Positions 1 through 64,000 of a stretch of 64,000 nt of DNA are shown piece by piece. Every line of letters starts with the position of its first letter. The stretch's first letter is position 1. The stretch is from an uncultured Sedimentitalea sp. (lineage in GTDB: Bacteria > Pseudomonadota > Alphaproteobacteria > Rhodobacterales > Rhodobacteraceae). Both the position numbers and the translations under genes were made by a program. The stretch lies in NCBI GenBank assembly GCA_947504115.1, contig CANNGH010000004.1, positions 1 to 64,000 of the forward strand, given 5' to 3'. The notes beneath the pieces are model-generated. The model saw nothing but the letters and a program-made list of their open reading frames with translations. It ran no database searches and was not told the origin of the DNA.

Positions 1-224
1 TCACCAACGGTCAGAAGAAGACCAAACACTGAACAGAGCTAACTCATGAAAGCGGACTCTTAGGGGAGCAGGTCACCTGGTGTCCGCAGCCTCAGCCGGG
101 TCAATGCATCTCCCGGAAGGATTGCAGAGAAAACCTCTTCGTTTTTCTTCAATGCGACCAATCTCCTTGAAGCCTGATCGCATCACCCTTTCTCGCCCGT
201 TGCAGAGGAACCCATCTACGTACC
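1..224. other. left-edge non-coding stretch with short direct repeats
   Basis: The first 32 bases can be read as the last ten codons of an upstream plus-strand frame ending in TGA at 30-32, but that is too little to identify a gene. The rest, up to the ATG at 225, shows no convincing gene. Two near-identical 14-base direct repeats, TTGCAGAGAAAACC at 122-135 and TTGCAGAGGAACCC at 200-213, lie here. A third copy, TTGCAGAGAAAGCC at 467-480, is inside the next gene. They could be protein-binding sites or relics of the mobile island; this is inference. Confidence 0.4.
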
Positions 225-1125
225 ATGACAGAGATTGATCAAATAAGAAGCCTTTCGGATCTGCGTGTGCAGATCGAGACCGGCAGCCTGCCCACACCTG
301 CTGCCATGCCGGTCCTGGCATTTCTGGATTTTGCCGAGGCGGCGTTCGGCAGGGACTTTCATGAATGCGACATGCTCTCGTCCGAGCCCCTGTTTTCGCG
401 ATACTTTCCAAGCGAGCCCGACGAGAAGCTGTCGCAAGCCTTTGGCGATGCGGCGCTCTACCGGCGTTGCAGAGAAAGCCTGCACCGACATGCAAGGCTT
501 GCGGGTGTCTGGAAGGCTGACCCGTACACCTTGCTGAACCGCCTTGCCAAAGAGACCGGCCTCTCGGGCGTGAATCGAAAGGCGATAGCAGAGCTTTTCC
601 CAGCTGTGCCATTGTCGGCGATCACGCGCGACAAGGCCCTTGCCGTAGACCGCCGTCTACGCGGCCGGAAACGCTCTACACTTAGGAATTCACTTGCGAC
701 GATGGACCATTTCAGGACCGAACCACGCGTCGTCGCGGCAGGAATCCTGGGCCCTGAAATGATCGGCCCCTTGCCAATGTATCGCGACGGAGACAAACAC
801 CGTATCGAGTTGCCCATTGCCCTTGCCGCGGCTCTGGACCGGATTCCGGTCGGCCAAGCAAAACGGGCACGGCGCGCGTTCGAGCTTGCGGTCGATATGG
901 GCATTCTGCAGGAGAACCCGCCTTCGGGTGTCTGGTCGTTGGGCGAAGCGGATGCGCTGCGTTACCACGAAGCTCTTCGGCAGCAGATCTCCGACGAGAG
1001 CGCACAAGGGAATCTCAGAGCATTGATTTCCTTGCTTCGTGCAGCAACCCGCGATGCCGTGCCCGACCATGTCACGGTCGATCGCGTGCGCCGCCCGGAC
1101 AGGTACCTGCAACCAGTGGCACGGC
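225..1125 (+). pseudogene. truncated unknown protein fused to BREX remnant
   Basis: I do not recognise this protein. The frame opens with ATG at 225 and reads about 300 plausible residues. It is rich in Arg/Lys and predicted helical, with an all-alpha look reminiscent of the N-terminal or core-binding part of recombinases, but no catalytic motif is present. Around 1100-1130 the sequence switches abruptly to pglX homology in a different frame. The open frame continues to 1445 only by running out of frame through pglX, so residues after about 295 are not native. The simplest reading is a deletion that removed the 3' end of this gene and the 5' end of pglX. Identity is uncertain; the truncation is well supported. 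Confidence 0.5.
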
Positions 1126-1128
1126 CCC

Positions 1129-4100
1129 ATGCCCTTCCTCTTCGAGGAGATCGACGACTACACCGAACTGCTGATGCCCGAGGATTTGCTGTCGCAGAGC
1201 TCCATCCTCGCCGAACTGCGCAAGGTGATGACCGAGGACGCCTGTCAGGATGTCGAGATCATCGGCTGGCTCTACCAGTTCTACATCTCCGAGAAGAAGG
1301 ATCAGGTCTTTGCGGGCCTCAAGAAGAACGTCAAGATCACGGCCGAGAATATCCCCGCCGCGACACAGCTCTTCACCCCGCACTGGATCGTCCGTTATCT
1401 GGTGGAAAACTCGCTGGGGCGGCTCTGGCTGCTGAACCGGCCTGACAGCAAGCTGGCGGAGCAGATGGACTATTACATCGCGCCGGAAGAGCCCGGGACG
1501 GACTTCCTGCGCATCGCCCGCCCAGAAGACATCCGCATCTGCGATCCCGCCGCCGGCTCGGGGCACATGCTGACCTATGCCTTTGACCTGCTCTACGCCA
1601 TCTACGAGGAAGGGGGTATGACGCGACCACGATCCCCGCGCTGATCCTGACCCACAACCTGACCGGGGTGGAGATTGACGACCGCGCGGGCGCGCTGGCC
1701 GCCTTTGCGCTGGCGATGAAGGCGGCAGCAAAGCTGGGGCGGCGGCGGTTTTTGCGGATGGAGGCAAAGCCCGACATCTGCGTGTTGCAGAACGTGAGCT
1801 TTACAGATGCCGAGATGCAGGACGTGGCCGCCGTGGTGGGCAAGGATCTGTTCACCGATGAGCTGCGCGAGACGCTGGGCCAATTCGATCAGGCCAAGAA
1901 TTTCGGCTCGCTGATCGTGCCGAAGCTGCGCGACCCGGCCGAGACGCTGCGGGTGGTGGAGGCGCGGGATTTTGCGGGCGATCTGCTGTTGAAGGACGTG
2001 CAGGCGCGCGTCGTGGCCGTGCTGCGCATGGCTGAGGCGCTGTCGCCGAAGTATCATGTGGTGGTGGCCAACCCGCCGTATATGGGATGGGTCGGAATGA
2101 ACCCTCATATGAAGACTTGGCTCGGAAAAACTTATCCTGCATCGAAAGCGGATTTGATGACGGCCTTTATGTCCCGCGCGACCGGGCTCGCCCGCGCCAA
2201 CGGTTACTGGGCAATGATCAATCTGCCCTCTTGGCTATTCCTGAGCACGTTTGAGAAGTTGAGGTTGCAACTCATTGAGACGCAATGGCTACAATCGTTG
2301 CTACAACTGGGTCGCGGGATCTTCGGATCTGATTTTGGGTCGACAGCATTCATTTTCAGGAACGCAAAATCTCAGGGGCGTAAAGGTGTCTATCGCCGCC
2401 TGTTCGAAGAACATGTGCAAGTCAGGGACGTTGAGACAATCCGAAACCTGTATCTGAATTGGGACTACAAGCATTTCGAAACGGATCAGAACGAGTTCGT
2501 GAAAATTCCTGGATGCCCTGTAGCATATTGGCTTTCTGATGCAGTGCGTTCAACTTTTGGGGTGGCAGAGAGTCTTGGCGACGTAGCTACGACGCGAAAA
2601 GGAATGGTTACTGCAAGCAACGAAACCTTCATTCGAGCTTGGCAGGAGGTAAGCCAAGGCATTTCGAACTACACCGCCAAATCACGGGAAGATGCTAAAA
2701 AAAGTGAAGCTAAGTGGTTTCCAATGATTATGGGAGGTGACTTCCGTAGGTGGTATGGCAATCGAGAGTATGTCGTGAATTGGGAGAATGACGGTCACGT
2801 CCTACAAACCCGACGCCATCCGACCGAAGATCGCGTCTGGGCTACTAATTTCAATCTGGAATTCATATTCCGTCCGAACATTAACTGTAACAGCATCACC
2901 GCTTCGCGCCTTTTTTTTAGGGAGTCGCCGGGCGGCGAACTCTTCTCCTCTACGGGAATTGGTTTCTTCCCCTCCGGCGACACTTCGGAACTCGTGGCAT
3001 TCACCAACTCTAACTCCGCTGAGTATTTCTTGAACATTCTTACCCCCACGGTGACGGCGAACCCAGGAGACATTGGCAGATTGCCCGTGTTGAGCGAGGG
3101 AGTTGCTGAAGCAAGGAATATTTCGAAACGGTTGGTCGAAATTGCACGCGCCGACTGGGACGCCTACGAAACCTCCTGGGATTTCACCACGCTCCCACTG
3201 CTCCAACCTGACCACCGCGCCGAGACGCTGGAGGCCACCTACACCGCCCTCCGCACCCATTGGCAGGGCATGACGGACGAAATGCAGCGGCTTGAGGAAG
3301 AGAACAACCGCATCTTCATCGACGCCTATGGCCTGCAAGACGAGCTGACTCCCGAGGTGCCGCTGAACGAGATCACCCTCACCTGCAACCCCGCCTATCG
3401 CTATGGCACAAGGAACGACGCCGAGGCGAACGAGACCCGCCTGCGCGCCGACACCATGGCCGAGTTCCTCTCCTACGCCGTGGGCTGCATGTTCGGGCGC
3501 TACAGCCTCGACGCCCCCGGCCTGATCCTCGCCAATCAGGGCGAGCGGCTCTCCGACTACCTCGCCCGCATCCCCGAACCGCGCTTCATGCCGGACGAGG
3601 ACAACGTCATCCCCGTGCTCGACGCCGACTGGTTCCCCGACGACATCACCGAACGCTTCCGCCTGTTCCTGCGCGTGAGTTTCGGCGAGGCGCATTTCCG
3701 CGAGAACCTGCGCTATATCGAGGACGCCCTCGGCAAGGATATCCGCAAATACTTCACCCGCGATTTCTATGCCGACCACGTGAAGCGCTACAAGAAGCGC
3801 CCGATCTACTGGATGTTCTCCAGCCCCAGGGGCACGTTCAATGCGCTGATCTACATGCACCGCTATCGCGGCGACACGGTGTCGGTCCTGCTCAACGACT
3901 ACCTGCGCGAGTTCATCACCAAGCTGGAGGGCGAGCGCGCCCGGCTGGAGAAGCTCTCCGATGACGCGACGGCGACCCAAGGCCAGCGCACCAAGGCGCT
4001 GAAAGAGGCTGGCGTGGTGGCGAAACAGATCGACGAGCTGCATGAGTGGGAGCGCGAGGTGATCTTCCCGCTGGCGCAACAGAAGATCGAGATCGACCTC

Positions 4101-4181
4101 AATGACGGGGTGAAGGCGAACTATCCGAAATTCGGCGCGGCGCTGAAGAAGATTGCGGGTCTGGAGGCCAAGGATGACTGA
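1129..4181 (+). pseudogene. pglX: BREX-1 adenine methyltransferase PglX, 5'-truncated and frameshifted
   Basis: PglX is the adenine-specific DNA methyltransferase of type 1 BREX anti-phage systems. Homology starts abruptly at MPFLFEEIDDYTELL (codons from 1129), so roughly 200 N-terminal residues of the usual ~1,200 are missing. The SAM-binding motif I (DPAAGSGHMLTYAF, near 1545) and catalytic motif IV (ANPPYMG, near 2068) are both visible. Between them the frame breaks at the run GGGGG at 1612-1616: the first part stops at 1644, and the rest continues in another frame to TGA at 4181. The middle section (about 2100-3150) is less GC-rich and corresponds to the target-recognition region, which is normally variable. 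The stop overlaps the ATG of the pglZ stub (4174), the normal BREX arrangement. The gene has lost its start and is out of frame, so no full enzyme is expected. Confidence 0.9.
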
Positions 4182-4506
4182 CCGTATCACGGCCGGTCTT
4201 GCGCGCCTGTTCGATGAGCATCGGATCGTGTTCTGGTATGACACGGCGCAGGATATGCGCGCGGCCTATGAGGCGGCGGATCTGCCCGGCGTCGAGAAGG
4301 TCGAGATCGCCAACAACGAGTTCGGGTTGAAATACCGGATGCTGAGCGGCCCCGGGCTGCGCACTCTTTTTGGCCATCACCCTGCACTACGCGATCCCCA
4401 CGCATGGTCGGATCGCGCTGCTGGGAGAGCCCTCCAATTCGATTCGACCTACCATGAGCGGGTGAAGAAAAGCGCGCGGCGACATGGCACCTTCGCTGCC
4501 GCTTGA
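4174..4506 (+). pseudogene. pglZ: BREX-1 PglZ N-terminal stub
   Basis: PglZ is the alkaline-phosphatase-superfamily protein of BREX. The first ~55 residues (starting MTDRITAGLARLFDEHRIVF) match the conserved PglZ N-terminus, including the VFWYD and NNEFGLKYR stretches. Homology ends near 4345; the remaining frame to 4506 is not recognisable. Intact PglZ is about 800 or more residues, so over 90% is missing, and no brxL follows. The start overlaps the end of pglX, as in intact BREX operons. This is a fragment without catalytic residues. Confidence 0.85.
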
Positions 4507-4735
4507 TACGCTGACCCGGATCTCCGGCATGCCCGGCATCCACAAAGGGCTGCACATCCTGTTCCCGGTCAAGGCGGAGGCGATGACCTGGCTCACGGCT
4601 GCATCGCGGCGAGCTATTCAGCGGCCAGGCGCCCCTCGAAGTAATGGTCGAGGGCGGGCTTGATGGTTTCCTGGCCGTGCGGCGCAGGGAGCGTGGTGGA
4701 ATCGGTTCGCGAGACCACGTGACGCAGACCATCCG
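4484..4735 (+). pseudogene. DUF2384 (Xre/MbcA/ParS-type) antitoxin remnant
   Basis: Residues coded from 4484 (MAPSLPLDTLTRISGMPGIH, then KGLHILFPVKAEAMTWLTA) resemble the helical part of the antitoxins that pair with RES toxins. After about 4600 the homology moves into another frame (GELFSGQAPLEVMVEGGLDG, then FLAVRRR), which is the typical C-terminal DUF2384 toxin-binding block. The unshifted frame stops at 4661-4663 after 59 residues. A single frameshift therefore separates the two halves. The RES remnant directly downstream supports the call. The true upstream start is uncertain because the frame is blocked by TGA at 4463. Confidence 0.7.
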
Positions 4736-5259
4736 CGCACCGCAGCACACCATCTGCTCAATTCCGTCGCGCTATCCGTCAATCAACACCTTCGAGACAG
4801 TCACCAGAGCGCGTGGCCTCGCCACGGTGCTCGAGTTGGAAGGGTGGATGAATGACCGCCTTGTCTCCCCCCGGCTTAAACATTTGCCAAGATCGGAATG
4901 GGTGTTGCGGCCGGCCAACGCGAGCGTGATCATGGCCGTCTCCCTGCACGCAGCCCTCAAGCGCGCGCTTCGACGGGCCATACCTCGGCCAGGAATGGCG
5001 CAGCCACACTCACGACCGCCATTCTGGAAGCTGTAAGGGGCAATCGCCGCGAGATCGCCCTCAGCCCCAATCAGAAGACCGAGAAAATGCGTGAAAACAC
5101 CGCCTGTCTCGGCGGATACTTCGTCAATATCCGCAGTGCCCGACCGAAGTTGCATGATCCAGATCCAGCAAGCTACCCGGTTCCCACCGGGCACTATAAG
5201 TGCTTCGCCGATCCACGGAGGTATCACATTGTCCCGATCGACGTTGCCTGCTCCCATTA
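4736..5259 (+). pseudogene. RES-domain toxin remnant with several frameshifts
   Basis: RES toxins are NAD-degrading partners of DUF2384 antitoxins. Three blocks in three frames recall the family: IPSRYPSINTFETV with LELEGWMNDRLVSPRLKHLP near 4760-4900; ARFDGPYLG near 4965-4995; and TTAILEAVRGNRREIALSP with FVNIRSARPKLHDPDPASYP near 5010-5180. At least two frameshifts separate them, so no full toxin can be made. Order and spacing match a normal antitoxin-toxin operon. The extreme C-terminus (after about 5180) is not recognisable. The family call rests on memory of conserved blocks rather than a search. Confidence 0.7.
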
Positions 5260-5451
5260 TTATGGATATTTGCCCTCAACCACTTTCATGATCAGTGAGC
5301 GGCGCCAACGGCTCGAGCCGCCCTGCTTTTGGGCTTTGGGAAAGGTCTCACGTTTGATGTCGCGATAGATGCTTGCCTTCGAGCGAGCTACGATTTTGCA
5401 GACCTCTTGGATAGGCAGCAGAACATCGTGGGGCGTATCTTCGTGGTTCAT
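5260..5451 (-). CDS. AlpA-family DNA-binding regulator
   Basis: This is a 63-residue protein with an AlpA/MerR-like winged helix. The block LLPIQEVCKIVARSKASIYR followed by the D-I-K-x-x-x-F-P-K-A stretch and SSRWRR is the classic phage/island AlpA signature. I chose the ATG at 5451 because GGAGAAG lies about 6 bases upstream; the open frame extends further (to 5595), but that part lacks similarity. Such proteins regulate excision or integrase genes of prophages and integrative elements. It is intact, sits between the decayed island and the 3' end of tRNA-Phe, and is probably the last functional piece of the element. Its target is unknown. Confidence 0.75.
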   Translation of the reverse strand: MNHEDTPHDVLLPIQEVCKIVARSKASIYRDIKRETFPKAQKQGGSSRWRRSLIMKVVEGKYP

Positions 5452-5651
5452 TCTTCTTCTCCAGTTTGTGAACTGTCGAAGAAATGGTGTTGATCCGGTT
5501 TCGCCGGAAACGCGGATGTGCCAATAATCGTGTTTGATGCAATCAATCAAGGGAGGGAAGTCTGTCGTCCCGCTGTCGTCCCGGAACAGAAACACTCAGG
5601 TTTCCACGACCATCCACAATCGAAATGTCTATATTTTTCAGTTGCTTAAAG

Positions 5652-5726
5652 TGGTGCCCGGGGGCGGAATCGAACCACCGACACGAGGATTTTCAATCCA
5701 CTGCTCTACCCCTGAGCTACCCGGGC
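5652..5726 (-). tRNA. tRNA-Phe (GAA)
   Basis: On the minus strand a full cloverleaf is visible: acceptor GCCCGGG/CCCGGGC, D-arm GCTC/GAGC, anticodon loop TTGAAAA (GAA), T-arm GGTGG/CCGCC, and an encoded CCA end at 5652-5654. One U-U mismatch sits in the anticodon stem. The 3' end points toward the decayed island, so it is a plausible integration site. Confidence 0.95.
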
Positions 5727-5814
5727 ACGGGACGGCCATAATGGCCGGTTGGGTGCGGGCGTTCTAGATGTTGGTCGGGCGGGTGTCCAGAGCCATTTTG
5801 AACCTCATTGTGTG

Positions 5815-5997
5815 TCAATGCGGTTTGTACCGGGGCTCGGACGGATCGTGCTGGGCCTCGGCAATCTCATCCGGTTCCTGTGCCGGAATCGCGTAGGATC
5901 CGCGCAGCCATTTCGCCAGATCCAGATCGGCGCAGCGGCGAGAGCAGAAGGGCCGCCATTGCGCGGCGGTGGGCGCGTTGCAGATCGGGCAACTCAT
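5815..5997 (-). CDS. yacG: DNA gyrase inhibitor YacG, zinc-binding
   Basis: This is a 60-residue protein with the YacG zinc knuckle: CPIC at residues 3-6 and CSRRC at 18-22, followed by the D-L-A-K-W-L block. Members bind GyrB and inhibit DNA gyrase. The ATG at 5997 overlaps the stop of the RNase E/G gene by four bases, so the two are probably translationally coupled at the end of the infA-maf-RNase-yacG row. Confidence 0.93.
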   Translation of the reverse strand: MSCPICNAPTAAQWRPFCSRRCADLDLAKWLRGSYAIPAQEPDEIAEAQHDPSEPRYKPH

Positions 5998-7016
5998 CCG
6001 AAAACCTCGTTCAGGGGGATGCGCCCCCGTTTGCGTTGCAGTTCGTAATGGCCCAGCGGAGTCCAGCCGGCCAGAACGGTTTCCTCGCCATCGATGCGCA
6101 GAGCGGCACGCAGGGCGTTTTCGAAAGCCCGGCGTTCCTTTTTGGGCATGGGTGCCAGATCAATCGTGATCTGGCCGCCGAGACCGCGAATGCGCAAGGC
6201 GCGGGGCAGGGCGCGGGCGCAGGCCATGTTGGCCTTGAGGCCCGCCGCAGGCGACATATCGCTGCCGGTATTGACGTCGACGGCGACCAGCGCGCGTGTG
6301 GGTTCGATGAAGAGCACGGCACCACCCGAAAGCGGTTCGCGCGGCTTTTGTGCCGCCGCGATCGCGTCCATGACATCGTGGGTTTCCAGCGCGCCGGCAT
6401 CGGTGACGATCTCGGCTGGATCGGTCCATTCCCGCCATGCCAGCGCGTGCGGCCCGTCGCCTTCGACCAGCATTTCCAGCGCACCCGAACCGTCGCCCAG
6501 AACCTGATCGGCCAGCGACTTCATATCGGTGATATCCTCGGCTATGGCGTCGCCGTCCGCCCCCGCGCAGGACGAGCGCAGGATCAGCCCGTGTGTGGCG
6601 CCCGCCATGATTTCATGTGCGATTTCCAGAAGGCGGACGCGTTCGTCCTCATCGCGGATCGCGCGCGAGACGTTCAGGCCCGGTGCATCGGGCGTGACGA
6701 TGGCGTAACGGCTCTTGAACAGCAGTTTCTGCGTGACCGGAAGCGCCTTGCCGGACTCGGCATAGCCGCTGACCTGCACCAGCAGATGATCGCCCGGAGC
6801 CAGCCCCTTGACCTGTCGCAGAAAGGCGGGGCCGTCGCTGGTGGTCAGGAACACGCCGCCCTGTCCCTTGACGGGCCGGTCGGCGCGGGCGCGATAGATG
6901 GTGCCGGGGGCAGGGGCGTCGCTGGCGATCAACAGATCCTCAAGACGGCCATCGACCAGCAGGGCAGCGGTCTCGCGTCCGTTCAGGTGATCCAGAATGA
7001 TGGTGCGACCCTTCAT
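5994..7016 (-). CDS. ribonuclease E/G family protein
   Basis: This 340-residue protein belongs to the RNase E/G family of endoribonucleases. The catalytic-domain motif [10 protein letters not shown] (compare IDVNSG of RNase E) lies around residue 245 and the second acidic strand [14 protein letters not shown] around residue 295. The protein is short: it has the core domain but not the long C-terminal scaffold of RNase E, and is closer to a compact RNase G-like form. The ATG at 7016 overlaps the maf stop (ATGA), and its stop overlaps yacG. It probably acts in rRNA maturation or mRNA turnover; substrate specificity cannot be read from sequence. Confidence 0.88.
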
Positions 7017-7591
7017 GTGCGGTCCTGATACAGTGGATAGCCCGCCGCCTGCAACAGCGTCGCGGTCTCGGCCAGCGGCAGGCCCACGATGGCGCTGAAC
7101 GATCCGCTGATCCAGGGAATGAAGGCGCCGGCCGGGCCTTGGATGCCATAGCCGCCAGCCTTGCCCTGCCAGTCGCCAGTGGCGAGATAGGCGTTGAGTT
7201 CGAGGTCCGACAGCCGTTTCATCCGGACCTGGCTGGTGACATCGCGCTGCCAGACGCGATCACCCCGGCGCAGCGCGATGGCGGTGACGACACGGTGGCG
7301 CCGGCCCGCGAGCGCGAGAAGGAATTGCGCGGCCTCGCCGGCATCAGCCGGCTTGCCCAGGATACGCCGCCCCATCGCCACCGTTGTATCCGCGCACAGC
7401 ACCAGATCGTCGGCATCCGACGGAACCGCCCGCACCTTTTCCAGCGCCATCCGCACGCAATAAGGGCGGGGCAATTCCCCCTTTTGCGGGGTTTCGTCGA
7501 TATCGGGGGGGTGAATGGCGTCGGGCGTCACGGAAAGCTGCGCCAGCAGGTCCAGCCGTCGCGGGCTGCCCGATCCCAGAATAAACGCCAC
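7013..7591 (-). CDS. maf: Maf-like nucleoside triphosphate pyrophosphatase
   Basis: This 192-residue protein has the Maf signature near its N-terminus, [16 protein letters not shown], and the internal block VLCADTTVA. Maf proteins hydrolyse non-canonical or modified nucleoside triphosphates and were first described as septum-formation inhibitors. The start is GTG at 7591, only 14 bases after the infA stop. That GTG lies inside the 3' arm of a perfect 9-bp hairpin (7583-7606), which could limit translation. The stop overlaps the RNase E/G start by four bases. Confidence 0.9.
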
Positions 7592-7606
7592 GGATCGGTG
7601 GCGTTT
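7583..7606 (-). promoter_or_regulatory. hairpin between infA and maf covering the maf GTG start
   Basis: On the minus strand AAACGCCAC is followed by the 6-base loop CGATCC and then GTGGCGTTT, a perfect 9-bp stem. The 5' arm begins in the infA stop codon and the 3' arm starts with the maf GTG. There is no long U-tract, so it may reduce translation of maf or protect the infA mRNA 3' end rather than terminate. The function is inferred. Confidence 0.55.
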
Positions 7607-7823
7607 ACTTGAAGCGGTAGTTGATCCGACCCTTGGTCAGATCATAGGGGGTCATCTCGACCTGCACCTTGTCGCCTGCCAGAACACGGATGCGGTTCTT
7701 GCGCATCTTGCCTGCCGTATGTGCGATGATCTCATGGCCATTTTCAAGCTCGACCCGAAATGTCGCGTTGGGCAGGAGTTCTTTCACGACGCCGGGAAAT
7801 TCGAGCGTGTCTTCCTTGGCCAT
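7605..7823 (-). CDS. infA: translation initiation factor IF-1
   Basis: This 72-residue S1/OB-fold protein is the usual length for IF-1, with the conserved start [19 protein letters not shown], the block [19 protein letters not shown], and the end [12 protein letters not shown]-1 binds the 30S A site during initiation. It heads a row with maf, RNase E/G and yacG. Confidence 0.98.
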
Positions 7824-7925
7824 GTCGTCTCCATATGTGACTGCTCCGCCAATATGCGGTTCGTGGGCTTAGATGGGCCTAAACGCCGCGATTTTCAAGA
7901 GAGCATCGACAGCGCGGACCGGTTT

Positions 7926-8438
7926 TCATGTCGCAGGGCGATTCCGCCGGTTCCAAGCGTCCTTTGCGCCTGTTTCGGCCTCGTTTTCGACCGGCTCGCC
8001 CCACTTCTTTTTCAGGTGCGCGATGATCTGGTCGCGTGTCTGGCGGTAATGGACCAGCTTTTCGTCGCGATCCTCGCCCAGTCCGGTGGGGTCGAGGATG
8101 GGCCAATAGACCACGTCCAGATGATAATACCGCGTCAGATCCAGCGCACGGCGCTGGCTGGCCGGCGACAACGCGACCACCAGATCGAACGATCCCAGAT
8201 CGTCGCCCCATTGCTCCATCTCGTCGAACGAGCGCGACCGGTGGCGCGACAATTCCACGTCGATCTCGTCGCAGACGGCGATGGCGAAGCCGTCGATCTC
8301 CATGTCGGTGCTGACCCCGGCGGATTGCACATAGGTGCCGGTGCCATAGAGCTTTTTCATGATGCCCTCGGCCATCGGCGAACGCACCGAGTTATGGTCG
8401 CAGCAAAACAGCACCGACTGGGGGAGCGGTTCGGCCAT
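7926..8438 (-). CDS. low-molecular-weight phosphatase family protein
   Basis: This 170-residue protein carries the P-loop CDHNSVRSPMAEG near residue 13, which fits C-x5-R-S of low-molecular-weight protein tyrosine phosphatases and arsenate reductases. A late D-P block (ILDPTG) may be the general-acid loop. Its stop lies about 100 bases before infA, and its ATG at 8438 directly abuts the UPF0262 stop. Whether it dephosphorylates protein tyrosine or reduces arsenate cannot be decided; no ars genes are nearby. Confidence 0.85.
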   Translation of the reverse strand: MAEPLPQSVLFCCDHNSVRSPMAEGIMKKLYGTGTYVQSAGVSTDMEIDGFAIAVCDEIDVELSRHRSRSFDEMEQWGDDLGSFDLVVALSPASQRRALDLTRYYHLDVVYWPILDPTGLGEDRDEKLVHYRQTRDQIIAHLKKKWGEPVENEAETGAKDAWNRRNRPAT

Positions 8439-8918
8439 TCAACCCCCGAAATGCAGCACGCAAACCAGCGTGAACAGGCGCCGGGCAGTGTGGGAATCGA
8501 TCTCGACCTTGCCGCTCAGCCGTTCCTGCAACACGCGGCTGCCTTCGTCGTGAATGCCGCGCCGGGCCATGTCGATGGTTTCGATCTGGCTGGGTGGCAG
8601 GGTCTTGACCGCTTCGAAATAGCTTTTGCAGATCTGGAAATAATCCTTGACCACCTGCCGGAACGGACCCAGCGACAGATGGAATTCCGCCGCGCTTTCG
8701 CCGCTTTCGGTATGCACGTCGAACACCAGCCGTTTGTCGCGGATCGACAGGTTCACCCGATACGGACCTTCCGGCGCGGCCCGGTCATCGCGGCGCGGCA
8801 GGACGAATGTGTTGTCTTCCAGCAGGTCGAAGATGGCGACCTTGCGTTCCTGTTCGATTTCCGGAGTCGGCGGGGGCAGGCCCGCGTCATCGAGGGCGAT
8901 ATCGACGATATGCGACAT
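8439..8918 (-). CDS. UPF0262 family protein
   Basis: This 159-residue conserved alphaproteobacterial protein has no established function. Recognisable blocks are ERKVAIFDLLEDN, GPYRVNLSIRDKRLVFD and FRQVVKDYFQICKSY. I start it at the ATG at 8918 (MSHIVDIALDD); an upstream in-frame TTG at 8924 would overlap the hisD stop. It sits immediately downstream of hisD, a linkage commonly seen in this group. Confidence 0.88.
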   Translation of the reverse strand: MSHIVDIALDDAGLPPPTPEIEQERKVAIFDLLEDNTFVLPRRDDRAAPEGPYRVNLSIRDKRLVFDVHTESGESAAEFHLSLGPFRQVVKDYFQICKSYFEAVKTLPPSQIETIDMARRGIHDEGSRVLQERLSGKVEIDSHTARRLFTLVCVLHFGG

Positions 8919-8924
8919 GGGCAA

Positions 8925-10226
8925 TTACCTGTTCAGATGATCGAGACGGGCGCGCACCGACAGGCCATGCGCCTCGAGGCTTTCGGAGCGTGCCAGCGTT
9001 TCGGCGGCGGGACCGATGGCGCGCAGCGCCTCGGGGCTCATGCGGGTGAGGGTGGTGCGTTTGAGGAAATCCATGACCGACAGCCCCGAGGAGAACCGGG
9101 CCGACCGCGCGGTGGGCAACACATGATTTGGCCCGCCGACGTAATCGCCGATCGCTTCGGGCGTCCACTGGCCCAGAAAGATCGCGCCGGCATGGATGCA
9201 TCTGTCGGCCAGCGGCTGCGGCTCTGCCACGCAGAGCGCCAGATGTTCCGGCGCGACGCGATTGGAAAGCGCCGCCGCCTCGTCCAGATCGCGCACCACG
9301 ATCACCGCGCCGTAATCGCGCCAGCTTGCCTGCGCGATGGCGCGCCGTTCCAGCGTTTCCAGCCGCTTGTCCACCGCGTCACTCACCGCCTGTGCAAAAC
9401 CGGGATCATCGGTGATCAGCAGCGACTGCGCGCTTTCGTCATGTTCCGCCTGGCTGAGCAGATCCAGCGCGATCCAGTCGGGATCATTGTTGCGGTCCGC
9501 GATCACCAGGATTTCGGACGGCCCGGCGATCATGTCGATGCCGACCCTGCCGAAGACCCGCCGCTTGGCGGCAGCGACGTAGGCGTTGCCGGGGCCGGTG
9601 ATCTTGTCCACGGCGGCAATGGTTTCGGTGCCGTAGGCCAATGCGGCAATCGCCTGTGCCCCCCCGACGCGATAGATTTCGTCCACGCCCGAGATTTGCG
9701 CGGCAAGCAGCACCAACGGGTTCACCACACCGTCCGGTGTGGGCACCGCCACGGCAAGACGTTCGACGCCGGCAACCTTGGCGGGGATGGCGTTCATCAG
9801 CACGGAGGACGGATAAGACGCCAATCCGCCCGGCACATAAAGCCCCGCAGCCGAGACCGGAGTCCAGCGCCAGCCAAGCGTCGCGCCTGCCTCATCGGTC
9901 CATTGCGCATCTTCGGGCATCTGGCGGGCGTGATAGACGCGGATGCGCTCGGCGGCCAGGTCCAGCGCCGCGCGGTCCTCGTGCGAGACCTGCGCAGTCG
10001 CCTGCGCGATCTCGTCCGAGGAGAACGCCAGCCGCTCGGGCGTCAGGTTCAGCCGGTCGAACCGCGCGGTCAGATCGATCAGTGCCGCATCGCCGCGTTC
10101 CCGAACATCCGCGATGATCCCGGCGACGGTCGCATCCACATCGGGACTGTCCTCGCGTTTGGCCCCCAGAAGGGCGGTAAAGCGGGATTCGAAATCCGGT
10201 GCGGTCGTGTCGAGCAGAACAGCCAT
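8925..10226 (-). CDS. hisD: histidinol dehydrogenase
   Basis: HisD catalyses the last two oxidation steps of histidine synthesis, L-histidinol to L-histidine, using NAD and zinc. The protein is 433 residues, normal for the family. The signature AGPSEILVIADRNNDP (near residue 235) continues into the D-L-L-S-Q-A-E-H-D zinc-ligand region, and the GPNHVLPT motif near 355 is also clear. The ATG is at 10226, and the stop lies just ahead of UPF0262. No other his genes are in the window. Confidence 0.97.
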   Translation of the reverse strand: MAVLLDTTAPDFESRFTALLGAKREDSPDVDATVAGIIADVRERGDAALIDLTARFDRLNLTPERLAFSSDEIAQATAQVSHEDRAALDLAAERIRVYHARQMPEDAQWTDEAGATLGWRWTPVSAAGLYVPGGLASYPSSVLMNAIPAKVAGVERLAVAVPTPDGVVNPLVLLAAQISGVDEIYRVGGAQAIAALAYGTETIAAVDKITGPGNAYVAAAKRRVFGRVGIDMIAGPSEILVIADRNNDPDWIALDLLSQAEHDESAQSLLITDDPGFAQAVSDAVDKRLETLERRAIAQASWRDYGAVIVVRDLDEAAALSNRVAPEHLALCVAEPQPLADRCIHAGAIFLGQWTPEAIGDYVGGPNHVLPTARSARFSSGLSVMDFLKRTTLTRMSPEALRAIGPAAETLARSESLEAHGLSVRARLDHLNR

Positions 10227-10301
10227 GGTCCCTCCAGTCAGGCAGGGACATAGCCGCCGCGTGCGCCAGCCTCAAGACAAAGCCGCCGCAAACCCCCCGA
10301 T

Positions 10302-10784
10302 CTATGCCGCCTGGCCCGGAACATTCACCACAACGACCTCGCGCCGTCCGCCGAGAGTCAGAACCAGACCGGTGATGATGAAGATGCTGCCCAGGATGAA
10401 GCCGACGAAACTTGCGAAACCCGTGAGCAGCCCCGCGCCCAGCGAAGCTCCCAGAGCGGCCGCGGCTTGCGATGCCTCGTCGGCCCCGGCGGCGGCTGTA
10501 TCGCTGATGACGCTGGACGCAGCGGTTCCCGACAAAATGAGGACCGAGAGAGGCAGCGCGAATATCAAAAGACCCGAGAGCAGAAAGCCGCGTCCGAACG
10601 CCCGCCGGACGGTGGGTGCGAACATGATGATGGCGAAGACCGAAAGAAACAGCGCGATGCCCAGATAGCTTCCTGTATCGGACGCCGCATCTGCAACACC
10701 GAAGGATGCAAAGAGCGGCGTACCGGCAAGGAATCCGACGATCGAGAAAATGATCGCAGCGACAATTTTTCCAATGACACGCAT
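10302..10784 (-). CDS. hypothetical multi-pass membrane protein
   Basis: About 160 residues with three or four hydrophobic segments: an N-terminal one (IVAAIIFSIVGFLAG), two in the middle (YLGIALFLSVFAIIMF and GFLLSGLLIFALPLSVLIL), and a Gly/Ala-rich C-terminal one ending near VNVPGQAA. I chose the ATG at 10784 because GGAGGAG lies 11 bases upstream; the frame itself opens at 10859. I recognise no family. It sits between DUF2948 and hisD on the same strand, with about 75 bases to hisD. Confidence 0.65.
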   Translation of the reverse strand: MRVIGKIVAAIIFSIVGFLAGTPLFASFGVADAASDTGSYLGIALFLSVFAIIMFAPTVRRAFGRGFLLSGLLIFALPLSVLILSGTAASSVISDTAAAGADEASQAAAALGASLGAGLLTGFASFVGFILGSIFIITGLVLTLGGRREVVVVNVPGQAA

Positions 10785-10895
10785 GTGAGTCCCGGCTCCT
10801 CCGTTATCGGTATCCGCGGCGGTTCCGTCGCGACGCGTTTGGCCACGGATGACGGTCAAAAGCTAAGATTTGACTAACGGAGGTTCAGGTTTGGC

Positions 10896-11366
10896 CTATT
10901 CCGGGTGTTCCGGTGTCTTTCCCGATGGTGCGAGATACGGGCGGGTCACGTCCTTGAGCGTCACGTCCAGCGCCTCGACATCGAGACGGATCGCGCCGTC
11001 TCCGGCAAGTGTCAGCAGAAGATCGCCGCTGACGTCATCGGACGGTTCGAAACCGATGGAAAGCAGCGACAGGATCACGTCCTTGTCGTTGCGATCCAGC
11101 CCCTGACTGGAAACGTGGCGCACGTTTTCCACCACCAGCAGCGCGCGCACCCTTTGCGGCGCGCGCCTCTGACGGCCCGAACCCTCCCACCGGAACCGGT
11201 TGAGCAGGATGGCGAAACGCTGCCGTGCCGGAACCCACGATATTTCAGTGATCGGAAACACCGCATCCTGCGCCAGCGAGGATAGCACCCGAAGGTCGTC
11301 CTGCTCCTGCGCGCCCAGGTTCAATGGCGCCTCGCGGCCCTCTTCGAATGTCGCGTCGTCTGTCAA
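10896..11366 (-). CDS. DUF2948 family protein
   Basis: This 156-residue protein matches DUF2948, found mainly in Alphaproteobacteria next to murA. Recognisable blocks are [30 protein letters not shown], and the [12 protein letters not shown] stretch. The only reasonable start is TTG at 11366, which overlaps the murA stop (TTGA) and suggests coupling to murA. The function is unknown. Confidence 0.88.
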
Positions 11367-12631
11367 CTTGCCTTGATCCGTTCTATTTTCGCGCCCACGC
11401 CTTCCAGCTTGCGCACAACATGCTCGTATCCGCGATCCAGATGATAGACCCGGCTGACCAGCGTTTCGCCTTCTGCGGCCAGCCCGGCGAGAATCAGCGA
11501 GACACTGGCGCGCAGATCCGTCGCCATCACCGGCGCGCCTTTCAGCCGCTCGACCCCGGTGACGGTAGCAGTGCCGCCGTGAACGTCAATGTCCGCGCCC
11601 ATGCGGATCAGTTCGGGCGCATGCATGAAGCGGTTCTCGAATATGGTTTCCTCCAGCACGCTGACGCCGTCGGCCGTGGCCAGCAGCGCCATCATCTGCG
11701 CCTGAAGGTCCGTGGGAAAGCCGGGAAAGGGTTGCGTTGTCACGTTCACCGCCCGGACGTGATCGCCGCGCCGCTTCACGCGCAGGCCGTTCGCGGTTTC
11801 GGTCACGTCGATCCCGGCCTCGTCCAGCTTGTCGCAGAATGCACCGACAAGATCGCGCCGCCCGCCCAAAAGCTCGACCTCGCCGCCGCAGATCGCGGGG
11901 GCCAGCATATAGGTGCCCAGTTCGATCCGGTCGGTCACGACGGGGTGGGTCGCGCCATGCAAGCGTTCCACGCCCTGAATGGTGATGGTCCCGGTTCCCG
12001 CCCCTTCGATCTGCGCGCCCATGCGGCCGAGGCATTCGGCCAGATCCACGATTTCGGGTTCGCGCGCGGCGTTTTCGATCACCGTCGTGCCGCGCGCCAG
12101 CGTTGCCGCCATCAGCGCGTTTTCGGTCGCACCGACCGAGACGATGGGAAAGTCGATGCGCCCGCCCTTCAGACCGCCGGGAGCGCGCGCGTGAACATAG
12201 CCGTCGCGCAGGTCCATCTCGGCCCCCAGCGCCTCGAGCGCGCGCAGGTGCAGATCGACCGGCCGCGCCCCGATGGCGCAACCGCCGGGCAGTGACACGA
12301 TCGCATGTCCGTCCCGCGCCAGCATCGGCCCCAGCACCAGGATCGAGGCACGCATCTTGCGCACGATGTCGTAATCCGCCCGGTGATTGGTCAGGTCGTG
12401 GCTGGACATGGCCAGAACCTGACCGTCCTGCAGGCTGCAGACCTCGGCCCCGAGCGAGGCCAGAAGATCGCTCATGGTGCGGATGTCGCTCAGCCGCGGC
12501 GCGTTGGTCAGGGTCAGGGGTTCGTCGCTCAGCAATGTCGCCGGCATCAGCGTCAGGCAGGCGTTCTTGGCGCCCGCAATCGGGATCTGACCGCTCAGCG
12601 GCCCGTTCCCTGTCACCAGAATCGAATCCAT
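11363..12631 (-). CDS. murA: UDP-N-acetylglucosamine 1-carboxyvinyltransferase
   Basis: MurA transfers enolpyruvate from PEP to UDP-GlcNAc, the first committed step of peptidoglycan synthesis. The protein is 422 residues, standard length, with the N-terminal block ISGAKNA-like [18 protein letters not shown] and the active-site loop [16 protein letters not shown], whose Cys is the catalytic residue and fosfomycin target. The ATG is at 12631. It lies two codons after the small ORF at 12638-12796, and its stop overlaps DUF2948. It supplies precursors to the Mur ligases in the dcw cluster 20 kb away. Confidence 0.97.
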
Positions 12632-12637
12632 GCGCTG

Positions 12638-12796
12638 TTAATCCTTGCTCTTGCCTGCCTCGTCACCCGTTTTCCCGGTCCGCGCGCGCGCTTGCGCCTT
12701 GCGCTTGGCCATGTTGGCCTTCAGCGCCGCCTTGAGCCTGTCATGCCGGTCAGCCGCCGGCTTGCGCCGGTCGGCCGGAGTGGGTTTTTCCGCCAT
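12638..12796 (-). CDS. small basic protein upstream of murA
   Basis: A 52-residue frame starts at ATG 12796 with GGAGAGG about 4 bases upstream and stops six bases before murA. The product is very rich in Lys, Arg and Ala (for example LKAALKANMAKRKAQARART). I recognise no domain. The good ribosome-binding site, tight spacing and codon usage make it a likely real gene. A basic, disordered protein of this sort could bind nucleic acid or membranes; that is conjecture. Confidence 0.6.
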   Translation of the reverse strand: MAEKPTPADRRKPAADRHDRLKAALKANMAKRKAQARARTGKTGDEAGKSKD

Positions 12797-12965
12797 GGCC
12801 CTCTCCTACAGCCTCGCTCGCCTCCGGTCCAGATTATGCATGACTCTTTTACCGCACGGCTTTCTTTGATCCCGCCGGAGCGAATGGTCCGCGCTGACAG
12901 GTGGAAAATCGCGAATATGCCCTTGCGCGGATAGCAAATTGCGTCTAGTCACCCGCTTCACCGGC

Positions 12966-13040
<75 letters not shown>

Positions 13041-13482
13041 TGATCGTTTCTGGAAAGCGCCAGATCGTTCTCCCTCTTTCGTCAAAGAATTGCCTCCGCC
13101 GTGGTGAAAGGTGTCGATAGCTGCCTTTCAATGCGTTGTGGCTGAGCGTGAGCAGCGTGGACGAGCACTAAATCGCTTCGCGATAGGGCGCGTGTAGACT
13201 TGCCATGAACAGCAGCCATTCGCTTGTCGCGTAGCACTTAACACGGGCTCAAAGCCGTCGCTTGCGGCGCCTTGCATCAACGTCTGCTTTCGGGCGCAGG
13301 CGAGCGCGAGGGAGCCGATGAGAGGCAAGCCTTTTTTGACGAAAAAATGCAACTTCGGCTGGGCGCCGATCGACAGGATGAGGCCTAACACGCAGTGCAC
13401 GGGTTTGTCGCGATCCTGACCCGCCTCATATCTCCACAAAACGCGCGGTGCGATGCTTTCAAAAAGGCCAGGAACACCTCCG
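13041..13482. other. non-coding stretch beside tRNA-Thr, possible repeat relic
   Basis: About 440 bases with no convincing gene. An open minus-strand frame (13128-13439) encodes a Cys/Arg/Thr-rich sequence without domain features or a ribosome-binding site, and I treat it as spurious. Base composition is lower in GC than neighbouring genes. The position directly 3' of a tRNA suggests residue of a past insertion or a dispersed intergenic repeat; this is inference. No terminal repeats or transposase motifs were seen. Confidence 0.4.
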
Positions 13483-14697
13483 CTACATCAGCGGCGTTTG
13501 CATCATCTGCAGATGCAGCGCCTTGCCGTCGTAGGGATGCGCCTCGCAGACGGCTTCGTCCAGTTCGACGCCGATTCCGGGCTCGTCCGACGGGATAACG
13601 GCGCCATCCTGCCACGCGATCTTTGTCCTGAGCAGTTCTTCATGGAAGCCGCCCCATTGCTGCAGCGATTCCAGGATGAGAAAATTGGGCAGCGTCACCG
13701 CGAACTGGATGTTGGCGGCGCCAATGATCGGGCCGCAATAGCAATGCGGGGCGATCTGGATGTGATACGCTTCGGCCATCGCGGCGATTTTCTTGCTCTC
13801 CAGAATACCGCCGGCGCGGCCCGCATTGGGTTGCAGGATGCTGGCGGCGCGGTTCTCGATGATGCGGGCGAACTCGAACCTTGTCGTCAGCCGCTCGCCG
13901 GTGGCGACGGGGATCGTCGTGCCCCGCGCAACCGCCGCCATCACTTCGGGCATGTCGGGCGGCACCGGTTCCTCGAACCACAACGGATCGTAAGGTTCGA
14001 TGGCCCGCGCCATCCGCAGCGCCCCGGACGCGGTAAACTGGCCATGGGTGCCGAACAGGATGTCGGCCTTGCCGCCGACCGCGTCCCGGATCGCCCCGAC
14101 CATGCGCACCGAGAGATCGATGTCGCCAAGGCGCGGCTGGTGCCCGTCGAACGCGGTATAAGGCCCCGCGGGGTCCAGCTTGACGGCGTCGAACCCCTGC
14201 TCGACGTAACGGATGGCGCATTGTGCTGCCATGTCGGGATCGTTGTAGACGTTCCTTTAAGGATCGTCGGCCTCGGACGGCTCGGCGCTGCCGGTATGGG
14301 GATAGAGGTTGGTATAGGTGCGCAGCGTCTCGTGCACCCGGCCGCCGAGAAGTTGATGGACGGGCCGGCCGGCCTCCTTGCCGATGATGTCCCAGCAGGC
14401 GATTTCCAGCGCCGAGACGCAGCCCATGACCGACACGTCGGGCCGCTGGGTAAAGCCCGAGGAATAGGCGCGGCGAAAGAAAGTCTCGATGTCGTGGGGA
14501 TCGTGCCCGACCAGATAGCGTTCGGCCATGTCCTCGATCATCCGGGCCGTGACATGAGGCGAGAACGTGGCGTTATAAGCCTCGCCATAGCCGACGACGC
14601 CGCCATCGGTGACCAGTTTGACGAAGATGAAGTATCGCCCGCCGATTCCGGGCGGCGGATTGCCGACGACGAAGGTCTTGACGTCGGTGATCTTCAT
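13483..14697 (-). pseudogene. galactonate-dehydratase-like enolase-superfamily gene, interrupted by stop
   Basis: This is a mandelate racemase/muconate lactonizing enzyme homologue of the sugar-acid dehydratase type, about 404 codons from ATG 14697. The N-terminal capping domain starts MKITDVKTFVV; in the barrel there are AVKLDP, PLWFEEP, ATGER, SILQP and APHCYCGP, corresponding to the catalytic Lys region, metal ligands and general-acid His. An in-frame TAA at 14257-14259 splits it. Removing the six bases TTAAAG restores DDPNVYND, as in relatives, so a 6-bp insertion is the likely cause. Both halves otherwise remain in the same frame. The upstream part would give about 147 residues. Its substrate is unknown; acid sugars are the usual substrates. 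Confidence 0.85.
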
Positions 14698-14723
14698 GGT
14701 TCGCTCCTGACGATGGCCGGCGC

Positions 14724-15173
14724 TCAGGGTTGCGGTCTGGGCGTTTCTCGCGCGCAAGGCCGGATATCGCGGTCTTTTGCCGTTCTGCTCCAGACTCCGG
14801 AGATGCGCCGCAGGATGGCGTGCACGACCAGCCCCAGCGCCGCCCCGGCACCGATGCCGCTGACGTCGGCGACGAGGTCCGCGATCTCGCCCGATCTGCC
14901 GACATAGGGCTGGATCAGCTCGATCAGTCCGCCATAGGCCGCCGCCGCAAGGGCACCTTTCAGCAGACCCTTGGGATAAAGCGCGGCACAGGGCAGGACA
15001 AGCGCCGCGAAGGCCAGGAAATGGTGGGTCTTGTCGCTGCCCGGGGCGCTGGGTTCCATGCTCATCGGGATCAGGGTCAGGGCGCCGATGATGATTGCGA
15101 TCGCCATCGTCAACCAGATGGCGAGCGTTCGGCGGCTTGTCGCGTGAGGGAGGTCGGTTCGGGAACTGGACAT
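14724..15173 (-). CDS. VanZ-like membrane protein
   Basis: This protein is about 149 residues with four hydrophobic helices and the VanZ-type motif sequence DKTHHFLAFAAL followed by AYGGLIELIQPYVGRSGEIAD. The start at ATG 15173 (MSSSRTDLPHA) is chosen over the longer frame to 15317, whose extra residues look non-coding. Bacterial VanZ-like proteins are poorly understood; the family is named after a teicoplanin-resistance protein. It lies between the ABC transporter and the broken dehydratase, ending 26 bases before the latter's start. Confidence 0.75.
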   Translation of the reverse strand: MSSSRTDLPHATSRRTLAIWLTMAIAIIIGALTLIPMSMEPSAPGSDKTHHFLAFAALVLPCAALYPKGLLKGALAAAAYGGLIELIQPYVGRSGEIADLVADVSGIGAGAALGLVVHAILRRISGVWSRTAKDRDIRPCARETPRPQP

Positions 15174-15313
15174 GAAACTCGTCTTACGGCGTGTCGGGAA
15201 GGCGTGGCAAGGCGTGCGCCGCGAAAGTCGGGGCACGTTTCCGTCACCTGTTATCAGCGATTTGCCCTGCATACCATCGCGTGACGGCGCGCATGGAGTC
15301 GGCACAGCATGTT

Positions 15314-16936
15314 TCAAGACGCCTCGCGCCGGCGCAATTCCCGTTCCCGTTCGCGCGCGGCGGTAAGCCAGTCGGGGTCCATCTGCGGCACCGATTCAAG
15401 AAGGCGCTTGGTATAGGTTTCCTGCGGATCGCCAAAAATCGCATCGCGGTCGTCCTGCTCGACGATGCGCCCGTTCTTCAGCACGATCACCTTGTGTGCA
15501 ATGGCCTCGACAGTGGCAAGGTCATGCGTGATGAACAGGAAGGTCAGGCCGAGGTCGTGCTGAAGCCGCACCAGAAGTTTCAGGATGCCTTCGGCCACCA
15601 GTTGATCCAGCGCGCTCGTCACCTCGTCGCAGACGATGAATTCCGGCTCGGCGGCAAGGGCGCGGGCGATGCCGACGCGTTGCTTCTGTCCGCCCGAGAG
15701 CTCGCCCGGCTTGCGGTCGAGAAAGGCCGGATCAAGATCCACCAGCTCCATCAGTTCGGCCACCCGCGCACGCAGCTTGCGCCCCCGTCGGCCGGTGAAT
15801 TTCGTGACCGGGCGTGACAGGGTCTCGCGGATCGTATGGCGCGGATTCAGTGACGTGTCGGCCGACTGATAGATCATCTGGATGTTGCGAAGCGTGCGGG
15901 CATCGCGCTTTTCCAGACGCGGCTCAAGCGGGGCATCGCGCCACAGGATCTCGCCGGCCTCGGGCGGCAGAAGTCCCGCCAGAACCCGCGCAAGTGTCGA
16001 TTTGCCCGAGCCGCTTTCGCCCACAACCGCCGTCGTGCGTCCGCGCGGGATGGTGAAATCCAGATCGTGCAGTACCGTGGCCTTGCCATACCCTGCCGTC
16101 ACGCCCTGACCCCGGATCAGCGTTTCGCTGGCCTTCGTTTCCTCCGCGGGGCGGCGGAACGAGCGCACCGCCCAGAGCGAGCGCGTATAATCCTGCTGCG
16201 GATTATCCAGCATCTCGCGCGTTGTCGCCGTCTCGACCTCTTCGCCGTCCTTCATCACGCAGATGCGGTCGGCCATCTGGCTGACCACCGCCAGATCGTG
16301 GGTAATGTAGATCGCGGCGGTGTCGTATTGATCCACGATGTCGCGGATCGCGCCCAGCACCTCGATCTGCGTCGTCACGTCGAGCGCGGTTGTCGGTTCG
16401 TCGAAGATGATCAGATCCGGACGACAAGCCATCGCCATCGCCGTCATCGCCCGCTGAAGCTGGCCGCCCGACACCTGATGCGGATAGCGGAACCCGATCT
16501 CTTCGGGATCGGGCAATTGCATCTGGCGATAAAGCGCGATGGCGTCCTTTTCGGCTTCGGCCCGGCTGGCGACACCGTGCAGGCGCGGCGCTTCGCTATA
16601 TTGGTCGATCAGTTTCATCGACGGGTTGAAACTGGCGGCGGCGGATTGCGCCACATAGGCGATGCGTTTGCCGTGCAGCTTGCGCAACTCGCCGCGCGAC
16701 AGCCCGAGAAGCTCGGTGTCATCGAACGTCACGCTGCCCCCGGCAAAGCGCACACCGTCGCGTGCAAAGCCCATGGCGGCCAGCCCCGCCGAGCTTTTGC
16801 CCGCACCGCTTTCCCCCACGAGACCCAGAACCTCGCCCCGGTCGAGATCGAGGTTGATGCCCTTGAGGATCACGACGGGATCGCGCCGGTCCCCGGCTTC
16901 GAGGCGCAGATCGCGGATGGTCAGAAGATTTCCCAT
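15314..16936 (-). CDS. peptide/sugar-type ABC transporter, fused double ATPase
   Basis: This 540-residue protein contains two complete nucleotide-binding domains in tandem (DppD-DppF type). Domain 1 has Walker A GESGAGKSS (near residue 40), signature VSGGQLQRA and Walker B LIIFDEPTTALD. Domain 2 has GESGSGKST (near 305), LSGGQKQRV and FIVCDEVTSALD. It energises import by the two permeases and the binding protein encoded just upstream (16952-20380). Substrates of this class include oligopeptides, nickel and oligosaccharides; the neighbouring sugar-acid enzymes favour a carbohydrate, by inference. Confidence 0.93.
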   Translation of the reverse strand: MGNLLTIRDLRLEAGDRRDPVVILKGINLDLDRGEVLGLVGESGAGKSSAGLAAMGFARDGVRFAGGSVTFDDTELLGLSRGELRKLHGKRIAYVAQSAAASFNPSMKLIDQYSEAPRLHGVASRAEAEKDAIALYRQMQLPDPEEIGFRYPHQVSGGQLQRAMTAMAMACRPDLIIFDEPTTALDVTTQIEVLGAIRDIVDQYDTAAIYITHDLAVVSQMADRICVMKDGEEVETATTREMLDNPQQDYTRSLWAVRSFRRPAEETKASETLIRGQGVTAGYGKATVLHDLDFTIPRGRTTAVVGESGSGKSTLARVLAGLLPPEAGEILWRDAPLEPRLEKRDARTLRNIQMIYQSADTSLNPRHTIRETLSRPVTKFTGRRGRKLRARVAELMELVDLDPAFLDRKPGELSGGQKQRVGIARALAAEPEFIVCDEVTSALDQLVAEGILKLLVRLQHDLGLTFLFITHDLATVEAIAHKVIVLKNGRIVEQDDRDAIFGDPQETYTKRLLESVPQMDPDWLTAARERERELRRREAS

Positions 16937-16951
16937 GGCGTCCCCCTTTTC

Positions 16952-17770
16952 TCAGCTTTTCAGGCCGCTGGCGCGGTGCAGCATCCAGTCCACGATCAGG
17001 TTGATCGCGATAGTCAGCAGGGCGATGGCTCCGGCCGGGATCAGCGGCGTGATATCGCCGAAGGTGATCAGCGTGGCGTTTTCCTTGACCATGCTGCCCC
17101 AATCGGCGGTGGGCGGCTGGATGCCGATGCCCAGAAAGGACAGCGCCGCGATGAACAGGAACACGAAGCAGAACCGCACGCCGAATTCCGCGATCAGGGT
17201 CGAGCCGATATTGGGCAGGATCTCGCGCCGCAACAGGCGGAACGTGCCTTCGCCCCGCAGCCGCGCGGCCTCGACGAAATCCAGACCGACGACATTCATC
17301 GCCGCCGCCCGCGCCAGCCGATAGACCGGCGCGACATAGATCACCGCGATCACACCCACCATGTTCGGAATCGACGGCCCCACGATCGCCAGCAGCATCA
17401 GCGCCAGGATCAGCGGCGGCACCGCCATCAGCACATCGACCATGCGCGACAGCACCTCGTCCAGCCAGCCCGAGCGCAACGCGGCGAACATGCCAAGGAA
17501 CGCGCCGACGCTGAACGCGATACCGGTGGTCAGCAGCGCCAGACCGACGGTGTTGCGGGCGCCGTAGATCATCCGCGAAAGCATGTCGCGGCCCAGATTG
17601 TCGGTGCCCAGAGGGTGCGCCCGGCTCCAGGGCTGATAGGCGCCGCCGACGACCTGCGTTTCCCCATAGGGCGAGACCAGAGGCGCGAGGATGCCGGTCA
17701 GCAGGACTGCGAACAGGACGATCATGCCGGCGATGGCCGTGGGCGGCGCGGATTTGAGCAGTTTGACCAC
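16952..17770 (-). CDS. ABC transporter permease, DppC type
   Basis: This 272-residue inner-membrane protein has an N-terminal hydrophobic segment, then the HPLGTDNLGRDMLSRMIYGA motif typical of DppC/OppC, and the permease EAA-like loop (DFVEAARLRGEGTFRLLRRE) that contacts the ATPase. The start is GTG at 17770, four bases from the stop of the DppB-type gene. It works with its neighbours as a heterodimeric pore. Confidence 0.93.
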   Translation of the reverse strand: MVKLLKSAPPTAIAGMIVLFAVLLTGILAPLVSPYGETQVVGGAYQPWSRAHPLGTDNLGRDMLSRMIYGARNTVGLALLTTGIAFSVGAFLGMFAALRSGWLDEVLSRMVDVLMAVPPLILALMLLAIVGPSIPNMVGVIAVIYVAPVYRLARAAAMNVVGLDFVEAARLRGEGTFRLLRREILPNIGSTLIAEFGVRFCFVFLFIAALSFLGIGIQPPTADWGSMVKENATLITFGDITPLIPAGAIALLTIAINLIVDWMLHRASGLKS

Positions 17771-17773
17771 GGC

Positions 17774-18730
17774 TTATCTCCCATGTCGCAGGCGCGGGTT
17801 CGAGATCATCGAGATCACGTCCGCCAGCACGTTGAGCGTGATATAGACGGCGGCAAAGAACAGTCCGACCGCCTGCACCACGGGGAAATCGCGGCTCGAT
17901 ACCGCATCGACCAGCAATTGGCCCAGTCCCGGATAGGAAAACACGACCTCGACAACCACGACACCGACGATGAGATAGGCAAGGTTCAGCGCGACGACGT
18001 TGACGATGGGCGCCAGCGCGTTGGGCAGCGCGTGGCGCACGATGATCCGCCAGCGCGGCACGCCCTTCAGCCGCGCCATTTCGATATAGGGCGCGGCCAG
18101 CACGTTGATGATCGCCGCCCGTGTCATCCGCATCATGTGCGCGACCACGACAAGGATCAGGGTCAGGGCCGGCAGGAAGGTGCGGTAAAGCGCATCGCCA
18201 AGGCTGCTGGCCTCGTCGATGCGGGCCAGCGTGGGGAACAGGCCAAAGCGGATCGACAGGAACAGGATCAGCACATAAGCGACGAAGAATTCGGGCATGG
18301 AAATCGCCGAGAGCGCGCCGAGATTCACGCCGCGGTCAAACGCGGTGTTGCGCCAGAGCGCCGCCAGAAGCCCGAGCGTCAGCGCGATGGGAACGGCAAT
18401 GACGGCGGCATAGACCGCCAGGAACATGGTGTTGGCCAGCCGCGTGCCCAGAAGATCGGCGACCGATCTCCTCGAGGCGAGCGAAGTGCCGAAATCGCCC
18501 CGGAACACGCCGCCCAGCCAGTCGAGATAGCGCACATAGGGCGGCTGATCGAGCCCGAGTTCGGCGCGGAAGGCGGCGACCGTCTCGGGGGTCGCGGACT
18601 GGCCGAGAATCTGCTGGGCAAGGTCACCGGGCAAAAGCTCGATGCCGATGAACATCAGCGCCGAAACGATGAACAGCGTCAGGATACCGAGAAACAGGCG
18701 TCCCAGGACAAGCTTCTGAAGCCTAGACAT
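17774..18730 (-). CDS. ABC transporter permease, DppB type
   Basis: This 318-residue protein has six predicted membrane segments and the DppB-type N-terminus (LFLGILTLFIVSALMFIG). The EAA loop is ARLKGVPRWRIIVRHALPNA near residue 220. It is transcribed after the binding-protein gene and four bases before the DppC-type gene. No breaks were seen. Confidence 0.93.
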   Translation of the reverse strand: MSRLQKLVLGRLFLGILTLFIVSALMFIGIELLPGDLAQQILGQSATPETVAAFRAELGLDQPPYVRYLDWLGGVFRGDFGTSLASRRSVADLLGTRLANTMFLAVYAAVIAVPIALTLGLLAALWRNTAFDRGVNLGALSAISMPEFFVAYVLILFLSIRFGLFPTLARIDEASSLGDALYRTFLPALTLILVVVAHMMRMTRAAIINVLAAPYIEMARLKGVPRWRIIVRHALPNALAPIVNVVALNLAYLIVGVVVVEVVFSYPGLGQLLVDAVSSRDFPVVQAVGLFFAAVYITLNVLADVISMISNPRLRHGR

Positions 18731-18814
18731 GTGAAGGGCCTCCGGCCGGGGAAGGGGGCGTGCAGGAACAGGGGCGGGCGGCCGGTTTCACGACCCCCCG
18801 CCGCGAGCGTCGGA

Positions 18815-20380
18815 TCAGGCCATCCACCAGCGTTCGATGAAACGCTGGCTGTCGAGATCCCACATCTCGGAAATATGCTCGGGCATGGCGATGGACGTGG
18901 ACATCGCCGAGACATATTGCCCGAAGGCCGGGATCAGCGCGCCGCCATCCTCCTTCACGATCTTCTGCATCTCGCCATACATCTCGGCGCGGCGCGGCTG
19001 GTCGAGTTCGGCGCGCGCCTGCAACAGCAGATCGTTGAACCGCTCGTTGTGCCAGTTGGTCTCGTTCCAGTCCGCGCCCTCGGCATAGGCGGCCGAGAAC
19101 ATCAGGTCCGGTGTCGGACGCCCGCCCCAATAGGAGCAGCAGAACGGCTTTTTCAGCCAGACATTCGAGAAATAGCCGTCATCGGGCTCGCGATCGACCG
19201 TGATGTTGATATTCGCCGTCTTGGCGGATTCCGAATACAGCACCGAGGCATCCACGGCGCCGTTGAATGCTGCGTCGGCGGTCGCCAGCGTCACGTCCAG
19301 CGACGAGAGGCCGGCCTTGTCCAGATGGAACTTCGCGCGCTCGGGATCATAGGCGATCTGTTCGAGGTTGCCGTTGTAATAGGGCATCGAGCGGGCGATG
19401 GGCTGATCGTTGCCGACGGTGCCATAACCGCGCAGGACGGTTTCGATCATCTGCTCGCGGTCGATGCCGTATTTCAGCGCCATCCGCACGTTCACATCGT
19501 CGAACGGTGCGGTATCGGTATGCATCGGCATGACGTAATGCAGCGTGCCGTCCTGGGTGTGGACCTTGACGTTCGGGTTGCGGCCCAGCAGGTCGATGGT
19601 CTTGAGGTCGGGGCGGTCGATCAGATCGACCTCGCCGGTCATCAGCGCGTTCATGCGCGCCGCCGCGTCGCCGACCTTGAGGATCACGACCTTGTCGAAA
19701 TGGGCATGGCCCTTTTTCCAGTAATCGTCGCGGCGCAGCAACTCGATACGCACGCCGGGTTCGAACGCCTCGATGACATAACCGCCGGTGCCGATGCGGC
19801 TTTGCGGATCGATGCCGTCGCCGGTCGATTGCCGTATGCCCAGATGGTAATCGTTGAAGATGAAGGGAAAATCGGCATTGCCCGCCGCCAGTTCGAAAAT
19901 CACCACCTTGTCGCCATCGGCGCGGATATCGGTGATCTGTTCCAGCAGCGGCTTGATGCCGGATTTCGATTTGTCGCCCATGTGATGGCGCACCGAGTCG
20001 ATCACGTCCTGCGCCGTCACCGTCTTGCCGTCCGAGAAATCCGCGTCGTCGCGCAGGCGGAAGGTCCACACGGCAGCATCGTCGCTGGCTTCATAGCTTT
20101 CGGCGAGGTCGGGCTTGGCCGTGCCGTCCGGGGCGATTTCGGTCAGCGTGTTGAACACGGCGTAACCGCTCGCGAACATGAAGTCGTTGTTATAGGTCGC
20201 GGGATCCAGATTGTCCGATGTCGAGCCCTGCGTGAACCCGACCCGCAGCGTGCCGCCCTTTTTCGGCTCCGACTGGGCCCGCGCGCCCATGGGCAGCAGC
20301 AGACCGGCGCCGACAGCGGCCGAACCGGCGATGAATCCGCGGCGGCTGGGACCGGTCCGGAACGTGCGAAAATTGGTCAT
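18815..20380 (-). CDS. extracellular solute-binding protein family 5, Tat-exported
   Basis: This 521-residue SBP_5 protein starts at ATG 20380 with MTNFRTFRTGPSRRGFIAGS, a twin-arginine (SRRGFI) signal followed by a hydrophobic stretch and an ARAQSE cleavage region. The family core is visible (GGTLRVG at the mature N-terminus, later LAESYEASDDAAVWTFRLR). An upstream in-frame extension to 20500 is rejected because it lacks similarity and would bury the signal. It captures the substrate in the periplasm for the permeases at 16952-18730. The ligand is unknown. Confidence 0.93.
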   Translation of the reverse strand: MTNFRTFRTGPSRRGFIAGSAAVGAGLLLPMGARAQSEPKKGGTLRVGFTQGSTSDNLDPATYNNDFMFASGYAVFNTLTEIAPDGTAKPDLAESYEASDDAAVWTFRLRDDADFSDGKTVTAQDVIDSVRHHMGDKSKSGIKPLLEQITDIRADGDKVVIFELAAGNADFPFIFNDYHLGIRQSTGDGIDPQSRIGTGGYVIEAFEPGVRIELLRRDDYWKKGHAHFDKVVILKVGDAAARMNALMTGEVDLIDRPDLKTIDLLGRNPNVKVHTQDGTLHYVMPMHTDTAPFDDVNVRMALKYGIDREQMIETVLRGYGTVGNDQPIARSMPYYNGNLEQIAYDPERAKFHLDKAGLSSLDVTLATADAAFNGAVDASVLYSESAKTANINITVDREPDDGYFSNVWLKKPFCCSYWGGRPTPDLMFSAAYAEGADWNETNWHNERFNDLLLQARAELDQPRRAEMYGEMQKIVKEDGGALIPAFGQYVSAMSTSIAMPEHISEMWDLDSQRFIERWWMA

Positions 20381-20621
20381 ATGAAACTCCGTGTTTGTTG
20401 CGGTCAAGCGACGTGTTGACGTGTGTGAACGCACCCCGCCCGGCCAGGCAGCCCCCAAGCCACGATTTCCGATCGCATCCGCGTGTGCCGGTGCGGCCAA
20501 AAGTGCCTTTCAGGCATCCACACGCGCCTTGTCGCCGTCATGGATGCGGGTATTCAACGCGAATTCAACGGCAATGACCAGCCTTGTCGAGTCCCAACCG
20601 AGGGGCCCGCCATCCGGTTCC

Positions 20622-21740
20622 TTAGGGGCCTTCACTGACCTGATAGGTCGATTTCGCCAGCCATTCCGGCGCGATCTCGACGCCCCAGCCCGGACGATCC
20701 GTCACGGTTGCCTCACCGTTTTCGATTCCATACGGGTTTTCGACGAACAGATCCTGCTGCCATGGATAATAGTCCGGCCCCTCGATCGAGAATTCCAGAT
20801 ACTTGCCCGCATTGGGAATCGCGCGCAGCAGATGCATGGTGAACAGCGTCACCATCGACAGATTGGCGCAATGGGGCGTGCAGGGCAGGCCGGCCTCCGC
20901 TCCCATCCGGGCCACCTGCATCGTGCGGTGCATCCCGCCCAGATAAAGAACGTCGGGCTGGATGATGTCCATGGCGCGCATGTCGATCATCCGCCGCCAC
21001 TGGCTGAGGTCGCAATCCTGCTCGCCGCCCGCGACATCCAGCGACAGGGCGCGCGACACCTCGGCGGATTGTTCGTAATCCCAATAGGGGCAGGGCTCCT
21101 CGAAATGCTCGACGCCGTGACTTTCCAGCATATGCCCCACCTTGATGGCGCGGGCGGGGGAGAAGCCGGAATTGGCATCGACCAGAAGCGCGATACCGTC
21201 GCCCAGGGTGCGGCGGATTTCCGGCACGATGGCCTCGGTCCGGCCCGGCCATTCGTCCACGTCATGCCCGCATTCCGCACCGACCCGGAACTTGACCGCG
21301 TCGAACCCGTCGCGTTCGATCAGGTCGGCCAGTCGCCGGGCCTCGTCCTCGGGGGTGATGTCGCGCCGCATCGAGGAGGCATAGGCGCGCAGCTTTCCCG
21401 CCGATCCGCCCAGCAATGCCGTCACCGGTTGCCCGGCGGCCTTGCCGCGCCAGTCCCAGATGGCGGTGTCCAGCCCGGCCAGCGCGCGGCGCAGATACGA
21501 GCCGGGGAATTTGTGCTCGCGCTCCGGAATTTCGACCATCAGCGCCTCGAGCGCATCGGTGCCGCGCCCCAGCGCCCAGGGCGCGATCTGGCGGTGAAAC
21601 ACCTGCGCGGTGAGGTCGGAATGATAGGTCGAAAGCTGCCCCCAGCCGGTCCGCCCGTCACGCGTGGTGACGCGCACGAAAGCGACGAATTCGTCGGCGA
21701 AGGTTTCCAGACGGGTTATCAGGGATGGCTCGTCGCTCAT
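20622..21740 (-). CDS. mandelate racemase/muconate lactonizing family enzyme
   Basis: This is an intact 372-residue enolase-superfamily enzyme. The Lys motif is AVKFRVG (near residue 150), metal ligands appear as VDANSGF, FEEPCPYWD and AGGEQD, and the His-Asp pair as DIIQPD and CTPHCANLS. Such enzymes abstract the alpha proton of a carboxylate, usually dehydrating or epimerising acid sugars. The ATG at 21740 overlaps the stop of the GMC gene by four bases. About 240 bases without a gene separate it from the binding-protein gene. The exact substrate cannot be assigned. Confidence 0.88.
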   Translation of the reverse strand: MSDEPSLITRLETFADEFVAFVRVTTRDGRTGWGQLSTYHSDLTAQVFHRQIAPWALGRGTDALEALMVEIPEREHKFPGSYLRRALAGLDTAIWDWRGKAAGQPVTALLGGSAGKLRAYASSMRRDITPEDEARRLADLIERDGFDAVKFRVGAECGHDVDEWPGRTEAIVPEIRRTLGDGIALLVDANSGFSPARAIKVGHMLESHGVEHFEEPCPYWDYEQSAEVSRALSLDVAGGEQDCDLSQWRRMIDMRAMDIIQPDVLYLGGMHRTMQVARMGAEAGLPCTPHCANLSMVTLFTMHLLRAIPNAGKYLEFSIEGPDYYPWQQDLFVENPYGIENGEATVTDRPGWGVEIAPEWLAKSTYQVSEGP

Positions 21741-23341
21741 GCGTCCTCCAGGATCATGGCGGCCGCGCGGCGCGCGACCATCATCGTGGGTGCATTGGTG
21801 TTGCCCGACGTGATCGACGGAAAGACCGACGCATCGACCACCCGCAACCCGCCGAAGCCATGCGCCCGGCAGCGCGGATCGACGACCGCATGTTCCGCGT
21901 CCGCCCCCATGCGGCAGGTGCCGACGGGGTGGAACACGGTGCCGCAGCGGGCGCGGAAATCGTCGAGAATCGCCTGATCGTCTTCCATGGCCAGCAGGTC
22001 GGGCGCGATCGGGTTTTCGATCAGGCCGCCGATGGCGCGCGTGCGGGCCAGCCGCTGACAGAACCGGGCGCCGGAAATCGCGGCGGCGCGGTCCTGTTCG
22101 GTGGCCAGCGAATTGGGCCGGATGCGGGGCCGATCGGCGGCGCCAGGTCCGGTGATGTCGATCCGCCCGCGGCTGGTCGGGCGCGCGGGCTGGAATCCGA
22201 TGATGAAGCCCGGATAGGGGTCGGGCATCACAACGTTCCGCGTGCCCTCAGGCGTGGTCATGTAGCTGACCGGGTTGAAATAAAGCTGCTGGTCGGGCCG
22301 GTCCAGCCCGTCATGCGAGCGGAAGAAACCGCCGCACTGGTTGACGCTCAGCGCCAGTGGGCCGCGCCGGGTCAGGGCATAACGGATCGCCGCCCGCGCG
22401 CGCCCGCGCAACGGGCGCAATGCCTGGTTCAGCGTCGGTTCGGTCGCGCGGAAGAAATAGTTTATGCCCAGATGGTCCTGCAACTGACCGCCCACATGCT
22501 CCGAATCACGCCGCACTTCGATCCCGTTCGCCTTCAATGTCCCCGCGGGGCCGATGCCCGAGCGTTGCAGCAAAAGCGGCGAGGCGACAGCGCCAGCAGC
22601 CACGATCACTTCCCGCCGCGCCTGCAGGATCTGCCGGCCCTCGGGCAGGATCACCTCGACCCCAATCGCCTGCCGGCCGTCAAAGATCAGCCGTTCGGCG
22701 ATGGCGTGGGTGCGCACGGCGACGTTGGGCCGCTTCATCGCCGTCTTCAGAAAGGCCCGCGCAGCCGACCAGCGCCAGCCCTTCCGCGTGGTGATGAGGT
22801 AGGTTGCGGCCCCTTCGGAATCTGTCGAATCGACGCAAGGCAGGCCCAGTTCCGTTGCCGCGGCAAAGAAATGACGGGTCGCCGGATGGATCTGGTCGCT
22901 CACATCCTGCACATGCATCGGGCCGGTGCCCTCGCACGTGCCGTCGGGGGCGATGCGCGTTTCCATCTCGTCATAGACCGGCGCGACAGCGGACCAGTTC
23001 CAGCCCATGGCGCCCGCCGCTTCCCAATCGTCGAAATCGCCGGGCAGACCATGCACATAGACCAGCGCGTTGATCGAACTGGAACCGCCCAGCACCTTGC
23101 CTCGCGGCCAGTAGCCGGCGCGCCCGCCGAGGCTCTCTTCGGTTTCGGTGACGAATTTCCAGTTGAGCTTGTCGTGAAAGAACGTCTTGCCATAACCAAG
23201 CGGCAGGGAAATCCATGGCGACCGGTCGGCGCCGCCCGCCTCGAGAACCAGCACCCGGTAGCGCCCGCTTGCGCTCAAACGCTCGGCAAGAACACATCCC
23301 GCCGATCCGGCGCCTATGATGATGTAGTCGAACGCGCTCAT
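21737..23341 (-). CDS. GMC family FAD-dependent oxidoreductase
   Basis: This 534-residue protein has the N-terminal FAD fold GAGSAGCVLAERL and the GMC signatures GKVLGGSSSINALVYVHG (near residue 80) and GAVASPLLLQRSGIG (near 255). The C-terminal catalytic His region is FHPVGTCRMG, and an Asn-containing NTNAPTMMVARRAA ends the protein. GMC enzymes oxidise alcohols such as choline, glucose or other sugars. Start ATG 23341 is chosen because the FAD motif follows at once; the frame continues to 23563 without homology. It heads the catabolic row and overlaps the next gene. Confidence 0.92.
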   Translation of the reverse strand: MSAFDYIIIGAGSAGCVLAERLSASGRYRVLVLEAGGADRSPWISLPLGYGKTFFHDKLNWKFVTETEESLGGRAGYWPRGKVLGGSSSINALVYVHGLPGDFDDWEAAGAMGWNWSAVAPVYDEMETRIAPDGTCEGTGPMHVQDVSDQIHPATRHFFAAATELGLPCVDSTDSEGAATYLITTRKGWRWSAARAFLKTAMKRPNVAVRTHAIAERLIFDGRQAIGVEVILPEGRQILQARREVIVAAGAVASPLLLQRSGIGPAGTLKANGIEVRRDSEHVGGQLQDHLGINYFFRATEPTLNQALRPLRGRARAAIRYALTRRGPLALSVNQCGGFFRSHDGLDRPDQQLYFNPVSYMTTPEGTRNVVMPDPYPGFIIGFQPARPTSRGRIDITGPGAADRPRIRPNSLATEQDRAAAISGARFCQRLARTRAIGGLIENPIAPDLLAMEDDQAILDDFRARCGTVFHPVGTCRMGADAEHAVVDPRCRAHGFGGLRVVDASVFPSITSGNTNAPTMMVARRAAAMILEDA

Positions 23342-23582
23342 GGTCTCCGCTGCTCCGATCCCGGTTTTCCGGAACGGTCTGGAACGTTTGCATGTTTCCC
23401 GGTCGGGCGATGTGTCCGGTAGGTGGACGTGCGAGATGGCGGGGTCAAGGATGGCCTGTGAAAACACCGCGCAGATGCTGCGCGGCTTGCATCGACGAAA
23501 AGCGAGAAGGGCCCGGCAAATCGGCGGAAATGAAAAAGGACCGCCGAAGCGGTCCCGTGTCATGCCGCCGAAGCGGTAATTA

Positions 23583-23657
23583 TGGAGCGGGCGATGAGAT
23601 TCGAACTCACGACCCTAACCTTGGCAAGGTTATGCTCTACCCCTGAGCTACGCCCGC
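23583..23657 (-). tRNA. tRNA-Gly (GCC)
   Basis: The minus strand folds into acceptor GCGGGCG/CGCCCGC, anticodon stem TAACC/GGTTA with loop TTGCCAA (GCC), T-arm GTGAG/CTCAT, and encoded CCA at 23583-23585. It bounds the accessory catabolic cluster on the right. Confidence 0.97.
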
Positions 23658-23749
23658 ATCCTTGGGTGAGGCGTGAGATACAAACAACTGCCGCGACCTG
23701 CAAGGGGAAAATTGCCGTATTGTCGAAACGCATATCTTCCAAAGGTAAT

Positions 23750-23771
23750 CCGGCGCGGCGGACCGCGCCGG
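23750..23771 (-). terminator. terminator hairpin after pyc
   Basis: CCGGCGCGG and CCGCGCCGG form a perfect 9-bp stem with a four-base loop, 8 bases past the pyc stop on the minus strand. Only a short T-poor tail follows (ATTACCTTT), so termination may be partial. Confidence 0.6.
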
Positions 23772-23778
23772 TGCGGTA

Positions 23779-26700
23779 TCATTCGGTCTCGAACTCGATC
23801 AGCAGATCCTTGGCGTCGATCTGGCTGCCGGGGCTGACATGGACCGTCTTGACCGTGCCGGCGCGTTCCGCGTGGATGCCGGTTTCCATCTTCATCGCCT
23901 CGATCGTCAGCAGCAACTGGCCATCGTTGACCTTTTGCCCTGCCGCCACCGCGACCGTCGCGACCGCGCCGGGCATCGGCGCGCCGACATGGGCGGAATT
24001 GTCCGGCTCGGCCTTGGGGTGGGTGGTCGCGGACGCCTTGACCAGCCGGTCGGCCACCCGGATCACGCGGGGCTGGCCGTTCAGCTCGAAAAACACCCGG
24101 ATCTCGCCGTTCTCGTCGGTTTCGCCCATGGTCTGCATGCGGATTTCGAGTGTCTTGCCGGGGTCGATCTCGGCTGAAATCTCCTCGCCCGGTTCCATGC
24201 CGTAAAAGAACGTGCGTGTCGGCAGGCTGCGCACCGGGCCGTATTGGCGGTGCAGGCCCATGTAATCGAGGAACATCTTGGGATACATCAGGTATCCGTT
24301 CAGATCCTCGTCATCGACCGTCTTGCCCTCAAGCGCGGTCACCGCTTCGGCACGCGCTTCCTCCAGATCGACCGGCGGCAGATGCTTGCCGGGGCGCTCG
24401 GTGTCGGGCTGTTCGTCCTTAAGCACCTTTTTCACGATGGCCGGGGGAAAGCCACCCGGTGGCTGGCCCAGATTGCCACGCATCATGTTGATCACCGAAT
24501 CCGGGAACGACACATCGACATCCGGATCCTCGACCTGCGCCCGCGTCAGGCCCTGACTGACCATCATCAGCGCCATGTCGCCCACCACCTTGGAACTGGG
24601 CGTGACCTTCACGATATCGCCGAACATCTTGTTCACGTCGGCATAGGTGCGCGCGATCTCGGGCCAGCGATCCTCGAGTCCGAGGCTCTGCGCCTGCGCC
24701 TTGAGATTGGTGAACTGGCCGCCCGGCATCTCGTGCAGGTAAACCTCGGAGGAGGGGGCCTGAAGCCCGGTTTCGAACGCCGTGTACTGCGCGCGCACCA
24801 TCTCCCAATAGTCGGAAATCTCGCGGATGGCGGTGATGTCCAGCCCGGTTTCGCGGTCGGTGTGGCGCAGGGCCTCGACCACCGAACCCAATGTGGGCTG
24901 GCTGGTGTTGCCCGACAGCGCATCCATCGCGCAATCGACCGCATCCACCCCGGCCTCGGAGGCGGCAAGGATGGTGGCGACGGCCACACCGGCGCTGTCA
25001 TGGGTGTGGAAATGGATCGGCAGACCGACCTCTTCCTTGAGCGCGCGGATCAGAACCCGCGCCCCGCCCGGCTTCAGCACGCCAGCCATGTCCTTGAGAC
25101 CAAGTATATGCGCGCCGGCGTCGCGCAATTGCTTGGCGGTGTCGACATAGTATTTCAGATCGTATTTCGCCCGGTCCGGATCTAGCACATCGCCGGTATA
25201 GCAGATCGACCCTTCGCAAATCTTGTTCTGCTCGAGTATCGCATCCATGGAAACGCGCATGTTCTCGACCCAGTTCAGGCTGTCGAACACCCGGAACAGA
25301 TCGACGCCACTTGTGGCGGCCTGTCGGACGAATTCCTGCACGACGTTGTCGGGATAATTGGTGTATCCCACCCCGTTACTGCCGCGCAGCAGCATCTGCG
25401 TCATCAGGTTCGGCATCGCCTCGCGCAGATCGCGCAGGCGCTGCCAGGGACATTCCTGCAGGAAGCGATAGGCGACATCGAAGGTCGCGCCGCCCCAGCA
25501 TTCGACCGAGAACAACCCCGGCAGGTTGGCGGCATAGGCGGGTGCCACGCGGATCATGTCGATGCTGCGCATCCGTGTGGCCAGCAGCGATTGATGCGCG
25601 TCGCGCATGGTGGTGTCGGTGATCAGCACCTGTCGCTGCGCCGCCATCCAGTCGGCCACGGCCTGCGGCCCCTTCTGCTCGAGCAGGTTGCGCGTGCCCA
25701 TCATCGGCTCGCCGCGAAGCGCCGGCGGGCGCGGTTCCTTGAGATCCGCCGACGGGCGCGGGCGGTTCCTGGTCTCGGGATGGCCGTTCACGGTGATGTC
25801 GGCGATATAGGTCAGAACCTTGGTGCCCCGGTCACGCCGCTTGCTGAACTGGAACAGTTCCGGCGTCTCGTCGATGAACTTGGTGGTGTATTCGTTGTTC
25901 AGGAATGTGGGGTGTTTCAGCAGGTTTTCGACAAAGGCGATGTTGGTCGAAACGCCGCGTATCCGGAACTCGCGCAGGGCCCGGTCCATCCGTGCGATCG
26001 CCATTTCCGGTGTCGGCGCGCGGGCGGTGATCTTGGTCAGAAGCGAATCGTAATACCGCGTGATCACGCCGCCGGCGTAAGCGGTGCCGCCGTCCAGACG
26101 GATGCCCATGCCGGTGGCGCTGCGATAGGCGGTGATGCGACCGTAATCGGGGATGAAGTTGTTTTGCGGGTCCTCGGTGGTGATCCGGGTCTGCAGCGCG
26201 TGGCCGTTCAGGGTGATGTCGTCCTGCGACGCCTTGCCGGTCGCCTCGGCCAGTGATTTGCCCTCGGCGATCAGGATCTGCGCGCGCACGATGTCGATGC
26301 CGGTCACTTCCTCGGTGACGGTGTGTTCGACCTGCACGCGGGGGTTCACCTCGATGAAGTGGAAGGTGTCGGTTTCCATGTCCATCAGGAACTCGACGGT
26401 GCCTGCGCATTCATAATTCACATGGGCGCAGATCTTGCGGCCCAATTCGCAGATCTCGGCGCGCTGATCTTCGGTGAGATAGGGCGCGGGCGCACGCTCC
26501 ACGACCTTCTGGTTGCGCCGCTGCACCGAACAGTCGCGCTCGAAAAGGTGATAGATGTCGCCGTGCCGGTCGCCGAGGATCTGCACCTCGACGTGGCGGG
26601 CGCGGGTGATCATCTTTTCCAGATAGCCCTCGCCATTGCCAAAGGCGGCCTCGGCCTCGCGTCGACCCTCGCGGATCTTGGTTTCCAGTTCGGCTTCGTT

Positions 26701-27225
26701 CTGGATCGGGCGCATGCCGCGCCCGCCGCCGCCCCAGGAGGCCTTGAGCATCAGCGGATAGCCGATTTCGGCCGCCTCGGCGCGGATCGCCTCCATGTCG
26801 TCGCCCAGCACTTCGGTCGCGGGAATGACCGGCACGCCCGCCTCGATCGCCACGCGCCGGGCGCTGGCCTTGTCGCCAAGCGCGCGCATGGTGTCGGCCT
26901 TGGGGCCGATGAAGGTGATGCCGTTCTGCGCGCAGGCATCGACGAAATCCGGGTTCTCGGACAAGAGGCCATAGCCGGGATGGATCGCATCGGCGCCGCT
27001 GGCCTTGGCCACGCGGATGATCTCGTCGATCGAGAGATAGGCCGCGACCGGCCCCATCCCCTCGCCGATGCGATAAGCCTCGTCCGCCTTGAAGCGGTGC
27101 AGGCCCAGCTTGTCCTCTTCGGCATAGATGGCGACGGTGCGTTTGCCCATCTCGTTGGCGGCGCGCATCACCCGAATGGCGATCTCGCCGCGGTTGGCGA
27201 TCAGGATCTTCTTGAAATCGGGCAT
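23779..27225 (-). CDS. pyc: pyruvate carboxylase
   Basis: This 1,148-residue single-chain pyruvate carboxylase converts pyruvate and bicarbonate to oxaloacetate with ATP. Domain order is normal: biotin carboxylase/ATP-grasp at about 1-460 (KILIANRGEIAIRVMRAANE at the start, EVNPRVQVEHTVTEE near 295); carboxyltransferase barrel at about 540-860 (DTTMRDAHQSLLATRMR, GDVLDP); and C-terminal biotinyl domain with EAMKMETG, whose Lys near 1112 carries biotin. The ATG is at 27225. It stands alone between tRNA-Gly and the broken ZIP gene. Anaplerosis is expected when the cell grows on three-carbon or sugar substrates. Confidence 0.97.
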   Translation of the reverse strand: MPDFKKILIANRGEIAIRVMRAANEMGKRTVAIYAEEDKLGLHRFKADEAYRIGEGMGPVAAYLSIDEIIRVAKASGADAIHPGYGLLSENPDFVDACAQNGITFIGPKADTMRALGDKASARRVAIEAGVPVIPATEVLGDDMEAIRAEAAEIGYPLMLKASWGGGGRGMRPIQNEAELETKIREGRREAEAAFGNGEGYLEKMITRARHVEVQILGDRHGDIYHLFERDCSVQRRNQKVVERAPAPYLTEDQRAEICELGRKICAHVNYECAGTVEFLMDMETDTFHFIEVNPRVQVEHTVTEEVTGIDIVRAQILIAEGKSLAEATGKASQDDITLNGHALQTRITTEDPQNNFIPDYGRITAYRSATGMGIRLDGGTAYAGGVITRYYDSLLTKITARAPTPEMAIARMDRALREFRIRGVSTNIAFVENLLKHPTFLNNEYTTKFIDETPELFQFSKRRDRGTKVLTYIADITVNGHPETRNRPRPSADLKEPRPPALRGEPMMGTRNLLEQKGPQAVADWMAAQRQVLITDTTMRDAHQSLLATRMRSIDMIRVAPAYAANLPGLFSVECWGGATFDVAYRFLQECPWQRLRDLREAMPNLMTQMLLRGSNGVGYTNYPDNVVQEFVRQAATSGVDLFRVFDSLNWVENMRVSMDAILEQNKICEGSICYTGDVLDPDRAKYDLKYYVDTAKQLRDAGAHILGLKDMAGVLKPGGARVLIRALKEEVGLPIHFHTHDSAGVAVATILAASEAGVDAVDCAMDALSGNTSQPTLGSVVEALRHTDRETGLDITAIREISDYWEMVRAQYTAFETGLQAPSSEVYLHEMPGGQFTNLKAQAQSLGLEDRWPEIARTYADVNKMFGDIVKVTPSSKVVGDMALMMVSQGLTRAQVEDPDVDVSFPDSVINMMRGNLGQPPGGFPPAIVKKVLKDEQPDTERPGKHLPPVDLEEARAEAVTALEGKTVDDEDLNGYLMYPKMFLDYMGLHRQYGPVRSLPTRTFFYGMEPGEEISAEIDPGKTLEIRMQTMGETDENGEIRVFFELNGQPRVIRVADRLVKASATTHPKAEPDNSAHVGAPMPGAVATVAVAAGQKVNDGQLLLTIEAMKMETGIHAERAGTVKTVHVSPGSQIDAKDLLIEFETE

Positions 27226-27347
27226 TGGAGTCTCCCTGAGTTTGAACCGGTTCTAGGGGGTTTGCGTCGTCGGGTAAATCATCTGCCGCCAGAATAGTTC
27301 TTTTGCCTTCGGAGAGGATATTTTTCCGCAAGAAGAACGGGCGGACC

Positions 27348-28042
27348 TTATCCGATCAGAAGATGGCCGGTCAGCCCCAGAAGAAAGCCGCCGATGGCGC
27401 CCAGTGGCGGTCCAAAGCGGTTCTCCAGCGGCACCTGCGGCGCGATATCCTGAAACATCAGGTAAAGGATGCCGCCCGCGCCAAGGCACATCAGCGCACC
27501 GGTCAGGGCGGGCTGATCGTGCAGCAGGAAATATCCCAGCAGCGCGGCCGCCGGACCCATCAGTGCCAGCGCGCCGAACTGGCGCAATCGCGGAGTGCCG
27601 CCGTTGTCGGCCATCTCGCGCCATGCGTTGAAGCCTTCGGGCAGGTTCTGAAGCGCGATCAACAGCGCCAGAAGCGGCGCGGTGGCCGGATCGGCCACCA
27701 GCATCGCGCCAAGGGCGACGGCCTCGGGAATGAAGTCGGACAGCATCGCCGCCATTTGCGCGCGGGGGAGCCGCGTCTGGCCAGTATCATGTCCAGCCCT
27801 GTCATCAGCACGGCGCCGAGGCCCACCGTCAGCAGGGTCGCGGCGGCGGGCAGGCGCTCGCTGCCTTCGGGGATCAGCACCAGCGCGACGGCGCTGAGCA
27901 GCGCGCCGCCGCCAAAGGCGATCACGCCATGGCGGAATTCGCTGCGCAGCCAGTCGCGGCGGATGTGTTCCTTGCTGGCAAGCCAACCGCTCAGGGGGAT
28001 CATCGCGCCTGCGAGGATCGAGTAGAACAGCACTTCTGTCAT
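27348..28042 (-). pseudogene. ZIP family metal transporter with one frameshift
   Basis: Two frames together give about 231 residues of a ZIP-type metal permease with multiple hydrophobic helices. The first frame runs from ATG 28042 (MTEVLFYSILAGAMIPLSGW), and after about residue 90 homology continues in the second frame with SDFIPEAVALGAM, LLALLIALQNLPEGFNAW and the C-terminal GFLLGLTGHLLIG to TAA at 27348. The Leu-Pro-Glu-Gly motif and the preceding helix are typical ZIP metal-binding helices. The switch is at a run of five C on the coding strand (27764-27768), consistent with one lost base. It may be real decay or a sequencing error. Metals such as zinc are likely. Confidence 0.8.
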
Positions 28043-28148
28043 GCGGCTGACTTAGCGCAGTCCGGGCCGGACGAAAAGTGCCGCAAGGCGCGGAACATAG
28101 GCTGAACATATCTTTAACTTCACACCTCGGCGCGTTAGATTGGGCCGC

Positions 28149-30509
28149 ATGAGCAGTTTCGATGATACCGAGGCACAAGCCATCCCGCTATCGGCGCGTG
28201 CCATGGCCGCCCGACCGCAACCCTATCTGGACGGGCTGAACCCGGCGCAGCGGACGGCGGTGGAAACGCTGGACGGCCCGGTTCTGATGCTGGCCGGGGC
28301 GGGCACCGGCAAGACCCGCGCCCTGACGGCGCGGATCGTGCACCTGCTGAATACCGGACGCGCCCGCCCGAACGAGATTCTGGCGGTGACCTTCACCAAC
28401 AAGGCCGCGCGCGAGATGAAAGAGCGCGTCGGCCAGATGCTGGGCCACAATATCGAGGGCATGCCGTGGCTGGGCACGTTCCACGCGATCTGCGTCAAGC
28501 TGCTGCGCCGCCACGCCGAACTGGCCGGGCTGAAATCGAATTTCACGATTCTGGATACGGACGACCAGCTGCGCCTGCTGAAGCAACTGGTTCAGGCGGA
28601 AGGGATCGACGACAAACGCTGGCCGGCGCGGCAATTGGCCGGGATCATCGACAACTGGAAGAACCGTGCCCTGACGCCGGACAGGGTGCCCGCCGCCGAT
28701 GCCGGGGCCTACAACAACCGCGCGGTGGATTTTTACGCGCAGTATCAGACCCGTCTGCGGGAATTGAACGCGGTCGATTTCGGCGATCTGCTGCTGCACA
28801 TGGTCACGATATTCCAGACCCACGAGGATATTCTGGCGCAGTACCAGCGCTGGTTCCGCTATATTCTGGTGGACGAGTATCAGGACACCAACGTCGCCCA
28901 ATATCTGTGGCTGCGCCTGCTTGCGGCGGGGCACAAGAATATCTGCTGCGTGGGTGACGACGATCAGTCGATCTATGGCTGGCGCGGGGCCGAGGTGGGC
29001 AACATCCTGCGCTTCGAGACGGATTTTCCCGGCGCGCATGTGGTGCGGCTGGAGCAGAATTATCGCTCGACCCCACATATCCTGGCCGCGGCCAGCGCCG
29101 TGATCGCTGGCAACGAAGGGCGGTTGGGCAAGACGCTGTGGACCGAGGCCGAGGAAGGCGAGAAGCTGCGCCTGATCGGCCACTGGGACGGCGAGGAAGA
29201 GGCGCGCTGGATCGGCGAGGAAATCGAATCGATGCAAGCCGGCACGCGCGGAATGCGTCCCGTTGATCTGGATGAGATGGCGATTCTCGTGCGCGCCAGC
29301 CACCAGATGCGCGCCTTCGAGGATCGGTTCCTGACCATCGGTCTGCCCTATCGCGTGATCGGCGGCCCGCGATTCTACGAGCGTTTGGAAATTCGCGATG
29401 CGATGGCCTATTTCCGTGTCGTCACCAGCCCCGAGGACGATCTGGCGTTCGAACGCGTCGTCAACACACCCAAACGCGGGCTCGGCGACAAGGCGCGGCA
29501 GACCATCCAGACCACCGCCCGCGCGAACCGCGTTTCACTGCTCGAAGGCGCGCGGATCGCCGTGGACTCGGGCCTTATCAAGGGCAAGGGCAGCACGGCG
29601 CTGGGCCAACTGGTCGGCGACATCGCGCGTTGGGGGCGAATGGCGGGCGACGCGGACCTGTCCCACATGGAACTGGCCGAGATCATTCTGGACGAATCCG
29701 GCTATACCGGCATGTGGCAGAACGACAAGACGCCCGAGGCGCCGGGGCGGCTGGAGAACCTCAAGGAACTGGTCAAGGCGCTGGAGCAGTTCGAGAATCT
29801 GCAGGGGTTTCTGGAACATGTCAGCCTGATCATGGACAACGCGCAGGGCGGGGACGGCGCCAAGGTCAGCATCATGACCCTGCACGCCGCCAAGGGGCTG
29901 GAGTTTCCTGCAGTGTTCCTTCCGGGATGGGAGGACGGGCTGTTTCCCAGTCAGCGCAGCATGGATGAGAGCGGGCTCAAGGGTTTGGAAGAGGAGCGCC
30001 GCCTTGCCTATGTCGGAATCACCCGCGCCGAGGAATTGTGCACCGTGTCCTTTGCCGCCAACCGTCGCGTGTTCGGGCAATGGCAATCGGCATTGCCGTC
30101 GCGCTTCATCGACGAACTGCCCGACGCCCATGTCGAGGTGCTGAGCCCGCCGGGCCTCTATGGCGGCGGATATGGTGCGGCGGGGCTGGGTGCGGCGGCG
30201 CCGGAACCCGAATCCGACCTGGCCGATCGCGCGGCGCGGGCGGATGGATACAATTCCCCCGGCTGGCGGCGGCTTCAGGCGCGCAGCCAGCAGCGCGGGA
30301 TGTCCCAGCCAGCCGAAAGCCGCAACAGCGTGATCGACCTGAACGCGGTTTCCAGCTTTACCGTCGGGCAGCGGGTGTTTCACCAGAAATTCGGCTATGG
30401 TGCCGTGACCGAGATCGAGGGCGACAAGCTGGAGGTCGCGTTCGAGAAAGCCGGGACAAAAAAGGTTGTCGCCCGCTTCGTGTCATCCAGCGACGATATC
30501 CCGTTCTGA
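28149..30509 (+). CDS. uvrD: UvrD/PcrA-type DNA helicase
   Basis: This 786-residue superfamily 1A helicase has all the classic motifs: Walker A AGAGTGKTRAL, motif Ia VTFTNKAAREM, motif II VDEYQDTNVAQ, motif III GDDDQSIYGWRGA, motif IV NYRST, motif V TLHAAKGLEFPAVFL and motif VI YVGITRAEE. A C-terminal Tudor-like segment (VFHQKFGYGAVTEIEGDKLE) binds RNA polymerase in homologues. The ATG at 28149 gives MSSFDDTEA; an in-frame TTG at 28140 is possible. It functions in nucleotide excision repair, mismatch repair and replication restart. It is divergent from the ZIP gene, with about 106 bases between. Confidence 0.95.
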   Translation: MSSFDDTEAQAIPLSARAMAARPQPYLDGLNPAQRTAVETLDGPVLMLAGAGTGKTRALTARIVHLLNTGRARPNEILAVTFTNKAAREMKERVGQMLGHNIEGMPWLGTFHAICVKLLRRHAELAGLKSNFTILDTDDQLRLLKQLVQAEGIDDKRWPARQLAGIIDNWKNRALTPDRVPAADAGAYNNRAVDFYAQYQTRLRELNAVDFGDLLLHMVTIFQTHEDILAQYQRWFRYILVDEYQDTNVAQYLWLRLLAAGHKNICCVGDDDQSIYGWRGAEVGNILRFETDFPGAHVVRLEQNYRSTPHILAAASAVIAGNEGRLGKTLWTEAEEGEKLRLIGHWDGEEEARWIGEEIESMQAGTRGMRPVDLDEMAILVRASHQMRAFEDRFLTIGLPYRVIGGPRFYERLEIRDAMAYFRVVTSPEDDLAFERVVNTPKRGLGDKARQTIQTTARANRVSLLEGARIAVDSGLIKGKGSTALGQLVGDIARWGRMAGDADLSHMELAEIILDESGYTGMWQNDKTPEAPGRLENLKELVKALEQFENLQGFLEHVSLIMDNAQGGDGAKVSIMTLHAAKGLEFPAVFLPGWEDGLFPSQRSMDESGLKGLEEERRLAYVGITRAEELCTVSFAANRRVFGQWQSALPSRFIDELPDAHVEVLSPPGLYGGGYGAAGLGAAAPEPESDLADRAARADGYNSPGWRRLQARSQQRGMSQPAESRNSVIDLNAVSSFTVGQRVFHQKFGYGAVTEIEGDKLEVAFEKAGTKKVVARFVSSSDDIPF

Positions 30510-30567
30510 GCACGAAGGCGCAGGATCCGGGTCGATAAACCGGTGAGGCGCGGTCAAGCATCGGGGC

Positions 30568-31159
30568 ATGAAACCGCCCCTGTCCCCCACCATCACGCCC
30601 TTGGCCGCCGCAATGCTTTTGGCGTTGGCCATGGTCTGGGGTGGGTCGTTCTTCTTCGCCAAATATGCCGTTGCAGTGGTGCCGCCGCTGACCATCGCGA
30701 TGTACCGCGTCCTTTGGGCCGTGCCGGTGCTGATGGCGGTGGTCTGGTGGAAAGGGCTGTGCTGGCCGCAGAGTCGGCGCATCTGGGGTGTATTTCTGGT
30801 GATGGGGGCGCTGAACAACGCAATCCCGTTTTCGCTGATCTTCTGGAGCCAGACGCGTGGGCCGTCGATGGCACGCCACTTTTTCGTTGCCGGTGGATGT
30901 CTGGATCGTGCTGATCGGTCTCGCGGTCATGTCCACCGCACTGGCCTATCTGCTCTATTTCCAGATTCTGATCCGCGCGAGCGCGGCCAATCTCATGCTG
31001 GTGACGCTGATGATCCCGCCCGTCGCGATGGCGCTGGGCGCGATCTTTCTGAACGAAACGCTCTCGACCAGTGCCGTCGCGGGATTTGCGCTGATCGCCT
31101 TCGCTCTCGCCGTCACCGACGGGCGGCTGGAATTGTCGCTGCTGCGCCGGGAACGCTGA
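30568..31159 (+). pseudogene. EamA/DMT transporter with large internal deletion
   Basis: The first 95 residues (LALAMVWGGSFFFAKYAVAV, then MYRVLWAVPVLMAVV and FSLIFWSQTR) are the N-terminal EamA half. From about 30856 the homology jumps into another frame to the C-terminal end (WIVLIGLAVMSTALAYLLYF then LVTLMIPPVAMALGAIF and LETLSTS-like LNETLSTS). The usual ~300-residue protein would have about 100 more residues in between, so helices 4-6 are gone and the reading frame is broken. The fused frame to 31323 has no meaning after residue 95. Its stop is a few bases from the end of the convergent sRNA array. EamA proteins export metabolites; the substrate is unknown. Confidence 0.8.
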
Positions 31160-31164
31160 AATGC

Positions 31165-31510
31165 GAAAACGGCGACGCTAGGGAGGAGGAGGGCGCCGCC
31201 GTTCTCTTACAACATCGCGGCGCAGGGAGGGAGGAGATTGCGCCACGGATGTATCCGGACCCGGTTTGGAAACCGGTATGTTTTGGCGGCGACATCCGGG
31301 AGGAGGTGGATGCCGCCGCTTGAGACCGGACCCGCCAGGGAGGAGGAGGGGCGGACCGGCCTTTCTCAACACTCTCGCGCAGGAAGGGAGGGAACCTGCG
31401 CCAGAATGCATCTGCTCCCGGATTGAACCGGGAATTTAGGGTGGCGACATCCGGGAGGAGGTGAATGTCGCCACCGACCGGACCCGCCAGGGAGGAGGAG
31501 AGGCGCGCCC
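31165..31510 (-). ncRNA. tandem array of candidate cuckoo/CcsR-type sRNAs (CCUCCUCCC hairpins)
   Basis: Downstream of the DUF1127 gene, the minus strand holds seven consecutive hairpins whose loops contain pyrimidine motifs of CCUCCUCCC type, plus two short hairpins without it. In order of transcription the stems are 31485-31505, 31440-31475 (perfect 11 bp, GGTGGCGACAT), 31377-31401 (7 bp, loop TTCCCTCCCTT, degenerate), 31326-31359, 31285-31318, 31219-31244 and 31171-31200. Small hairpins sit at 31416-31433 and 31261-31276. The last stem is followed by GTTTTCGC, a terminator-like tail. The segment 31441-31500 is repeated with changes at 31282-31345, so the array probably arose by duplication of a two-hairpin unit. 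In Rhodobacter sphaeroides, CcsR1-4 sRNAs with the same motif lie downstream of a DUF1127 gene (RSP_6037) and are processed from one transcript; this locus has the same architecture. I expect about three mature sRNAs. They would base-pair with GGAGG-like sequences of mRNAs. Exact ends are not readable from sequence. Confidence 0.8.
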
Positions 31511-31537
31511 GAATTGGTTGTCTCTTTTCGCGGTCGC

Positions 31538-31756
31538 TCAGCGACCCTGATATACTGCCTCGCGTGCAACGCTCGTGAGCGAGCAACGATCCAGCCCCAG
31601 ATCGCGCAACTCGCGGTCGTTCAGCACCGACAATTCGTTGACCGTCTGCCGAAAACGACGATAATCGACAAAGCGCCGCCCCAGCGATTGAATCGCTCCG
31701 ACCGTGCGGCCGAGCATCCCGTCATGCGCGGTGTTGGAATAGATTGTGTCACTCAT
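31538..31756 (-). CDS. DUF1127 small protein (CcaF1-like)
   Basis: This 72-residue basic protein ends in the DUF1127 helix-turn block RELRDLGLDRCSLTSVARE. I choose the ATG at 31756 (MSDTIYSNTAHDGMLGRTVG) because GAGG lies 9 bases upstream; an ATG at 31762 is also in frame but too close to that site. In Rhodobacter the homologous gene before the CcsR sRNAs encodes an RNA-binding protein that influences sRNA maturation and stability; the same role is inferred here. The stop is about 30 bases from the first sRNA hairpin, so both are probably on one transcript. Confidence 0.82.
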   Translation of the reverse strand: MSDTIYSNTAHDGMLGRTVGAIQSLGRRFVDYRRFRQTVNELSVLNDRELRDLGLDRCSLTSVAREAVYQGR

Positions 31757-31812
31757 CGTCATTTACCTCGGCATCATCGGCTGCGGCATCGGTGCCGCTG
31801 TCTGTTGCTGAC

Positions 31813-31840
31813 AAGATAGGCAGATGCTGCAACTGCACAA
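31813..31840 (-). promoter_or_regulatory. candidate promoter of the DUF1127-sRNA transcript
   Basis: Minus strand TTGTGC (31840-31835), a 16-base spacer, and TATCTT (31818-31813) resemble -35 and -10 elements 57 bases before the chosen start. A short hairpin GCGGCACCGATGCCGC follows in the leader (31780-31795). In Rhodobacter the CcsR promoter responds to RpoHI/RpoHII; this sequence alone cannot tell which sigma factor reads it. Confidence 0.35.
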
Positions 31841-32666
31841 TGGACAGAAAGGCATTCCGGGTATGCGATAAGTGCATGGATGAATTAACGTTTCCTTAGG
31901 GTCAGCGGCAATGGCGTCGAATCTGTGGGCGCGAACCGTGATTCCCTGTGATGAGGACGGGGCATCCGCGTGAGTCGTCCTTGCGGCGAGATCGATGGGG
32001 CCTCATCGCGACCGAGCCGATGATATTCCCGACTTGTCCACGCGTGCGGACATCGCGGCGGCCCATGAAGGGGCGTGGCCTACATCTACCCGACATGATC
32101 ATCGCGCCACCTGAGCAGGAATGCGCCCGAAGCGAGTTCACGGGAAATCATGGGTCAGCTTTTGAGCGGATATCGATTCACGGCGAATCACATCCGCTTT
32201 ACCGCGGGTTTACTGTCGATTCGGGCTCTCCTATATCCAACCGTCACGGAACGTCTCCGGAACATCTATGCTGAGCGCCAGTTCGGCGGTGGATTTGCGG
32301 GATTTCAGGGGACTTTTCCGTCTCGGCTGGAGCGGACTACATATGGTGTCTGCCTGCAAGGCGTGTCGCCTCATCAGGTATGGTGGAGGTCGATAAGACG
32401 GCTATATGCTGTTTTCAGACAGTGGCGAAAACAACATTCTGTGCATTTTCCCATAGAAAGCAGTTGCGGCCCATGAATTCCCATGCCATTCCTTGTTCAT
32501 CGGATGAGGACGACAGCAAGGGGCACCAAACGACCCCGAAACAAACAAAAAGCAGGTTTCATACAGGCTAACGTTTTCATCGGACCAAAGAGATCCGGCG
32601 CGCGGGCGAGCAGACATCCCCCCAGGTGGCGCGCGCAGTCGGACACCCCGCTAGGCGGGACGAGGG
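31841..32666. other. long non-coding region upstream of the dcw cluster
   Basis: About 825 bases between the DUF1127 promoter and the mraZ leader. Open frames such as 31948-32274 and 31902-32141 have poor codon bias and no recognisable domain; I see no protein gene. GC content is lower than in the flanking genes, and no consensus RNase P RNA was found. Within it, CCCA/TGGG boxes at 32450, 32470 and 32480 resemble MraZ operator spacing and are listed separately. Most of it remains unexplained. Confidence 0.5.
32450..32483 (-). promoter_or_regulatory. possible MraZ-type box repeats
   Basis: TGGG occurs at 32480-32483, 32470-32473 and 32450-32453 on the minus strand, with register 10 and 20 bases. 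MraZ operators are usually three or more TGGGN repeats at 10-base spacing upstream of mraZ. Here one of four registers is missing, orientation is opposite to mraZ, and the boxes are about 280 bases from the gene. Suggestive only. Confidence 0.25.
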
Positions 32667-32702
32667 CGGCGGGTTGATCAGTGGCAGCGGATCAACCCGC
32701 CG
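32667..32702 (+). terminator. 13-bp inverted repeat in the mraZ leader
   Basis: CGGCGGGTTGATC and GATCAACCCGCCG form a perfect 13-bp stem with a 10-base loop, followed by TTTCC, 59 bases before mraZ. It could terminate transcription entering from the left or attenuate the dcw transcript. The tail is short in T, so efficiency is uncertain. Confidence 0.5.
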
Positions 32703-32760
32703 TTTCCGCATCCGGAGGACGGTAATCACGCGGTAGCGCGGGCAAAAAGGGGCAAGGAAC

Positions 32761-33264
32761 TTGGGGCGCAGGTTCAGGGGCGAAAGCCAGCACAAGGTAG
32801 ACGGAAAGGGCAGGGTGTCTATCCCGGCCTCGTTTCGTCGTGTGCTCGAAGCCTCGGACCCCAACTGGACCGACGGTCTGAACCCTGAACTTGTCATCGT
32901 TTACGGCGACCACCGCCGCAATTATCTTGAATGCTACACGATCGAGGCCATCGAGGAGGTCGATGCCAAGATCGACCGCCTGCCGCGCGGGTCCGTCCAG
33001 CGCAAGATGCTGCAACGGCTGTTTCACGGTCAATCCTTTCCCACCAATGTCGATGAAACCGGCCGGCTGGTCCTGCCCGCCAAGCTGCGCAACAAGATCG
33101 AACTGGAAGGCGAGGCGTTTTTCATCGCTGCCGGTGACACGTTCCAGATATGGAAGCCCGAAACCTACGAGACCGAGGAACTGGCCCGCACCGAGGCGTG
33201 GCTGGAGGAATTGCCCGACGATTTCGACCCGCTGGAATATCTCGACCGGGTACCCGAGGAGTAA
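32761..33264 (+). CDS. mraZ: transcriptional regulator MraZ
   Basis: This 167-residue DNA-binding protein with two MraZ/AbrB-like repeats regulates the dcw cluster in bacteria studied. The first repeat contains [16 protein letters not shown], the second [16 protein letters not shown]. The start is TTG at 32761 with AAGGGG 8 bases upstream; no ATG is available before the first repeat. It ends four bases before rsmH and starts the plus-strand dcw row. Confidence 0.95.
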
Positions 33265-33268
33265 CGGC

Positions 33269-34255
33269 ATGGCCGCTGCTGCCCAATCCGATCCGCATGT
33301 CCCCGTCCTGCTGCGCCCGCTTCTGGCGGCGGTGGCGCCTGTCTGCGGCACATGGCTGGACGGAACGTTCGGTGCGGGCGGCTATGCGCGCGGGCTGCTG
33401 GATGCGGGGGCTGATCGCGTGGTGGCCGTGGACCGCGACCCGGTGGCGTTCGAAATGGCGCGGGACTGGGCCGGGCAATATGGCGACCGGCTGGTGATGC
33501 AGCAGGGCGTGTTCTCGAAGATGGACGAATATGCCAGCGATCTGGACGGCGTCGTGCTGGATCTCGGTGTGTCGTCGATGCAACTGGATCAGGCCGAGCG
33601 CGGATTCTCGTTTCTGCGGGATGGACCGCTCGACATGCGCATGTCGCAGGAAGGGCCGAGTGCCGCCGATCTGGTCAATAGCGCAAGCGCCGAGGAACTG
33701 GCCGACATCCTGTTCCACTATGGTGAAGAGCGCGCCAGCCGCCGCATCGCCCGCGCCATCGTGCGGGCGCGCGACGAGGCCCCTATCGAAACGACGCTGC
33801 AACTGGCCGGTATCGTCGAATCCTGCCTGCCGCGTGCGAAGCCGGGGCAGTCGCATCCGGCCACGCGCAGCTTTCAGGCGCTGCGAATTGCGGTGAACAA
33901 CGAATATGACGAACTGTTCCAGGGGCTCATGGCCGCCGAGCGTGCCCTGAAGCCGGGTGGCAAGCTGGCAGTGGTCACGTTCCATTCCATCGAGGACCGG
34001 ATGGTGAAGCGCTTTCTGACCGCGCGGTCGGGACAGGGCGGGCGGTCCAGCCGTCATTTGCCGCAGCCCGAGCAGGAGGCCCCGCGGTTCACCTTGCCGA
34101 CGAAAAAGGCCCTCGGTCCGGACGATGCGGAACTGGCGGAGAACCCGCGCGCGCGCTCGGCGCGGCTGCGGGTCGGGGTGCGCACCGATGCGCCCGCCGG
34201 AGAAATCGACGCGCGCGACATCGCGATGCCACAGCTGAAGGGGGGCAACCGATGA
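33269..34255 (+). CDS. rsmH: 16S rRNA (cytosine-1402-N4)-methyltransferase
   Basis: This 328-residue SAM-dependent methyltransferase modifies C1402 of 16S rRNA near the P site. SAM-binding motif [16 protein letters not shown] (near residue 31), VVAVDRDP, and the family block [19 protein letters not shown] (near 95) are present, plus the C-terminal [20 protein letters not shown]. The ATG at 33269 is four bases after the mraZ stop. Its stop overlaps ftsL. Confidence 0.97.
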
Positions 34256-34605
34256 GGACGGTCGCGTATGTGCTGACCGCGCTGGCGGTGTTCGGCCTGG
34301 CCTTCTGGGCCTACCGCGAGAATTACGCCACGCAGCAGGTGCTGGGCGAAACCCGCTCGCTGCAACGCCAGATCGGCGCGGCGCAGGTGCGCATGAGCGT
34401 GCTGCGCGCCGAATGGGCCTATCTCAATCGGCCCAGTCGCCTGATGGAACTGGCCGACATCAATTTCGACGCTCTGGGCCTCTTGCCACTGGCCCCCGAA
34501 CAGTTCGGCCGTGTGGACGAGGTCAGCTATCCGCCCGATCCCGACCTGGCGATCACGGATTCCGTCGATGTTTCCACCATGTCAGATGACGAGGGCGATC
34601 CATGA
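34252..34605 (+). CDS. ftsL: cell division protein FtsL
   Basis: This 117-residue bitopic protein has one N-terminal membrane helix ([15 protein letters not shown] region, residues 6-22) and then a periplasmic coiled coil ([18 protein letters not shown]). FtsL links the FtsQB complex to FtsI/FtsW at the septum. It overlaps rsmH and ftsI by four bases each (ATGA), the usual position in the cluster. Sequence conservation is low; position supports the call. Confidence 0.88.
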
Positions 34606-36386
34606 TCCGCACGCCGCTGCGCCCGCTGGCGCGTATCCTTCCGGCCCGCGACAAGGGCGAGAACCCCAAGGCCATCGAACGCGAGAACATCCGCCGTCGT
34701 CACGAAGACATGCAGGACCGCGCCCGCGCCCGCGCCGAGGGGCGTCTGCTGATGCTGGGCGTGTTCTTTTTCGCCGCCTTCGTGACGGTCGGGGGGCGGA
34801 TGGGGATGCTGGCCACCTCCGAACCGTCCGAGCCGGCGGTCAGCTTCATCGACGCCGCCATCGCCACGCAGCGCGCCGATATCGTGGACCGGCAGGGGCG
34901 GGTTCTGGCGACCAATTTCGAGACCCATTCGCTCTATGCGCAGCCGCCGCAGATGATCGACCCGATCGCCGCCGCCGAAGGGCTTGTCGAAATCTTCCCC
35001 GATCTCGACAAGGAACGCCTGGTGAAGGATTTCACCGGCAAGCGGAAATTCCTCTGGATCAAGAAAAAGATCAGCCCCGAGCAGAAGCAGGCCGTGCACG
35101 ACATGGGCGATCCCGGTCTGCTGTTCGGCCCGCGCGAGATGCGCCTTTACCCCAACGGCAGTCTTGCCGCGCATGTGATGGGCGGTGCGTCCTTCGGCAA
35201 GGAAGGGGTCAGCGCCGCCGAGGTGATCGGCGTGGCCGGTGTGGAAAAGCAGTTCGACGGCTATCTGCGCGATCCGGCCAACGGCAACAAGCCGTTGCAA
35301 TTGTCGCTGGACCTGACGGTGCAGGCGGCGTCGGAGCGGGTGCTCTACGGCGGCATGAAGCTGATGAATGCCAAGGGCGCCACCTCGATCCTGATGGATG
35401 TGCATACGGGCGAGGTGATCTCGGTCGTGTCGCTGCCCGATTTCGATCCCAACGATCGCCCCCGCCCGCCGACCAGCGGGTTCGATCCGTCGGACAGTCC
35501 GCTGTTCAATCGGGCGGTGCAGGGCGTCTATGAACTCGGCTCGACGTTCAAGATTTTCGCGGTGGCCCAGGCGCTTGATCTGGGATTGGTCACCCCCGAC
35601 ACGATCATCGATACCAAGGGCCCGCTGCGCTGGGGACGCTTCCGCATCACCGATTTCCGCAATTACGGCAACGAGATGTCGGTGACCAAGATCATCGTCA
35701 AGTCGTCCAATATCGGTACCGCGCGGCTGGCCCAGCAGATCGGGGCCGACCGGCAAAAGAGCTTTCTCGATTCGCTGGGCATGCTGGACGCGACCCCGTT
35801 CGAGATCGTCGAGGCGAAGGGGGGCAAACCGTTGTTGCCGCCCAAATGGTCCGAATTGTCCACCATGACGATTTCCTACGGTCACGGCCTGTCCACCAGC
35901 CCGATGCATCTGGCGGCGGGCTATGCGGCCATCGCCAATGGCGGCCATTACGTCAGTCCCACGGTGCTGAAGCGCAACGGCCCGCAATACGGCCCGCGCG
36001 TGATGTCGCCCCAGGCCGCGGCGCAGGCGCGCTCCATGTTGCGCAAGGTCGTGGCCGAGGGCACCGCCAGCTTTGGCGAAGTGCCCGGCTATGCCGTCGG
36101 CGGCAAGACCGGCACCGCCGACAAGCCCAAACCGCGCGGCGGATATTACGACGACAAGGTGATCGCCACGTTCGCGAGCATCTTTCCGGCGCATGATCCC
36201 CGCTACGTGCTGGTGGTCACACTGGACGAACCGTCGGAAAACTCGGGCGACAAACCGCGCCGCACCGCCGGCTGGACCGCCGTGCCGGTCGCCGCCGAGA
36301 TGATCCGCCGTGTCGCGCCGCTTCTGGGCTTGCGCCCCTCCATTGAACCCGTCAAAGGCGCTGCTATAACGCTGGCGTCCCAATAG
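34602..36386 (+). CDS. ftsI: septal peptidoglycan transpeptidase FtsI (PBP3)
   Basis: This 594-residue class B penicillin-binding protein has an N-terminal cytoplasmic tail, one membrane helix at about 45-65 (MLGVFFFAAFVTVG), a pedestal domain, and then the transpeptidase. The active-site serine is in STFK at residue 314, S-S-N at 368-370 and KTG at 502-504. It cross-links septal peptidoglycan with FtsW and is the beta-lactam target. It overlaps ftsL and precedes murE by 26 bases. Confidence 0.96.
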   Translation: MIRTPLRPLARILPARDKGENPKAIERENIRRRHEDMQDRARARAEGRLLMLGVFFFAAFVTVGGRMGMLATSEPSEPAVSFIDAAIATQRADIVDRQGRVLATNFETHSLYAQPPQMIDPIAAAEGLVEIFPDLDKERLVKDFTGKRKFLWIKKKISPEQKQAVHDMGDPGLLFGPREMRLYPNGSLAAHVMGGASFGKEGVSAAEVIGVAGVEKQFDGYLRDPANGNKPLQLSLDLTVQAASERVLYGGMKLMNAKGATSILMDVHTGEVISVVSLPDFDPNDRPRPPTSGFDPSDSPLFNRAVQGVYELGSTFKIFAVAQALDLGLVTPDTIIDTKGPLRWGRFRITDFRNYGNEMSVTKIIVKSSNIGTARLAQQIGADRQKSFLDSLGMLDATPFEIVEAKGGKPLLPPKWSELSTMTISYGHGLSTSPMHLAAGYAAIANGGHYVSPTVLKRNGPQYGPRVMSPQAAAQARSMLRKVVAEGTASFGEVPGYAVGGKTGTADKPKPRGGYYDDKVIATFASIFPAHDPRYVLVVTLDEPSENSGDKPRRTAGWTAVPVAAEMIRRVAPLLGLRPSIEPVKGAAITLASQ

Positions 36387-36412
36387 GGGGCGGCATTCCG
36401 GACGGGCGGCAG

Positions 36413-37894
36413 ATGGATATTCAGGCAAAACCTCTCAGCCAACTGGCCCTGACCGCACGGGGCGGGCGCGATCCGCTGATCACCGGACTGGCGGTGGACA
36501 GCCGCGACGTGCGGCCGGGGTTTCTGTTCGCGGCGCTTCCCGGCACGCGGGTCCATGGCGGCAGCTATATCCAGTATGCGCTGCGCATGGGCGCGGCGGC
36601 GATCCTGACCAATCAGGCGGGCGCGCGCATCGCCGAATCCGAGTTGCTGGCCTCGGATGCCGCGCTGATCGTGACCGATCATCCGCGTCAGGCCCTGGCG
36701 TTCACCGCCGCGCTGTGGTTCGGGGCGCAACCCTCCACCATGGTCGCGGTGACCGGCACGAACGGCAAGACGTCGGTCACGGCGTTCCTGCGCCAGATCT
36801 GGACGGCGCTGGGGCGCGAGGCGATCAATCTCGGCACCACCGGCGTCGAAGGGGCATGGAGCGCGCCGCTGGCACATACCACGCCCGAACCGATCACCCT
36901 GCACCGCATTCTTGCGCAGGCGGCGGATGCGGGCGTGACCCACGCGGCGATGGAGGCGTCCAGCCACGGGCTGGAACAGCACCGCCTTGACGGCGTGCAA
37001 CTGATCGCTGCCGGGTTCAGCAACTTCAGCCAGGATCATCTGGATTATCACACCAGTTTCGACGCGTATTTCGCGGCCAAGGCCGGTCTGTTCCGCCGTG
37101 TACTGGCCGAGGATGGCACGGCGGTGATCAATCTCGAGGGCGCTCGCGGCGCGGAAATGCGCGCCATCGCCGCCACGCGCGGCCAGCGCGTCCTGACCGT
37201 GGGCAAGGGGCAGGGCGATCTGGATCTGCTGGCGCAGCGTTTCGATGCCACGGGACAGGATTTGCGGTTTTCCTGGAACGGAACGCCGGTGCAGACTCGG
37301 CTGAACCTGATCGGTGGCTTTCAGGCGGAAAACGTGCTGCTGGCCTGCGGGCTGGCCATCGCCAGCGGCGAGGCTCCGGAAGAGGTGTTTCGCACGCTGC
37401 CCGAACTCACCACCGTGCGCGGGCGCATGCAACTGGCCGCGACGCGGGCCAACGGGGCGGCGGTCTTTGTCGATTACGCCCATACGCCCGATGCGGTGGC
37501 GACGGCCCTGCGCGCCCTGCGCCCGCATGTCATGGGCCGCCTGATCGCCATCGTCGGTGCGGGCGGCGACCGCGATGCCGGCAAGCGCCCGCTGATGGGG
37601 CGGGCGGCGGCGGAAAACGCCGATCTTGTCATCGTCACCGACGACAATCCCCGCAGCGAAGACCCCGCCGAGATCCGCGCCGCGGTGATGCAGGGCGCGC
37701 CGGATGCGACCGAGGTCGGCGACCGTGCCGAAGCGATTCTGCGCGGCGTCGATGCGCTCGGCCCCGGTGATGCGCTGCTGATCGCGGGCAAGGGACACGA
37801 AACCGGCCAGATCGTTGGCGACGACATCCTGCCCTTTGACGACGCCGAACAGGCCAGCGTCGCCGTGGCCGCCCTGGACGGAAGGATGCCATGA
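36413..37894 (+). CDS. murE: UDP-MurNAc-tripeptide ligase (meso-DAP-adding)
   Basis: This 493-residue Mur ligase adds the third stem residue. The ATP loop is GTNGKTSVTAF (residue 115 region), the Mur central domain has HTTPEPITLHR, and the DNPR motif near residue 411 (DDNPRSEDP) marks specificity for meso-diaminopimelate, as in Gram-negative bacteria. The carbamylated lysine region is DYHTSFDAYFAAKAGLF. Its stop overlaps the murF start by four bases. Confidence 0.97.
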   Translation: MDIQAKPLSQLALTARGGRDPLITGLAVDSRDVRPGFLFAALPGTRVHGGSYIQYALRMGAAAILTNQAGARIAESELLASDAALIVTDHPRQALAFTAALWFGAQPSTMVAVTGTNGKTSVTAFLRQIWTALGREAINLGTTGVEGAWSAPLAHTTPEPITLHRILAQAADAGVTHAAMEASSHGLEQHRLDGVQLIAAGFSNFSQDHLDYHTSFDAYFAAKAGLFRRVLAEDGTAVINLEGARGAEMRAIAATRGQRVLTVGKGQGDLDLLAQRFDATGQDLRFSWNGTPVQTRLNLIGGFQAENVLLACGLAIASGEAPEEVFRTLPELTTVRGRMQLAATRANGAAVFVDYAHTPDAVATALRALRPHVMGRLIAIVGAGGDRDAGKRPLMGRAAAENADLVIVTDDNPRSEDPAEIRAAVMQGAPDATEVGDRAEAILRGVDALGPGDALLIAGKGHETGQIVGDDILPFDDAEQASVAVAALDGRMP

Positions 37895-39315
37895 CCCTCT
37901 GGACCGCCGAAGAGGCCGCCGCCGCGACCGGCGGGCGCGTGCAGGGCGACTGGATCGCCGGTGGCGTCTCCATCGACACCCGCACATTGCTGCCGGGCGA
38001 TCTGTTCGTGGCGCTCAGGTCGGCGCGCGACGGGCACGATTTCGTCGCGCAGGCGCAGGAAAAGGGCGCGGCCGCTGCGCTGGTCAGCCATGTGCCGGAC
38101 GGCGTGGCCCCGGACGCGCCGCTGCTGGTGGTCGACGACGTGCAGAGCGCGCTCGAGGCGCTGGGTCGCGCCGGTCGCGCGCGCAGCCATGCCCGCGTGG
38201 TCGCCGTGACGGGCAGCGTCGGCAAGACCTCGACCAAGGAAATGCTGGCCCGCATCCTCGGCGATCAGGGCCGCACCCATGCCAGCGTCGCCAGCTACAA
38301 CAACCATTGGGGCGTGCCGCTGACGCTGGCGCGGATGCCGCGCGACACCGAATTCGCGGTGATCGAGATCGGCATGAACCATCCGGGCGAGATCGCACCG
38401 CTGGCACGGCAGGCCCGCCCGCATGTGGCGCTGATCACCACCGTCCTCGCCGCGCATCTCGAGGCGTTCGACAGCATCGACGCCATCGCCCACGAAAAGG
38501 CCGCGATCATGGACGGGCTGGTGCCGGGCGGAACCGCGATCCTGAACGCCGACATCCCGCAGGCCGCGATCCTGTGCGACCATGCGAGCGAACTTGGCAT
38601 CGCGGCGCTCGATTTCGGCGAAACCGCGCGGGATTACAGGCTGCTCGACACCGCTTTGCAGGATGACGTGACGATTGCGCGCGCGCAGGCAATGGGCACA
38701 CCGCTTCTGTTCCGGATCGCCAGCCCGGGCCGGCATTTCGCAATGAACGGTCTGGGCGCGCTGGCGGCTGCGGATGCGCTGGGCTGCGATCCGGCGCTGG
38801 CGGCGCACAGTCTTGGCCGCTGGACCCCCTTTGCCGGGCGCGGCGCGCGCGAAATCGTGCGGCTCGACCCGGTGCAGACCGATCAGGTGATCGCGTTGAT
38901 CGACGATTCCTACAATGCCAACCCCGGCTCGATGGCAGCGGCGCTCGACGTTCTCGTCGCAGGTGCGCCGCCCGGCGGTCGCCGCATTGCATTTCTGGGC
39001 GATATGAAGGAACTCGGCCCCGACGCGCCCGCTTTGCATGCAGCACTGGCCGATCTGCCGGCGACCGGGCGGATCGACCGCATCCATTGCATCGGCCCGT
39101 TGATGCGCGCGCTGCATACGGCATTGCCAACAGACAAGCGCGGCGCGTGGTTCGAGACCAGCGCCGAAATGGTCGCCGACCTGCGCCACCATGTCTCGCC
39201 GGGAGACCTGGTTCTGGCAAAGGGTTCGCTCAGCATGGATCTGGTGCGGATCGTTGACGCGATCCGCAAAATGGGCCATTGCGACCCGGAATTCATACCA
39301 CAAGATGATGAGTAG
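37891..39315 (+). CDS. murF: UDP-MurNAc-tripeptide--D-Ala-D-Ala ligase
   Basis: This 474-residue ligase attaches D-Ala-D-Ala from Ddl to the UDP-MurNAc tripeptide. ATP-binding loop is [15 protein letters not shown] near residue 107; central-domain [19 protein letters not shown] and the C-terminal [16 protein letters not shown] are typical. It starts inside the murE stop and ends 11 bases before mraY, giving continuous translation of the cytoplasmic precursor pathway. Confidence 0.97.
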
Positions 39316-39326
39316 GACCGTCTGAC

Positions 39327-40409
39327 ATGCTCTACTGGTTGACGCTGCTGTCGGATGGAGGCGATATTTTCAACCTTTTCCGCTATATCACCTTCCGCGC
39401 CGGGGGGGCGTTCCTGACCGCGCTGGTCTTCGGTTTCGTCTTCGGTCGCCCGCTGATCGCAGTGCTGCGCAAACGCCAGGGCAAGGGCCAGCCGATCCGC
39501 AATGACGGTCCCGAGGGGCATCTGGCCAAGGCCGGAACCCCCACCATGGGCGGATTGCTGATCGTGGGCGCGCTTGTTACGGCGACGCTGCTTTGGGCGC
39601 GGCTCGACAACCCGTTCGTGTGGCTGGTGCTGTTCGTCACGATCAGCTTCGGCAGCATCGGCTTTGCCGACGATTACGCCAAGGTCAGCCGGCAAAATGC
39701 CAAGGGCGTGCCGGGCAAGCTGCGGCTGGGGCTGGGCATCCTCATCGCCATTGCGGCCGCGATCTGGGCCTCATGGTTCCACCCGCCGGAATTGCAGGGC
39801 CAACTGGCGCTGCCGGTGTTCAAGAACGTGTTGGTCAATCTCGGCTGGTTCTACATCCCCTTCGCCATCTGCGTGATCGTCGGCGCCGCCAATGCGGTGA
39901 ACCTCACCGACGGCTTGGACGGGCTGGCGATCATGCCGGTGATGATCGCGGCCTCCACCCTCGGGGTGATCGCCTATGCGGTGGGACGGGTCGACTTCAC
40001 CGAGTATCTTGACGTGCATTACGTCCCCGGTACCGGGGAGATCCTGATCTTCACCGCCGCGCTGTTCGGCGGCGGGCTGGGGTTCCTGTGGTACAACGCC
40101 CCCCCGGCGGCGGTATTCATGGGCGATACCGGCAGCCTCGCCCTCGGCGGCGCGCTGGGCGCGATCGCGGTGGCGACCAAGCACGAACTGGTGCTGGCCG
40201 TGGTCGGCGGTCTGTTTGTGGTCGAGGCGCTGTCGGTCATCGTCCAGGTGCTCTATTTCAAGCGCACCGGGCGGCGGGTCTTCCTGATGGCCCCGATCCA
40301 CCACCATTACGAGAAAAAGGGCTGGGCCGAGTCCACCATCGTGATCCGCTTCTGGATCATCTCGCTGATCCTGGCGATGATCGGCCTCGCCACGCTCAAG
40401 GTCCGCTGA
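39327..40409 (+). CDS. mraY: phospho-MurNAc-pentapeptide translocase MraY
   Basis: This 360-residue integral membrane enzyme with about ten helices transfers phospho-MurNAc-pentapeptide to undecaprenyl phosphate (lipid I). Signatures are [37 protein letters not shown] and the cytoplasmic [12 protein letters not shown] loop near 330. The ATG is at 39327. It is followed by an intergenic repeat before murD. Confidence 0.97.
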
Positions 40410-40431
40410 TGCCGTTTTCCCTCTTTCCATT

Positions 40432-40487
40432 TTCCCCAAATACCCTGGGGGAGTCCGCCGAAGGCGGACGGGGGCAGCGCCCCCTGC
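40432..40487. repeat. REP-like palindromic element between mraY and murD
   Basis: After mraY there are two back-to-back hairpins: GTCCGCC-GAA-GGCGGAC and GGGGGCAGCGCCCCC, preceded by CCCTGGGGG. This kind of short GC-rich palindrome occurs in many Rhodobacteraceae intergenic spaces, to my knowledge. It may stabilise the upstream mRNA or act as a weak terminator within the dcw operon. Confidence 0.6.
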
Positions 40488-40497
40488 GACGCGCGCC

Positions 40498-41892
40498 ATG
40501 ATTCCCGTCCGCGGCCATCAAGGCGCACGCATCGCGGTTCTCGGGCTTGGCCGCTCAGGCCTGTCGGCGGCGCGGGCCCTGCGCGCGGGGGGTGCAGAAC
40601 CGCTTTGCTGGGATGACAACCCGGCCGCTCGCGCCGCCGCCGAGGCCGAAGGGTTCAACTGCACCGATCTGGCGAAACCCGATGCCTTGCACGCGGTGGC
40701 GGCGCTGATCGTCAGCCCCGGCATCCCGCATCTCTATCCCGTGCCCAACCCGGTGGTCGCCGCCGCACTGGCCGCGGGCATTCCGGTCGACAACGATATC
40801 GGCCTGTTCTTCCGCTCGCTCGCCACGCCGGACTGGCAGCGCTACGACACCGCGCCGCGCGTCGTGGCTGTCACGGGGTCGAACGGCAAGTCCACCACCG
40901 CCGCGCTGATCCACCACATCCTCACCGCGACCGGACGCCCGACGCAACTGGCGGGCAATATCGGGCGCGGCGTTCTGGACATCGACCCGCCCGGCAACGG
41001 GGGTGTGGTCGTGCTGGAACTCAGCAGCTACCAGACCGATCTGGCGCGCGCGCTGACGCCCGATATCGCCGTCTTCACCAATCTGAGTCCCGACCATCTG
41101 GACCGCCATGCCGGCAAGGGCGGCTATTTCGCAGCCAAGCGACGGCTCTTTGCCGAGGGTGGCCCCGACCGCGCCGTGATCGGCGTGGACGAACCCGAGG
41201 GGCTGTTTCTGGCCGGACAGATGGCCGAAGCGCCCTCCGACGATCGGGTGATCCGCGTATCGGTCGCAAGCAAGCTGACCGGGCCGGGCTGGCAGGTCTT
41301 TGCGCGCAAAGGGTTTCTGGCGGAATACCGCAAAGGCAAACAGGTCGGTTCGATCGACCTGCGCGCCATCAAGGGGCTGCCGGGCGCGCATAACCACCAG
41401 AATGCCTGCGCCGCCTACGCCGTCGCGCGCAGCCTCGGCCTGGCGCCCCGCGTCATCGAAAGCGCGATGCAGTCCTATCCTGGCCTTCCCCACCGCAGCC
41501 AGATCGTGGCCGAGGCGGGCGGCGTCACCTATGTCAACGATTCCAAGGCGACGAACGTGGACAGTGCGGCCAAGGCACTGGCGGCGTTCCCACGCATCCG
41601 CTGGATCTGCGGCGGTCTGGAAAAGGAGGGCGGGCTGGACGCCCTGCGCGGCGCGACCGGCACGGTTGCCAAGGCCTATGTCATCGGACGCGAGGCTGCG
41701 GGTTTCGCCCTGCAACTGGATGTCGAATCCGAGATCTGCACCGACATGGCCACCGCCGTCGCCCGCGCCGTCGCCGATGCCGAACCGGGCGATACCGTGC
41801 TGTTGGCGCCTGCTGCCGCCAGTTTCGACCAGTACGACAATTTCGAACAGCGCGGCACGGATTTCACCGAGCAGGTGCACAAGCACCTGTGA
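40498..41892 (+). CDS. murD: UDP-MurNAc-L-Ala--D-Glu ligase
   Basis: This 464-residue MurD adds D-glutamate to UDP-MurNAc-L-Ala. The ATP loop [16 protein letters not shown] lies near residue 126, [20 protein letters not shown] near 200 and FVNDSKATN-like [17 protein letters not shown] near 345. It starts 88 bases after mraY, separated by the palindromic repeat, and is convergent with the flavoprotein gene. Confidence 0.97.
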
Positions 41893-41902
41893 TCGCAGCG
41901 TC

Positions 41903-43087
41903 TTAAGCCTTGCGCGCCGCGATCGCCTGTCCGGCAGCAAAGCCCGACGCCCACGCCCATTGGAAGTTGTAGCCGCCCAGCCAGCCAGTGACGTCCACCG
42001 CTTCGCCGACGGCGAAAAGCCCCGGCACCGCTTTCGCCTCCATCGAGGAGGAAGACAGCCCGCCGGTATCGATTCCGCCCAGCGTCACCTCGGCGGTGCG
42101 ATAGCCTTCGGTTCCCGATGGTGTCAGATGCCAATCGGTCAGGGCCGCGCATATTGCCTGCAGCGCCTTGTCCGATTGATCGGCAAGGCGCGCGTCCAGA
42201 CCCAGTTCGCCGCTCAGATGATCGACCAGCCGCGCCGGCAGCACCTGCGCCAGTTCGGTTTTCAATGTCCGCCGCCCCGCGCTTTGGCGTTGGGCGCGCA
42301 AGCGGGCGAACAGGTCGAGACCGGGCGCCAGATCGACCGATATCGCCTCGCCCTCGCGCCAATAGGAACTGATCTGCAGCATAGCGGGACCCGAGAGCCC
42401 GCGATGTGTGAATAGCATCGCCTCGTCGAAACCGGCGCGCTTGTTGAATGCGCACACCGGCAGCGATACGCCCGACAGGGGGGCAAAGCGTCCGTCGGTA
42501 AACGTGAACGGCACCAGCGCCGGGCGCGTCTCGGTCAGCGCCAGTCCGAATCGTTGCGCGAGATCATAGGCCAAGCCGGTCGCGCCCATCTTGGGGATCG
42601 ACTTGCCGCCCGTGGCCAGCACGAGGTTGCGCGCCTTGATTTGATGTGCGGCGCCCTCGCGTTCGACGGACAGCGCGAAGCCATGCCCGTCATGCGAAAC
42701 ATCCCGCAGCACCGTTTGCAGCCAGAGGTCCGCGCCCGCGCGCGCAGTTTCCACGACCAGCATGGCGACGATCTGCGTCGACTTTCCGTCGCAGAACAAC
42801 TGCCCCAGCGTCTTTTCGTGCCATGCGATCCCGTGACGCTCGACCAGTGCGATGAAGTCCCACTGGGTATAGCGCGCCAGCGCGGATTTCGCGAAATGCG
42901 GGTTTGCGGACAGGAAATTGCCGGGTTCGGTGTGAAGATTGGTGAAATTGCACCGCCCGCCACCGGAAATGCGGATCTTTTCGCCCGGATTGCGCGCATG
43001 ATCCAGCAGCAGGACACGCCCGCCCGCATGGGCCGCGCACATCAGGCCCGCCGCCCCGGCGCCGAGAATGACCGTATCGAATTCCAT
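41903..43087 (-). CDS. NAD(P)/FAD-dependent oxidoreductase, HI0933/YhiN family
   Basis: This 394-residue flavoprotein has the N-terminal Rossmann ILGAGAAGLMCAAHAG, the family motif RISGGGRCNFTN near residue 40, LATGGKSIPKMGATG near 155 and the C-terminal GLFAVGEAVDVTGWLGGYNF. It sits on the minus strand in the middle of the dcw cluster, splitting murD from ftsW. The ATG at 43087 is used; the frame opens at 43123 but the extra residues are not conserved. Its substrate is unknown. Its GC content resembles its neighbours. Confidence 0.88.
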   Translation of the reverse strand: MEFDTVILGAGAAGLMCAAHAGGRVLLLDHARNPGEKIRISGGGRCNFTNLHTEPGNFLSANPHFAKSALARYTQWDFIALVERHGIAWHEKTLGQLFCDGKSTQIVAMLVVETARAGADLWLQTVLRDVSHDGHGFALSVEREGAAHQIKARNLVLATGGKSIPKMGATGLAYDLAQRFGLALTETRPALVPFTFTDGRFAPLSGVSLPVCAFNKRAGFDEAMLFTHRGLSGPAMLQISSYWREGEAISVDLAPGLDLFARLRAQRQSAGRRTLKTELAQVLPARLVDHLSGELGLDARLADQSDKALQAICAALTDWHLTPSGTEGYRTAEVTLGGIDTGGLSSSSMEAKAVPGLFAVGEAVDVTGWLGGYNFQWAWASGFAAGQAIAARKA

Positions 43088-43216
43088 CGCGCGTCCGTTG
43101 GCGCGAATTGATGCCAAAAGCAAGAGGAAGGCACTGGCCTGATTGCGGTTTTGCCTGTAGAGTCGCCACCAGACCCCGCAAAGGGGCGTGATCGAGGCAG
43201 TAAACGGCGGAACCCC

Positions 43217-44383
43217 ATGACTGAGATGGTCTATGGCGCAGTCCCGGAGCGGGGCGGCGAACCGATTCTACCTAAATGGTGGCGCACGGTCGACAAATGG
43301 TCGATGTCCTGTGTGCTGTTGCTGTTCGTGATCGGCCTTCTGCTGGGGCTGGCCGCCTCGGTCCCGCTGGCCGAGCGCAATGGCTTCGCGCCGTTCTACT
43401 ACGTCACGCGGCAGGCGGTCTTTGGCGGCGCGGCGCTGGTGGCGATGCTGCTGACGTCGATGATGTCGCCCACGATGGTGCGCCGTCTTGCGGTGCTGGG
43501 GTTCCTTGTTTCCTTTGTCGCGCTGGCGTTCCTGCCGATCTTCGGCACCGATTTCGGCAAGGGCGCGATGCGCTGGTATTCGCTGGGCTTCGCCAGCGTC
43601 CAGCCCTCGGAATTCCTCAAGCCCGGTTTTGTCGTCGCCGCCGCATGGATGCTGGCGGCCAGCCAGCAGATCAATGGCCCGCCCGGCACCGCATGGTCGT
43701 TCTCACTGTGTGTGGCGATCGTGCTGATGTTGGCAATGCAGCCCGATTTCGGACAGGCTTGTCTGGTCCTGTTCGGCTGGGGTGTGATGTATTTCGTCGC
43801 CGGCGCGCCGATGCTGTTGCTGCTGGCCATGGCGGGAATGGCGGTGCTGGGCGGCACGCTGGCCTATTCCAACTCGGAACACTTCGCCCGCCGCATCGAC
43901 GGGTTTCTGTCGCCCGAGGTCGATCCGACCACGCAGCTTGGATACGCCACCAACGCCATCCGCGAGGGCGGGTTGTTCGGTGTCGGTGTCGGCGAGGGGC
44001 AGGTGAAATGGTCGCTGCCCGACGCCCATACCGATTTCATCGTCGCCGTGGCGGCCGAGGAATACGGGCTGGTTCTGGTCCTGATCCTGATCGCGCTTTA
44101 CACCGTCGTGGTCGTGCGCTCGTTCCTGCGGCTGATGCGCGAACGCGATCCGTTCATCCGGCTGGCCGGCACGGGCCTGGCCGCGATTTTCGGCGTGCAG
44201 GCGATGATCAACATGGCCGTCGCGGTGCGGCTGGTCCCGGCCAAGGGCATGACGCTGCCCTTCGTCAGCTATGGCGGATCGTCGTTGATCGCGGGCGGCA
44301 TCGCGGTGGGCATGTTGCTGGCCTTCACCCGCACCCGGCCGCAAGGCGAAATCGCCGACCTCCTGCGCGGACGCGGACGATGA
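43217..44383 (+). CDS. ftsW: septal SEDS glycosyltransferase FtsW
   Basis: This 388-residue polytopic SEDS protein polymerises septal glycan with FtsI. About ten helices are visible, with the SEDS blocks [36 protein letters not shown] and [10 protein letters not shown]-like [15 protein letters not shown] near the end. ATG 43217 ([14 protein letters not shown]) is preferred to 43151. Its stop overlaps murG. Confidence 0.95.
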
Positions 44384-45480
44384 GCGCGCCGTTGCTGGTG
44401 ATGGCCGCTGGCGGCACCGGGGGCCACATGTTTCCCGCGCAGGCGCTGGCCGAGGCGATGCTGGCGCGCGGCTGGCGCGTGCGGCTTTCGACCGATGCCC
44501 GTGGCGCGCGCTATACCGGCGGCTTTCCCCATTCGACCGAAATCACCGAGGTCCAGAGCGCGACCTTTGCCCGTGGCGGTCTGGCCGCCAAGGCGCTGGT
44601 CGCGCCGCGCATCGCCGCCGGCGTGATGGGTGCAGCCTGGGCCATGCGCCGGGATCGCCCGGCTGTCGTGATCGGCTTTGGCGGCTATCCCAGCATCCCC
44701 GCGCTGGGCGCGGCGGTGCTGCTGAAACTGCCGCGCATGATCCATGAACAGAACGGCGTTCTGGGCCGGGTCAACCAGCGCTTCGCGCCGCGCGTGGCTC
44801 AGGTGGCCTGTGGCGTCTGGCCCACCGACCTGCCCCAGGGCGCGACCGGCGTGCCAGTCGGCAACCCGGTGCGCGCCGCCGTGCTGGAGCGCGCCGGGGC
44901 CGCCTATATCCCGCCCGGCGACTACCCGATGTCGATCCTGGTCATGGGCGGCAGTCAGGGTGCCCGCATCCTGTCGGACGTGGTGCCCGATGCCATCGCC
45001 GCATTGCCCGAGGCGCTGCGCGCGCATCTGCGTGTCGCCCATCAGGCCCGTGCCGAGGATGGCGACCGCGTCGCGGCCGCCTATGCCGCGCATGGCATCC
45101 ATGCCGAGGTCCAGCCGTTTTTCCAGGACGTTCCCCGCCGCATGAGCGAGGCGCAATTGGTCATCAGCCGCGCGGGCGCGTCCTCGATCGCCGATCTGAC
45201 GGTGATCGGACGGCCCGCGATCCTCATTCCTTACGCTGCCGCCGCGGGCGATCATCAGACCGCCAATGCGCGCGGGCTGGTCGAGGCCGGCGCCGCGACG
45301 CTGATTCCCGAAAGCAAACTGACCGTCGATGCGCTTAGCGATCAGATTTCCCTGATCATGGGTCATCCCCGCGCGGCGGTGCAAATGGCCCATGCCGCGC
45401 TGGCGATGGGCGTGCCGGACGCAACCGAGAGATTGGTTGCGCTTGTCGAAGAACTCGCCGAAAGGGGCGCAAACAGATGA
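44380..45480 (+). CDS. murG: UDP-GlcNAc:lipid I N-acetylglucosaminyltransferase
   Basis: This 366-residue peripheral GT-B enzyme makes lipid II. Signatures are [18 protein letters not shown] at residues 7-24, [18 protein letters not shown] near 100, [12 protein letters not shown] near 190 and [20 protein letters not shown] near 265. The ATG overlaps the ftsW stop. It ends next to murC. Confidence 0.97.
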
Positions 45481-45497
45481 AAGACGGAAGCCCGGTC

Positions 45498-46904
45498 ATG
45501 AACGCAGCGACGAAACTTCCCCTTGATGTCGGACCGATCCATTTTGTCGGGATCGGCGGTATCGGGATGTCGGGCATCGCCGAAGTGCTGCTGAATCACG
45601 GCTACGACATTCAGGGATCGGACCTGAAGACGTCGAAGATCACCGACCGCCTGGTCGCGCTTGGCGCGAGTGTCTTCACCGGACAGGATCCGGCGAACCT
45701 TGATCAGGCCGAGGTGGTGGTGATTTCATCGGCGATCAAATGCGGCAATCCCGAACTGGACGAGGCCCGCCGCCGCGGTCTGCCCGTCGTGCGCCGGGCC
45801 GAGATGCTGGCCGAGCTGATGCGGCTGAAATCCAACATCGCCATTGCCGGAACCCACGGCAAGACGACCACCACCACGATGATGGCCGAACTGATGGTCG
45901 CGGGCGGATTCGATCCGACCGTGGTCAATGGCGGCATCATCCACGCCTATGGCAGCAATGCCCGCATGGGCCAGGGCGAGTGGATGGTGGTCGAGGCCGA
46001 CGAGAGCGACGGAACTTTCAACCGTCTGCCGGCGACCATTGCCGTCGTGACCAATATCGACCCCGAGCATATGGAGCACTGGGGCGATTTCGACCAACTG
46101 CGCGAGGGCTTTTTCGATTTCGTCTCGAACATTCCCTTCTATGGACTGGCCGTCTGCTGCATCGACCATCCCGAGGTGCAGGCGCTGGTCGGTCGCGTCA
46201 CCGACCGCCGGATCGTCACCTACGGGTTCAACGCACAGGCCGATGTGCGCGCGCTGAACCTGCGCTATGAGGGGGGTGTGGCGCATTTCGACATCCATCT
46301 TCAGCCCGAGGGCGTGATGATCGAAGGATGCACGCTGCCGATGCCGGGCGATCACAACATCAGCAATGCGCTTGCCGCGGTTGCCGTGGCCCGCCATCTG
46401 GGCATGAAACGCGCCGAAATCCGCACCGCTCTTGCGGCCTTTGGCGGGGTCAATCGCCGGTTTACCAAGGTGGGCGAGGTGAACGGGATCACCATCATCG
46501 ACGATTACGGCCACCATCCGGTCGAGATCGCCGCCGCCCTGAAGGCCGCGCGCCAGTCGAGCGAGGGCCGCGTGATCGCGATTCACCAGCCGCACCGCTT
46601 TACCCGGCTGCATTCGCTGTTCGACGATTTCTGCAACTGTTTCAACGATGCCGACGTCGTCGCCATCACCGATGTTTACGCGGCCGGAGAAGACCCGATT
46701 GCCGGGGCGAGCCGCGACGATCTGGTCTCCGGACTGATCCGCCATGGCCATCGCCACGCCCGCGCGCTGGCGGGCGAGGATGAAATCGAACGTCTTGTGC
46801 GGGAACAGGCGCGGCCCGGCGACATGGTGATATGCCTCGGGGCCGGAACGATCAGCGGTTGGGCCAACGCGCTGCCCGACCGTCTGAAGCAGGGTGCCGC
46901 GTGA
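45498..46904 (+). CDS. murC: UDP-MurNAc--L-alanine ligase
   Basis: MurC adds the first stem residue. The protein is 468 residues from ATG 45498 ([20 protein letters not shown]); an alternative ATG at 45477 overlaps murG and would add seven residues, and both have purine-rich upstream sequences. Rossmann-like [18 protein letters not shown] loop [15 protein letters not shown] near 114, and [20 protein letters not shown] are clear. It is followed by the small DUF2484 gene 31 bases on. Confidence 0.96.
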
Positions 46905-46935
46905 AACGGTCGGCCTTGACATCGCGGGGTGCGGC

Positions 46936-47229
46936 ATGACGTCCTCGCTGTTTCTGGCGGCGCTGTGGGCGCTTGCCGCCAATCTGCTGGCCATGCTGCC
47001 CAGCCGCGATGGGCACTGGCGGCGGGCTTATGCGTTGATCGTGCTGGGGATTCCTCTGGTGGGTTATGTCACCTATCAGAATGGCCCGTGGATCGGGATG
47101 ATCGTGCTGGCCATGGGCGTCTCCGTGCTGCGCTGGCCGGTGATTCATCTGGGCCGCTGGACACTGGATCATTGGCGCGGCAAGCAGGACGGCGAGGAAA
47201 TGGACCCTCGCGAAAGGAGCTCGCCATGA
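46936..47229 (+). CDS. DUF2484 small membrane protein
   Basis: This 97-residue protein has three predicted helices ([16 protein letters not shown], then [14 protein letters not shown] and [16 protein letters not shown]) followed by a charged tail. It resembles DUF2484, known chiefly in Rhodobacterales. The ATG at 46936 and overlap with the next gene (ATGA at 47226) indicate it is co-translated within the cell-wall row. The function is unknown; an accessory role in envelope synthesis is inferred from position only. Confidence 0.78.
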
Positions 47230-47522
47230 ATGTCACCGCCACCGTCTCGTTCCTGCCATTGGTCTCGTTGGTTCTGGGTGCGCTAATCGGGTTGGGCGTG
47301 GGCCGTTATCTGGCACCGCGGATCGCGGCGTGGCTGCTGGGGCTTGTCGTGCTGGCCGCGCTGGTGCTGATCATCCGGTTGGTACTGGTCCAGCCGGGCA
47401 ACGAAGAAGCCGCTTTCGCGCCCTTCGTCTGGCTGAACGCGGGCGTGTTTCCGGCGCTGTTTTCCGGCGTGATGGGCTGGCTTGGCGGCCGGGCGCTGCG
47501 CAAACGCGCCGACGGCGTATGA
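47226..47522 (+). CDS. small membrane protein between DUF2484 and murB
   Basis: This is a 98-residue protein with three hydrophobic segments ([35 protein letters not shown] and [16 protein letters not shown]-like [20 protein letters not shown]). I recognise no family. It overlaps the DUF2484 stop and the murB start by four bases each, which strongly supports it as a real gene. The function is unknown. Confidence 0.75.
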
Positions 47523-48460
47523 GTGTCGCGACGCTGCCGGATGTGCGCGGTCGGCTGACGCGGGGCCGGCCCCTGTCGGATCTGACATGGCTGCGTGTGG
47601 GCGGACCGGCCGACTGGCTGTTCCAACCCGCCGATACGGATGATCTGGCGCAGTTTCTGGCCGCGCTCGACCCCTCGGTTCCGGTGTTTCCCATGGGCGT
47701 GGGATCCAACCTGATCGTGCGCGATGGCGGATTGCGCGCCGTCGTTGTCCGCTTGGGGCGCGGCTTCAACGCAATTTCCATCGAGGGCAAACGCGTCATC
47801 GCCGGGGCGGCGGCACTCGATTCGCATGTGGCGCGGCGCGCGGCGGATGCGGGGATCGACCTGACGTTCCTGCGCACGATTCCCGGCAGCATCGGCGGCG
47901 CCTTGCGCATGAATGCGGGCTGTTACGGGCGTTATATCGCCGATGTGCTGGTCAGCGCCCGCGCCGTCACCCGCGCTGGGAAGGTGATCGAACTGAGCGC
48001 GCAGGATCTGAACCTGCGCTATCGGCAATCCGATCTGCCCGACGGCGCCGTTCTGGTCGAGGCCACGTTCGAGGGGCCGCACGGCGCACCCGCCGACCTG
48101 CAGGCGGCAATGCAGGATCAACTGCGCCAGCGCGACGAAACCCAACCCACGGCGGAGCGCAGCGCCGGTTCGACCTTCCGCAATCCGGCCGGATTTTCCA
48201 GCACCGGGCGCGCCGACGATGTGCACGATTTCAAGGCCTGGCGCGTGATCGACGCGGCGGGGATGCGCGGGGCACGCCTTGGCGGCGCGCAGATGAGCGA
48301 GAAGCACCCCAATTTCCTGATCAATGCCGGTGGTGCCAGCGCCGCCGATCTGGAAGGGCTGGGCGAAGAGGTGCGAAAAAAGGTTTACGACTCCAGTGGC
48401 ATAAGGCTAGAGTGGGAAATCATGCGGATCGGCGATCCGACCGATGAACCGACCTCCTGA
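47519..48460 (+). CDS. murB: UDP-N-acetylenolpyruvoylglucosamine reductase
   Basis: This 313-residue flavoenzyme reduces the MurA product to UDP-MurNAc. FAD-binding blocks [11 protein letters not shown] (near residue 60) and [17 protein letters not shown] (near 120) are present; GSTFRNPAG near 218 holds the catalytic Ser region, and [13 protein letters not shown] near 260 the C-terminal part. It overlaps the preceding small gene by ATGA. The long form of this frame begins at 47330 but lacks homology. Confidence 0.96.
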
Positions 48461-48566
48461 GCACGGACCCGACACAGGCAAATCCGGGCGAAGTGCGCAA
48501 AAACGGGGGGCGAATAATAAAATCGCGGACCGCAATGACGGATCCGGGGACATTGAGGCACTTGTT

Positions 48567-49487
48567 GTGGGTAAGTCGAGCAGGACAGCCCCGAAAGTGG
48601 CGGTATTGATGGGCGGACCCTCGGCCGAGCGCGAGGTGTCGCTGTCCAGTGGGCGTGAATGTGCCGCCGCGCTTCGGGATGAAGGGTTCCAGGTGGTCAC
48701 GGTGGATGCCGGGCCCGACCTGTGCGACCGTTTGCAGGCGGAAAAGCCGGATGTGGTGTTCAATGCCCTGCATGGCCGCTGGGGCGAGGATGGCTGCGTG
48801 CAGGGGATACTGGAATGGCTGGGCATTCCCTATACCCATTCCGGGGTCCTGTCCTCGGCACTGGCGATGGACAAGCAACGCTCGAAAGCGGTGTTCCGCA
48901 ATGCCGGTCTGCCGGTCATGGAAAGCGTGATCGCCGCCCGCGACGAGGTGCGCGCGCGCCACGTGATGGCCACGCCCTATGTGGTCAAACCCAACAATGA
49001 GGGTTCGAGCGTCGGCGTCTATATCGTGCACGACGCCGCCGAAAGCCCGCCGCAACTGTCCGACGACATGCCGGAATCCGTGATGGTCGAGACATTCGCG
49101 CCGGGTCGCGAATTGACCACGACGGTGATGGGCGACCGGGCGCTGACGGTGACGGATATCGTCACCGATGGCTGGTATGATTACGACGCGAAATATCGCC
49201 CCGGCGGGTCGCGGCACGTGGTTCCGGCAGATATCCCGGACGAGATTTTCGATCTGTGCATGGATCATGCCCTGCGCGCGCATCAGGCGCTTGGCTGTCG
49301 CGGTGTGTCGCGCACCGATTTCCGCTGGGACGAAAGTCGTGGCCGCGATGGCCTGATCCTGCTGGAGACCAACACCCAGCCCGGCATGACGCCCACGTCG
49401 CTCAGCCCCGAACAGGCGGGCGTGCTGGGCATCGACTTTGGCGCGCTGTGCCGCTGGATGGTCGAGGACGCCTCATGCGACCGTTAG
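48567..49487 (+). CDS. ddl: D-alanine--D-alanine ligase
   Basis: This ATP-grasp ligase makes D-Ala-D-Ala for MurF. The GTG at 48567 gives 306 residues, the usual DdlB size, with GAGG 8 bases upstream and the conserved PKVAVLMGGPSAEREVSLSS right after; an ATG at 48444 would add 41 poorly conserved residues and overlap murB. Signatures are KPNNEGSSVGV near residue 140 and ETNTQPGMTPTSLSPEQA near 270. The 106 bases before it are AT-rich (GAATAATAAAATC at 48510-48522), and might contain a minor promoter. Confidence 0.94.
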   Translation: MGKSSRTAPKVAVLMGGPSAEREVSLSSGRECAAALRDEGFQVVTVDAGPDLCDRLQAEKPDVVFNALHGRWGEDGCVQGILEWLGIPYTHSGVLSSALAMDKQRSKAVFRNAGLPVMESVIAARDEVRARHVMATPYVVKPNNEGSSVGVYIVHDAAESPPQLSDDMPESVMVETFAPGRELTTTVMGDRALTVTDIVTDGWYDYDAKYRPGGSRHVVPADIPDEIFDLCMDHALRAHQALGCRGVSRTDFRWDESRGRDGLILLETNTQPGMTPTSLSPEQAGVLGIDFGALCRWMVEDASCDR

Positions 49488-50353
49488 GCGGGAAAGCGAA
49501 CCGGTTCGACCCGGCGCCGTCGCGGATGTCCTACCGGATGCAACGCTGGATGCTGACACCGGGCATCCGCACCGGGCTGCGCATCGGGCTGCCGTTGGGC
49601 CTTGTGCTGATCGGGATCGGCATGTGGTTTTCCGATCCCGCCCGACGCGCGGACCTGGCGCAGTCGGTTGCCGATTTGCGCGCGTCGATCGAGGAGCGGC
49701 CGGAATTCATGGTCAACCTGATGGCGATCGACGGCGCCAGCGGAGAACTGGCCAATGATATCCGCGAGGTTGCCGCGCTGGATTTCCCGATCAGTTCGTT
49801 CGATCTGGACATCGAACAGGTGCGCAACAGGATCGTCGCGCTGGACCCGGTGAAACAGGCCGGTCTGCGCATCCGCCCCGGCGGCGTGTTGCAGGTGGAC
49901 GTGACCGAGCGCCGGCCGGTCGTGCTCTGGCGCACCGGTGACGGGCTGTCGCTGCTGGATGAATCGGGTGTGTTCATCAACACGCTGGACGAGCGCGCGG
50001 CGCGCACCGATCTGCCGCTGATCGCGGGCGAGGGCGCCGATGGCCATGTGGCCGAGGCGCTGGCGCTGATCGTGGCGGCGCGACCGCTGGGCGGACGGCT
50101 GCGCGGTCTGGTCCGTGTCGGACAGCGTCGCTGGGACGTGGTGCTGGACCGCGGCCAGCGCATCCTGCTGCCGACCGAAAATCCGGTGCGCGCGCTTGAA
50201 CGGGTGATCGCGCTGGACCAGGCGCAGGACATGCTGGAACGCGACGTCGCGGCGGTGGACATGCGCCTTGCGGCGCGTCCGACCCTGCGCATGACGCAGA
50301 ATGCCGTCGAGGACTGGTGGCAGATCAGAGGAATCAACAAGGATGGGCAGTGA
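49475..50353 (+). CDS. ftsQ: cell division protein FtsQ
   Basis: This 292-residue bitopic protein has a short basic cytoplasmic tail, one helix at about 36-52 (GLPLGLVLIGIGMWF), a POTRA-like domain (ISSFDLDIEQVRNRIV) and a C-terminal beta domain. FtsQ scaffolds FtsB and FtsL. ATG 49475 overlaps the end of ddl by 13 bases. It ends six bases before ftsA. Confidence 0.93.
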   Translation: MRPLGGKANRFDPAPSRMSYRMQRWMLTPGIRTGLRIGLPLGLVLIGIGMWFSDPARRADLAQSVADLRASIEERPEFMVNLMAIDGASGELANDIREVAALDFPISSFDLDIEQVRNRIVALDPVKQAGLRIRPGGVLQVDVTERRPVVLWRTGDGLSLLDESGVFINTLDERAARTDLPLIAGEGADGHVAEALALIVAARPLGGRLRGLVRVGQRRWDVVLDRGQRILLPTENPVRALERVIALDQAQDMLERDVAAVDMRLAARPTLRMTQNAVEDWWQIRGINKDGQ

Positions 50354-50359
50354 GGCGAT

Positions 50360-51694
50360 ATGACGGACCTTTATCAGTCACAGCGGGCCATGCGGCAGAT
50401 GCGGCGGCAGGCGATGCAGCGGGGCGTGATCGCCATTCTGGATGTGGGCAGTTCCAAGATCGCCTGCCTGGTGCTGCGGTTCGACGGCTCCGGACGGCTG
50501 AGCGAGGACGGCACGATCGGTTCGATGGCCGGGCAGTCGGGGTTCCGCGTGGTGGGGGCGGCGACGACGCGATCGCGCGGCATCCAGTTCGGCGAGATCA
50601 CCGCGATGCAGGAGACCGAGCGCGCCATCCGCACCGCGCTTCAGGCCGCGCAGAAGATGGCCGAGATCCGCGTCGACCACGTGATCGCCTGTTTTTCGGG
50701 GGCCGAGCCGCGATCCTACGGCCTGGACGCGACAATCGATCTGGAGGGACAACTGGTCACCGAGGCCGAGGTGGCGCGCGTGCTGACCGCCTGCGATGTG
50801 CCCGATTACGGCGCCGGGCGCGAGGTGCTGCATGCCCAGCCGGTGAATTTCGCGCTCGATCACCGCTCGGGCCTGTCGGACCCGCGCGGGCAGTTGGGAC
50901 AGGCTCTTTCGGTCGACATGCATATGCTGACCGTTGACGCGGATTCGATCCAGCATCTGGTGCATTGCATCAAGCGGTGCGATCTGGAACTGGCGGGAAT
51001 TGCATCTTCGGCCTATGTTTCGGGGGTTTCGTCGCTGGTCGAGGACGAACAGGAACTGGGCGCAGCCTGCATCGATCTGGGCGGCGGCACCACCGGCATT
51101 TCGATCTTCATGAAAAAGCACATGATCTTTGCCGATACGGTCAAGATGGGCGGCGATCATGTGACGGCGGACATTTCCATGGGCCTCGGCGTCCCGATGG
51201 CGATTGCCGAGCGCATCAAGACCTTTTACGGCGGAGTTCACGCCACCGGCATGGACGACCGCGAGCGCATCGACATCGGCGGCGATACCGGCGATTGGGA
51301 ACACGATCGCCGCACCGTCAGCCGGGCCGAACTGATCGGCATCATGCGCCCCCGCGTCGAGGAGATCCTGGAAGAGGTGCGCATCCGTCTGGATGCCGCC
51401 GGGTTCGACCACCTGCCCAGCCAGCAGATCGTGCTGACCGGCGGCGGCAACCAGATCCCCGGACTGGACGGGCTGGCCAGCCGGATACTGGGGCAGCAGG
51501 TGCGGCTGGGGCGGCCGCTGCGGGTGCACGGGCTGCCGCAGGCGGCCACCGGATCGGGCTTTGCCAGCGCGGTCGGGCTGGCGCTGTTCGCCGCGCATCC
51601 ACAGGACGAATGGTGGGATTTCGAGATCCCCGTGGATCGCTATCCCGCCCGGTCGCTGAAACGGGCGGTCAAATGGTTCAAGGACAACTGGTAA
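50360..51694 (+). CDS. ftsA: cell division protein FtsA
   Basis: This 444-residue actin-like ATPase tethers FtsZ to the membrane. It has phosphate 1 AILDVGSSKIACLVLR near residue 22, phosphate 2 ACIDLGGGTTGISIF near 240, the adenosine motif VLTGGGNQIPGLDGLA near 358, and a C-terminal amphipathic helix (SLKRAVKWFKDNW) for membrane binding. It is followed by a 367-base gap before ftsZ. Confidence 0.97.
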   Translation: MTDLYQSQRAMRQMRRQAMQRGVIAILDVGSSKIACLVLRFDGSGRLSEDGTIGSMAGQSGFRVVGAATTRSRGIQFGEITAMQETERAIRTALQAAQKMAEIRVDHVIACFSGAEPRSYGLDATIDLEGQLVTEAEVARVLTACDVPDYGAGREVLHAQPVNFALDHRSGLSDPRGQLGQALSVDMHMLTVDADSIQHLVHCIKRCDLELAGIASSAYVSGVSSLVEDEQELGAACIDLGGGTTGISIFMKKHMIFADTVKMGGDHVTADISMGLGVPMAIAERIKTFYGGVHATGMDDRERIDIGGDTGDWEHDRRTVSRAELIGIMRPRVEEILEEVRIRLDAAGFDHLPSQQIVLTGGGNQIPGLDGLASRILGQQVRLGRPLRVHGLPQAATGSGFASAVGLALFAAHPQDEWWDFEIPVDRYPARSLKRAVKWFKDNW

Positions 51695-52061
51695 AAAGCC
51701 ACTTCGCGGGTGACGGCTCGTGGGAAACATGTTAGTGTGATCCGCAAGGGGCGCACTCAAAGACCCCAAAAGGCCGACCGAGCAGTCGTCCAGACGTGAC
51801 AACACAAACCGGATCGCGTGCCTTTGGCGTGACGTTTCCGCATGCCGAGGCAATTGCCGCGACATCTGTGCGTTGTATTGACACTTTGGTCGATATCTTG
51901 CGCGGACGCCGAAATCCGGCGGTTGCAAGCAAGATTTCGCCCATATTTTGTGTTAATCTGTCATTTTATGGGTGACGTTTGGCGGATCAAACGATAAGAA
52001 TGTCTGTGGATAGGCATAAAAACACCCGTAAATGCGGGCCAAACATCAGGCGGACAACGTA
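51695..52061 (+). promoter_or_regulatory. intergenic region upstream of ftsZ
   Basis: A 367-base gap without a gene, the longest inside the plus-strand row. AT-rich DNA at 51940-51970 and TTGCAA (51924-51929) with TATTTT 15 bases later (51945-51950) could form a promoter. A TTGACA at 51878 has no matching -10 at normal spacing. I saw no perfect CtrA site (TTAA-N7-TTAA), although GTTAAT occurs near 51952. Independent expression of ftsZ is usual in related bacteria and would fit. Confidence 0.45.
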
Positions 52062-53741
52062 ATGACATTGAACCTTTCGATGCCCGGTCAGGACGATTTG
52101 AAACCTCGGATCACCGTGTTCGGTGTCGGCGGGGCGGGCGGCAATGCCGTCAACAACATGATCGAAAAGCAACTCGACGGCGTGGAGTTCGTCGTCGCCA
52201 ATACCGACGCGCAGGCGTTGCAGCAGGCGCAGGCGCAAAACCGCATCCAGCTTGGCGTCAAGGTGACCGAAGGGCTGGGCGCCGGTGCGCGCGCCAGCGT
52301 CGGCGCGGCCGCAGCCGAGGAAAGCATCGAACAGATCGTCGATCATCTGGCGGGCGCGCATATGTGCTTCATCACCGCTGGCATGGGCGGCGGCACCGGC
52401 ACCGGGGCCGCGCCGATCATCGCGCAGGCCGCGCGCGAATTGGGCGTGCTGACGGTCGGCGTCGTGACCAAGCCCTTCCAGTTCGAAGGCGCCAAGCGGA
52501 TGAAGAACGCCGAGGACGGCGTCGAGAACCTGCAAAAGGTCGTCGATACGCTGATCATCATCCCCAACCAGAACCTGTTCCGGCTGGCCAACGAAAAGAC
52601 AACCTTCACCGAAGCCTTCTCCATGGCTGACGACGTGCTGTATCAGGGCGTCAAGGGCGTGACCGATCTGATGGTGCGGCCCGGCCTGATCAACCTCGAC
52701 TTTGCCGACGTGCGCGCGGTGATGGACGAGATGGGCAAGGCGATGATGGGCACCGGCGAGGCCGAGGGCGAGGATCGCGCGATCCAGGCCGCCGAAAAGG
52801 CCATCGCCAACCCGCTGCTGGACGAAATCAGCCTGCGGGGCGCAAAGGGCGTTCTGATCAACATCACCGGCAGCCACGATCTGACGCTGTTCGAGCTGGA
52901 CGAAGCCGCCAACCGCATCCGCGAGGAGGTCGACCCCGAAGCCAACATCATCGTCGGCAGCACGCTGGATACCAGCATGGAAGGCATGATGCGGGTCAGC
53001 GTCGTCGCCACCGGCATCGACGCCACCGAGGTTGACGCCGACATGCCCGTTCCGCGCCGTTCGATGTCGCAGCCGCTGAAAAAGAACGTCTCGACCGAAG
53101 AGCCGGCGTCGCACCCGTTCGAAGAGCCCGCCGTCGCCGCCCGTGCCGAACCCGCGCCGGAACCGGAACTGTTCCGCGAGGTCGAGCTGCGGGAAGTGCC
53201 GCGCGAGGTGGCGCAGGGTCAAAGCAGCGATCTGTTCGAGCGCGAACCGCATTACGCGAGCGCGCAGCAGGACACGCATGACCGCCACGGCCTGCAGGAC
53301 GATGGCCTTCCGGCACCGGCTTATCGCCCGCAAGTTCCCGAATTCGAGCCGCGCAGCGACATGATCGAGGCAGAGCCTGAGGGATACGTTGCTCCGCGCG
53401 CACCTGCGCCGGGCGAGCCGTCCGCCGACACGCTTCGCCGCCTGCAGGCAGCCGCGGCCAAGGCGGCCCCGACGCCGCAGCGCGGCAGCCTGAACCCGTC
53501 GCCGGCGCAGCTGCACGGTCAGGCGCAGGGACATGGCGAACGGCCGCGCTTTGGCATCAATTCGCTGATCAACCGGATGACCGGACATGCCGGCGACACG
53601 CCGGGCGAGCGCGGCGCGCAAACCGCGCGTCAGCAGCCTCCGGTTCAGCAGAGCCATGCCGCTCCGCAGCAGCGGCACGAGCCGGACCCGGATCAGGAAC
53701 GCATCGAGATTCCGGCATTTCTGCGCCGACAGGCGAACTGA
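52062..53741 (+). CDS. ftsZ: cell division GTPase FtsZ
   Basis: This 559-residue tubulin-like GTPase forms the division ring. The GTP-binding [14 protein letters not shown] is near residue 20, the tubulin signature [13 protein letters not shown] near 108 and the T7 loop [11 protein letters not shown] near 215. After the globular domain (about residue 325) comes an unusually long, Pro/Arg/Gln-rich linker of about 220 residues before the C-terminal peptide [12 protein letters not shown], which binds FtsA. ATG 52062 ([15 protein letters not shown]) is chosen over 52032. Confidence 0.98.
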
Positions 53742-53762
53742 CCGGATCACGATCGAGTTGCG

Positions 53763-53798
53763 AAAGGGCCGCCACCATGCGGCCCTTTTTCTTTTTCC
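53763..53798 (+). terminator. Rho-independent terminator after ftsZ
   Basis: AAAGGGCCGC and GCGGCCCTTT form a 10-bp stem with loop CACCAT, followed by TTCTTTTT, 21 bases past the ftsZ stop. This is the best terminator in the window and probably ends the dcw transcript, so lpxC must have its own promoter. Confidence 0.88.
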
Positions 53799-53941
53799 CT
53801 CAATGAGTTGCCGTGACATGCACCGGAATCCGCCGATCCGAAGCGGCGATGTTTCAATCGGTTGCAAAGATTGAGTTGAGCGACGGCGCCCCGCCCATTA
53901 GATCCTGTTTCACAACGGCCCGGAGTGGCCGATATACAGGT

Positions 53942-54874
53942 ATGAGGCCAGTTGTGCAGAACACATTGAAAACACCGGTGACATTTGAGGGGGTGGGGCT
54001 GCACAGCGGCGCTCCGGCCCGTATGGTATTGCGCCCTGCCGCGGCGGGGCAAAGCATCCGCTTTTGCCGCACGGATATCGAATTGGGGGACGGGACGATT
54101 CCCGCGCTCTGGAACCGGGTGGACCGCACGCCGCTTTGCACCCGTCTTCGGAACGATGCCGGCGTTTCGGTCTCCACCGTCGAACACGTGATGGCGGCGC
54201 TGGCCGGATGTGGCGTTCATAACGCGCTGATCGAAATCGACGGTCCCGAAGTTCCGATTCTCGACGGCTCCGCGGCGCCGTTCGTTCGCGGAATCATGAA
54301 ACACGGTGTGCGCCGCCTGTCCACGCCCGTGACCGCGATCCAGATACTGAAGCCGGTGACTGTCGAGCGTGACGGCGCGCGTGCCAGCTTGCTGCCGTTC
54401 GATGGATTCCGCATCGGCTTCACCATCGATTTTGCGGACAAGGCGATCGGGCGGCAGAGCAAATCGCTCGACATGGGCAACGGCACATTTGCGCGCGAGC
54501 TGTGCGACAGCCGCACGTTCTGCCGCCAGTCCGATATCGACGCGATGCGCGATCAGGGTCTGGCATTGGGCGGGACGCTGCAAAATGCCGTCGTCGTCGA
54601 TGGCGACCGCGTGCTCAGCCCGGGCGGGTTCCGCTACGCCGACGAGGCGGTGCGCCACAAGATGCTGGATGCGCTTGGCGATCTCGCGCTGGCCGGAGGG
54701 CCGATTCTGGGGCGGTATGTCGGCGAGAAGGCCGGCCATACCCTGACCAACACGCTGCTGCGTGCACTGTTTGCCCAGCCCGATGCCTGGCGTCGTGTTG
54801 TGTGCGACGCCGAAACCGCAGCCCGCCTTCCGGGCGAAGGCCTTGTGCCGGCGGAGATACCGGAAGTCGCCTGA
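53942..54874 (+). CDS. lpxC: UDP-3-O-acyl-N-acetylglucosamine deacetylase LpxC
   Basis: LpxC carries out the committed zinc-dependent step of lipid A synthesis. The protein is 310 residues from ATG 53942. The zinc-ligand blocks VSTVEHVMAALAGCG (residue 82 region) and AVRHKMLDALGDLALAG near 235 are present, and GKAGHTLTNTL-like EKAGHTLTNTLLRAL near 260 supplies the catalytic His. Its position after ftsZ is conserved widely. It confirms a lipopolysaccharide-bearing outer membrane. Confidence 0.96.
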   Translation: MRPVVQNTLKTPVTFEGVGLHSGAPARMVLRPAAAGQSIRFCRTDIELGDGTIPALWNRVDRTPLCTRLRNDAGVSVSTVEHVMAALAGCGVHNALIEIDGPEVPILDGSAAPFVRGIMKHGVRRLSTPVTAIQILKPVTVERDGARASLLPFDGFRIGFTIDFADKAIGRQSKSLDMGNGTFARELCDSRTFCRQSDIDAMRDQGLALGGTLQNAVVVDGDRVLSPGGFRYADEAVRHKMLDALGDLALAGGPILGRYVGEKAGHTLTNTLLRALFAQPDAWRRVVCDAETAARLPGEGLVPAEIPEVA

Positions 54875-55014
54875 TTGGGCGATGGCGCGCGGCGGACACG
54901 GATATCGCGAACATTCCAATCGGATGCTTTAAGGCGTTTTGCCCCGGAAATTAATGTGCTAGACCAACCCCGAGCGGGGCGGATGCCCGGACAAGACGAC
55001 GAGGATCGGCAAGC

Positions 55015-55866
55015 ATGATTGGCGGCAGGACCATGAAAGCCAGAACCATTGGCGCAGTTTTGCTGGTGGCGATGCTGGCGTCGTGTAGCGGCGGCGGACC
55101 GGCGGCAAACCGGGACGAGCAGCTTCAGGATTACCCGCCTGAACAGATTTTCGAGCGCGGCGAATATGAACTGGCGCGCAATCGCACCGATGACGCGGCC
55201 TATTATTTCTCCGAGGTCGAGCGGCTTTATCCCTATGCGACATGGGCGAAACGTGCGCTGATCATGCAGGCATTCGCCTATCATCAGGGGCGCGATTACC
55301 CCAACAGCCGCTCGGCCGCGCAACGCTTCATCGATTTCTATCCGACCGATGACGATGCGGCCTATGCGCAATATCTTTTGGCGCTGTCCTATTACGACCA
55401 GATCGACGAGGTCGGGCGCGATCAGGGGCTGACCTTTCAGGCCCTGCAGGCGCTGCGCGAGGTGATCGAGCGTTATCCGGAAAGCGAATATGCCAATTCC
55501 GCGATTCTGAAATTCGATCTGGCTTTCGACCATCTGGCCAGCAAGGAAATGGAAATCGGGCGCTATTATCTGCGACGCAAGCATTACGCGGCGGCGATCA
55601 ACCGGTTCCGCGTCGTGGTCGAGGATTTCCAGACCACCACCCATACCGCCGAGGCGTTGCACCGTCTGGTCGAAGCGTATCTTTCGCTTGGCCTGACCGA
55701 CGAGGCGCAAACCGCCGGCGCGATCCTGGGTTATAATTATCAGGGCTCGGAGTGGTATCAGAGCAGCTATGCGCTGTTGACCGGCAAGGGGCTGGAGATG
55801 AAAAGCAGCGGCAACAACTGGCTGGCGCAGATCTACCGGCAGTCGATCAAGGGTCAATGGCTTTAA
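55015..55866 (+). CDS. bamD: outer membrane assembly lipoprotein BamD
   Basis: This 283-residue lipoprotein has a signal peptide ending in the lipobox MLASC (Cys at residue 24) and then five tetratricopeptide-like repeats, for example FERGEYELARNRTDDAAYYF and RYYLRRKHYAAAINRFRVV. BamD is essential in the Bam complex that folds outer-membrane proteins. The ATG at 55033 (MKARTIGAV) is an equally good start with AGGA just upstream. It follows lpxC and precedes recN, as in many alphaproteobacteria. Confidence 0.93.
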   Translation: MIGGRTMKARTIGAVLLVAMLASCSGGGPAANRDEQLQDYPPEQIFERGEYELARNRTDDAAYYFSEVERLYPYATWAKRALIMQAFAYHQGRDYPNSRSAAQRFIDFYPTDDDAAYAQYLLALSYYDQIDEVGRDQGLTFQALQALREVIERYPESEYANSAILKFDLAFDHLASKEMEIGRYYLRRKHYAAAINRFRVVVEDFQTTTHTAEALHRLVEAYLSLGLTDEAQTAGAILGYNYQGSEWYQSSYALLTGKGLEMKSSGNNWLAQIYRQSIKGQWL

Positions 55867-55905
55867 CAGGGGCGGTGCGCCGCCGCGCATCGCACGCGTG
55901 ACCTG

Positions 55906-57567
55906 ATGCTGCGCGCCTTGGAAATCCGGGACATGCTGATCATCGACCGGCTGGAGCTCGTGTTCCAGCCGGGTCTGAACGTCCTGACAGGCGAAACGGG
56001 TGCGGGCAAATCGATCCTGCTCGACTCCCTCGGTTTCGTTCTGGGCTGGCGCGGCCGGGCGGAACTGGTCCGGCAGGGCGCCGATCAGGGCGAGGTGACG
56101 GCGGTGTTCGATCTGCCCGCTGGCCATGACGCCCGCGTCGTGCTGGCGAATGCGGGCCTGCCAGAGGGGGACGGCGAACTTATCCTGCGCCGGGTCAATA
56201 CCGCCGACGGGCGCAAGACCGCCTGGGTCAATGACCGGCGCTGCTCGGGTGAGGTTCTGCGGGCGCTGTCGGACACGTTGGTGGAACTGCACGGCCAGCA
56301 TGATGATCGCGGTCTGCTGAACCCGCGCGGCCACCGCGCCATGCTGGATGCCTTTGCGGGGTTGGATCGCGCGCGCGCTCACACGCGAGAATGCTGGGCC
56401 GCAATGGGTGCAGCGCGCAAGGCGGTCGAACAGACCCGCGCGGCGCTGGACGCCGTGCGCGCCGAAGAGGACCGTCTGCGCCACGAATTTGCCGAACTGG
56501 ACGAACTCGACCCCCAGCCCGGAGAAGAGCCGGATCTCGACACGCGCCGCCGCCAGATGCAAGCCGCGGAAAAGATTCGCGACGACGTGGTGCGCGCGCA
56601 TGTCCTTTTGGGGGGCGAGGGTGGCGAAGGCGCCGAACCTGCCATCGGCGATGCGCTGCGCTGGCTGGAAGGCGTGACCGACAGCGCGGACGGCGTGCTC
56701 GACACGCCCATTGCCGCATTGGGACGCGCGCTTGATGAAATTTCCGAGGCGCAGCGCGGCGTGGAAGAGGCGCTGGATACGCTGCAATTCGATCCGTTCG
56801 AACTGGAGCGCACCGAGGAGCGGTTGTTCGCGATCCGCGCCCTGGCGCGCAAGCACGATGTCGCGCCCGATGAACTGGCCGACCTCGCCCATGGTCTGCG
56901 CGACCGCTTGGCGGCACTCGACGCGGGCGATGCCGATCTGGCGACTCTGACTGCCGATCTGGAGCGCGCGCAAGTCGCCTATGACGCCGCCGCCGACACG
57001 TTGTCGGAAGAACGCGCCGAGGCGGCATCACGCCTTGATTCCGCCGTCATGGCCGAACTCGCGCCGCTCAAGATGGAGCGCGCGGTGTTTCGCACTGAAA
57101 TCACACCCTCCGATCCCGGTCCCGATGGGCGCGACGCGGTTGCCTTTACCGTCACGACCAATCCCGGAGTGCCGCCGGGACCGCTGAACAAGATCGCGTC
57201 GGGCGGCGAACTCAGCCGCTTTCTGCTGGCGCTAAAGGTCTGTCTGACCGGTCCGTCCAGCGGGGTGACCATGATCTTCGACGAGATCGACCGTGGCGTG
57301 GGCGGCGCCACCGCCGATGCGGTCGGGCGACGCCTCGAGTCACTGGCGGCAGGGGGGCAGGTGCTGGTCGTGACCCATTCGCCCCAGGTCGCCGCACGGG
57401 GTGCGCATCATTGGCGCGTGCACAAGCAGAGCGACGCCCAAAGCACCCTGTCCACCGTCACGCCGCTGGCCGAGCCCGACCGCATCGACGAAATCGCGCG
57501 CATGTTGGCCGGCGATACCATCACGACCGAGGCCCGCGCAGCCGCCCGTGCCCTGTTGGGCGACTGA
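55906..57567 (+). CDS. recN: DNA repair protein RecN
   Basis: This 553-residue SMC-like ATPase for double-strand break repair has an N-terminal Walker A GETGAGKSILLDSLGFV near residue 26, a long coiled coil at about 150-370 (RTRAALDAVRAEEDRLRHE-like stretches), signature ASGGELSRFLLALKVC near 430, Walker B MIFDEIDRGVGG near 455 and the D-loop VTHSPQVAARGAHH. The ATG is at 55906, 39 bases after bamD. Length is normal. Confidence 0.96.
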   Translation: MLRALEIRDMLIIDRLELVFQPGLNVLTGETGAGKSILLDSLGFVLGWRGRAELVRQGADQGEVTAVFDLPAGHDARVVLANAGLPEGDGELILRRVNTADGRKTAWVNDRRCSGEVLRALSDTLVELHGQHDDRGLLNPRGHRAMLDAFAGLDRARAHTRECWAAMGAARKAVEQTRAALDAVRAEEDRLRHEFAELDELDPQPGEEPDLDTRRRQMQAAEKIRDDVVRAHVLLGGEGGEGAEPAIGDALRWLEGVTDSADGVLDTPIAALGRALDEISEAQRGVEEALDTLQFDPFELERTEERLFAIRALARKHDVAPDELADLAHGLRDRLAALDAGDADLATLTADLERAQVAYDAAADTLSEERAEAASRLDSAVMAELAPLKMERAVFRTEITPSDPGPDGRDAVAFTVTTNPGVPPGPLNKIASGGELSRFLLALKVCLTGPSSGVTMIFDEIDRGVGGATADAVGRRLESLAAGGQVLVVTHSPQVAARGAHHWRVHKQSDAQSTLSTVTPLAEPDRIDEIARMLAGDTITTEARAAARALLGD

Positions 57568-57669
57568 CGGGCAGGTGGCGTTCCGGCAATCGGGCCAGCC
57601 GGTAATTCTTTGATTCAAATGTGAAACCAAAGAAGCTAAACAGAAGAACAACCCGAATGTGAGGCAGGC

Positions 57670-59358
57670 ATGGCCGACCCTTCCCGTTCCTGGCTGTCGC
57701 GCCAGTTCCGTCATGCGGTCAGTGCCGCCGGTGACGGTTGGCGGGTGCTGCGGCATCGCGGGCCCGGCCAGATCCGGTTCTGGTTCATCGCGCTGGCCAT
57801 CGGCATCGCCGCCGGGTTCGCCGCCTTGTTCTTCCGCAAGGGCATCGACGCCTTGCAGACCGCCCTCTATGGCACCGACGATGTCCACCGTCTCCACAGC
57901 TTCGCCGAATCGCTGCCGTGGTACTGGATCCTGACCATCCCGATCCTGGGCGGGCTGGCCGTCGGGCTGATCCTGCATCGCTTCACGCCGGATGGTCGGG
58001 TTCGCGCGGTGGCCGACGTGATCGAAGGTGCCGCACTGCGCGATGGTCGGGTCGAGCGCCGCGCCGGCGTGGCGTCGATGTTCGCGTCGCTGATTACGCT
58101 GGGATCTGGCGGATCTTCGGGGCGCGAGGGGCCGGTCGTGCATATGGCGGGGGTGATTTCGACGCTTGTGTGCCGTCAAATCAAGGCCGATGGCCTGACA
58201 GGACGCGATCTGCTGGGCTGTGCCGTCGCCGCCGCGGTCTCGGCCAGTTTCAACGCGCCGATAGCGGGCGCGCTTTTCGCGCTCGAGGTGGTGCTGCGCC
58301 ATTTCGCGGTCCACGCCTTTGCTCCGATCGTCATCGCAAGCGTGGCCGGCACCGTGATCAACCGGCTGGAATTCGGCGACGTGACGGAATTCACCCTGAC
58401 GACGCCGGGCGCCCTTGAATTCTATGTCGAACTTCCCGCCTTTCTGGTGCTCGGGCTGGTGTGCGGCGTGATCGCCGTCATCATGATGCGCTCGATTTTC
58501 TGGGCCGAGGATATGGCCGACCGACTGCAAAAGCGCAGCGGTCTGCCCCGCTGGCTGCGCCCGGCAGTGTCGGGGGCATTGCTGGGCGCCATTGCGATCT
58601 GGTTTCCCCATATCATCGGTGTGGGTTACGAGACGACCTATAACGCGCTGTCGGGCGATTACCTGCTGAACGAAGCCATCGTCTTTGCGGTGATCAAGAC
58701 TGCGGCCGTCGCCCTGACATTCGGCGGGCGCATGGGGGGCGGCGTTTTTTCACCCTCGTTGATGTTGGGCGCGTTATCAGGGCTGGCTTTCGGACTGATC
58801 GCCACCAGCCTGTTGCCGGACGTTTCGGGGAACCCGACGCTATACGCCTATGCCGGGATGGGGGCGGTGGCCGCGGCCGTTCTGGGTGCGCCGATCTCGA
58901 CGACGATGATCGTGTTCGAACTGACCGGAGACTGGCAGATCGGCATTGCGGTGATGGTATCGGTCAGCATCTCCACCGCGCTGGCCTCGCGCATGGTCGA
59001 GCGTTCGTTCTTTCTGACCCAACTGGAACGTCAGGGCCTTCATTTGGCGGCCGGTCCGCAGGCGTATCTCCCGGCGACGTTTCAGGCGCGCAGTGTCATG
59101 CGGGCACCGGATGCGCCCAATGCCGCAAGCCCGGCCCGGTGCCGGGAGATGATCGAAGACGGGCTTTACGTTGCATCGAACACCACGCTCGAGGCGGCGC
59201 TGCCGCTGCTTGATCGTGTTGCCGACGGGTTCGTGCCGGTGGTTCAGCAAGACGATGATGATGCGCCCCGGCGCCTGGTCGGTGCGTTGTTCCATATCGA
59301 TGCGCTCAAGGCGTACAATCGCGCGTTGGCCGCTATTGCCGCCGAGGAACATTCCTGA
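57670..59358 (+). CDS. ClC family chloride channel or exchanger
   Basis: This 562-residue membrane protein with about ten helices contains ClC motifs GSGGSSGREGPVVH (near residue 145), GGRMGGGVFSPSLMLG near 355 and GAPISTTMIVFELTGDW near 410. The last ~100 residues resemble a degenerate CBS region (ALPLLDRVADGFVPVV). The first motif's GSGGS differs from the GSGIP of canonical exchangers, so transport mode (channel or H+/Cl-) is unclear. A start at ATG 57670 follows a GAGGCAGGC element. Confidence 0.9.
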   Translation: MADPSRSWLSRQFRHAVSAAGDGWRVLRHRGPGQIRFWFIALAIGIAAGFAALFFRKGIDALQTALYGTDDVHRLHSFAESLPWYWILTIPILGGLAVGLILHRFTPDGRVRAVADVIEGAALRDGRVERRAGVASMFASLITLGSGGSSGREGPVVHMAGVISTLVCRQIKADGLTGRDLLGCAVAAAVSASFNAPIAGALFALEVVLRHFAVHAFAPIVIASVAGTVINRLEFGDVTEFTLTTPGALEFYVELPAFLVLGLVCGVIAVIMMRSIFWAEDMADRLQKRSGLPRWLRPAVSGALLGAIAIWFPHIIGVGYETTYNALSGDYLLNEAIVFAVIKTAAVALTFGGRMGGGVFSPSLMLGALSGLAFGLIATSLLPDVSGNPTLYAYAGMGAVAAAVLGAPISTTMIVFELTGDWQIGIAVMVSVSISTALASRMVERSFFLTQLERQGLHLAAGPQAYLPATFQARSVMRAPDAPNAASPARCREMIEDGLYVASNTTLEAALPLLDRVADGFVPVVQQDDDDAPRRLVGALFHIDALKAYNRALAAIAAEEHS

Positions 59359-59449
59359 CGCCGCCGCCGCGTCACGCTTTCGCTTGTCATGTCAGAAGCC
59401 GAAAGATACTCGCTTTTTGAGCGTGAGGGTATCGGGGCTGAGAGATCAA

Positions 59450-59923
59450 TTGGAAGATGGTGTCGTGGTACAGATCAAGGCCAGCCAGCCGCGGAGATGG
59501 CTGGGTGTTGTCACGCTGGGCCTGCTCGGCGCGCTGTTCCTGCGGGTCGCGGTGAGCGTGGCGGACGGATTGTGGATGCAGGGCACTCTTGCCGGATTGG
59601 CGATATTGGTCTGGTCCCTGGCGTGGCAGATGTGGCGTGCAACCGCCCTGTGCGTCGAACTGAACGACGGCGGGTTGCGCGACAGCGCCGGCGTCATCCT
59701 CGCACGGCTTGACGATATCGATACGGTGGAGCGCGGGAGTTTCGCGCTCAAGCCATCGCAGGGTTTCGTTCTGCGCACGACGACACCGGGCGCGTTTGCA
59801 TGGCGCCCTGGCCTGTGGTGGCGCATCGGCCGCCGGGTCGGGGTGGGCGGCGTTGTGCCGGCGTCGCAGACACGGCAGATGGCGGCGTTGCTGAGCGCGC
59901 GACTGACGGCCCGAAATCGTTAA
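59450..59923 (+). CDS. small membrane protein, conserved hypothetical
   Basis: This protein is about 157 residues with two N-terminal hydrophobic segments (WLGVVTLGLLGALFLRV and GTLAGLAILVWSLAWQMW) and a soluble part ending SARLTARNR. The start is uncertain: TTG 59450 has GAGAG just upstream, and GTG 59423 is also in frame. I do not recognise a family. It is downstream of the ClC gene in the same direction. Confidence 0.6.
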   Translation: MEDGVVVQIKASQPRRWLGVVTLGLLGALFLRVAVSVADGLWMQGTLAGLAILVWSLAWQMWRATALCVELNDGGLRDSAGVILARLDDIDTVERGSFALKPSQGFVLRTTTPGAFAWRPGLWWRIGRRVGVGGVVPASQTRQMAALLSARLTARNR

Positions 59924-59928
59924 AGTGC

Positions 59929-60016
59929 TTCGGCTTTTACCTGAGACATCGCGTATCACAATTCGCTTTCGAGCGTTGGCGAGAGGCAGTGAATCCTGAT
60001 TCAGGTTAAAGCCGAA
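59929..60016. repeat. MITE-like inverted-repeat element
   Basis: TTCGGCTTTTACCTGA (59929-59944) and TCAGGTTAAAGCCGAA (60001-60016) are 16-base terminal inverted repeats with one mismatch, enclosing 56 bases. A second perfect palindrome, TGAATC-CT-GATTCA, sits at 59990-60003. It lies between the convergent small membrane gene and the Tad genes, so it may also serve as a two-way terminator. It looks like a dispersed repeat, but no second copy is in the window. Confidence 0.6.
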
Positions 60017-60077
60017 ACGCTCCAGCGGCGCGACCGCGTCGTCTCGCATCTCGAAGAGCAGCGGAAGCTAAACAGTT

Positions 60078-60683
60078 TCAGCCTTCGGCGTTGTCGCTGT
60101 CGTCGTTCGGGTCGAAATCGTCGCCGGCCCAGGCGACCTGTGGGGCAAAACGCGGGCGCGTGAAGACAAAGTTGGTCAGTTGCGTCTCGTCAAGGCCGAC
60201 ACGAAAGCTCGGCGTAAAGGTGTTGGAGGTTTCGACCAGGATCACGCGTTCGCCATCGGACATCGTTGGCAGGCGGTCCTTCATGCCGACCAGGGCGGCA
60301 TCGCTCAGAACCGCTTGGTAACCCCGTGCCACTGACCAGTCCACATGGTATTTGTTCATATCCTCATCCCATTGCACGATGGTGACGCGCAAGGCCGTGT
60401 CCGTTCCGGAACGGGTCATCAGCGTCAGCAGTTTTTGCAGTGAATCGATATAATTGTCGTCGATTCCCGCGGTTTCTCGCGAGATCATGTCGCTGATCGT
60501 ATAGGCTGCCTTGAGGTTGACCGCGCTCTGCCGATAGCCATCGAAAAAGACGAAACATGCAGTGAAGGCCCAGAACAGGATCGGCATGGCCAGCACGAAT
60601 TCCACCGAAACGGCACCGTGGGTCGCGTCCGCGAAACGGCTCAGGCGGGTGCGAAGGTGCGATTTCGGGCGCATGGCGATCAC
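60078..60683 (-). CDS. TadE/TadG-like pilus assembly protein
   Basis: This 201-residue protein has a basic N-terminus, then a prepilin-like hydrophobic helix (GAVSVEFVLAMPILFWAFTA) typical of TadE/TadF pseudopilins, and a periplasmic domain. The GTG at 60683 overlaps the preceding stop (GTGA), and ATG 60674 is a possible alternative. Last of three linked tad-like genes on the minus strand. Confidence 0.78.
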   Translation of the reverse strand: MIAMRPKSHLRTRLSRFADATHGAVSVEFVLAMPILFWAFTACFVFFDGYRQSAVNLKAAYTISDMISRETAGIDDNYIDSLQKLLTLMTRSGTDTALRVTIVQWDEDMNKYHVDWSVARGYQAVLSDAALVGMKDRLPTMSDGERVILVETSNTFTPSFRVGLDETQLTNFVFTRPRFAPQVAWAGDDFDPNDDSDNAEG

Positions 60684-61216
60684 TCCGGTTCCTGTACGAA
60701 GGCCGACATGGACACCAACGAAAATTGCCCGGCGGCGTCCTTGGTGAGGTTCTTGCCCAGTCCCGTCGTGGGAAAGATGGGCGTGATCTTGGCGCAGGCG
60801 CGCAGGATCATCATATCGTTGGCCTGAGCCTGATTGTCGAAGTTGCGCACCGGTTTGGCCTCCTCGGATCGATCGGTGCAGTCGGGCCGCTCGCCTATGC
60901 CGCTCCAGTTTCGTGGATCGACGCGCACCATTTCCAGCCGCAGATTGTCGGCGCAGTCCTCGATAAAGCTGGCGCGTGCACAGATCGTGGTTTTGATCTG
61001 GTCATGTTGCGGCGCGTCGCCCGTCCCCAGCCGGATGTCGCGCACGGTGAGGTCCATGGCGCGCTCCAGCATGGCGTGGCGCAGACTGACCATGCCCAGT
61101 TCGGCACCGGCCAGCAGCATGCCGATCATGGCGGGAAAGACGATGGCGAATTCGATAGTGGCATTGCCGTCCTCGCGCTGACGCCAGTTTGCGAGGAAAT
61201 TGCCCACCCGTTGCAT
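60680..61216 (-). CDS. TadE-like pseudopilin
   Basis: This 178-residue protein has the classic TadE-like N-terminus GNATIEFAIVFPAMIGML and continues into AGAELGMVSLRHAMLERAMD. The Glu in the hydrophobic stretch is the conserved prepilin residue. ATG 61216 shares its bases with the stop of the VWA gene (TGATG), so translation is coupled. Together with its neighbours it should contribute to a Flp/Tad pilus or tight-adherence system; the secretion ATPase is not in the window. Confidence 0.8.
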   Translation of the reverse strand: MQRVGNFLANWRQREDGNATIEFAIVFPAMIGMLLAGAELGMVSLRHAMLERAMDLTVRDIRLGTGDAPQHDQIKTTICARASFIEDCADNLRLEMVRVDPRNWSGIGERPDCTDRSEEAKPVRNFDNQAQANDMMILRACAKITPIFPTTGLGKNLTKDAAGQFSLVSMSAFVQEPE

Positions 61217-62649
61217 CAGTTCACCAGTTTCAGTTCGTTGATTTGCCGCGCGATGTTGATGAACACCTTGGCGATGTCGTCGGTGCCGGCCTTGAAGAAG
61301 TGCGATGGACTTGAGGCGCATTGCTTCATCTGGCTCTGAACCGTGTCGGGCGCATCGAAGGCGATGGTGTAGACAATGACGTTGCGATGCGCGGATTTGG
61401 CCAGATCGCATTGCTTCTTGAAGCGCGTGAAGTTGGTGCTTTTCGACGTGATTTCGTTGCGGTCGCTTTTCCGTCCCTCGTTCAGTTCCTGCGTGGGGTT
61501 TTCCGGATGCATGGGATCTTTCGGGCGCACCTGCTCGGTGACCTGACCGTCGGTCATCAAGACGATGTATTTTACCGTTTCGGGATCTTTCCACGACGCG
61601 GGCCGCGTGCCGAAACCGGCTGGGATCACCTTGTCAGTGGCCATTTTGGCGAACGTCGCCTGGGAAGACGGATTCAGAAGCGCCAGCGCCCATTTCATCG
61701 CGTATTGCGTTCCGGTGCCGTCGTGCATCCGCATTGCGTTGATGAGGCCGTTCAGTTTGACCGCGTCGTTGGACGCATAGATGATCGAGGACTCGTCGCG
61801 CGGGCACCAGCCCCAGTCCATCACCGAAGAGGCGATCTTCCAGTTCATGAAATGCGGCGTCTGATCATAGCCGGCTTCATTAGGCAGATCGGAATGCGTG
61901 AAATCACTGCCGTTCAGTTCCAGGCAAGACGATACGTTGGGATAGCGGTCGTTCTCGTCGCCGCCATCGTCTTCGTCCAGTTCGATGTCGGCATAGCGCC
62001 GCCCGTTCAGGTGGTCGAACATCCAGGGTCCGGGATTGGTCTGGCCGGCATAGGGGATCAGGTTGATCGACGTCTTGTCCTTGGCATCGTCCTTTAGAAC
62101 GGCATTCACGAATTTTACCGCCGCCGGTCGCAGCGCCGTCATCCGTCCATCATTGCGCATCGATCCCGATATATCCAGCACCAGCGAGATTTCGACATTG
62201 GGCACGCGTTCGAGCGCCGCGGCAACGGCCGGAACGGTCAGGGAATCGACGCCGTTCAGATGCATGAAATCGGTGGGCATCTCGGCCCGGGCCTCGGCGT
62301 GGACGTTGCGAAAATTGATGCCTTGAGTGACCTTGATCGAGTCCTCGTCGAGATATTGCAACAAGCCGGACGTGTCGAAGTAATCGATCACCACCTCGCG
62401 CGGAGGCCTTTTCTGGTTCAGATCGGCGGCGGCCAGAACCGCGCGGTCGAGGGTGGACTGCAACAGACTACGGTCGCGTTCGAACCGCATCAGATCAATG
62501 CCGATCCCTGCCATCATCAGCATGAGAATGAACATGTAGAGGCTGAAAATGATCAGCGAACCGCCCTCGTCCCGGCCGAATTCGCGCAGATGTCCGGAGA
62601 TCCGTTCGACGACGGGGGCGGTGCGGGTGTCCGGTGGATATTCGGGCAT
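61216..62649 (-). CDS. TadG-like protein with von Willebrand factor A domain
   Basis: This 477-residue protein has an N-terminal hydrophobic segment (GGSLIIFSLYMFILMLMMAG) of the TadE/TadG kind and a VWA domain starting near residue 150 with the MIDAS metal site LVLDISGSMRND (DxSxS). A later VLMTDGQVTEQ fits the third MIDAS loop. TadG proteins are exported pilus components that may bind ligands through VWA. ATG 62649 opens the row; the divergent dehydrogenase starts about 300 bases away. Confidence 0.85.
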   Translation of the reverse strand: MPEYPPDTRTAPVVERISGHLREFGRDEGGSLIIFSLYMFILMLMMAGIGIDLMRFERDRSLLQSTLDRAVLAAADLNQKRPPREVVIDYFDTSGLLQYLDEDSIKVTQGINFRNVHAEARAEMPTDFMHLNGVDSLTVPAVAAALERVPNVEISLVLDISGSMRNDGRMTALRPAAVKFVNAVLKDDAKDKTSINLIPYAGQTNPGPWMFDHLNGRRYADIELDEDDGGDENDRYPNVSSCLELNGSDFTHSDLPNEAGYDQTPHFMNWKIASSVMDWGWCPRDESSIIYASNDAVKLNGLINAMRMHDGTGTQYAMKWALALLNPSSQATFAKMATDKVIPAGFGTRPASWKDPETVKYIVLMTDGQVTEQVRPKDPMHPENPTQELNEGRKSDRNEITSKSTNFTRFKKQCDLAKSAHRNVIVYTIAFDAPDTVQSQMKQCASSPSHFFKAGTDDIAKVFINIARQINELKLVN

Positions 62650-62944
62650 TGCATGTCTCTTTCGCCAAACGGAAGGCCGTGATCGTCGGATGCGATTTGG
62701 TCAGGCCAAGCTTTGTCGGAAAAGATGTCCGAAATCGGGCGAAAACAAAGCGAAACAATGAGGTTCTCGCGGGGTCTATGCAAATCCGCGAGAGCGACGC
62801 GGATTGCCGCGGCTTGGGCGCGCAAAGACATGAATTTGTCGCCGCTGTTGCCGAATTTCGGCGCACGGTTTAACCATTTCATCATGGAATGACAGTCACA
62901 TGAACCGCAGCGCGACTCGCCGCTGCCTCGGGAGGGACCCTTGC
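62650..62944. other. divergent promoter region, tad genes and dehydrogenase
   Basis: About 295 bases without a gene. TTAACCAT at 62870-62877 matches a CtrA half-site consensus, and GGGAGG at 62930-62935 is the ribosome-binding site of the dehydrogenase. No perfect full CtrA palindrome was found. Regulation by CtrA is therefore only a possibility. Confidence 0.35.
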
Positions 62945-64000
62945 ATGACCCAGATCAATGAACCCAGCTTTCGCGAAAGTGTGGACCTGATGTTCAACCG
63001 GGCGGTCGCCCTGATGGACCTGTCGCCGGGGCTGGAGGAAAAGATCCGGGTTTGCAATTCCACTTATACCGTGCGTTTCGGGGTGCGGCTTCGCGGACAT
63101 GTGCACACCTTCACCGGCTATCGCTCGGTCCATTCCGAACATATGGAGCCGGTCAAGGGCGGCATTCGCTATGCGCCCAACGTGCATCAGGATGAGGTCG
63201 AGGCGCTGGCGGCGCTGATGACCTATAAATGCGCGTTGGTCGAGGTGCCGTTCGGCGGCTCGAAGGGTGGGTTGCGCATCGATCCGCGGCTCTACGAGGA
63301 ACGCGAACTGGAACAGATCACCCGCCGTTTCGCCTATGAACTGGTCAAGCGCGACCTGATCCATCCCAGTCAGAACGTCCCGGCCCCCGATATGGGCACC
63401 GGCGAACGCGAAATGGCCTGGATCGCCGATCAGTACGCCCGCATGAACACGACCGATATCAATTCGCGCGCCTGCGTCACCGGCAAGCCGCTGAATGCCG
63501 GCGGCATCGTCGGCCGCGTCGAGGCGACGGGGCGGGGGGTGCAATTCGCGCTGCGCGAGTTCTTTCGCCATCCCGAGGACGTGGCCAAGGCCGGGCTGTC
63601 AGGCGGGCTGGATGGCAAGAGGGTCATCGTGCAGGGGCTCGGGAATGTCGGCTTTCACGCGGCGAAATTCCTCGCGCAGGAAGACGGCGTCGCCATCACG
63701 GGCATCGTGGAACATGACGGCGCGCTGTTCGACCCCGACGGGCTGGATGTCGAGGCGGTGCATCAATGGCTGGTGCGTCATGGCGGGGTTTCCGGGTATC
63801 CCGACGCCACCCATACCGCCGATGGCGCGAAGGTACTGGAAGAAGCCTGCGACATCCTGATTCCGGCGGCGATGGAGGGTGTGATCAACATGGCCAATGC
63901 GCCGCGCATCCGCGCCCCGCTGATCATCGAGGCGGCCAACGGCCCGATCACCGCCGGCGCCGACGAAATCCTGCGGGACAAGGGGGTCCTCATCGTCCCG
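62945..64000 (+). CDS. Glu/Leu/Phe/Val dehydrogenase, partial at window edge
   Basis: The first 352 residues of an NAD(P)-dependent amino-acid dehydrogenase (glutamate dehydrogenase superfamily) are present; the gene continues past 64000. The catalytic-domain motif PFGGSKGGLRIDP near residue 108 contains the active-site Lys; HPSQNVPAPDMGTGEREMAW near 140 and the dinucleotide-binding GLGNVGFHAAKFLA near 234 follow. The ATG at 62945 has GGGAGG about 9 bases upstream. It probably deaminates glutamate reversibly, but substrate among Glu, Leu, Phe or Val cannot be fixed. Confidence 0.92.
   Translation, partial: MTQINEPSFRESVDLMFNRAVALMDLSPGLEEKIRVCNSTYTVRFGVRLRGHVHTFTGYRSVHSEHMEPVKGGIRYAPNVHQDEVEALAALMTYKCALVEVPFGGSKGGLRIDPRLYEERELEQITRRFAYELVKRDLIHPSQNVPAPDMGTGEREMAWIADQYARMNTTDINSRACVTGKPLNAGGIVGRVEATGRGVQFALREFFRHPEDVAKAGLSGGLDGKRVIVQGLGNVGFHAAKFLAQEDGVAITGIVEHDGALFDPDGLDVEAVHQWLVRHGGVSGYPDATHTADGAKVLEEACDILIPAAMEGVINMANAPRIRAPLIIEAANGPITAGADEILRDKGVLIVP

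Follow-up and report, generated by a model that had tools for sequence, protein, structure and literature searches.

A small DUF1127 gene in the genome of an uncultured Sedimentitalea sp. is followed, on the same strand, by a tandem array of seven hairpins whose loops have anti-Shine-Dalgarno (anti-SD) character, and the locus is a well-preserved member of the known DUF1127–cuckoo (CIN1) type. It is recognized by its anatomy, its fold, an invariant loop carried on freely varying paired stems, conservation across the family and synteny. We place at about 0.87 the probability that the locus, which lies within the 64,000-nt stretch of DNA analysed here (the window), is a CIN1-type operon in which the DUF1127 gene is joined to a tandem cuckoo/CcsR 3′ UTR that acts as a source of anti-SD RNAs. 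In the mechanism that we propose, a stress-type promoter would give rise to a single transcript carrying both the gene for a DUF1127 RNA-binding protein and the tandem cuckoo/CcsR hairpins as its 3′ UTR. RNase E, aided by the DUF1127 protein, would cut this precursor in A/U-rich single strands past the B hairpins and thereby free small RNAs that each comprise two or three hairpins. The released CCUCCUCCC loops would copy the anti-SD core of 16S rRNA and pair with purine-rich ribosome-binding sites, lowering the translation of many mRNAs under stress, and the last hairpin would serve as a terminator too. For the promoter class, the processing, Hfq binding and target repression, we infer from work in Rhodobacter sphaeroides what is likely to hold here.

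Anatomy and fold of the array

The product of the DUF1127 gene matches Pfam PF06568 (E 1.7e-10), and the gene lies, as originally predicted, directly before the array on the same strand, encoding 72 or 74 aa depending on the choice of ATG. The first hairpin starts 25 nt past the stop codon (the stop ends at 31538; hairpin A runs from 31512). The features, with bit scores from our own covariance model (described below), are as follows.

31762-31538 (-): DUF1127 gene (ccaF1-like); 74 aa when started at ATG 31762, 72 aa when started at ATG 31756
31512-31478 (-): hairpin A, loop CCUCCUCCC, module 1; 18.3 bits, outside the training set
31475-31440 (-): hairpin B, loop CCUCCUCCC, module 1; 40.8 bits, in the training set
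31439-31435 (-): CTAAA, the short stretch preceding s; candidate RNase E site
31434-31415 (-): spacer hairpin s, small and motif-free
31409-31369 (-): hairpin C, variant loop CCUCCCUUCC (also given as CCTCCCTTCC); missed by the model
31362-31323 (-): hairpin A′, loop CCUCCUCCC; 22.9 bits, outside the training set
31319-31286 (-): hairpin B′, loop CCUCCUCCC; 45.5 bits, in the training set
31285-31277 (-): A/U-rich CAAAACATA, preceding s′
31276-31261 (-): spacer hairpin s′, small and motif-free, from the centroid fold
31247-31216 (-): hairpin C′, variant loop CCUCCCUCCC (also given as CCTCCCTCCC); 12.3 bits, E 0.82 in the window
31206-31165 (-): terminal hairpin T, loop CCUCCUCCC; 37.4 bits, outside the training set

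The seven loop hairpins that had been predicted on the minus strand are present at 31512-31165, in the order A-B-s-C-A′-B′-s′-C′-T, with the motif hairpins grouped 2-3-2 (A-B / C-A′-B′ / C′-T). Their loops are C/U-rich and anti-SD; where the original prediction counted six strong loops and one degenerate, there are five exact CCUCCUCCC loops and two variants (C and C′). The 64-kb window contains the exact motif CCTCCTCCC five times, always inside the same 318 nt of the array, compared with a mean of 0.55 in 100 dinucleotide shuffles, one of which reached five. Folding of positions 31537-31155 (383 nt) gave -183.5 kcal/mol, as against -134.9 kcal/mol (sd 5.2) for shuffled sequences (z = -9.3, with 0 of 100 as good). 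In the lowest-energy fold, long-range pairing of the 3′ arm of A with the 5′ arm of A′ replaces hairpins A and A′, a competition that arises because the block is duplicated; in the centroid fold every array hairpin is formed except A, which is left unpaired.

The segment A-B-s-C aligns end to end with A′-B′-s′-C′. The duplicated block therefore comprises four hairpins, one of them motif-free, and not two hairpins in an arrangement of their own, as had been thought, for the arrangement is common to a sister species. In that species (G001), whose DUF1127 orthologue is 68-69% identical, the hairpins follow the same order and the stem changes preserve pairing, as in hairpin B (loop CCCCCTCCC); the common order implies that the duplication is older than the split between the two species. 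The variant loop of hairpin C is identical in both. In a third member of the genus (G002), only two hairpins satisfy our detector, and the first A-B pair can no longer be recognized.

Hairpin T has a 14-position stem whose 3′ arm, GCCGTTTTC, ends in GTTTTC, and for this reason T probably doubles as a terminator. A simple σ70/terminator scan made no call on the array strand; it presumably passed over T because it allows only loops of 3-8.

An invariant loop on freely varying stems

The covariation analysis drew on 85 listed hairpins that were fully or nearly paired, loci other than the window contributing no more than three each; these were reduced to 65 and then to 34 of one loop register, the last two cuts being made by hand. 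The loop of nine bases, CCTCCTCCC, does not vary across the 34 hairpins, and each of the 9 stem pairs differs among them at both of its positions, giving 30 further pair types; as the rows were picked by motif and pairing they are 100% paired by construction, and it is the variety of pair types alone that counts as evidence. The covariation score of the 34 was 0.913, compared with 0.236 for shuffles and at most 0.225 for a slid alignment.

We built a covariance model from those 34 hairpins, to which the array contributed B and B′ as its only training rows. Applied to the array, the model matched T, A′ and A beyond its training rows, matched C′ weakly and missed C. In the 3.56-Mb genome to which the window belongs (150 of 985 first-look candidates scored), its matches at E ≤1, a threshold that C′ did not reach, were five hairpins of the array and a single site elsewhere. 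Among genomes of the family (here the family f1 of our search tool), at least 52 of 61 held a match at E ≤0.5. Rfam, searched across the window at gathering score, returned three tRNAs alone and no family at the array locus, so that membership in the cuckoo/CcsR family rests on published descriptions together with our own model.

Six stretches with off-array matches of the model were fetched from other genomes. Two (L197 and L201) are further loci with DUF1127 and two hairpins, one (L202) is a two-hairpin module and three (L198, L199 and L200) are single hairpins; at the last four, the search for DUF1127 gave no match better than E 0.3. L197 and L201, from two genomes, have two tandem DUF1127-like frames followed by the two-hairpin module, away from the main array.

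Relation to known systems

The original prediction had likened the layout to the R. sphaeroides RSP_6037/CcsR1-4 locus and read the loops as anti-SD, and both points agree with the published accounts (PMC10253847, PMC3927594) as far as their accessible text goes. There, ccaF1 (RSP_6037) is described as coding for an RNA-binding DUF1127 protein of 71 aa and as being transcribed together with CcsR1-4 (PMC10253847, PMC8625941) from an RpoHI/RpoHII promoter (PMC10253847). Maturation of the CcsR RNAs is attributed to RNase E and CcaF1 and their turnover to PNPase, and the RNAs are reported to affect the pyruvate dehydrogenase complex (PMC10253847, PMC8625941, PMC7866481, PMC8307010 for both); flhR mRNA is named as a target (PMC8307010), and the loop has been read as anti-SD (PMC3927594). 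Like ccaF1-CcsR1-4 (RSs0680a and its homologues), our locus has a small DUF1127 gene followed by CCUCCUCCC-loop RNAs and, probably, a terminator (PMC10253847, PMC3927594). The seven motif hairpins of the window, however, are grouped 2-3-2 and include two variant loops, whereas R. sphaeroides RS0680a is described with two motif stem loops (PMC3927594); four CcsR RNAs would by arithmetic give eight motif hairpins, the two loci being compared here by description.

The cuckoo family and its CIN1 locus (Reinkensmeier & Giegerich 2015, as cited in PMC10253847) are likewise characterized by a CCUCCUCCC loop, divergent stems and short DUF1127 proteins. Rhizobial RNAs are described with fewer hairpins, three or four in SmelA075 and SmelA099 (PMC3927594) and three in NfeR1 (PMC7143759), as compared with seven in one 3′ UTR here. 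Anti-SD loops are also described for the AbcR and MmgR sRNAs of Rhizobiales, and MmgR is linked with both PHB storage and the repressor PhaR/AniA; AbcR and MmgR belong to other families, however, and in the accessible text of the same sources they are not described as arrays behind DUF1127 (PMC7143759, PMC12542648).

Conservation, neighbourhood and copy number

Of 295 family genomes, 232 contain two motifs spaced 24-54 nt from each other; the reversed control of this paired pattern occurs in about 47 of the 295 (counted by eye), in part through matches within true arrays. In a sample of the class the paired pattern occurs in 21 of 289 genomes, namely four family members that had been drawn and 17 others; with the reversed control at about 21 non-family genomes (again by eye), the pattern is near background outside the family. 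Three genomes of another family (f10) have sites similar to one another.

In the window, mraZ (Pfam MraZ; 32761-33264) and a gene for a UvrD helicase (Pfam; 28140-30509) flank the locus, both on the strand opposite to the array, and the frame between the array and uvrD looks by eye like an EamA-type transporter. Fourteen of 17 extended DUF1127 loci have an array, and of these 14, mraZ lies beside 12 and uvrD beside 11. Of the two array loci that lack mraZ, L057 is a second array copy and L062 is at a contig end. Neither mraZ nor uvrD is found at L059 (which has one stray hairpin), L065 or L066, the three loci that have no array. UpsM, in the mraZ leader of R. sphaeroides, was first named RSs0682 (PMC5089854), and the numbering RSs0680a / RSs0682 suggests that the CcsR and mraZ loci are probably neighbours there as well. 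A strong terminator-like stem lies at 32668-32701 (+), about 60 nt upstream of mraZ and near the place of the UpsM terminator, which in R. sphaeroides is given as 84 nt upstream (PMC5089854). When the DUF1127 protein was used to scan named genomes, the matches listed included two loci (Pontibaca salina and Mycobacterium sp. KBS0706); the relative in the record titled Mycobacterium sp. KBS0706 (L050) has no hairpins, and the label of that record may be doubtful.

We surveyed arrays in 78 sets (the window and 77 fetched loci) and kept 62, having dropped ten with fewer than three clustered motif hairpins and six that shared a hairpin with an earlier set. The 62 arrays have 3-24 motif hairpins with a median of 6, the lower limit being set by our rule and some loci being cut at about 3 kb. 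Seven hairpins are close to this median, and the copy number, which had been singled out as peculiar, is thus ordinary. The two small motif-free hairpins (s and s′) do exist as predicted but are not peculiar either: among the 91 gaps of 21-60 nt in the arrays that lack the motif, 82 fold into a hairpin with at least four consecutive pairs, compared with 40% of shuffled gaps. The usual module consists of an A loop, a B loop, a short linker and a small spacer hairpin. Strict alternation of motif-hairpin pairs with a longer motif-free gap is seen in 20 of the 62 arrays, the window not among them, and the opening 2-3 grouping of the window recurs in two other arrays (L118 and L120). In copy number and layout, then, the array is ordinary for its family. 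One array (L077; G191:C1:334949-335565), of 24 or more motif hairpins, consists for the most part of a three-hairpin repeat with nearly identical copies and has apparently been amplified recently.

The single strand before the spacer hairpin has a median length of 8 nt and is 60% A+U, a value reached in 0 of 40 rounds of shuffling; the enrichment is modest, because the unpaired stretches of shuffled gaps are A+U-rich too (53%, sd 2). Such modestly A/U-rich linkers are compatible with processing by RNase E/CcaF1, and from the work in R. sphaeroides we take the linker to be a candidate RNase E site. The module rule and the range of copy numbers make both the processing and the dose effects of anti-SD RNAs testable.

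Alternative readings and predicted targets

Hairpins at the 3′ end commonly stabilize mRNA, as is generally known, and the array, which lies directly behind the gene and closes with a terminator-like hairpin, could be a structured 3′ UTR that acts only in cis, protecting or terminating the DUF1127 mRNA, with its loops kept for a protein such as DUF1127 or Hfq. We think this quite improbable, as a terminator needs one hairpin and the counted arrays have 3-24, as stability does not call for a 9-nt loop that never varies and equals the anti-SD, and as flhR mRNA is reported to be a CcsR target in R. sphaeroides (PMC8307010). The specific CcsR target reported in that organism (PMC8307010) also argues against loops that serve as decoys, soaking up a shared partner (the DUF1127 protein, Hfq or SD sites) so that their total would set a global threshold for translation. 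A copy number that ranges from 3 to 24 while the loop stays fixed in exact-motif hairpins would suit such a role, but the variant C loop CCUCCCUUCC shared by the two species hints at distinct partners, and we regard the decoy role as unlikely. Tandem, partly duplicated hairpins might, finally, suggest a REP- or mobile-type palindromic repeat with no regulatory role. In this array, though, the stems vary and the loop is fixed, the opposite of the pattern expected of such a repeat; moreover, the genome has a single array and its neighbours are conserved in relatives, which makes a mobile origin hardly credible.

Under the favoured reading, in which the array yields anti-SD RNAs, candidate targets can be sought with GGAGGAGG, which is complementary to eight bases of the loop. 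With an ATG required 3-10 nt downstream, GGAGGAGG has 21 matches in the genome versus 5 for the reversed pattern; of the 21, two are the antisense of the array and two overlap. Five matches precede open reading frames that we judge real by frame and length, and these are predicted targets:

ATP synthase epsilon
DUF1330 protein
AMP-binding ligase
response regulator carrying an HTH of Fis type (Pfam)
protein of 501 aa or more that matched nothing in Pfam

Predicted loop duplexes at these five range from -16.0 to -19.2 kcal/mol. Pairing of the loop with the start region of the DUF1127 gene itself is weak (-5.5 kcal/mol) and so does not suggest self-repression at that site.

A conserved element upstream of the DUF1127 gene

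Most of the interest of the locus lies in three by-products of the analysis, namely the module rule, a promoter element and a hairpin behind a phasin gene. The promoter element, which looks new, and its associated hexamers are located as follows.

31878-31825 (-): TGC/GCA element, CATGCACTTATCGCATACCCGGAATG (upstream half, diverged here) and ATTGTGCAGTTGCAGCA (31841-31825)
31840-31835 and 31819-31813 (-): promoter-like hexamers, -35-like TTGTGC and -10-like CTATCT(T)

The element is conserved ahead of the promoter-like hexamers in an alignment of 16 upstream regions, one of which (L072) was taken from an incorrect start codon and fails to align. The arrangement TTGTGC-16-TATCTT is conserved both in this alignment and at the fetched element loci; a σ70 scan made no promoter call on the DUF1127-array strand. 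Within the genome, ATTGTGCANNTGCRGCA occurs exactly only at this element, and with at most two mismatches at 20 sites versus 5 for the control. The exact form CTGCATNGCAGCATTG-N5-14-ATTGTGCA (the element is also written CTGCATRGCAGCATTG-N11-ATTGTGCA) is present in 44 of 149 family genomes and its reversed-pattern control in none; it is absent from the genome studied here, where the upstream half has diverged. Within 1.5 kb of each of the 30 fetched element sites lie two or more motif hairpins, and 25 of the 30 loci have a DUF1127 match.

Two candidate regulators were considered and set aside. Control by a LysR-type regulator such as VtlR was rejected since the reported VtlR box, GCAT-N3-TG-N3-T (PMC7486931), differs from the element seen. 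The element does contain the R. sphaeroides-style PhaR box, given as CTGCNNNGCAG (PMC12542648). In seven phaP promoters of the family, however, the third middle base is a pyrimidine in all 14 of the paired boxes, which are spaced 26-29 nt (three single matches to the box, lying further upstream, have G), whereas element sites before arrays have A or G in 45 of the 45 matches listed. On account of this difference, and of the diverged upstream half in the window, we rejected PhaR control of the array, retaining it solely within the proposal on carbon storage made below.

An anti-SD hairpin behind phaP

The one off-array match of the covariance model in the genome (E ≤1) lies between phaP (Phasin_2, E 7.8e-6) and phaR (PF07879) and, at 20.8 bits and E 0.16, is weak when taken alone.

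G000:C5:113461-113433 (-): phaP-phaR intergenic hairpin (L157), in the genome that contains the window

The hairpin, CGGCATCC-TTCCTCCTCCCA-GGGGTGCCG, has a CCUCCUCCC-type loop and is followed by a terminator-like stem. This phaP 3′ UTR anti-SD hairpin looks new: a search of the open-licence literature for phasins, sRNAs and Rhodobacter found no account of it, which is weak evidence, and the accessible text of a paper on UTR-derived sRNAs (PMC8625941) makes no mention of phasins. Nor did we find, in the open-licence literature, a published link of anti-SD array RNAs to carbon storage. The phaP hairpin and the promoter element suggest a way in which broadly acting anti-SD RNAs could be tied to carbon storage. 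We tentatively propose, as a possibility that we still hold to be doubtful, that the anti-SD system of these Rhodobacterales includes a second arm linked to carbon storage. This arm would consist of an sRNA derived from the phaP 3′ UTR, in parallel to rhizobial MmgR; the conserved TGC/GCA element would be an operator of the ccaF-array promoter, related to, yet distinct from, the PhaR box CTGCAT[A/G]GCAG, and PHB state and stress would jointly set the pool of anti-SD loops.

We compared phaP-phaR gaps from relatives and from the genome itself, using the 25 of 43 loci in which the phaP match ends before phaR and dropping the rest. By a loose definition, 15 of the 25 gaps contain an anti-SD-loop hairpin, seven of these with the full CCTCCTCCC, and only 11 of 1250 shuffled gaps (0.9%) passed the same definition. 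TCCTCCC is found in 17 of the 25 gaps.
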